DNA of 28,486 nt from a virus. A model generated the notes under the pieces. The model ran no database searches. It saw only the letters and a program-made list of their open reading frames with translations, and was not told the origin of the DNA. The stretch lies in IMG/VR virus record IMGVR_UViG_3300005935_001840, positions 1 through 28,486 of that record; one strand, given 5' to 3'. How positions within the stretch are numbered: position 1 is the first letter of the stretch; each line of letters starts with the position of its first letter. Positions 1 to 28,486 of the stretch are shown piece after piece. A program made the position numbers and the translations under genes.

Positions 1-513
1 TCAGGCTGTGACCCATCTTGTCAGGGTTTTGGAAATAAAGGACAACATCTTGCAGCTAATATAAAATTTTGTTATAATCTCATGACCACCATCGACCCTG
101 GTAAACCTTTGTTCGTTTGGAATGATATGTTTGACCCATACCACAATGCTAACTTATATCCAAGATATCAGAATGGAACACCTCACTATTTGTCGTGGGA
201 AGGTCTTGATCCTAGTATTATAATAGCTAATTGGAATTTTCGTTCGACATTAGTTGATAAAAATGATGTACCGAATCCAAGTGGAGTAGAAATATATAAG
301 AGATCAATAGATTTCTTCTATTCATTAGGGAATAAACAAATACTCGCTGGGTTCTACGATACAAGTGACATATCATCAGAAATTCCATGGTATCAATATG
401 CTAAAGATTTACGATATGTTGGAACGATGTATACAACATGGACAGAAGATTTTTCTCAATTACAAGCATATATAAATATGGTAAATAGTAGCACTAGAAA
501 AATAGACACATAA
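1..513 (+). CDS. Glycoside-hydrolase-like protein, C-terminal part (5' end outside window)
   Basis: The frame is open from base 1, so this is the 3' end of a longer gene; the ATG at 82 is internal. The visible 170 residues contain WNDMFDPYHNA, then SWEGLD, IIIANWNF, QILAGFYD and GTMYTTW. From memory this order matches the end of the TIM-barrel in bacterial GH20-like glycosidases (WDDM...HNA, SWEGL, VNWNF, RQIIAGYYD, VMYTTW). The likely role is cleavage of a cell-surface or extracellular glycan, as a tail-associated depolymerase or an auxiliary gene. The catalytic acid region would lie upstream and cannot be checked. It sits 29 bp before terL on the same strand. The family call is moderately sure; the substrate is unknown. 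Confidence 0.65.
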   Translation, partial: SGCDPSCQGFGNKGQHLAANIKFCYNLMTTIDPGKPLFVWNDMFDPYHNANLYPRYQNGTPHYLSWEGLDPSIIIANWNFRSTLVDKNDVPNPSGVEIYKRSIDFFYSLGNKQILAGFYDTSDISSEIPWYQYAKDLRYVGTMYTTWTEDFSQLQAYINMVNSSTRKIDT

Positions 514-531
514 AAACGCTTATTGGCGTTT
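514..531 (+). other. Small hairpin between the glycosidase-like gene and terL
   Basis: AAACGC (514-519) and GCGTTT (526-531) form a 6-bp stem with a 6-nt loop, starting immediately after the stop codon. Only a short AT stretch follows and there is no U-tract, so it is at best a weak terminator or an RNA stability element. The terL ribosome binding site AAGGA (532-536) starts right after the stem, so folding could also affect terL initiation. Confidence 0.3.
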
Positions 532-542
532 AAGGAATAATT

Positions 543-3500
543 ATGCCTAGAACAAAAAAGCCGCTAACAACAGTTAAAGATTTAATTCAAAAGATGAAGA
601 CAGAGCTATCCTCAAAAGATGGCATCGGAAGTTCAATTCCTGATATTGTTTCTTTTTGCGAAAAAAAAGAATACTTAGATCTTGGTGGACAAGGGATCAT
701 ACTTTATCCTATGCAAAAACTTATTTTAAAAATATTTTATCGAGGATCTGTAGGAAACGAAAATACAGTTTTAACCGAAAAAGAAATCCAAATGTGTAAA
801 GATATAGGATGTGATACTGAAGAAAGAGGAGACTTATTAACAAAATTCGATGATGGAGATATATTCAGACAACTTATTTTGATATGGGGACGGAGATGCG
901 TTAGCGAAGACACTACGATAATAGATCCTTCAACTGGATACCAATGGACTTTTGGAGAACTATGGGATAACGGTAGACGAAAAATAGAGTCTTGGACCTA
1001 CAACGAAGATAAACAAGAAATGGAAATTATTCCAAATGCAGATATTATATATCAAGGCAAGAGACAAGTCTATAAATTAACAACAAACTCAGGTCACGAA
1101 ATAGAATGTACAGATAACCATCCTTTCCTAACACAACGAGGATGGATAAATCTTAAAGATCTAGACATTAAAAAAGATAAAGTTACTATTTGTGAATCTA
1201 TTCCTTTCTTCGGTACGTCTGATGCAATATCAGAAGATGAGGCTGCAATCTTAGGATATATGACAGCAGATGGGAACTGTTCACAATCTTCAACATTTTT
1301 TACATGTGCTAATAAAGAAATTTTAGAAGATTTTACGACCAGAATGAATAATATAAGCGATAATCTTAAGGTTTTTAAAGATCCTTGGACAGGTGCTCGT
1401 TCAGCAGATTGTCAATACAAAGTTACATCCGTTGAAAAACGATATGAAAAACATTTTAGCGAAAAACATCAAAAAGTAATATGTCATCCCAAAAAAAACG
1501 ATTTACAAGAATTATTATACAAACATGATTTAAAAGGAAAAACATGTCATGAAAAATGCGTTCCTGATGCTCTTTGGGATTGCCCTAAAAATGTTATAGC
1601 AGCATATCTAAGAGCACTATTTAGTTGTGATGGATGCCTGTTAAAACGGAATAAAGGTACTTTTGAATTTTCTAGTGTAAATAAGCAACAATCTGTTAAA
1701 GTTCAATCGTTGTTGGCTAAGTTTGGTATATCCGCTCAATTAAGAACTAAAAACGTTAAATCTCGCATTGTTGATGAAAAAGGGATAGAAAGAAAATATA
1801 ATATTTTAAGTTATATGTTACACTTTTCCATTAAAAAATACATAAATATTTTTTTAAAAGAAATAGGCTTAACCGGGAAAAAAGAACAAGTAGAAAGAAC
1901 TATAAAACTTAAAAAAACTGCTATAGGAAGAAAGACCCAACCACTGATATTTTCTAAAATAAGAAGTATAGAAAAAACAGACATTAAACGGACATTCGAC
2001 CTATCTGTGAGTCATAAGAAATCGTTGCAAAACTTTACTGCACAAGGGTTTATAACGCACAACTCAGGGAAAGATTTTTTATGTGGGATAATCATGGCAT
2101 ACGAAGCTATGAGACTACTAGAATGCCCTGGAGGAAACCCTTACGCCATCTATGGATTGAGTGATTCAAACCCAATAACGATTTTAACTGTTGCTACTGC
2201 GGCAGGACAAGCCACACTTGCTTTCAACGAAATCAAAACAAGAATTCTTCACTCTCCTTATTTTCAAGACAAATTCATACCAGACGGTATAGAAGCGAGT
2301 AAAATTTTCCTACTAACACCACGAGATAAAAAAAATAATGATGAGTTTAAATCTAGGACTAAAGGCTCTATCGTTGTTGAAGTAGGACATAGTAACTCTG
2401 ACGCTTTGCTTGGTAAACAGATATTTGTACTGCTGATGGACGAAGTGGCAAGTTATAAAACATCAGGTGGATCTTCTTCAGGCGAAAGAATATTTACCGC
2501 TCTTACGCCTAGTTTGGAAACATTTGGTCGAACCATTAAATTTATTGACGAAAATGGAGAAGAAAAAACGAAACGAGTTCTAGATAGTAAGTTAGTTTGT
2601 ATCTCATCTCCTAGAGGCGAAGAGGGTCTATTCTATAGACTTTACAAAGAAGCTCATTTGGTAAAAAATAGATTAATGTGCAAGCTTCCGACATGGAACG
2701 TTAATACAAAAATGACAGAAGAATCAATAAGAGAAAATAATGAGTCAATGAATAAAGAAGACTTTTTGATGGAGTATGGAGCAGAGTTCTCTGGTACTGG
2801 TGGTGAAAGCTTCTTCGTAAGAGATAAAGTTATGAACTGTTTTAAAGCAGGACTCGAATTACAAAAGACAGGAAGAGCAGGGTTTACGTACTTTGCTCAC
2901 CTAGACCCAGCGACTACAAGTCACAACTATGCTCTTGTTATTATACATAGAGAAAGATATTTAAATCAAGAAACAAATAAAGCTGATTTTAGGATAGTTG
3001 TTGATCAGATAAAATATTGGAAACCAGAACCAGGAAAACCAGTTAGGATAGAAGAAGTTGATGATTACGTCATGAATTTAAGAAGAAAATTTCATTTAGG
3101 TATGGTTACATATGATATTTGGAATTCCATACAAAGTATAGAGAAGCTTAAAAAAGCAGGAGTTCCAGCAAAATGCACTCACTACTCTTCTCAATATAAA
3201 ATGGCGATATATACTCAATTAGAGGTATTAATGAATAGTGACAAGATTTGGATACCTCGACATAAATTGATGATGGATGAAATGATTCATTTACAAAGAA
3301 AAATTACTGTAAAAGGTTTTAGAGTTAGTGCTCCTAGAGATGGAGATGTTAGGACCGATGACCTTTGCGACAGTTTAGCGGGTGCGTGCTATACTTCCAT
3401 GAATGCTGTAGCTCATAAACTGCCTGGAGCCAGATTAGTTAATATGGGAGTTGTACCAAGCAGTAACACAGTTAATTGGAAATCAATGAGCGGATCAATG

Positions 3501-3599
3501 GGAACTGGTTCTGGTGGTCAAGTCGCAAGAAATATGGAAACGAGACAACCTCAAAACGGACAGAATAAAAATATTCCACCTTCTATCTTCAATCAATAA
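543..3599 (+). CDS. terL: Terminase large subunit precursor, interrupted by an intein
   Basis: This is the ATP-driven DNA packaging motor with a C-terminal headful nuclease; it docks on the portal. The 1018-aa precursor splits into exteins 1-118 and 508-1018 around a 389-aa intein, giving a 629-aa mature protein, a normal TerL length. Joining the exteins restores a Walker A motif, GRR-SGKD (G116-R118 with S508-D511). Walker B is VLLMDE (D633/E634), followed by a coupling-type segment CISSPRG. The RNase-H-like nuclease shows HLDPATT (D788), TYDIWNS (D858) and RTDDLCDSLAG (D939, D940, D943). The start is set by AAGGA at 532-536, six bases upstream. No small terminase was recognised nearby. The protein can function only after splicing, because the intein splits the P-loop. 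Confidence 0.95.
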   Translation: MPRTKKPLTTVKDLIQKMKTELSSKDGIGSSIPDIVSFCEKKEYLDLGGQGIILYPMQKLILKIFYRGSVGNENTVLTEKEIQMCKDIGCDTEERGDLLTKFDDGDIFRQLILIWGRRCVSEDTTIIDPSTGYQWTFGELWDNGRRKIESWTYNEDKQEMEIIPNADIIYQGKRQVYKLTTNSGHEIECTDNHPFLTQRGWINLKDLDIKKDKVTICESIPFFGTSDAISEDEAAILGYMTADGNCSQSSTFFTCANKEILEDFTTRMNNISDNLKVFKDPWTGARSADCQYKVTSVEKRYEKHFSEKHQKVICHPKKNDLQELLYKHDLKGKTCHEKCVPDALWDCPKNVIAAYLRALFSCDGCLLKRNKGTFEFSSVNKQQSVKVQSLLAKFGISAQLRTKNVKSRIVDEKGIERKYNILSYMLHFSIKKYINIFLKEIGLTGKKEQVERTIKLKKTAIGRKTQPLIFSKIRSIEKTDIKRTFDLSVSHKKSLQNFTAQGFITHNSGKDFLCGIIMAYEAMRLLECPGGNPYAIYGLSDSNPITILTVATAAGQATLAFNEIKTRILHSPYFQDKFIPDGIEASKIFLLTPRDKKNNDEFKSRTKGSIVVEVGHSNSDALLGKQIFVLLMDEVASYKTSGGSSSGERIFTALTPSLETFGRTIKFIDENGEEKTKRVLDSKLVCISSPRGEEGLFYRLYKEAHLVKNRLMCKLPTWNVNTKMTEESIRENNESMNKEDFLMEYGAEFSGTGGESFFVRDKVMNCFKAGLELQKTGRAGFTYFAHLDPATTSHNYALVIIHRERYLNQETNKADFRIVVDQIKYWKPEPGKPVRIEEVDDYVMNLRRKFHLGMVTYDIWNSIQSIEKLKKAGVPAKCTHYSSQYKMAIYTQLEVLMNSDKIWIPRHKLMMDEMIHLQRKITVKGFRVSAPRDGDVRTDDLCDSLAGACYTSMNAVAHKLPGARLVNMGVVPSSNTVNWKSMSGSMGTGSGGQVARNMETRQPQNGQNKNIPPSIFNQ
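897..2063 (+). mobile_element. TerL intein with LAGLIDADG homing endonuclease (Cys1, ...HN/Ser+1)
   Basis: This is an in-frame 389-aa insertion, residues 119-507. It begins with C-V-S-E-D-T-T-I, a class 1 block A. A block-B-like stretch ECTDNHPFLT follows, and it ends FDLSVSHKKS...GFITHN before Ser508, which gives the terminal His-Asn and a nucleophilic +1 Ser. The two LAGLIDADG-type motifs are ILGYMTADG and YLRALFSCDG, each with a conserved acidic residue, so the endonuclease looks intact. Insertion is exactly in the P-loop between GRR and SGKD, a typical intein refuge. Boundaries are read directly from the motifs and the restored extein. Confidence 0.94.
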
Positions 3600-3636
3600 T
3601 TTCAAAAACAACAAAGGAAACTTATAACATTTTGAC

Positions 3637-3652
3637 AATTAGATATTATAAC
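3637..3652 (+). promoter_or_regulatory. Candidate late-promoter-like element upstream of the TEKQ-repeat gene
   Basis: AATTAGATATTATAAC lies 23 bases upstream of the ATG at 3676, in one of the few real intergenic gaps. It matches 15 of 16 bases with 26027-26042, upstream of the major capsid gene. It contains a TATAAC -10-like core. The nearby TTGACA at 3632-3637 is too close to be a normal -35 partner. A phage-encoded or -10-only promoter is an inference. Confidence 0.4.
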
Positions 3653-3675
3653 TAGTACCACACTGGAGATTAATT

Positions 3676-4437
3676 ATGTATAATTTAAAAAAACAAGCCC
3701 AAATTAAGCCAACCGAAAAGATGCTACAAGAACAAAATAAGTTTTATGGTGTATCCCAAACTGGAGATGCCGTAATAACCGACAAACAACTTAAAGATGA
3801 TAGAAAAGACCCACAAGGTGATAAAATCGGAGAAAAACAACTTAAAGACGTTCGAAATGCATCCGATTCTATTATAACAGAAAAACAACTTAATGTTGGG
3901 ACCGGATCTTCTATAGATACAAGAGGAGATAAAGGTGTCGTTCTCATGGATATGCCCTTAGAGGCTGCCAGTAAGGCACAGAAAGACTTTGACAAAGAGA
4001 ATAAGGGAAACCTATCAGCAGAAAATAAAGCCTTCTGGGACGCTCTTGTAGAAGGTGGATCTAAAAAGATCAAAAACAATGTTCAAGGTAGTCAACTTCT
4101 CTCTAATTACGATTCAAGAGAAGATTTTAATAAAAGTAATCCATCTTTTGATAAAAAAGCTTCCTTGTTATCTGATGCTGATGCAATGTTGTATCACGTT
4201 TATAAACAAGCTGCTTCGATGGGTAGAGAGTTAACCACTGACGAACAGCTTATCGTAAATAGCATTAACGCTAATAAAATGAGAATTCTTGCTGATCATA
4301 AAGCAGATATTGCTGCTGATAAAGAGCATAGGACTGATACTTTCGATATGGAGGGAGATGATCTTGAAGACGAATTGCAAGAAGAAAAAGATTTTGAACA
4401 ATATAAAAAAGATCATCCAAACGAATTTGTTTCATGA
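3676..4437 (+). CDS. Hypothetical virion/assembly protein with three TEKQ-type repeats
   Basis: I do not recognise a family. The 253-aa protein is hydrophilic and mostly predicted disordered or helical, with no membrane segment. It starts M-YNLKKQAQ, one of the FNLxK / KxAQ motifs that recur in this cluster. Residues 33-72 carry three spaced copies of a motif: VITDKQL, KIGEKQL and IITEKQL. The same peptide occurs six times in the scaffold part of the 18650-25450 gene. The C-terminus is acidic (DMEGDDLEDELQEEKDFE). The start is supported by GGAG at 3665-3668. The last four bases overlap the next gene as ATGA, suggesting translational coupling. The shared repeat argues for a prohead core or scaffold-associated role, which is inference. 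Confidence 0.8.
   Translation: MYNLKKQAQIKPTEKMLQEQNKFYGVSQTGDAVITDKQLKDDRKDPQGDKIGEKQLKDVRNASDSIITEKQLNVGTGSSIDTRGDKGVVLMDMPLEAASKAQKDFDKENKGNLSAENKAFWDALVEGGSKKIKNNVQGSQLLSNYDSREDFNKSNPSFDKKASLLSDADAMLYHVYKQAASMGRELTTDEQLIVNSINANKMRILADHKADIAADKEHRTDTFDMEGDDLEDELQEEKDFEQYKKDHPNEFVS
3772..3891 (+). repeat. Three TEKQ-type peptide repeats
   Basis: Coding repeats at 3772-3792 (VITDKQL), 3823-3843 (KIGEKQL) and 3871-3891 (IITEKQL). The first two are each followed by K-D-[DV]-R. Codons differ between copies, so the peptide rather than the DNA is conserved. The same motif recurs at 21254-21643. Confidence 0.85.
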
Positions 4438-4898
4438 ATTTTTACAAACGACATAAATTAGCTTATCGGGGGAATATCCCTAGAATGGAAGATCCTGATA
4501 GTAGATTCGCGGACCCATATAGTACTAAGTCTAGTCCTGGTGATGGACAGGGAACTAAACTGAATACTCCCGGAAGTGAAGAGACCAATCCAGGAAGTTT
4601 TGGTGGTAGAGCTAGAGGGAAAAGTTTTCCAGACGATTTTTCGCCAGGCAGTAATTATGCGGAACAAAAGGAAAAAGATATTCCAGCATCAGAGCATATG
4701 TTTATTGGAGGCGAAGGTGAAGGTGACAAAGCTCCTATAGGAGAAGGCGTAGGAGCAGGTAATCAAAGTCAGCCATTTGTGGACTCAAGAGAAAAATATA
4801 TCGATATGACTAATAGAGAGCCAGTTGGGCCTCATAATATGCAACGATATAGAACTGTCATTGACAGGACGCAGAAAAAGTTGCATACAGAAAACTAA
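4434..4898 (+). CDS. Hypothetical disordered Gly/Pro-rich protein
   Basis: No family recognised. The 154-aa protein is rich in Gly, Pro, Ser and charged residues throughout, with stretches such as SSPGDGQG and GGEGEGDKAPIGEG. It has no cysteine pairs and no membrane segment, so it is probably mostly unstructured. It begins MNFYKRHKLAYRGN, a basic, aromatic N-terminus resembling the short leader-like ends of several neighbours. Its ATG overlaps the previous stop (ATGA) with no good Shine-Dalgarno, so translation probably depends on the upstream gene. Position and composition suggest a minor virion or assembly protein; this is inference only. Confidence 0.7.
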   Translation: MNFYKRHKLAYRGNIPRMEDPDSRFADPYSTKSSPGDGQGTKLNTPGSEETNPGSFGGRARGKSFPDDFSPGSNYAEQKEKDIPASEHMFIGGEGEGDKAPIGEGVGAGNQSQPFVDSREKYIDMTNREPVGPHNMQRYRTVIDRTQKKLHTEN

Positions 4899-4918
4899 GA
4901 GAAAGAGGAGCACTAAAA

Positions 4919-5782
4919 ATGAAAGTTAGAGTATCAAGAAAATTAAGAGGAGAATTGTCTATAGACGCTATTGGATATCCGGTTAAAGCAGGACAAGTAA
5001 TTGAACTTAGTCCAGAACAGGAAAAATCTCCAAATGTATTAACATCCATCCTTAGAGGACTTCTTGTGGATGTAGATGCAGTTAAAGAGGTTATCAAAGA
5101 AGAACCCGTAAAAAAAGAAGAAACTACAAAAATGACCTTAACCGAGCTTAATAAAGTTTATCAAAAAGATGAAGTAAAAGAAGATAAAGTCTACCAAGAA
5201 AAAAAAGCAACAGAAAAGATACAAGAAGAGATAGAAGCTTCAGCGACTTCGACAAACATGAGTGCTTTTGATATGGAGAAGAAGACTCTATTAGATAAGG
5301 ATGATAGTACTGTAGCTGCTTTAGCTCGTGTTAATAGCGTCGAAATAGATGCTCTTCAAGTAGGAACGAATATTGATTTTTCTGATGAAAGTACAGAAAT
5401 AGAGATAGATCCTTTGGCTAAAAAAGAGACAAAGACAGTGACATTCGATATCTTTGAAACTGAAAACGCTAAAAAGAAACCTGTTAAAAAAGCAGCAAAG
5501 AAGACCGCTAAAAAGAAAACTACTAAAAAGGCAGCGAAAAAGAATAGCAAAACTACTAAGAAAAACGCAGCAACAAAAAATGCTCAAAAAAAGTTAAAAG
5601 AAGCTGCTAAAAAGATGACTGAATCATCTATTAAACCAGTAGGAACACAAAAAAAAGAAAAAACTACTGATATGTTAGTGTTTGACGATAGCGAAAATAT
5701 AGGTTTTGTCGATCAAGAGCAAGAAACAGAACTTCTTGCCAAAAGACCAGAGCTTAAAAATAATGAAAACGATCTATTCTAA
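4919..5782 (+). CDS. Hypothetical protein with histone-H1-like Lys/Ala-rich segment
   Basis: No assignable family. Residues 1-55 look folded (MKVRVSRKLRGELSIDAIGY, then PVKAGQVIELSPEQ), possibly a small beta domain like those of head or tail accessory proteins. Residues 56-110 are charged and probably coiled coil. Residues 184-232 are a low-complexity Lys/Ala/Thr tail with repeated KKAAKK and KKTAKK, like histone H1 tails and bacterial H1-like proteins. An acidic C-terminus follows. Such a tail plausibly binds nucleic acid, for example condensing packaged DNA or bridging to an acidic scaffold. The start is set by AGGAG at 4906-4910. The last 20 bases overlap the next gene. Confidence 0.8.
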   Translation: MKVRVSRKLRGELSIDAIGYPVKAGQVIELSPEQEKSPNVLTSILRGLLVDVDAVKEVIKEEPVKKEETTKMTLTELNKVYQKDEVKEDKVYQEKKATEKIQEEIEASATSTNMSAFDMEKKTLLDKDDSTVAALARVNSVEIDALQVGTNIDFSDESTEIEIDPLAKKETKTVTFDIFETENAKKKPVKKAAKKTAKKKTTKKAAKKNSKTTKKNAATKNAQKKLKEAAKKMTESSIKPVGTQKKEKTTDMLVFDDSENIGFVDQEQETELLAKRPELKNNENDLF

Positions 5783-6344
5783 AAAAGCTAAAAAAGCTAA
5801 AAAAAAGAAAAAAGACTACAAACTAGTCCAATACTGGAGTGTCTTGTATCCCAAAGAGTATGCAGATGCACTAACAAGTAAAGTTGTTGAAAAAAGACTT
5901 ACAAAATTAGCATCTGACAAATTAGATGAGACATTGATGAAGGGAAAGTTAAAACAAGATGATGAGGGATATGTCTTTATAGATATTGATGATAAAGTTA
6001 TTCATGGATTATACCCATTGATAGATGAGGAAGATATTGAAAAACCTCCTTATTTTGGGAAAGACGGGTGTGGAGCACACGTTTCTGTTATCTCTCCAGA
6101 TGAATTAGACGAATTTGAAGAAGAAGATAAACCTGACATCAAAGAAATTGGCGACATAATAAATTTCAAAATGAAAGAAGTATATTCGACTAATCCAGAA
6201 GGTTGGGATGAGATGTCTAGAGTTTGGTTTATCTCTATAGATGCTCCTGAACTAGGGAAACTGAGAAGAAAATATAAACTACCTACAACATACAAAAATA
6301 AAGGTCACGATTTCCACATTACACTAGCAGTTCAAAAAAAATAA
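5763..6344 (+). CDS. 2H phosphoesterase-like protein
   Basis: The 193-aa protein has two spaced H-x-[ST] motifs: AHVSVI (H106, S108) and FHITLAV (H185, T187). This is the signature of the 2H phosphoesterase / 2'-5' RNA ligase superfamily, which hydrolyses or forms 2',5' or cyclic phosphates in RNA and nucleotides. Spacing and the beta-strand context (VWFISIDAPE before the second motif) fit. The N-terminus adds a poly-Lys stretch (residues 7-18) and the motif YWSVLYPKEYADAL (24-37), which resembles the C-terminus of the 10393-11061 product. I chose ATG 5763 over 5706 because it shortens the overlap with the upstream gene to 20 bp. The target RNA is unknown; a role countering host RNA-based defence is one possibility. 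Confidence 0.65.
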   Translation: MKTIYSKKAKKAKKKKKDYKLVQYWSVLYPKEYADALTSKVVEKRLTKLASDKLDETLMKGKLKQDDEGYVFIDIDDKVIHGLYPLIDEEDIEKPPYFGKDGCGAHVSVISPDELDEFEEEDKPDIKEIGDIINFKMKEVYSTNPEGWDEMSRVWFISIDAPELGKLRRKYKLPTTYKNKGHDFHITLAVQKK

Positions 6345-7153
6345 TGAAAAGCACTTGGGACATATTGCAAAAAGAAACGAACTACTACGGATTAAAACTC
6401 GTAGACCAAAAAATATGTCAATTCAGATACAAAAATAAAGTCTATCAAACACCTATAGAAACAAAAATAAAACTTATTGATAAACAAATTAAAGATAACA
6501 ATAAAGTACTTGATAACCTTTGGAAAGAACTTTCTGAATTATTAAAACATAAAAAAGAAATGGATGCATCAGTTGGCATCGATATCCGATTAGTTAATCT
6601 ATTTGTAAACTCTCTTAAAGATGTTGATACTTTAGCTCGTCTTTTATGTTCTGCATCTGATAGATGTAGGAAAAGTTTAATAGAAATAGGTTTTTTCAAA
6701 AACCTAAAAGCAGCATTAAATACTGATTCTATAGATTTTTCAAAAGATGTTATTATGTCTGTTCCTGACTATAAGTTATGTTTAGACTGGACTATAAGAA
6801 AAAATTGTATCTTAGCATATATTAGAAAACTTCTCCGTTTTGTTCTAAGCGGTCAAGTTTTTACTAGTAGAGATGTAATCAAAACAGCAAGAGGAGTTGC
6901 TGGTCCATGGTCCAATCTAGATCTGCCTATGCTTGAAAGAGCTTTTGAATGGCAAGATATTTCAGACGAAGTTGCTGGCAGACAAAAAGATAAACAGCAA
7001 CAACATAGATACAGAAAAGGATTTGAAAACTATAACAGCGAAAAGGTTGGTGAAGGTCATTACTGGCGGGAACTAAGGAACGAACCTTATAGTTGGTATG
7101 ATAGGGATTCAGAAGATCCGTACCCATCAAGAAGTACGCTGTCAAAATGGTAA
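6344..7153 (+). CDS. Hypothetical helical protein
   Basis: Not recognised. The 269-aa protein is mostly alpha-helical by composition. Residues 43-75 (IDKQIKDNNKVLDNLWKELSEL) look like a coiled coil. A central region has buried-looking hydrophobics and several cysteines (LLCSASDRC). The tail is polar and rich in aromatic and charged residues, ending SRSTLSKW. There is no membrane segment, signal peptide or enzyme motif. The ATG overlaps the upstream stop by one base (TAATG), which suggests translational coupling with the 2H-like gene. It could be a tail-completion or head-tail adaptor protein, but nothing in the sequence shows this. Confidence 0.7.
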   Translation: MKSTWDILQKETNYYGLKLVDQKICQFRYKNKVYQTPIETKIKLIDKQIKDNNKVLDNLWKELSELLKHKKEMDASVGIDIRLVNLFVNSLKDVDTLARLLCSASDRCRKSLIEIGFFKNLKAALNTDSIDFSKDVIMSVPDYKLCLDWTIRKNCILAYIRKLLRFVLSGQVFTSRDVIKTARGVAGPWSNLDLPMLERAFEWQDISDEVAGRQKDKQQQHRYRKGFENYNSEKVGEGHYWRELRNEPYSWYDRDSEDPYPSRSTLSKW

Positions 7154-7157
7154 AATT

Positions 7158-7598
7158 ATGAGAAAAAAAGCACAAAATTCAAATATATTGGACTTTTTAA
7201 TTAGAAATCTTTATGACGTAGATCTAACGACCTACAAAACTAAAGATCATGTAGATCCTAAAAATGCAAAATCTTTATACTCCGTATGGAAAGATACTGA
7301 TAATCAAGTATCTAACAAAATATATAAAAGACCTAAAACATTAAGCTCAACAGAAATAGAATCTATGACAAATCAAGGGCTAATCAGATGTGTTGGAGAT
7401 AAAGTTGAAATAACTGCAAAAGGGTCTGACATAATTAAAACAATGATTTTAGGTAATGATAAATCATTTTTTGATAGGAATAATGATATAGATTACGTTA
7501 CAGCAAAAAACAATGTTAACGCACGACAAGCTTCTAAAAAGCAAACTAGCAAATATGAACAATCATGGTGGAATAGTTTTTGCGAGGAAAAAAAATGA
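7158..7598 (+). CDS. Hypothetical protein with winged-helix-like segment
   Basis: The 146-aa product starts MRKKAQ, a copy of the KxAQ motif common in this cluster. Residues 70-101 (SSTEIESMTNQGLIRCVGDK, then VEITAKGSDII) read like the recognition helix and wing of a winged-helix fold, where LT..G is typical. It is therefore possibly DNA-binding or a virion adaptor with that fold. I chose ATG 7158, just after the upstream stop, rather than 7098, which would overlap the previous gene by 56 bases. It overlaps the next gene by four bases. The winged-helix call is a pattern judgement and not a firm family assignment. Confidence 0.65.
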   Translation: MRKKAQNSNILDFLIRNLYDVDLTTYKTKDHVDPKNAKSLYSVWKDTDNQVSNKIYKRPKTLSSTEIESMTNQGLIRCVGDKVEITAKGSDIIKTMILGNDKSFFDRNNDIDYVTAKNNVNARQASKKQTSKYEQSWWNSFCEEKK

Positions 7599-7987
7599 AA
7601 CACGTTCTTGTTTTAAATCCAGAGAAAGAGATTATAACAAAACAAGCTATAGATAGAGAGTTAATTTGGTACGACCACGAGAAAAAGAAGATGCTAAAAT
7701 TCAATGGTGGCAAATTAGCTTTTGAGTATGGCTTTGATGATGATCTGCAAAAATTTAGAATGATTCCAAAAGTTGAAGATTTATTCGAAAGTAAAAGAAA
7801 TAAAACGATAGATAAAGATTCTATAAACACTTGGTTTGATTTATACTCTCGATATAATGATACTACTGCTGTATTAGCTATACGTGTAGATAAAGGTGTT
7901 GTCTTTGAAGTAGAGGAAAAAGAACTCGAAGATTTTACTTATGACTTAGAAAGACAGAATATAGACTTTGAGATAAATAATGCTTAA
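7595..7987 (+). CDS. Hypothetical protein
   Basis: A 130-aa protein with no family recognised. It has alternating beta-type stretches (KHVLVLNPEKEII, TTAVLAIRVDKGVVFEVEEK) and acidic helices, consistent with a small mixed alpha/beta fold. I chose ATG 7595 because it follows GAGG at 7585-7588 at normal spacing and overlaps the upstream stop as ATGA; a TTG at 7580 is the alternative. Its stop overlaps the start of the DUF192 gene by eight bases, so the set from 7158 to 8354 is probably translated together. Confidence 0.65.
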   Translation: MKHVLVLNPEKEIITKQAIDRELIWYDHEKKKMLKFNGGKLAFEYGFDDDLQKFRMIPKVEDLFESKRNKTIDKDSINTWFDLYSRYNDTTAVLAIRVDKGVVFEVEEKELEDFTYDLERQNIDFEINNA

Positions 7988-8354
7988 AATGACAGTAGAA
8001 ATGGCAGATACACCAAGTTTACATCAGCAAGGTCTAATGTTTAGGAAGAAATTGGGTGAAGATTCTGGTATGGCTTTTAAATTCTCAACTCCTAAAGTTC
8101 TTAACTTCTGGGGATTAAACACATATATTCCGTTAGATATTGCTTTTGTTTCTCCTGAAAATAAAATAATTAAAATAACAAATATAAAACCTATGTCTTG
8201 GGATACGGTATCAAGTGATACTGATTGTTTAATGGCTATCGAGGCTAATTTAGATTTTTTTAGTGGAAATGGAATCAAAATAGGAGATAAAGTAGATCTA
8301 GAAAAAAACGAAATAGGCGAAACAATAGTAACTTTTAAAAAATTTGAAGGATAA
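7980..8354 (+). CDS. DUF192 family protein
   Basis: The 124-aa protein matches the DUF192 pattern along its whole length: VEMADTPSLHQQGLMFR (residues 6-22), SGMAFKF (29-35), FWGLNTYIPLDIAFV (43-57), then KIIKITNIKPM and the C-terminal GNGIKIGDKVDL (96-107). DUF192 proteins are small beta-barrels found in bacteria, often secreted, and sometimes in phages; their biochemical role is not established. There is no signal peptide here, unlike many cellular members, so it would act in the cytoplasm or virion. The start could be 7980 or the ATG at 7989; both keep the domain intact. It is embedded in the head gene operon. Confidence 0.85.
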   Translation: MLKMTVEMADTPSLHQQGLMFRKKLGEDSGMAFKFSTPKVLNFWGLNTYIPLDIAFVSPENKIIKITNIKPMSWDTVSSDTDCLMAIEANLDFFSGNGIKIGDKVDLEKNEIGETIVTFKKFEG

Positions 8355-8381
8355 TAGAGGATATAAGGCTATTTAAATTCA

Positions 8382-8963
8382 ATGAAAGTAATAGCAACAT
8401 CAAACTATTTAAAAATAATTGAGGCTCAGACGCTATATGATCCAGATAGTCCTGAAGAACCTCTTGATATGTATGATGCAAAAACGTTTGATATTGAAGT
8501 CCCAGAAGATGAGACGATGGGAGAAGGTCTTCCCACTCTTACTCCAGAAGACGTTATGGATCAGATGGAGGAGGGAGAAGAGGAAGTAGAAGAAGAACTT
8601 CCTGAGATAGATGAAGAAAAGATTCAAGAATATCCGACTTTTCCATCTGTTTTTCAAGCGTTAAGATGGGCTAAACAGAACAAAGAAGTAATCAGAATAG
8701 AATATACTTGTAAATCTGGTAGAGCTATTACTAGAGATGTAGAGCCTCACGGAGATTTTTATGCACGAACAACACATAGAAGAATTTCTGTTACATTCGA
8801 TGAACAAATTGGCGATGTAAGAAGCTTTATAGTATCGAATATATCTAACTATATATTTACTGGTCAAACGTTTGAGCCTAAGTTTAACTTCTCTACAGAG
8901 AGAAGAAACTACATGAGAAGGCAACGTAGGAGACAAACTCAGCCTTTTAAAAGGACATTATAA
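8382..8963 (+). CDS. WYL-domain-like protein
   Basis: A 193-aa protein. Residues 1-85 are acidic and poorly structured, with an EEGEEEVEEELPEIDEE run and an early IIEAQ motif. Residues 88-168 resemble a WYL domain: ALRWAKQNKEVIRIEYTCKS, then RDVEPHG, then RRISVTFDEQIGDVRSFIVS and a closing F. This follows the WYL order of a first strand (v.I.Y), a conserved P, and an R.F..srI motif. WYL domains sense ligands or nucleic acid and act as regulators in bacteria and phages; here there is no HTH. The C-terminus is very basic (RRQRRRQTQPFKR), suggesting nucleic-acid contact. The Shine-Dalgarno is weak (GAGGATATAAGG region). Confidence 0.6.
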   Translation: MKVIATSNYLKIIEAQTLYDPDSPEEPLDMYDAKTFDIEVPEDETMGEGLPTLTPEDVMDQMEEGEEEVEEELPEIDEEKIQEYPTFPSVFQALRWAKQNKEVIRIEYTCKSGRAITRDVEPHGDFYARTTHRRISVTFDEQIGDVRSFIVSNISNYIFTGQTFEPKFNFSTERRNYMRRQRRRQTQPFKRTL

Positions 8964-8964
8964 C

Positions 8965-10296
8965 ATGAAAGAAATAGTTCAAAATCTTACAAAAATTGCA
9001 AGTTCACTAGATAGCCAAAAGAAAATTAAATTGGCATCTCAGATAGACAAGTTCGCTGATGCTTTGTTGCAGATAAAAACTGCACAATATGTTGGTGTAC
9101 AAGGTTATTGGATACGAAATGAAAGGTGCTGGAGCAATTGCTATAGACAGAAAAGAGCACAATCTCCGGATCAAGCAACTCAAGTTATTTGGCAGGAATG
9201 TCAAAATGAATATGTAGAATCAATTAATAATCCTACAAGTGGATGGGAAAAATACGCTCAAGGTACGAAACAAATTAAATTTAACGAAGCTGATCAAAAA
9301 ATCATTGAAGCTGAACGAGCTTATTTTAAAAAGACTGTAGCTAAAAAAATAGAACATGGAATGTCTCCTACTGTAGCTATTTATGACACAATAGAGCAAA
9401 GAAAAGCTGAATATGTTAAAGACCAAATCAAATTAGCCAATGAAATGCTAATTTTTGCTAAAGAAATTAACCAAAAAGGATTAAAAAAAGAAGCAAAATC
9501 CTTAGCGATTGAAGCTAATGAGTTAATTAAAGAAGCAGGGTTCTGGGGAGATACATGGAGTGCAATGAAAGGCGAAGGAAAAGTTTATCAACAAGCTCAA
9601 TCAATTTTTACGAATAACATATCTGCGTTAAATAATACATTGCAACAGTTTAAACAAAATCCTCAAGTTGGTTTTCAAAAAAGAAATATCTTTACGAACC
9701 AACTCCAAACAACAATAAAAAATCTGCAAGGATTCCTAGCAAAAGCCAAAGGAGTGAGTAACCTTACATCTAGAGGTGTTTGGGAGTTAGCAACTGATTT
9801 TATGCAACAAGCTACACCTGTATCAACTGCAATATCTGCTGCAAGAGATGAAGCGTCTTTTGTTCAAGCTGTAGATAATGGTATTTCCGTTTTAAATGCG
9901 TTTGTACAAGAAGTTCCAGAAAGAATAGAACAACAACAAGCAGAATTGATAGAACAAGAACAAATAGCACCAGATCAACAGACGGAACAGTCAGCAGAAT
10001 TAACGCCAGATGCAGCAGCAGCGAATCCGGTAGCACCTGAAGCAGCACCGCAACAAGCTCCAGCTACTGGAGATATAGGACAAATGATATCAGGATATAT
10101 AAGTAAACTGCCAGCAGAATCAAAAAGTGCGACAATACAACAGCTAATACAACAGTTACAACAAGAATTACAGAAAAAACAACCACAAGCATGGAATAAT
10201 AGCTATACATCATCTGTTGGAAACCCTGCTGCGAATAATAGCTTTACATCATCCCTTGGAACTGCTGCAAAGTCGTATTTCCGTTTAGTAAAATAA
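8965..10296 (+). CDS. Putative virion structural protein, Gln-rich, with C-terminal tandem repeat
   Basis: The 443-aa protein has no firm family. The N-terminus (IASSLDSQKKIKLASQIDKF) and residues 165-195 (AKEINQKGLKKEAKSLAIEA) are related-looking short helical hairpins of the LA..LD..G...EA.. type. A cysteine pair lies in RNERCWSNCYRQKRA. The middle is helical. Residues 315-400 are Gln/Ala/Pro/Glu-rich and probably disordered. Near the end a 13-residue unit is repeated (NNSYTSSVGNPAA / NNSFTSSLGTAAK), and the protein ends KSYFRLVK. AAGGA at 8951-8955 supports the start. Its size and low complexity fit an internal head or scaffold-associated protein, by inference. Confidence 0.7.
   Translation: MKEIVQNLTKIASSLDSQKKIKLASQIDKFADALLQIKTAQYVGVQGYWIRNERCWSNCYRQKRAQSPDQATQVIWQECQNEYVESINNPTSGWEKYAQGTKQIKFNEADQKIIEAERAYFKKTVAKKIEHGMSPTVAIYDTIEQRKAEYVKDQIKLANEMLIFAKEINQKGLKKEAKSLAIEANELIKEAGFWGDTWSAMKGEGKVYQQAQSIFTNNISALNNTLQQFKQNPQVGFQKRNIFTNQLQTTIKNLQGFLAKAKGVSNLTSRGVWELATDFMQQATPVSTAISAARDEASFVQAVDNGISVLNAFVQEVPERIEQQQAELIEQEQIAPDQQTEQSAELTPDAAAANPVAPEAAPQQAPATGDIGQMISGYISKLPAESKSATIQQLIQQLQQELQKKQPQAWNNSYTSSVGNPAANNSFTSSLGTAAKSYFRLVK
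10195..10272 (+). repeat. Two tandem 39-bp coding repeats
   Basis: 10195-10233 and 10234-10272 encode NNSYTSSVGNPAA and NNSFTSSLGTAAK. Both units begin AATAATAGCT and share TACATCATC. It looks like a recent small duplication at the C-terminus of the structural protein. Confidence 0.8.
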
Positions 10297-10392
10297 AATA
10301 AAGGAATTTATTTTAAAAACGCGAAAATAAAAGGAATAACAAAATTAATCTAATTTTTCCAGTATTGGGAAAGTTGAAAAAAGGAGATAAAA

Positions 10393-11061
10393 ATGAGTAA
10401 TGAAGATTTTGGTATCAAACTATGTTCAAATACAATTAGTCTTGGTAAAGGTAAAACTTTTGAAGAAATCATACAGAAAGTTGCTTCCCAGAATGGGATG
10501 ATGACAAAAACTGCTTCAAAAGAAGAAAAAGACGAAGCTGATTCTAGTGGACAACCTGAAGCTGAAGGTAAACTCGTTAATGAACCTAAAGTTCTAGACG
10601 AGAAAAAAGAAAGCTCAGCAGAAGAGATCACTAAAGAAGCTGGAGTTAAAGGAGTTTGCGAAGTATGCAAGAAACCTAACTTCCTTTGCACATGTGATAA
10701 AGACGAAAACGCAAAAGATGATGATAAAAGTGAGGACAAAGACGACGACAAGAAGAAAAATAAAGATGACGATGATGACAAGGAAGCTTCGGCAAACGCA
10801 GACGTTAAAGAAGCTTCTGGCAAGAATGAAGACGAATGTGCAGATTCTTCAGGTCAGCTTAACGTAGAACCTCTTCATCAAACTGGAGAGTCAGTAGATG
10901 CTGGCAATAAAGCAAAAAAAGAAAAGAAGACTGAAGCTGGCACGAAACCTGAGTTTATTAAAGTTGCAAAACTTGATAGCAAAACAAGAACCTTCTTGAC
11001 AGACTACTACTCATCGTACTACCCACCCGAGTTCGTAGAAGCTCTTCTTGCCGAAAAGTAA
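10393..11061 (+). CDS. Highly charged hypothetical protein with Cys cluster and YPxEFxxAL tail
   Basis: Not recognised as a family. The 222-aa protein contains a Cys cluster CEVCKKPNFLCTC (C89, C92, C99, C101), which could bind zinc. A long Asp/Lys-rich stretch follows (about 105-135). An internal repeat is present: ADSSGQPEAEGKL near 49-61 and ADSSGQLNVEPL further on. The C-terminus, YYSSYYPPEFVEALLAEK (205-222), matches the N-terminal YWSVLYPKEYADAL of the 2H-like protein at 7 of 14 positions. The start is set by AAGGAG at 10381-10386. There is no membrane segment. It is probably a disordered virion or assembly factor; function unknown. Confidence 0.75.
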   Translation: MSNEDFGIKLCSNTISLGKGKTFEEIIQKVASQNGMMTKTASKEEKDEADSSGQPEAEGKLVNEPKVLDEKKESSAEEITKEAGVKGVCEVCKKPNFLCTCDKDENAKDDDKSEDKDDDKKKNKDDDDDKEASANADVKEASGKNEDECADSSGQLNVEPLHQTGESVDAGNKAKKEKKTEAGTKPEFIKVAKLDSKTRTFLTDYYSSYYPPEFVEALLAEK

Positions 11062-11083
11062 TCAATAATTAATAGGAGTTATT

Positions 11084-11731
11084 ATGAGTTTTGTTCCCAG
11101 CGGGAAGAGAAAGCGTATGGTCGCCCAGTCTAATATGATGATCGATGGTAATTCTTTCGGAGTTTTTGAAGATGGAACAGAGATGCCTAACGATATGGCA
11201 TCCGTTGAAGATGATCTACAGCCACAAACAGAACAAATTCCACAAGAACAACCAACAGATGATGGCGAACCAGATTTAACAGAGTATATCTTTAAAACTC
11301 TTGAAAAATTCGGCTATCCTCCAAGAAGACTTGAAGAATTCGAAAAAGAATTTGTAAACGAAAAGATATTTTCAGGAGGAATAAGAGAAGTAGAAGTTGT
11401 TATCCCAGATAGATACTATGGAACAAGAAAAAGAATCTCAGATAACGATTTTAACCAAATTGTTAATGATATCCAAAATAGTTTTGGGCTAATCTTTAAC
11501 GAAGCTGAAAGAAAAGATAAGAAAATTAATATCAGCTTTACGTCAGAAAAAAAAGAAGAGGAAGACGATGTTCAACTAGGTGATGATCTAGATGACGTTT
11601 ATGGTCCATCAAAAGATCGTAAAGGTAAGAAAAAAGCGTCATCAATGACATCAATTAAACATGCTGACAATTTATATCAGGTGATTTTAGATAGAAATCC
11701 CGATTTAAGACGACAGATAACAGGAGAATAA
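11084..11731 (+). CDS. Hypothetical protein
   Basis: A 215-aa protein of unknown family. Residues 1-60 are polar and disordered (QPQTEQIPQEQPTDDGEPD) after a basic start (MSFVPSGKRKRMVAQS). Residues 64-155 look folded and contain YIFKTLEKFGYPPRRLEEFE, then VEVVIPDRYYGTRKRISDND and KKINISFTSEK, which suggests a small alpha/beta domain. A Lys/Asp-rich linker precedes a short helical C-terminus. AGGAG at 11074-11078 fixes the start. The stop overlaps the next ATG by one base, with CAGGAG just upstream serving the next gene. Confidence 0.7.
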   Translation: MSFVPSGKRKRMVAQSNMMIDGNSFGVFEDGTEMPNDMASVEDDLQPQTEQIPQEQPTDDGEPDLTEYIFKTLEKFGYPPRRLEEFEKEFVNEKIFSGGIREVEVVIPDRYYGTRKRISDNDFNQIVNDIQNSFGLIFNEAERKDKKINISFTSEKKEEEDDVQLGDDLDDVYGPSKDRKGKKKASSMTSIKHADNLYQVILDRNPDLRRQITGE

Positions 11732-12363
11732 TGGCATTACAAAAACATAAGAATTCTGGATTAATAAGCTTTGTAGATAAAGTAATAGAATCCAAAGCAG
11801 CAGAAGCAGTAGTTAAAGAGAATAATGAAGCTCCTCTTAAACCCGCTCAAAAAGCAGACAATAGTTCGGCGATAGATAATAGGGCTGGTTCTATACTGTC
11901 AGCAGGAAGAGGAAGCGTCTCCGATTTCGGTGGACCATCTAAACATATGGGATCACAAACGTCTAATAGTATTTGGGACTCTAAAATTGTTGAATCTTTA
12001 GCTAAAAAACAAGATAACGGCGAAAAAATCAAAGAAGAAAATCTTCAACTAAAATCTAATAGAAACGCAATCAAAGAAGAAAGACTTGATAACATGGCTC
12101 AAGCTTTACAAGAAACAGATATGAGAAAAGCTGATAGCGTTGCAAGCTCAGGAGAATTTAGCGGCAGCAAATACAGTATGCCTCAAAATAACATGAGTAT
12201 CTTTGATAATGCTGATTTTGAAAGAATACCTGAGAAAACTGCTGGTGAACAACTAGAAAAAAAAGAAGTCGTTAAAGATGAATCATGGAAAGATATTAAA
12301 AAACCTACTACAACAAACGATAAATTCAATAAAATGTTTGATGACATAACCAATGACAAATAA
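11731..12363 (+). CDS. Hypothetical disordered/helical protein
   Basis: A 210-aa protein with no recognisable family, cysteines or membrane segment. It is rich in Lys, Glu, Asn and Ser, with a helical middle (IKEENLQLKSNRNAIKEERL) and motifs such as FERIPEKTAGEQ near the end. The ATG overlaps the previous stop (TAATG) and has AGGAG at 11722-11726, so it is well positioned for coupled translation. It overlaps the next gene by 11 bases. Composition and neighbours suggest an assembly or internal head protein. Confidence 0.65.
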   Translation: MALQKHKNSGLISFVDKVIESKAAEAVVKENNEAPLKPAQKADNSSAIDNRAGSILSAGRGSVSDFGGPSKHMGSQTSNSIWDSKIVESLAKKQDNGEKIKEENLQLKSNRNAIKEERLDNMAQALQETDMRKADSVASSGEFSGSKYSMPQNNMSIFDNADFERIPEKTAGEQLEKKEVVKDESWKDIKKPTTTNDKFNKMFDDITNDK

Positions 12364-13546
12364 AAAAGCACAAGCTAATGATCCTCAAGTTGCTAACGTA
12401 GAAGAACTTGTACAACAGATGCAAGAGGCTGGATTGGCACTGCCAGAAGATATTGGCATTTGGACACCAGAACAAATAGTTGTTTGGGCAGACGAGTTAG
12501 GCTTTCAAGCAGATAAGGGGAATGATGTTATGGATTTGATAGAAGATCACGCGAATGACCAAAGAGATTTAGCCATACAACAAGGAACCGATATGATAGC
12601 AAAAACAAAAACTTTTAATCTAAAAAAAGCACAATTTAATCCAGATACAGATGAATATGGAATGCCCGATAATAGAGGCGAATTAGCTCAAGATCTTGAA
12701 CCAGATCCATGGGAAGATGGACTTATGGACAATGATACTGGAGATAAATGGGGAAACCACGCAGAATTTAAAGAATGGTTAGACCAACAAGCAGACAGAG
12801 CTACAGCAGCATCCATAATCGGAGGAAAAATACCCGAAGCATATGCTCAATCACTAAATGATGCTTTCGAACAGTACTATGAAGGAGATATAACAGATGA
12901 AGAGAAACTGCAAATCGCAAGTAGAGTTTTTGAGATCCTTCCTGATGAAAATAAAATCCTTGAAGCAGATCCTGCTGAAGGAATTATAGATGCTGAATAT
13001 ACACAAGTTTCAGCTTTCGTCAAAGAAATGGATGGTCAAATTAAAAAACTAGCTCAACAAGATGCTAAAAAATCATTCAATCTAACTAAAACAGCACAAC
13101 ATAAAGGTGCTGTTGATAATATGTTTATGTATGGACCAAGCGAAACCAGAATCGACCCGTTCCTAAGACAACCTATCTCTGACTATCACATAGTCGAAAG
13201 AAATAAAGGCTTTGGACTAGTTGTTGATGATATCTGGAATATCGACTGGGAAACAATGTGGCGTGGTAATATTATGGACAAATATAGTCGTCCATATAAA
13301 GATAAAGATGGCAATTGGACTGGCGGATATATTCAAAAACGTTTTGAAGTTGATAAATGGATTCCCGAAGAAAATAATATGCAACTCAAGCCTGGTCAAT
13401 TGCGTAACCCTTATATCGCTAAAGAAAGAAGTACCGAATCTAGACTAGAAGCTATGAGAGCAGAAAACGATAGAGGATACGAACCTGCGTCATCAGGAAA
13501 GCCTTATAATTGGTCTAAAGAAGCTTCATCTAAAAAAAAAAGCTAA
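12353..13546 (+). CDS. Putative virion protein with repeated FNLxK-AQ motifs; upstream partner of an A10 frameshift
   Basis: A 397-aa protein, family not recognised. It begins MTNKKAQ and carries two further copies of the cluster motif: FNLKKAQ (12614-12634) and FNLTKTAQ (13076-13099). Between them lies an acidic helical domain. The C-terminal third (about 255-385) looks folded: MYGPSETRIDPFLRQPISDY, GFGLVVDDIWNIDWETMWRG and KDGNWTGGYIQKRFE. The frame ends SSKKKS-stop at 13544-13546, directly after ten A residues. A -1 slip there continues into a Zn-ribbon reading frame that has no start codon of its own before its first cysteine. The real product may therefore be, in part or always, a fusion of about 552 aa. 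Confidence 0.8.
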   Translation: MTNKKAQANDPQVANVEELVQQMQEAGLALPEDIGIWTPEQIVVWADELGFQADKGNDVMDLIEDHANDQRDLAIQQGTDMIAKTKTFNLKKAQFNPDTDEYGMPDNRGELAQDLEPDPWEDGLMDNDTGDKWGNHAEFKEWLDQQADRATAASIIGGKIPEAYAQSLNDAFEQYYEGDITDEEKLQIASRVFEILPDENKILEADPAEGIIDAEYTQVSAFVKEMDGQIKKLAQQDAKKSFNLTKTAQHKGAVDNMFMYGPSETRIDPFLRQPISDYHIVERNKGFGLVVDDIWNIDWETMWRGNIMDKYSRPYKDKDGNWTGGYIQKRFEVDKWIPEENNMQLKPGQLRNPYIAKERSTESRLEAMRAENDRGYEPASSGKPYNWSKEASSKKKS

Positions 13547-13554
13547 CTGAAGCT
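13522..13554 (+). other. A10 slippery site, candidate -1 frameshift or transcriptional slippage
   Basis: Ten consecutive A (13532-13541) are read TCT AAA AAA AAA AGC TAA in the upstream frame. Shifting back one base gives AAG CTA ACT GAA GCT CAA and an open frame to 14010. The run is flanked by a 7-bp inverted repeat, AGCTTCA (13522-13528) and TGAAGCT (13548-13554), which puts the A-run in the loop. The downstream frame has no AUG, GUG or UUG before its first Zn-ribbon cysteine. A homopolymer sequencing or assembly error would look the same. Confidence 0.6.
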
Positions 13555-14010
13555 CAACTCAAAGAACCTAGAAAACCCCCTGGATCGTCTTATATAGATG
13601 GTCCTGCGCCAACAAAACCAAAAGCTACATGTCAAATGTGCGGATCTAATCTCTCCTTCCCACTGCCTTCCGTCTGTCCTAACTGTAAAGCAGATACGAC
13701 ACATATGGAAATAGGGGGAGTAACTCCAAGACAACCAGCTAAACCTGGAAAACAATTTAACCCGTACAAAGATGAAGGTATCTTTATACAAAAAAATGCT
13801 CCACTCGCTCGGGCAGCAAATACCAAAAAAGCCCAACTTGACGAAAAAAAAGAAAAACCAAAAAAGAAAAAAAAGAAAAAAGAAAGACTTGGCGACTACA
13901 AATCTGATGAATTCAAAATGTGTAAAGACGAAGTTATGTACAGTGATGGCAAGAATTACGACGATAAAGAAGTAGAAAAATCGTGTACAGACTTAGCCAT
14001 TGATGGTTAA
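13540..14010 (+). CDS. -1-frame extension: Zn-ribbon and poly-Lys protein (probable fusion to the 12353 gene)
   Basis: A 156-codon frame, open straight from the A10 run. It encodes a Zn ribbon whose cysteine codons are at 13630, 13639, 13675 and 13684 (CQMC ... CPNC). The only upstream in-frame ATG, 13636, lies between the first two cysteines, so starting there would destroy the ribbon. It also has no ribosome binding site. Before the ribbon is a proline-rich linker beginning LTEAQLKEPRKPPG. After it come another KKAQ motif (residues encoded about 13825-13836), a run of lysines (KPKKKKKKKERLGDYKSDEF) and a Cys-containing acidic end. I read it as the C-terminus of a frameshifted fusion protein; function unknown. 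Confidence 0.65.
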   Translation, partial: KLTEAQLKEPRKPPGSSYIDGPAPTKPKATCQMCGSNLSFPLPSVCPNCKADTTHMEIGGVTPRQPAKPGKQFNPYKDEGIFIQKNAPLARAANTKKAQLDEKKEKPKKKKKKKERLGDYKSDEFKMCKDEVMYSDGKNYDDKEVEKSCTDLAIDG

Positions 14011-14027
14011 GCTAATTTGGAGAACTT

Positions 14028-17000
14028 ATGCCTATTACAAAACTTTCATTACTAAAAAAAGATAATCAAGGGAAAAAAGCCCTGATCGCCTCAACCACAG
14101 GCTATAAAACCGGAAACGGAAATGACTATCGAAATAAAAGCGGACTAGCAAGTAGCCTTACAGCTAACATGCCTATAACAAAATGCGCCCAAATGGCAGG
14201 GTCAGGAGCCTCAGTCATCTGGACACAACCTATGTTCTTTAGCCCACTTCACACGCCGCAGAACTGGCAAATCGCATCACGACGCAGAGAAGTTTATCAG
14301 TGGTCGTTCATATCTCCTTGTGATATAACACTTTATGACGGTTCTTTGAAGCCAATTAACATGATATACGAAGAAGTTTTTGCAAATATAGAAGCTAAAT
14401 CAGACTATAGTACTTCTTCGTGTATTAAGTCTATAGATAGCGAAGACGCACCTATTATTCAAGACGGATATGGTAATATATCTCTTCCCGATAGAGCCTC
14501 AAAACATAAAGTAAAGAAAAAAGCTAATAAAATTAAAGCTCTTGGAGTAGCAGAACCTCTAGTTTTAACAAATGATCATGATTGTATTGTTATAAAAAGA
14601 GAAGATATTCAATGTCATAAAAGTAAATGGAATAAGAAAAAATGCGTAGTTGATCATATTGCTCCTACGTGTGAAAGATTTAAATGCAAAGAATGTATAG
14701 ATAAAGAATATAAAATATCAAAAATTAAAGCTAGAGATATCGAAAAAGGTGATCATATTCTTGTTCCATTTAATACAGATATAATCCCTAGCGTTATTGA
14801 TAATGAAGATAAAGCTAGATATGCAGGTCATTTAGCTTCAGACGGATGTGTTTCTGAAGAAAGAAGATCTGTTAGAATATGTATGGGGGATGATGAAAAA
14901 CCGTTTGTGTTCCCGACTATCAGTAAAGTTCACAAATCAATGGGAGGAAATGATAATCTTGTAAATGTGTCAACAATACAAGAAGTAAGAAGTTCTAAAA
15001 AAAACATCCTTGATTTTGCTTTTCAGTTGGTAAAAGGTAAAGGAGCAGAGAAGAAGTTCACAGATCAAGTAACGCTACTAGATCCTAAACTACAGCTTGA
15101 TGTTATAGGAGCATACATTCAATCTGACGGAACTTACAACAAACAGAACTCATGTGTTGAGATTACAACTTATTCTCGTCATTTGGGGAATCAGTTAATG
15201 CTTATGTGTTTTAGATGCGGAATACTTGCTAGATTAAACAAGCAACCTATTAGTAGATCTAAAAAGACTTTTAAAACTAAAAATACTCATAGATATATTT
15301 TAAATATTTCTTCTTCTGATTTACCTAAGATTGCAGAATACGTACCTGGCAAACTTTCTGATATTAATATAAAAAAAAGAAATGATAATAGAAGATTTTT
15401 CTGGAAGAATTTTGTTGTATCTCCAGTTACTTCTAATGAATCATTTGATTATGAAGGTGACGTATATGACATAAGGGTTCCTGGTTCATATACAGTAACT
15501 GCTAATGGTATTGCCGTTCATCAATGTCGATTTTACTATGACAATGAATGTAAGGTCGCTGCTGCCGTAGATTTTTACGCGACATTTCCAGTTAATGGTT
15601 TCACTCTTGAGTGTAAAAACAAAAAAGTTCTAAAATATTATGAACGTCAGACTAGAAGGCTTAGGATCAATCATTGGTCAAAACTTATAAGTCATGAGAA
15701 CTTTCTTATTGGTGACGTTTTTCCTTGGGTTGAAGTAGAATGTAAAATTTGTGGAGGAAGTGGAACGCTTCCTAATGGGACCTCATGCAATCACTCTGGC
15801 GGATCTATAAGTAGGATCGTTATACTTAATCCTGATTGGATTGAAGTTCAGATGAATCCATTGGTATCTGAGCCAGTAATTGCTTTGGTTCCAGATGAAG
15901 AATTAAGAATGATTGTCCAAAGAAAGAGACCAAAACAAATTTATGACAATTTGCCTAAGAGATTGATTGAGTTAGTCTCTACTGGTGCTCCCATACCCCT
16001 CTCTAATAGGTCTGTGAGCCACATTAAACACAATCCGAGTCCATATGGGGCATATGGAAATCCGTTGCTTAGAAGGGCGTTTACAGTCCTTGCTTATAAA
16101 ACTAAACTAATGACAGCCAATTGGATTGTAGCTGAAAGACTTATTCTTCCTGTTAGAGTTGTAAAAATAGGAGATAAGGACAGACCGGCTGGTCCACAAG
16201 ACATATCTGACGTTTCTAATCAGCTTTCTGCTGTTGCAAATGATCCTAATTTAACGTTGGTTACTCACCATGCATTTGACTATGAATGGCACGGAAGTAC
16301 TGGCAAGATTCACAATATTAATAATGAAATAGAGCAAATTGGAAAAGAGCTTCTTGATGGATTTATGTTAAATCAGGCGTTACTTAACGGGGAAGCTGGT
16401 TCCTACAGCAGTGCCCAGGTTGGTGTAGAAGTAATGATTAGGAGGCTTGAAAGTTGGCGTGCGGGTTTAGCTGAATGGATTGAACAGCATATTTTTCTCC
16501 CTATTGCAATGATGCAAGGATTTATTGATGAGGAAGAAAGTAAAGAAATTGGGGAAACGGTCTATCTTTATCCAACTGTAAAATGGAATGATTTACAGCT
16601 TAGAGATACTTCTAGTCAGAAGCAGATGCTTGTACAGCTTCATGATAAGGGGTTGATTTCATCTCAGACTTTGTTAGAAGAGTTTGATATGGATTATGAC
16701 CAAGAGATTGAGAGGATAAGGGAAGAGGCTATTAATGTTGGACCGGGTGGTCAGATGGGTGGAGGAATGCCTGGTGGCGATATGGGTGGAGGGATGCCAG
16801 GTGGTATGGATATGGGAGGTGGGATGCCTGGAGGTATGGACATGGGTGGAGGAATGCCCGGAGGTATGCCAGGTGGAGATATGGGAGGAGGAGTCCCAGG
16901 TGGTATGCCAGGTGGAATGGGAGGAGCGGCAGCACCTATGGGAGCAGCGGCTGGTGGCATGAATCCTCCATTAAAGGTTGAAAAGAGAGGCAAAGGAAAT

Positions 17001-17510
17001 GGACCTCAAGAACAAGCACCACCAGAACCACAGCCTATGCTTAAGCTTACAAAGCTAGAAGGTAGAATGCACAAGATGCTTATGAATTTAGGTTTACCTC
17101 CTGAATATAAAATGTTTGCACAATACAAAGTAGCAATTGCTGGAGAGCAGCAACCATATGTTATAGATTTCGCTATCCCTAGTATAGGCATGGGTTTAGA
17201 GGCAGATGGAAATATCTGGCACGATCAAGCGGATTCAAAAGCTCATGACATACAGAGAGATCAAAAGTTATCTAACATTGGTTGGAGAATCTTAAGATTT
17301 AATGAGGAGGCTATAGAAGAACGCATTGATGCGGTACGAGATGTTGTAATAAAAAATATTAAAGATTCGATTAAACAAAGGAAAAGTGCGGAAGATGGTG
17401 AAATGATTAAAGTGGCTAATGAAATCTCGGAAGGTGACCCTACTAAACTTATATATAAAAAAGTGGAGTTAGATAACAATCTGGGACATATGTACTTAAT
17501 CGGAACATAA
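14028..17510 (+). CDS. Portal protein precursor with intein and C-terminal DUF559/Vsr-like nuclease domain
   Basis: This forms the dodecameric portal ring at the unique capsid vertex, through which DNA is packaged. The 1160-aa precursor carries an intein at residues 93-499. Joined exteins read REVYQW-CRFYYDNE, KVAAAVDFYATFPVNGF, typical of large-phage portals, followed by long alpha/beta regions (PYGNPLLRRAF, WIVAERLILPVRVVKIGDKD, EAGSYSSAQVGVEVMIRRLE). A possible Zn site C572-x2-C575...C587-x-H589 sits in the body. Residues 905-978 are a Gly/Met/Pro repeat linker. Residues 1007-1120 are a PD-(D/E)xK-like nuclease domain: E1011, YVIDFAIP (D1047), GLEADGNIWH (E1058, D1060, H1065), RDQKL and GWRILRF. 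TTGGAG at 14017-14022 fixes the start. The mature protein is about 753 aa, longer than usual because of the fused nuclease. Confidence 0.88.
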   Translation: MPITKLSLLKKDNQGKKALIASTTGYKTGNGNDYRNKSGLASSLTANMPITKCAQMAGSGASVIWTQPMFFSPLHTPQNWQIASRRREVYQWSFISPCDITLYDGSLKPINMIYEEVFANIEAKSDYSTSSCIKSIDSEDAPIIQDGYGNISLPDRASKHKVKKKANKIKALGVAEPLVLTNDHDCIVIKREDIQCHKSKWNKKKCVVDHIAPTCERFKCKECIDKEYKISKIKARDIEKGDHILVPFNTDIIPSVIDNEDKARYAGHLASDGCVSEERRSVRICMGDDEKPFVFPTISKVHKSMGGNDNLVNVSTIQEVRSSKKNILDFAFQLVKGKGAEKKFTDQVTLLDPKLQLDVIGAYIQSDGTYNKQNSCVEITTYSRHLGNQLMLMCFRCGILARLNKQPISRSKKTFKTKNTHRYILNISSSDLPKIAEYVPGKLSDINIKKRNDNRRFFWKNFVVSPVTSNESFDYEGDVYDIRVPGSYTVTANGIAVHQCRFYYDNECKVAAAVDFYATFPVNGFTLECKNKKVLKYYERQTRRLRINHWSKLISHENFLIGDVFPWVEVECKICGGSGTLPNGTSCNHSGGSISRIVILNPDWIEVQMNPLVSEPVIALVPDEELRMIVQRKRPKQIYDNLPKRLIELVSTGAPIPLSNRSVSHIKHNPSPYGAYGNPLLRRAFTVLAYKTKLMTANWIVAERLILPVRVVKIGDKDRPAGPQDISDVSNQLSAVANDPNLTLVTHHAFDYEWHGSTGKIHNINNEIEQIGKELLDGFMLNQALLNGEAGSYSSAQVGVEVMIRRLESWRAGLAEWIEQHIFLPIAMMQGFIDEEESKEIGETVYLYPTVKWNDLQLRDTSSQKQMLVQLHDKGLISSQTLLEEFDMDYDQEIERIREEAINVGPGGQMGGGMPGGDMGGGMPGGMDMGGGMPGGMDMGGGMPGGMPGGDMGGGVPGGMPGGMGGAAAPMGAAAGGMNPPLKVEKRGKGNGPQEQAPPEPQPMLKLTKLEGRMHKMLMNLGLPPEYKMFAQYKVAIAGEQQPYVIDFAIPSIGMGLEADGNIWHDQADSKAHDIQRDQKLSNIGWRILRFNEEAIEERIDAVRDVVIKNIKDSIKQRKSAEDGEMIKVANEISEGDPTKLIYKKVELDNNLGHMYLIGT
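14304..15524 (+). mobile_element. Portal intein with LAGLIDADG endonuclease (Ser1, terminal His-Gln, Cys+1)
   Basis: A 407-aa in-frame insertion. Block A is SFISPCDITLYDG...KPI, aligning with the C-x3-D-T-x-I pattern if Ser93 is residue 1. That choice gives a clean extein join, YQW-CRFYY. The end is YEGDVYDIRV...GIAVHQ before Cys500, so the usual final Asn is Gln. Block-B-like LTNDHDCIV is present. Endonuclease motifs are AGHLASDG and GAYIQSDG. The alternative start, Cys98, would leave five extra residues in the portal and fits the portal less well. Residues about 180-210 carry Cys/His pairs (CHKSKWNKKKC, CERFKCKEC) that could bind zinc. Confidence 0.88.
16744..16944 (+). repeat. Gly/Met-rich tandem coding repeat in portal
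   Basis: Imperfect repeats of GGGMPGGMDM and GGGMPGGDM type encode residues 905 to about 975. They form a flexible linker between the portal body and the C-terminal nuclease domain. Long reverse-strand Pro-rich reading frames here are by-products of the repeat. Confidence 0.85.
17031..17372 (+). other. DUF559/Vsr-like nuclease domain within portal gene
   Basis: Domain-level call. The order LTKLEGRMHKML (E1011), LPPEYKMFAQYKV, YVIDFAIPSIGMGLEADG (D1047, E1058, D1060), WH, RDQKLSNIGWRILRF matches DUF559 / very-short-patch-repair-like endonuclease domains. Their conserved E, D-F, E-x-D-G, H and R-D-x-x-L positions are all present, so it is probably catalytically intact. Confidence 0.82.
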
Positions 17511-17519
17511 ACTATTTTT

Positions 17520-17951
17520 ATGAAAACATTTAATCTTTTAAAATTTGCTAGTAGGAAAAGGATTAGGGACAGAGGTATCAGGTGGGACGAGACGTATCAC
17601 GAAAGATCTGCTCCTCTTAAAAAGCGTTTTGATAAAGAGATTGGTTCTGGTTCTTATCATAGATGGGAGGGACACGATTATACGACAAACTCAGATTATT
17701 TTGTCGTTGTTGGTCCAGCGATACAAAAAAGTGGACAGAAATCTTTTTTTGCAGGAGTTAAGAAACTTCCTCCAAGATATAAAAGAGAGAAAGTTAAATC
17801 ATATGCTCCGAGTGGGAAATACTTTACAAATATTCATTCTGCTCTTAGTCACGCGGTAGAGATGTGGGGAGTTCAATTCCCTAAAAATCAGCAAAAATAC
17901 GATGAAAAGAACTTAGCTAACGTAGAAATACCAAGACACATAAAAGGCTGA
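17520..17951 (+). CDS. Hypothetical small basic protein
   Basis: A 143-aa protein, not recognised. It starts MKTFNLLKFASRKR, the clearest N-terminal copy of the FNLxK motif that recurs in the 3676 and 12353 products. The rest is basic and aromatic (YHRWEGHDYTTNSDYFVVVG, YKREKVKSYAPSGKYFTNIH) and looks like a small beta-rich domain. There is no membrane segment. It begins 10 bases after the portal stop with a poor Shine-Dalgarno, so it is probably translated by read-on from the portal gene. The N-terminal motif suggests a packaged or processed virion component, which is inference. Confidence 0.65.
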   Translation: MKTFNLLKFASRKRIRDRGIRWDETYHERSAPLKKRFDKEIGSGSYHRWEGHDYTTNSDYFVVVGPAIQKSGQKSFFAGVKKLPPRYKREKVKSYAPSGKYFTNIHSALSHAVEMWGVQFPKNQQKYDEKNLANVEIPRHIKG

Positions 17952-17996
17952 TGATTATTTTAAAGGATTTTTTACTGTCAAACGAAAGATAATATA

Positions 17997-18428
17997 ATGA
18001 GTACAGAAAATACACCTTCAACGGTAACAATAAATGAATCACAGCACACAGCAGCAGCGGCCAATGGGGGGAGTTCTACTAAGGCTTTCGCTGGCGTTAT
18101 TTCACTGTTGTTGGTAATAGCTGGTGTTTATGCCATGATGAAGCCGATGAACCAAAATTTAGATTATATGAGACAAGACATAAAAGAACTAAAACTAAAA
18201 ATGGATGCAGATGATATACGAGAAAGAGTCGATCAAGGATTGTTTTCTAGTTCAAAAGAAAAATTTACAAAAGTAGAATCAATGTTTGTTAATTTAAAAG
18301 AAATGATATTATTAAGAGATAAAGAACAGACTAAAAACGTTGACAGACTCGAAGAGCGGTTATCAAAAGCATTAATAGAGATAGCTAGACTTCAAGAGTG
18401 TATGAGAACTAGATCAAAAACGGATTAA
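17997..18428 (+). CDS. Small membrane protein with C-terminal coiled coil
   Basis: A 143-aa protein. Residues 1-29 are polar (Ser/Thr/Asn). Residues 30-48 (AFAGVISLLLVIAGVYAMM) form one membrane segment. Residues 52-140 are charged with a heptad-like pattern (YMRQDIKELKLKMDAD, VDRLEERLSKALIEIARLQE) and probably form a coiled coil. This topology could be a holin or spanin-like protein, a membrane anchor for head assembly, or an inner-membrane adaptor; none can be chosen from sequence. It lies between portal and protease genes, where prohead initiation factors are encoded in some large phages. Confidence 0.7.
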   Translation: MSTENTPSTVTINESQHTAAAANGGSSTKAFAGVISLLLVIAGVYAMMKPMNQNLDYMRQDIKELKLKMDADDIRERVDQGLFSSSKEKFTKVESMFVNLKEMILLRDKEQTKNVDRLEERLSKALIEIARLQECMRTRSKTD

Positions 18429-18459
18429 CCTATGTTTTACTTTTTGAGGATATAGAAAA

Positions 18460-18567
18460 ATGGGACTTGTAATAATTGCTGGAGTTGGGGTCTTTTGGAT
18501 TCTGATTAACGAACCTAAATGGCTTACTAACCACTGGTATCACTGGATGAGATGGTGGGACGATTAA
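18460..18567 (+). CDS. Very small membrane protein (35 aa)
   Basis: ATG at 18460 preceded by GAGGA (18446-18450). The product starts MGLVIIAGVGVFWILI, a single membrane segment, and ends in a Trp/His-rich tail NHWYHWMRWWDD. It follows directly after the other membrane protein gene. The ribosome binding site and the sharp membrane/aromatic-tail pattern support a real gene. Candidate roles are a lysis accessory or assembly-site membrane peptide; both are unproven. Confidence 0.6.
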   Translation: MGLVIIAGVGVFWILINEPKWLTNHWYHWMRWWDD

Positions 18568-18584
18568 TCCAGATTATACTGGAT
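18567..18584 (+). promoter_or_regulatory. Inverted repeat ATCCAG-ATTATA-CTGGAT upstream of the protease gene
   Basis: A perfect 6-bp inverted repeat with a 6-base AT spacer, located 65 bases before the protease ATG in an 82-base gap. There is no U-tract, so it does not look like a terminator. The AGATTATACT core resembles the AGATA(T/G)TATAAC elements upstream of the TEKQ-repeat and capsid genes. It may be an operator or promoter core. Confidence 0.35.
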
Positions 18585-18649
18585 AATCATAATATTTTAA
18601 CCATTCTTAACCCATTACGAGTCTTATGCACTTAATCAAAGGATATTAA

Positions 18650-21600
18650 ATGGCTTTTAACAAAATAGCGACAAACAATTTAACTGTTCAAAAAGTAGAT
18701 CCTCTGAACAGACCTGATTGGACTGAATATAATATGAAGCGGATTAAAACTGCTTCTATCATGAAAAATAGAGAATCTGATTTAGGTGGTTTTGATATTG
18801 ATGCTGCAATTCATAAACATCCAGAACATTTATTTGTAAAAATATTCGCAATCAAAAAAGATGAAGTTAATGATAATGGCGATGCTTTTTCTGAGGGAGA
18901 GCTAATAAAAGCGACTCCATCATTCATAGGCGTCCCTGTTTTCTGTAATCACCAAAATGATGACATAGAAAAAGCAAGAGGCATTGTTGTTCATGCTTGG
19001 TATGACAAACTAAAAGGTGGGATATATACTATTGCAAGAGTTGATAGAGTCGCTTGGCCCAGTTTAGCTAGAGGGATCGAACAAGAAATAGTAACTGGGT
19101 CATCCATGGGCGCAACTCGTGGAAATGACCTCGTATTAATGGGAGACGGATCAAAAAAGAAAGTTAAAGATCTTAAAAAGGGAGATACAGTACGAACCCA
19201 TACAGGCAAAAAAGAACAAATTGAAGTTGTCTGTAAAACTCAAGAACACGATGAATTATATCTTGTCAAATGGAATGGGAATACAAAAGGACTAGCTTTA
19301 AGTCATGAACATCCATTATTAGCAATTAAATCAGAAGATATATACTATACTAACAAATCTAAAAAACTATACAGAAAAACTCCAAGTGAAATTAGAGATA
19401 AAATAAAACCATCATTTATTGAATCTAGACTAGTTAAGCCAGGAGATTATGTACTTGAATATGTTCCGCAAAAAGAAATAGTAGTAGATGAAATTAATGA
19501 TGATATCGCTTTTTTGCTTGGGTTATATGCTGCTGAAGGATATATAAATGAAAAAAGTGTAGGATTCTGTCTTGGGATGCAAGATAAAGAAAGTCAACAT
19601 TATATTAAATTGTTGGATGTTCTTAAAACTAATTTTCCTGATGCAAAAATAAGAATAGATGAGAAGCTAGAAAGAAATGGTTTATATGTTGTTACATGGA
19701 ATAAAAAATTAGTTGAATTGTGTGACAAATACGTAGGTAGAGGAAGTCACGAGAAAAAACTTCATAACGATGTATTACTTCTTCCTAAAAATCAACAAAA
19801 ACTAATACTTGGAGCATATCTGGACGGAGATGGATGTTCTATTAAAAAAAGGACTAAGAAAGATGGACAATCTTCAGGTCAAGGAGCAATGCAAGCATCT
19901 TCTGCATCAGTTGATCTTCTTTCTGGAATGCGTATTATATGTATGAGACTTGGCGTTTCTGCCTGTTTGTCTAGACACGAAAGAACAGCTTCTAGTTCTA
20001 CAGTTATGGATCAAAGTACACAATATGTTGAATATATGCTATATATGGCAAACGGAATTAGCACTATTCTTCATAAATACAGTTCTAAAGCACACGACAA
20101 TTTAAAAGCTATTAGAATTAAATCAGATTCATTTACATATGATTGCTATATGGCTCATAAAATTAAAAACGTAGAAATTATACCTAATGAAGAAACAACA
20201 TATTATGTTCAAGTCGGAAAAATCGAAGATAAAGACAGTGATCATAGTTATATAATCAATGATATAGCTACGCATAACTGCTCTGTAACTGCTTCTGTGT
20301 GCAGCATTTGCCACAATTGTGCATCTGTCGCTGATGAATATTGTGATTGTGTAACGCATAGAAAAAATAAGAAATTTAGTGGAAAACAAAAATGTTCATA
20401 TCACGATAGTCCCATTAAAATTGAAGGAAGCGAAGATACATGTCCTATCTGCGGATCTACATCCAAAGATAAACAAACAAATGAATACAAAGAAGCTCAA
20501 ATATATGAACATAACTTTGGTATCAAATTTATCGAAGATTCATTTGTAGTTAATCCTGCTTGTCATGATTGTTTAGTTCAAGAAATATTCAATAAAACTG
20601 GCATGGAACAAAAGGTTGCTTCGCTCAAAGCAAGACTTGTTAAAATGGCTAATGCTGAAGCATGCACATCTGGGGCTTGTTCTATAGATGGACAGATGAG
20701 AAAAGTAGCGGGGAAACAGGAATTGAATGAGCTTGTAACGGCTATGGATATCGTTGAAAAAGTAGCTAAATCATTAATGGCTCAAAAAGAGTATGTTTCG
20801 ATGGAATATGTTAGTGATTTAGTAAAAACTTTAGCTGACATGCAAATTATTTCTGACGAACTTATAGAGATGGGTTATGGACAACTACCTTCTCCGCAGT
20901 TAACTGGAGCGGAAAGTATAGAGCTTCCAAAAGAAGGATCTGAAGAGATAGGTGCTACACAGCAGCCACTTCCTGGTGCTAAACCTCTTCAGCCAACTGC
21001 TCCGACTCAACCTGTTGGAACGCAACAATCTGATATGAGTGGTCTTGGGACTGTAACTGTTCCAAAATTATCAAGAAAAAAAGAGGACTTTTTAAAACAT
21101 TCTCAAATATTAATAGAGAAGTTTAATAAACTAGGTGAAAATCTTACAAAAATATCTCAAGATATGTTATCAAATAAGGAGTTTAATATGGCCGACACCA
21201 AAGACAGTCAAAACAAAGTTGATATAGAAAAGACTGCTGAAGCATCTACAGATGTCATCACTGAGAAGCAACTACCTCAAAAAGATCAAGGGGCAGGACA
21301 GCAATGGCAAGAAAACACAGATGTTACCACTGAGAAACAACTCAATGATCCTAACAAACATAAAGATGCTGGCTTAACAGGCAAATTGCCTAGCCCGCAA
21401 GAACGTACTGGATCGTATGAAGTTATTACTGAAAAGCAATTCAACAGCGTTACGGCTGACTATGTTGCTCGTTGGGGAGATTTCCCAGAAGTTATCACTG
21501 AAAAGCAATGGACTGAAATGAGTCGTTTGGTTGGTTCTGAGCTTAGTAGAGATCAGGGCGATATTATAACAGAAAAACAAATGGGCGATTTCCTGTCTCA

Positions 21601-24600
21601 TCACAGATATGTAGATCAGAACGTTATTACTGAGAAGCAGCTTCCTAAGCAGGATGGTGATCTTGCTCGTTGGGCATATACGTTTGATGCAACAAAGGTT
21701 GTCAAACTAGCTATGGACTCTGTTTCTGATACAATCGCTTTCTATAATAAGACTCCTGCTGAAGTAATGAAAGCAGCAGCTTTCATTAACGATTCTAAAA
21801 ACATCAATAAAGCAGCGATGCTTGTTCTAATTAATGCTATGCCGAACAAGAAAGAAGCTATCACAGCAGAAAAGAGCAAATACAATTACTTCTCTAAACT
21901 TGCATCGTCAAGCGTAGAGACTCCAAATGCAGTTGATGCTTTGATCGTAAGTATGAGTAGTAACCTTAAAGATATTAGTGCTGACGATCTCATTGAAGGT
22001 TCTAAGCATGTTCTTTCTAGCGAAAAAGGTTTAAAGCAAGCTGAAGAGTCTGCTAAGATCAAACTTGCTAATGGTCCTACGGTTGATGAGGTTATCTCTA
22101 AAACGGCACGATTTGATTCAGCTATTAATGAACTTGGTAGAGAAGAGGATGGTCTTTATCAGATTAGAGCTTCTATCAGCGATATTGGTGCAAATATAAC
22201 AGATAAAAAAGCATTTGTAGAAGCGACTCATAAGTTTGCAGATGAGCAGATTGATGACAGCGGTCTTAAAACAGCTATTACTAATATAGATATTGACGAG
22301 AAAGCTGGATTCGTTATTGCAACTGTTAAGGATGTTAATGCTTTGACTGAGGAAGAGAAAACATCTGTTGCTCAGTTTAAAGTTGATTCGCTTAAAAAAG
22401 AAAAGATTAATCCATTCCTTCCAAAACAAAAAGTTGAAGAGAAAGAAGAGGTTGACACTCCTGTTTTAGCGAGTAGAAAAGAAAGAAGAAATGCTTTGGT
22501 TAAAGAGGCTCAGATGTTGGGCGGCGAGATGGGTGGACAGGGTGGAGCGGCTCAAGGTCCAGGAGCGGGAGCAACACTTCCTAATGCTGGCGGCGATCCA
22601 ATGGATCAAGCTCCTATGGAAAGTTTCGAAAATTCTGATCTTGGAGAAGATTTAGGTGGAACTGAAGATTTACTGCCTAAACCTCCTGGCTCCGTTTGCC
22701 CAGTTTGCACCAGTCAAGATGTTGATATCATCAAAGGTGCTGGCAAATGTAATAACTGCCAATCTGAATTCGAATATAAAGTTTCTATCAATGTTACTCG
22801 ATGGGCTGATGTTCTTGGAGATAGTCAAGATGATGGGGCTGAAGAAGAGAGTCCAATCGAAGGCGAAGGGTTTGAACTCCCAGAACCTGGTGCTATGGAA
22901 GAGCCTGTAGCTGAAATGGCTGGAATGCCAGCAGTAGCATCCACAAACTTTGCTGCAATGGCTAGAATAACAAAAGAAGCAGCAGTTAAGATATCTGAGG
23001 CAGGTATCGAGTTAGGTTCCGTCAGTCCTTTCACTGGAACAACTCAAACTGTCAAATTAGCTAATGGCGAAAGAAAATGCATGGATACTGGTCTTACTTA
23101 TAAAGTATCTTATGCAGTAAATGCCAAACAGCCAGAAAAGATTTACGCTCAATGGGAATGGAATCCAACTGCATTAGATTTTGAATGTAGTGAATGCTCA
23201 AGAAAGAAAGACATGTTTATTAAAGCTCTCGCATCAAGCGATATCACAGAAGCTGGATTTGATGCTTTGGCTCCTAAAGAAAAGGGTAATGTTATTCTTG
23301 CTATGAAGAAATCTGGAATTACAAAGACAGCAAGTACTGCTAAATCTACGATAAACGTTTACAAGCAAGCTCTTGGTCCTGTCAAAGATTTCCCAGAAGA
23401 AATTTGCAAAGAAAGAATTGCACGAAGATACGGACTTGATGCTGTAGCTCTGAGCGGTCCTTACGAAGGCGAACTTCTTTGTGACGCAATCTGCAAGGCT
23501 CTCAAGAAAGCAGAAGTTTATTCAAATTACCTCGCTATCAAAGTTGCTGATATTTGGTGCGATAAGAGCGGAACCGAAGAATGCATAGAAGATTATGTCA
23601 GAGAAGGTTTCCAACTTAAACAAGCTTCAACAATTTGTCAGACAATGAAAGCTAAATATGCTCAGTTTGATGACATCGTTTCCGACGAAATTGGCGACAT
23701 GGTTGAAGAGGATGAAGGTTTTGATGGTCCTGAAGATGACTTCGATGGCGACTTTGATGGCGACTTTGATCCATTCGAAGGAGAAGGCGATATCGAAGGC
23801 GAATCTACAGTAACCATCGAACTTCCAATCGAAGTTGCAGAACAATTCGCAGAAGCAGTTGCAGTTGCTACTGAAGACAGCAGCGAAATGGACGGAATGA
23901 ATGATATGGACGATATGGGTGATGGTATTGAAGTTGACGTTGAAATTGAAGGACCAGACGGTCCAGATGGAATTATAGAAGATGCAACTGATGAAATCGT
24001 AGAAGATATAACTGACGGAGAGATAGGCGATGAGATCGTTGACGAAATCGATGATGAAGAGGCTCTTGAAGGCGAAATTATTGAAGGCGAAGAAAAAGAC
24101 ATGGCACCTGGCGGAGAGGTTTGTCCTCATTGCGGCGAAACTAAATCTATGGAAATGGGTACAGGTAATGCTGAAGCTGTTGTCGAAGATGAAGATCATG
24201 TTGCTCCAGTTGAAGATGAATTAAAAAATTGTAAAAATAATAGAGGAACTGAAGAGCAGGTAGAGAATATACAAGAAAGACAGTTCAAAGAAAGTGATCC
24301 ACGAACTATCGCAGAGACAGAAGAAGACATTGTAAGAGAATCGAATCAAATGAGTAAAGGACATATTAATAAAACGAATGAGATCAACATGGACCTTTCG
24401 GGAGTTCTAGATGTTCTTAATAAATCGGCAGATAAGATTGGTCTTCAGAATGCTCAAGACACTGCAAAAGATTATTCTGGCAAATCAACGATTGGCGATG
24501 AAGATGCGTTCACTGCTGATAAAGCTTCTGCACCAACTGGAACTGCAACAATGGGAGCAGAACCAGCAGACTTGCAGAAATTAGATAACGCTTCCGCTCC

Positions 24601-25450
24601 TACTAGCGATGCCCGAATCGATGGAGAAAAAGATGACGCAGCTTTGAAACCAGAGCTTGATGATAAAGCAACTGGCGGCGAAGAGGGAGCAGGGAATTCA
24701 AAAGCAGCATCTACAAAAAATAGAGTTAACGCTCTTGCCGATACGCTTATTAAAAATGCAGACGAAAAGAAAGTCAAAAGAGACCAAGTTCAAGATGACG
24801 AAGATGTAAAGCCTTATAGCGGCGACAGCTTCATCGGAAATGAAAAAGAATCTATTGGCGACATCCCTGAAGCAAAAACTACACCTGATGGTATTCCAGA
24901 AGATAATGACTTTATAGGAAACGAACAGGAATCTATTGGCGATAAGCCAGATCCTGTTAAAGATACACCAGATATTCCTGCAAAAGATGATAGAATTGGC
25001 GGCGAAAAAGATAATGAAAAAATCGCTCCAGAAAAAGAAGATCAAATGACAGGAAAAACTGATAGCGGAGCACTTGCGAGTAGCAAGGAAGATTCCAAAG
25101 TAACCAAAGAAGCATACGCATTAGCTGGTAGAATGTTGCAAAAAGGACTTATTAGTCCTGACCAGCTTGGAATTAAGGTAGCAGAACTTTCTGTTTACAA
25201 GCCAAGTCAATTGGCTGACCTTGAAAAAAGTATGTTTGTGAAAAAAGGACTCGACGCTTCGTCAGACGGATTAGAAGGGCCAGCCGTACTTATCTCTGAG
25301 ACTAGTACAGAAAAACGAGCACAATCAGAACATGTTAGTCCACAAGATGAACTGACAGGTAAACTGCAAGGTTTGTTTAGTCTAGACATAAGAAACAAAG
25401 AGGCCGACAGTATTCCAGACACAGAACTCCGTCAAAAGTACGGACGATAA
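18650..25450 (+). CDS. Prohead protease-scaffold fusion precursor with intein
   Basis: This directs prohead assembly and maturation. The 2266-aa precursor opens with a T4 gp21/S78-type protease: KIFAIKKDEVNDNGDAFSEG, FCNHQND (His101), then VTGSSMG-CSVTASVCSIC (Ser152; the intein sits between G154 and C544), a Cys-rich segment, and FGIKFIEDSFVVNPA. Residues 680-846 are a helical linker. An in-frame internal start is at M847. Residues 869-998 hold six TEKQ repeats. A long helical region follows, then a Gly-rich linker, a Zn ribbon (C1350, C1353, C1367, C1370), C1513-x2-C1516, a very acidic region (about 1690-1820), C1825-x2-C1828, and IG[NG]E repeats (2061-2122). AAAGGA at 18638-18643 sets the start. 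The length is far above any ordinary protease or scaffold gene. Confidence 0.9.
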   Translation: MAFNKIATNNLTVQKVDPLNRPDWTEYNMKRIKTASIMKNRESDLGGFDIDAAIHKHPEHLFVKIFAIKKDEVNDNGDAFSEGELIKATPSFIGVPVFCNHQNDDIEKARGIVVHAWYDKLKGGIYTIARVDRVAWPSLARGIEQEIVTGSSMGATRGNDLVLMGDGSKKKVKDLKKGDTVRTHTGKKEQIEVVCKTQEHDELYLVKWNGNTKGLALSHEHPLLAIKSEDIYYTNKSKKLYRKTPSEIRDKIKPSFIESRLVKPGDYVLEYVPQKEIVVDEINDDIAFLLGLYAAEGYINEKSVGFCLGMQDKESQHYIKLLDVLKTNFPDAKIRIDEKLERNGLYVVTWNKKLVELCDKYVGRGSHEKKLHNDVLLLPKNQQKLILGAYLDGDGCSIKKRTKKDGQSSGQGAMQASSASVDLLSGMRIICMRLGVSACLSRHERTASSSTVMDQSTQYVEYMLYMANGISTILHKYSSKAHDNLKAIRIKSDSFTYDCYMAHKIKNVEIIPNEETTYYVQVGKIEDKDSDHSYIINDIATHNCSVTASVCSICHNCASVADEYCDCVTHRKNKKFSGKQKCSYHDSPIKIEGSEDTCPICGSTSKDKQTNEYKEAQIYEHNFGIKFIEDSFVVNPACHDCLVQEIFNKTGMEQKVASLKARLVKMANAEACTSGACSIDGQMRKVAGKQELNELVTAMDIVEKVAKSLMAQKEYVSMEYVSDLVKTLADMQIISDELIEMGYGQLPSPQLTGAESIELPKEGSEEIGATQQPLPGAKPLQPTAPTQPVGTQQSDMSGLGTVTVPKLSRKKEDFLKHSQILIEKFNKLGENLTKISQDMLSNKEFNMADTKDSQNKVDIEKTAEASTDVITEKQLPQKDQGAGQQWQENTDVTTEKQLNDPNKHKDAGLTGKLPSPQERTGSYEVITEKQFNSVTADYVARWGDFPEVITEKQWTEMSRLVGSELSRDQGDIITEKQMGDFLSHHRYVDQNVITEKQLPKQDGDLARWAYTFDATKVVKLAMDSVSDTIAFYNKTPAEVMKAAAFINDSKNINKAAMLVLINAMPNKKEAITAEKSKYNYFSKLASSSVETPNAVDALIVSMSSNLKDISADDLIEGSKHVLSSEKGLKQAEESAKIKLANGPTVDEVISKTARFDSAINELGREEDGLYQIRASISDIGANITDKKAFVEATHKFADEQIDDSGLKTAITNIDIDEKAGFVIATVKDVNALTEEEKTSVAQFKVDSLKKEKINPFLPKQKVEEKEEVDTPVLASRKERRNALVKEAQMLGGEMGGQGGAAQGPGAGATLPNAGGDPMDQAPMESFENSDLGEDLGGTEDLLPKPPGSVCPVCTSQDVDIIKGAGKCNNCQSEFEYKVSINVTRWADVLGDSQDDGAEEESPIEGEGFELPEPGAMEEPVAEMAGMPAVASTNFAAMARITKEAAVKISEAGIELGSVSPFTGTTQTVKLANGERKCMDTGLTYKVSYAVNAKQPEKIYAQWEWNPTALDFECSECSRKKDMFIKALASSDITEAGFDALAPKEKGNVILAMKKSGITKTASTAKSTINVYKQALGPVKDFPEEICKERIARRYGLDAVALSGPYEGELLCDAICKALKKAEVYSNYLAIKVADIWCDKSGTEECIEDYVREGFQLKQASTICQTMKAKYAQFDDIVSDEIGDMVEEDEGFDGPEDDFDGDFDGDFDPFEGEGDIEGESTVTIELPIEVAEQFAEAVAVATEDSSEMDGMNDMDDMGDGIEVDVEIEGPDGPDGIIEDATDEIVEDITDGEIGDEIVDEIDDEEALEGEIIEGEEKDMAPGGEVCPHCGETKSMEMGTGNAEAVVEDEDHVAPVEDELKNCKNNRGTEEQVENIQERQFKESDPRTIAETEEDIVRESNQMSKGHINKTNEINMDLSGVLDVLNKSADKIGLQNAQDTAKDYSGKSTIGDEDAFTADKASAPTGTATMGAEPADLQKLDNASAPTSDARIDGEKDDAALKPELDDKATGGEEGAGNSKAASTKNRVNALADTLIKNADEKKVKRDQVQDDEDVKPYSGDSFIGNEKESIGDIPEAKTTPDGIPEDNDFIGNEQESIGDKPDPVKDTPDIPAKDDRIGGEKDNEKIAPEKEDQMTGKTDSGALASSKEDSKVTKEAYALAGRMLQKGLISPDQLGIKVAELSVYKPSQLADLEKSMFVKKGLDASSDGLEGPAVLISETSTEKRAQSEHVSPQDELTGKLQGLFSLDIRNKEADSIPDTELRQKYGR
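19112..20278 (+). mobile_element. Prohead protease intein with LAGLIDADG endonuclease (Ala1, ...HN/Cys+1)
   Basis: A 389-aa insertion, residues 155-543. Removing it restores GSSMG-CSV at the protease active-site serine. Block A is A-T-R-G-N-D-L-V-L-M-G-D-G followed by KVKDLKKGDTVRT, so residue 1 is Ala rather than Cys or Ser. Block-B-like LALSHEHPLLA is present. The end is YYVQVGKIEDKDSDHSYIIN...ATHN before Cys544. The usual block F Asp is Val and there is no block F Cys, so it does not look like the Trp-Cys-Thr class 3 type; an Ala1 class 2 (KlbA-like) mechanism fits better. Endonuclease motifs are LLGLYAAEG and LGAYLDGDG. Confidence 0.9.
21176..21190 (+). promoter_or_regulatory. Internal ribosome binding site and in-frame ATG inside the protease-scaffold gene
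   Basis: AAGGAG (21176-21181) precedes ATG 21188 by six bases, identical in quality to the best gene starts in the window. The ATG is in frame (codon 847). The product would be a 1420-aa scaffold-like protein, MADTKDSQNK onwards, lacking the protease and beginning just before the TEKQ repeats. Lambda's Nu3 scaffold is made this way from within the C protease gene. Confidence 0.65.
21254..21643 (+). repeat. Six TEKQ peptide repeats in the scaffold region
   Basis: Copies at 21254-21274 (VITEKQL), 21323-21343 (VTTEKQL), 21422-21442 (VITEKQF), 21491-21511 (VITEKQW), 21563-21583 (IITEKQM) and 21623-21643 (VITEKQL). Spacing is about 60-100 bases. Codon choice varies while T-E-K-Q is invariant and the next residue is always large and hydrophobic. 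A degenerate copy, IQERQF, lies near 24270. Confidence 0.9.
24830..25015 (+). repeat. IG[NG]E peptide repeats near the scaffold C-terminus
   Basis: FIGNEKESIGD (from 24830), FIGNEQESIGD (from 24911) and RIGGEKDNE (from 24992), separated by Pro/Asp-rich linkers with DGIPEDN and DIPAKDD. Related earlier segments are TIGDEDAF near 24488 and RIDGEKDD near 24616. They are coding repeats in an acidic, probably disordered tail. Confidence 0.8.
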
Positions 25451-25460
25451 AACACAAAAT

Positions 25461-25485
25461 ATAAAAGGAGATTAAAATGGCTTTA
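25461..25485 (+). promoter_or_regulatory. Strong translation leader of decoration gene, shared with capsid gene
   Basis: ATAAAAGGAGATTAAAATGG then CTTTA. It is the same as 26091-26116 except for one extra A before GGAG. It pairs AAGGAG with a six-base A/T spacer and the same MAL start codons. Confidence 0.75.
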
Positions 25486-26022
25486 ATACCTGTTCAACAC
25501 GTAGTCGCAGATCAGTTCAATGTAGACCCTGATTGGGACTTCACGACTAATGGCACAATCGAAGCTGGGCAACTTGTCGAACTCAGCGGTGCTGGATTCG
25601 TACAGTTAGTAGATACCGCAGGAGACAGACCCCTTGGTATCGCTGGCGATAACCTTATGAATGCTGGTGGAGGTACACCTTATTCTGCTAGCCTGACTAT
25701 TGGTGCTGGCGGAAATAGACAGACTTCGACTCAGAATAGAGTTTCTGACTTTTTTAACGAGACAGTCGCATCTGCTCTGCTTACCGTTTATAACGGCGGT
25801 GGACGCTTTTTGACTGACCAGTATGCAGATCTTAGCTATTCGCCTAACGATCAACTTTATGCTGATGCGAATGGCGACTTCAGTAATACAAGTGCTGGTT
25901 CTGCCGTTGTTGTAGGCGTTTGCGTAACCGTTCCTGGTGCATACCCAAGTGGCGTACCTGGCACAGACGTATCCGGTTCAATTACTCTTGGTAATTATCT
26001 TGAGTTAATTCTAATTGCATAA
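25477..26022 (+). CDS. Putative capsid decoration/stabilisation protein
   Basis: A 181-aa beta-rich protein, low in charge and rich in Gly, Ala, Ser and Thr. The N-terminal half has IEAGQLVELSGAGFVQLVDT and PLGIAGDN, the pattern of small phage head decoration or capsid-cementing proteins (GQ.V.L...G.V......PiGia). It lies between the protease/scaffold gene and the major capsid gene, exactly where lambda gpD is encoded. Its translation leader is almost identical to that of the capsid gene, suggesting equally high expression. Base composition is also higher in GC than the upstream genes. The exact family is not certain; a capsid fibre or minor capsid protein is the alternative. Confidence 0.7.
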   Translation: MALIPVQHVVADQFNVDPDWDFTTNGTIEAGQLVELSGAGFVQLVDTAGDRPLGIAGDNLMNAGGGTPYSASLTIGAGGNRQTSTQNRVSDFFNETVASALLTVYNGGGRFLTDQYADLSYSPNDQLYADANGDFSNTSAGSAVVVGVCVTVPGAYPSGVPGTDVSGSITLGNYLELILIA

Positions 26023-26026
26023 GAAT

Positions 26027-26042
26027 AATTAGATAGTATAAC
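26027..26042 (+). promoter_or_regulatory. Candidate late-promoter-like element upstream of the capsid gene
   Basis: AATTAGATAGTATAAC, 15 of 16 bases identical to 3637-3652, in the 85-base gap before the major capsid gene. CTAGTAC occurs shortly downstream of this copy, and the related CTAGTACC directly follows the other one. Confidence 0.45.
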
Positions 26043-26107
26043 ATTAACAATCTAGTACTTTAAGATTTTAAGGAATACTTAGAGACAGATATAAAAAGGA
26101 GATTAAA

Positions 26108-26986
26108 ATGGCTTTAGCAAAAAACTCACTTACTGATTCGCAAAAAGAAGAAATCATTGCACAAGCTCTGAACACCGATGAAGGTAGAGTTGCCTTGGCA
26201 CAAGCTATGGTAGAACCTATCAGACGTTCATTGGAGTATCAAGCTGTAGGACGTAAGCTTCTGATGGTAGACGAACTGCCACAGGGAGCACTTGCTCGTT
26301 ACGAACGCGACGTTGCTGCAATCGCACACGTTATCGCTCGTAGAGGTGCCGTACCAGATCAGATCCAAGAAGGCGAAGAAATCTTGGTTCCTACTTTCGA
26401 AATCGCTGCTCACCCAACCGTGAGACTGTCTGAAATCAAAGCACGTAGATTCTACATTGTAGACCGTGCCCAGATCAAAGCTAAAGAAGCTATCCAGAAA
26501 GAAGAAGACACTAATATCTTCGCAGCATTGACAGCAGCCGCAAATACGCTGGGTACACAAGTTGTAACCAATGTTGGTACGCTGACAACCGCTTCGTTGA
26601 ATACTGCCTTCCGTCTTATCGAGCAGCATGATCTTGTTGCTACGAAAATCGTTCTGCATGCTAACCAGTATGCGTCGATCAGAACCTTTGGTAAAGATTT
26701 CTATGATGAGGCAACGACTCGTGAAATCATCACTACTGGCCTTTATGGTCACCTGTGGACAGCCGATATCCATGTCTCTTCAAGAATGGAAACTGACGAA
26801 ATCTTGGTAGTCGCTTCACCAGATACCGTTGGAGCATTCCCAATCAGACAAGATATCACAGTACTGCCTGCTGATGATCCTAAAAAATTACGCCTCGGCT
26901 GGGTAATCTACGAGGAAGTTGGAATCGTTGTAATCAATGATTATGCTGTTTCCCTCATCCAAGTAACCACTGCTGCTGGTTCTTAA
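26108..26986 (+). CDS. Major capsid protein (HK97-type fold)
   Basis: The 292-aa protein forms the icosahedral shell. The N-terminal helix (SLTDSQKEEIIAQALNTDEG, RVALAQAMVEPIRRSLEYQA) is followed by RKLLMVDELPQGALARYERD, then FEIAAHPTVRLSEIKARRFYIVDRAQ, the P-domain spine helix and the A-domain (ATKIVLHANQYASIRTFGKD, TADIHVSSRMETDEILVVAS), and a final strand GWVIYEEVGIVVINDYAVSLI. This is the order expected for large-phage capsid proteins. AAGGAG at 26096-26101 fixes the start. GC content is well above the neighbouring genes, consistent with selection for high expression. A strong terminator follows. The N-terminus may be trimmed by the upstream protease. Confidence 0.88.
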   Translation: MALAKNSLTDSQKEEIIAQALNTDEGRVALAQAMVEPIRRSLEYQAVGRKLLMVDELPQGALARYERDVAAIAHVIARRGAVPDQIQEGEEILVPTFEIAAHPTVRLSEIKARRFYIVDRAQIKAKEAIQKEEDTNIFAALTAAANTLGTQVVTNVGTLTTASLNTAFRLIEQHDLVATKIVLHANQYASIRTFGKDFYDEATTREIITTGLYGHLWTADIHVSSRMETDEILVVASPDTVGAFPIRQDITVLPADDPKKLRLGWVIYEEVGIVVINDYAVSLIQVTTAAGS

Positions 26987-27000
26987 TAGTTCATAAGTCT

Positions 27001-27036
27001 AGAAGGGCAAGTCATTTATGGCTTGCCCTTCTTTTT
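27001..27036 (+). terminator. Rho-independent terminator after the capsid gene
   Basis: AGAAGGGCAAG (27001-27011) pairs perfectly over 11 bp with CTTGCCCTTCT (27022-27032), with a 10-nt loop, followed by a run of T to 27036. It lies 15 bases after the capsid stop codon and separates the head operon from the mobile-gene region. Confidence 0.93.
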
Positions 27037-27114
27037 ATATACAGCTCTAATAACCCAATATATGAAGAAGTATTATCATTTAAAAAACATGATATACGAA
27101 CAAGTTAAAATATA

Positions 27115-27210
27115 ATGTACGAAGAAATAATAAATTATATTAAAGAAGTAGAGATCAAATGCCGATATATAATGAGAGAGTTCTATTATTTTAGAAAGGA
27201 AAGAACATGA
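27115..27210 (+). CDS. Possible leader peptide gene before the homing endonuclease
   Basis: A 31-codon frame in the 170-base gap: MYEEIINYIKEVEIKCRYIM and a short basic tail, ending in TGA that overlaps the ATG of the endonuclease as ATGA. The overlap suggests coupling. The ribosome binding site is poor and composition is simply AT-rich, so it may be chance. The rest of the gap holds only AT-rich sequence. Confidence 0.25.
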   Translation: MYEEIINYIKEVEIKCRYIMREFYYFRKERT

Positions 27211-28199
27211 GAGAACAACCCCATTATACAAATTTATTAACAGAAGAATTTTTCACAGAACATTATATACGAGGGAGAATGTCTTACCCGAAGATAAGAG
27301 AAATGCTATTAAAACAAGGACATAACATTCATGTTGGGACATTATATAGTTATGCTAAAAAATTAGGGATAGGTAGAAATAGATCAGAAGCAAAAAGAAA
27401 TAGAGAAAAAGATCCTCTTGATTGGGATAAAAAATATATAACAGAAAGTATCATTGAAGACATTGATGGATTCCTTTTAGGAGATGGAGGGCTACAAACA
27501 ACATACAAAGGTAAAGCAAAAGTTTCTAGATTATCTTGTGGTGTACAGTATGAAGAATTTTGCAAATATCTAATGAGTGGTTTTAAAGCCTACAAATCTT
27601 CCTATTCAAAATGTAAAGATAGTCATATGAATTCTGGGTTTGTATGGAACGGAAGGTCAAGATTTCATCCTGATCTTTATATGCAGCTTCAAAGATGGTA
27701 TATCAAAGACAAAAGCGGATCATCAAAAAAACAACCACCTAACGATGTAAGAATAACTCCTAGATCTGTAATGATGTGGTATCTTGGCGATGGATCTTGT
27801 GTGCAAACGAATAATACTGTAGTTATTCGTTTATCAACTGATGGATTCGATAAAGAAAGAGTGGAATTTTTAGCTGATAAAATGAAAGAAAAAGGTATAG
27901 ATTGTTATAGAAACGGCGATAATCGCATACAAATTAAAACAACTGCTGTCCCTGCCTTCTTTAAGTTTATTGGAAAAGAGTCTCCTATTAAATGTTATGA
28001 TTATAAATTTGACTTACCTGAATGGAGATTTGAAGCAAAAAGAATGAAAGCTGTTGCTGACGAACTAGGAATTGATTATCACCAATTAGCTCATCTAGTT
28101 AAGATTGGTAAGATCCCTTGTTACAGGGCTAGTGAGAAGGGTAGACCTATATTTCTGCCTGAGCATATAGAAGTTGTAAAGAAAGCATTTAGCTTATAA
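27207..28199 (+). CDS. Free-standing LAGLIDADG homing endonuclease
   Basis: A 330-aa protein with two LAGLIDADG-type motifs, GFLLGDGG (88-95) and MMWYLGDG (189-196), separated by about 100 residues as in single-chain enzymes. The N-terminus (residues 14-60) looks like a helix-turn-helix module (MSYPKIREMLLKQGHNIHVG, TLYSYAKKLGIG). The C-terminus (about 285-328) looks like an excisionase/MerR-type HTH (VADELGIDYHQLAHLVKIGK, then YRASEKGRPIFLPEHI). It would cut a specific DNA site and spread by repair-driven copying. It has its own AAGGA (27196-27200) and lies after a terminator. The cleavage site may be the uninterrupted capsid-to-next-gene junction of related phages. Confidence 0.88.
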   Translation: MREQPHYTNLLTEEFFTEHYIRGRMSYPKIREMLLKQGHNIHVGTLYSYAKKLGIGRNRSEAKRNREKDPLDWDKKYITESIIEDIDGFLLGDGGLQTTYKGKAKVSRLSCGVQYEEFCKYLMSGFKAYKSSYSKCKDSHMNSGFVWNGRSRFHPDLYMQLQRWYIKDKSGSSKKQPPNDVRITPRSVMMWYLGDGSCVQTNNTVVIRLSTDGFDKERVEFLADKMKEKGIDCYRNGDNRIQIKTTAVPAFFKFIGKESPIKCYDYKFDLPEWRFEAKRMKAVADELGIDYHQLAHLVKIGKIPCYRASEKGRPIFLPEHIEVVKKAFSL

Positions 28200-28210
28200 A
28201 GGAAACAAAG

Positions 28211-28486
28211 ATGTCAAGAAAAATACATAATTATGAATCTATCATATTGGTTGATGAGACTATTAAGGAGTTTGGCTATCACCCAGATAAATACGGAAAA
28301 GCTTCTGCTAAGTTTATTGTTGCTCGATGCAGATTCTGTGGGAAATCTCATAAGATAAGGAAAGGTTTTTATAACAAGTCTGGATCTGCGTGTCACAAGG
28401 AATGTAAGATAGAAGAGATGAGGCAGCAGAAGTCTCCTTTTTTAGATGTTAAGGTTAGGGAGAAGGCTAAGAAGACTAATTTGGAA
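28211..28486 (+). CDS. N-terminal part of Zn-finger protein, probably homing-endonuclease related (runs off window)
   Basis: Open to the last base, 92 codons visible. AAAGGA (28198-28203) sets the start, 11 bases after the endonuclease stop. The visible part has a Zn-finger pattern CRFCGKSHKIRKGFYNKSG...ACHKEC, then EEMRQQKSPFLDVKVREKAK and KTNLE. From memory, [NS]PF...VREK.KKTNLE followed by KYG repeats is common in phage homing-endonuclease-like proteins (DUF7487-type repeats). The next residues lie outside the window. Position behind another homing endonuclease fits a mobile-gene cluster. Confidence 0.6.
   Translation, partial: MSRKIHNYESIILVDETIKEFGYHPDKYGKASAKFIVARCRFCGKSHKIRKGFYNKSGSACHKECKIEEMRQQKSPFLDVKVREKAKKTNLE

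Follow-up and report, generated by a model that had tools for sequence, protein, structure and literature searches.

A putative DUF559/Vsr-type nuclease domain is fused to the portal protein in a clade of uncultured, mostly very large phages

The window, meaning the whole stretch of DNA analysed here, comprises 28,486 bases and is a virus record of IMG/VR; a search in it for RNA families and tRNAs returned none. On its plus strand, the open reading frame at 14028-17510 runs without an internal stop and encodes a 1160-residue portal precursor that includes an intein, a linker and a C-terminal nuclease domain. Alignment and motif enrichment define the N-terminal part of the portal (residues 1-97, 14028-14318), which is variable as far as a conserved TKxAQ at residues 51-55, where the A-Q is near-invariant in the alignment; the region before this motif is possibly a propeptide. 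An intein with a LAGLIDADG endonuclease follows (residues 98-499, 14319-15524), recognized by PF14528, PF14890 and TIGR01443, the latter for the C-terminal splicing region. The next extein residue is C500, and the insertion is missing from the same place in intein-free relatives. The post-intein portal core (residues 500-904, 15525-16739) is 56-95% identical in relatives. It matches phrog_16240 (E=1.4e-40) and, above the cut-off, Portal_Mu PF06074 (E=7.4e-8), and the model of an intein-free relative (L007) matches the solved portals of HFTV1, G20c, lambda and Mu, placing the protein among portals by both sequence family and fold. The preliminary description, made from the sequence of the window, had identified the portal correctly but did not mention the intein that splits it. 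Inteins are present in three head genes of the window, those for TerL (543-3599, adjoining Walker A), the portal (14028-17510) and the protease/scaffold protein (18650-25450), and single portals of relatives hold several inteins, up to about four.

The core is followed by a Gly/Met/Pro-rich linker (16740-17045), at whose end lies KVEKRGKG (16971-16994), a basic patch that is conserved. Across 35 relatives the linker is 77-137 residues long, with 32% Gly, 13% Pro and 11% Met, and a basic motif is found in 33 of the 35; the long Gly/Met linker reported earlier is real. The full-length portal model, a monomer of the L007 protein with a mean pLDDT of 55, has low confidence; it shows helices to residue 492, disorder until about residue 590, which includes the linker, and the nuclease thereafter. 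In the window, the nuclease domain spans residues ~1007-1115 (17046 to ~17372) and is followed by a variable C-terminal tail (17373-17507) that carries the motif EMIKVAN at 17400-17420, recognized through motif enrichment in C-terminal tails. The interval 17031-17510 previously assigned to the nuclease is therefore correct only for 17046 to ~17372, the remainder being the end of the linker and the variable tail. As read from the sequence, portal, linker and putative nuclease share one frame, an architecture that is well supported.

Residues 1042-1111 match DUF559 (PF04480) at 39.3 bits, well above the cut-off of 20.6 (E=6.6e-10), and the same residues match REase_MTES_1575 (PF18741) below its cut-off. 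An AlphaFold2 model of the domain (pLDDT 84) was used in a fold search, where it matched 3hrl (Z 12.1, rmsd 1.6, 92 aligned), I-Bth0305I (3r3p; Z 11.4, rmsd 2.4, 97 aligned) and the Vsr-DNA complex 1cw0 (Z 10.1). The matching families are thus I-Bth0305I, NGO0050 and Vsr, which places the domain in the Vsr/EDxHD fold; the 5hmC-specific enzymes AbaSI and PvuRts1I gave weaker matches, as did TnsA (Z 6.2). A profile search of solved structures recovered the same EDxHD/Vsr families, in keeping with the earlier assignment, with I-Bth0305I, type member of the EDxHD homing endonucleases (PMC3943268), closest. The gene at 12353-13546 was a candidate for another nuclease copy, but the profile that pointed to it included two wrong seed sequences taken from this very gene, and no Pfam nuclease match was found there; the candidate was rejected.

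Eleven residues are invariant in the first 43 distinct domains: E1011, D1047, E1058, W1064, H1065, D1074, R1077, D1078, G1085, W1086 and R1090. The invariance of the active site is meaningful because these domains are so diverged, with a median pairwise identity of only 44%. Among 96 distinct domains, E1011, D1047, E1058, H1065 and D1074 are intact wherever they are readable, the exceptions to readability being one domain that ends at the contig end (L045) and one whose E lies just beyond the aligned part (L154). E1011, D1047, H1065 and D1074, with E1058 in addition, correspond to the Vsr/EDxHD residue set, the conserved residues being assigned to the EDxHD letters by profile alignment and partly by inference. 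The preliminary description gave the residue numbers D1047 and E1058 correctly, and its claim that the acidic and His/Arg-Asp positions are complete is borne out by the E-D-(E)-H-D set wherever readable in the 96; a search of these domains for relatives with decayed catalytic residues saw none. Variation close to the active site leaves the set untouched. A divergent branch has F for W1064 with the active-site five kept, and four of the 96 domains have C or E in place of D1060 with the rest of the set intact. L010, L051 and L061 form a small group with E or C at this position. In seven contigs (L031, L033, L038, L045, L059, L156 and L164) an intein lies between E1058 and D1060, with A1059 changed to the splicing Cys, at a site between E1058 and the DG..WH motif. 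Inteins prefer conserved, essential sites, and the insertion therefore marks this motif as such a site. Judged by its residues, the putative nuclease domain is apparently catalytically intact.

Relatives were collected with a portal-core query, which gave 63 loci, with a profile built on both clades, which gave further loci, and with the nuclease domain alone, for which the best 80 viral matches were taken. All 80 are portal fusions, bar one contig edge and one contig with a broken frame. The linker and nuclease are in frame on every portal with an unbroken frame that is not truncated by the end of its contig, and the four domain-less loci from the core query (L041, L043, L046 and L055) all run off the contig. 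By a count from the locus list, the fusion is present in about 107 distinct IMG/VR contigs, some of them near-identical, which excludes a frameshift or assembly artefact and confirms the fusion first described from the window in every assessable relative. No case of the domain as a separate gene was found; in one contig (L065/L124, 3300045125_000158) the portal is spread over several frames, but the adjoining nuclease frame is intact, and introns or assembly errors could account for the broken portal. Some of the contigs with the fusion are over 490 kb, the largest being 547,943 bases, and the clade that bears it consists mostly of very large, uncultured phages. Each of 9-10 long nuclease-bearing records searched has one DUF559 match, on the portal. 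A scan of cellular genome contigs found no portal homologues, tblastn of the nuclease against phages returned free endonucleases or hypothetical proteins and no portal fusion, and the more distant portals of Myrna, Rhodococcus E3, Eggerthella LE2-3, Rctr197k and LR745208 have no nuclease.

In close pairs, the dN/dS of the nuclease is 0.018-0.066, with the portal core in the same range, and by this sequence measure the domain is under strong purifying selection. Portal and nuclease distances are correlated (Mantel r 0.81, 0/2000 permutations), and a tree of the portal core (66 rows) has one change in the nuclease trait, with support 98. We read the tree as a clean separation and not as the exact place of gain, because branches are very long for the outermost rows. 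Together this suggests that the nuclease was gained once by the portal and is now fixed, apparently essential and inherited vertically with it.

Just 3′ of the portal is a small conserved gene (17520-17951, 143 aa) that co-occurs with the fused portal: a homologue is found at this place, at a median of 6 nt, in 141 of the 160 nuclease-bearing loci, and none was detected in the phage G clade. Its product is of unknown family, with an N-terminus, MKTFNLLKFAS, that could be a head-targeting signal, and it is possibly an internal head protein or a partner of the nuclease-portal. An obligatory immunity partner is ruled out, because the gene is missing from part of the nuclease-bearing clade (the L064, L129-L143 group). 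The peptide ITEKQL is repeated, with ~8 copies in the 2266-aa protease/scaffold ORF (18650-25450) and ~3 in 3676-4437. Past the major capsid gene, a free LAGLIDADG_2 endonuclease gene at 27207-28199 has a weak MerR-like end.

An observation that bears on the fate of the domain is that the motif [LIVMFTAQ]KxA[QSN] is enriched in the proteins of the window, with 26 copies observed against 4.0 expected and a maximum of 11 in 500 shuffles. It is enriched in most relatives too, where control motifs mostly are not. The motif-bearing head-module ORFs lie at 4919-25450, and the motif often takes the form FNLxKxAQ/S. Within portals it is found in the N-terminal tails, in the C-terminal tails (12 observed against 1.0 expected) and in the linker of one subclade, and rarely in the folded core; copies inside the nuclease domain belong to a conserved helix, and these were left out as evidence. 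We tentatively read the motif as a candidate maturation-protease site, with a head-targeting signal as the alternative candidate, and EMIKVAN in the C-terminal tail of the window's portal is possibly such a protease site. Processing of this kind has a precedent in SPN3US, whose portal loses a propeptide (PMC5694885). The linker copies occur in L013, L015, L016, L018, L019, L020 and L021, whereas the window and most relatives lack one. If the motif does mark such cuts, the window's nuclease, with putative sites in the tails and none in the linker, would probably stay joined to the portal through maturation, and a resident role would then be more likely than ejection.

In solved portals the C-terminal part forms the crown, which in P22 is a barrel inside the head amid the DNA (PMC5850374). 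Because portal C-termini project inward from the crown, the nuclease should, by analogy, hang in the head lumen at the inner mouth of the channel. If, as portals in general do, this one assembles into a twelve-fold ring with its C-termini in the lumen, up to twelve nuclease domains would float around the channel mouth on tethers of ~100 residues, with the conserved basic patch holding each near the DNA. There the nuclease would most likely act on DNA passing or sitting at the mouth, either processing the leading end or cutting unwanted DNA, and the window's own nuclease would probably stay attached after head maturation. We hypothesize, with a probability of roughly 0.55, that a resident portal nuclease, gained once, fixed and apparently essential, acts on DNA at the portal, to process or to police it. 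More tentatively, and at somewhat under even odds, we speculate that the nuclease ring inside the capsid is a gate choosing which DNA is packaged or kept, or a processor of the leading end. Weighing against a resident nuclease is the danger that it would pose, if active in the head and ungated, to the packaged genome; in addition, the lumenal position is taken from other portals, with a full-length model of low confidence. If the resident reading is true, DNA processing or policing at the level of the portal becomes directly testable. The fused portal is also a marker for a clade of uncultured phages, genomes near 500 kb included.

The same evidence bears on other explanations, among them an ejected effector, in which the prohead protease cuts the linker and the nuclease, once free, travels out with the DNA to attack host, plasmid or competitor DNA in the newly infected cell. 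We consider this unlikely, though with a real share of the probability: the linker is long and disordered, the enriched motif falls inside it in one subclade, and giant phages process their portals and carry ejection proteins (PMC5694885), but the motif is a guess at a protease site that the linkers of the window and most relatives lack, and attachment to a part that stays behind at ejection would be an odd route for an effector. Improbable in our judgement is a nuclease that acts in head completion or termination, in the manner of T4 gp4 or the packaging HNH nucleases, held covalently on the portal. It would fit with the separate T4 gp4 homolog that jumbo phages of a different group require for packaging (PMC7824862) and with the weaker TnsA fold match, yet a lumenal position would put the DNA end beyond the clip out of the nuclease's reach, and the RNase H Asp motifs of TerL are kept in these phages (four TerLs aligned). 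Cutting at packaging termination, one of the roles proposed in the preliminary description, is for these reasons less likely if it would take place outside the head; leading-end processing, policing of DNA on its way into the head and action at ejection are the candidate roles left.

A selfish nuclease of the homing type, joined at the 3′ end to a conserved gene, is very improbable, being largely refuted by fixed vertical inheritance. The closest solved relative by profile is a homing endonuclease, and the head genes are full of inteins, with the free LAGLIDADG gene at 27207-28199 in addition. However, occurrence is neither mobile nor patchy, with no loss in assessable relatives and congruence with the portal (r 0.81, one tree change); the nuclease domain is itself an intein target; and Pfam and NCBIfam gave no match to a NUMOD-type DNA-recognition region in the domain, the absence of a match being weak evidence. 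A catalytically dead DNA-binding anchor, to which the conserved basic patch near the domain would be suited, is scarcely credible given five catalytic positions intact across otherwise diverged domains.

Portals are among the best-studied virion proteins and are regarded as passive channels or pressure sensors. To our knowledge, gating of packaging or processing of the leading end by a portal nuclease is known for no tailed virus. A literature search, with most subscription papers outside its reach, found no description of a portal-nuclease fusion (DUF559, EDxHD or Vsr), and together with outgroup portals that lack the domain this supports the rarity implied when the fusion was first called unusual. 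The portal of Bacillus phage G, gp14 (NC_023719), has a homologous core (32% identity) and a Gly/Pro-rich C-terminal tail, but it ends after the tail, without a nuclease. The portals of the phage G relatives L167-L170 likewise end in a Gly/Pro-rich tail without a nuclease, and the 497 kb phage G genome has no DUF559 and no nuclease-profile match anywhere. I-Bth0305I (3r3p) and Vsr (1cw0, 1vsr) share the fold and the E-D-x-H-D type active-site set of the portal nuclease. The first, however, is a mobile intron protein and the second a free repair enzyme, whereas the portal domain has become a permanent piece of a virion structural protein, and no additional DNA-recognition region was detected in it. 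T4 gp4 resembles it as a virion-associated nuclease of the REase fold tied to packaging (PMC7824862), and in another jumbo-phage group a separate virion-associated homolog of gp4 with this fold is needed for packaging (PMC7824862). T4 gp4 is, however, a separate, TnsA-like protein unattached to the portal, while the domain described here lies in the portal frame and has its best matches in DUF559/Vsr. The TerL nuclease is likewise found at the packaging vertex, but it has an RNase H fold and is carried by TerL on the outer side of the head. Because the Asp motifs are intact in the four TerLs aligned, the portal domain is not taken to stand in for a nuclease lost from TerL; it comes in addition to the one on TerL.
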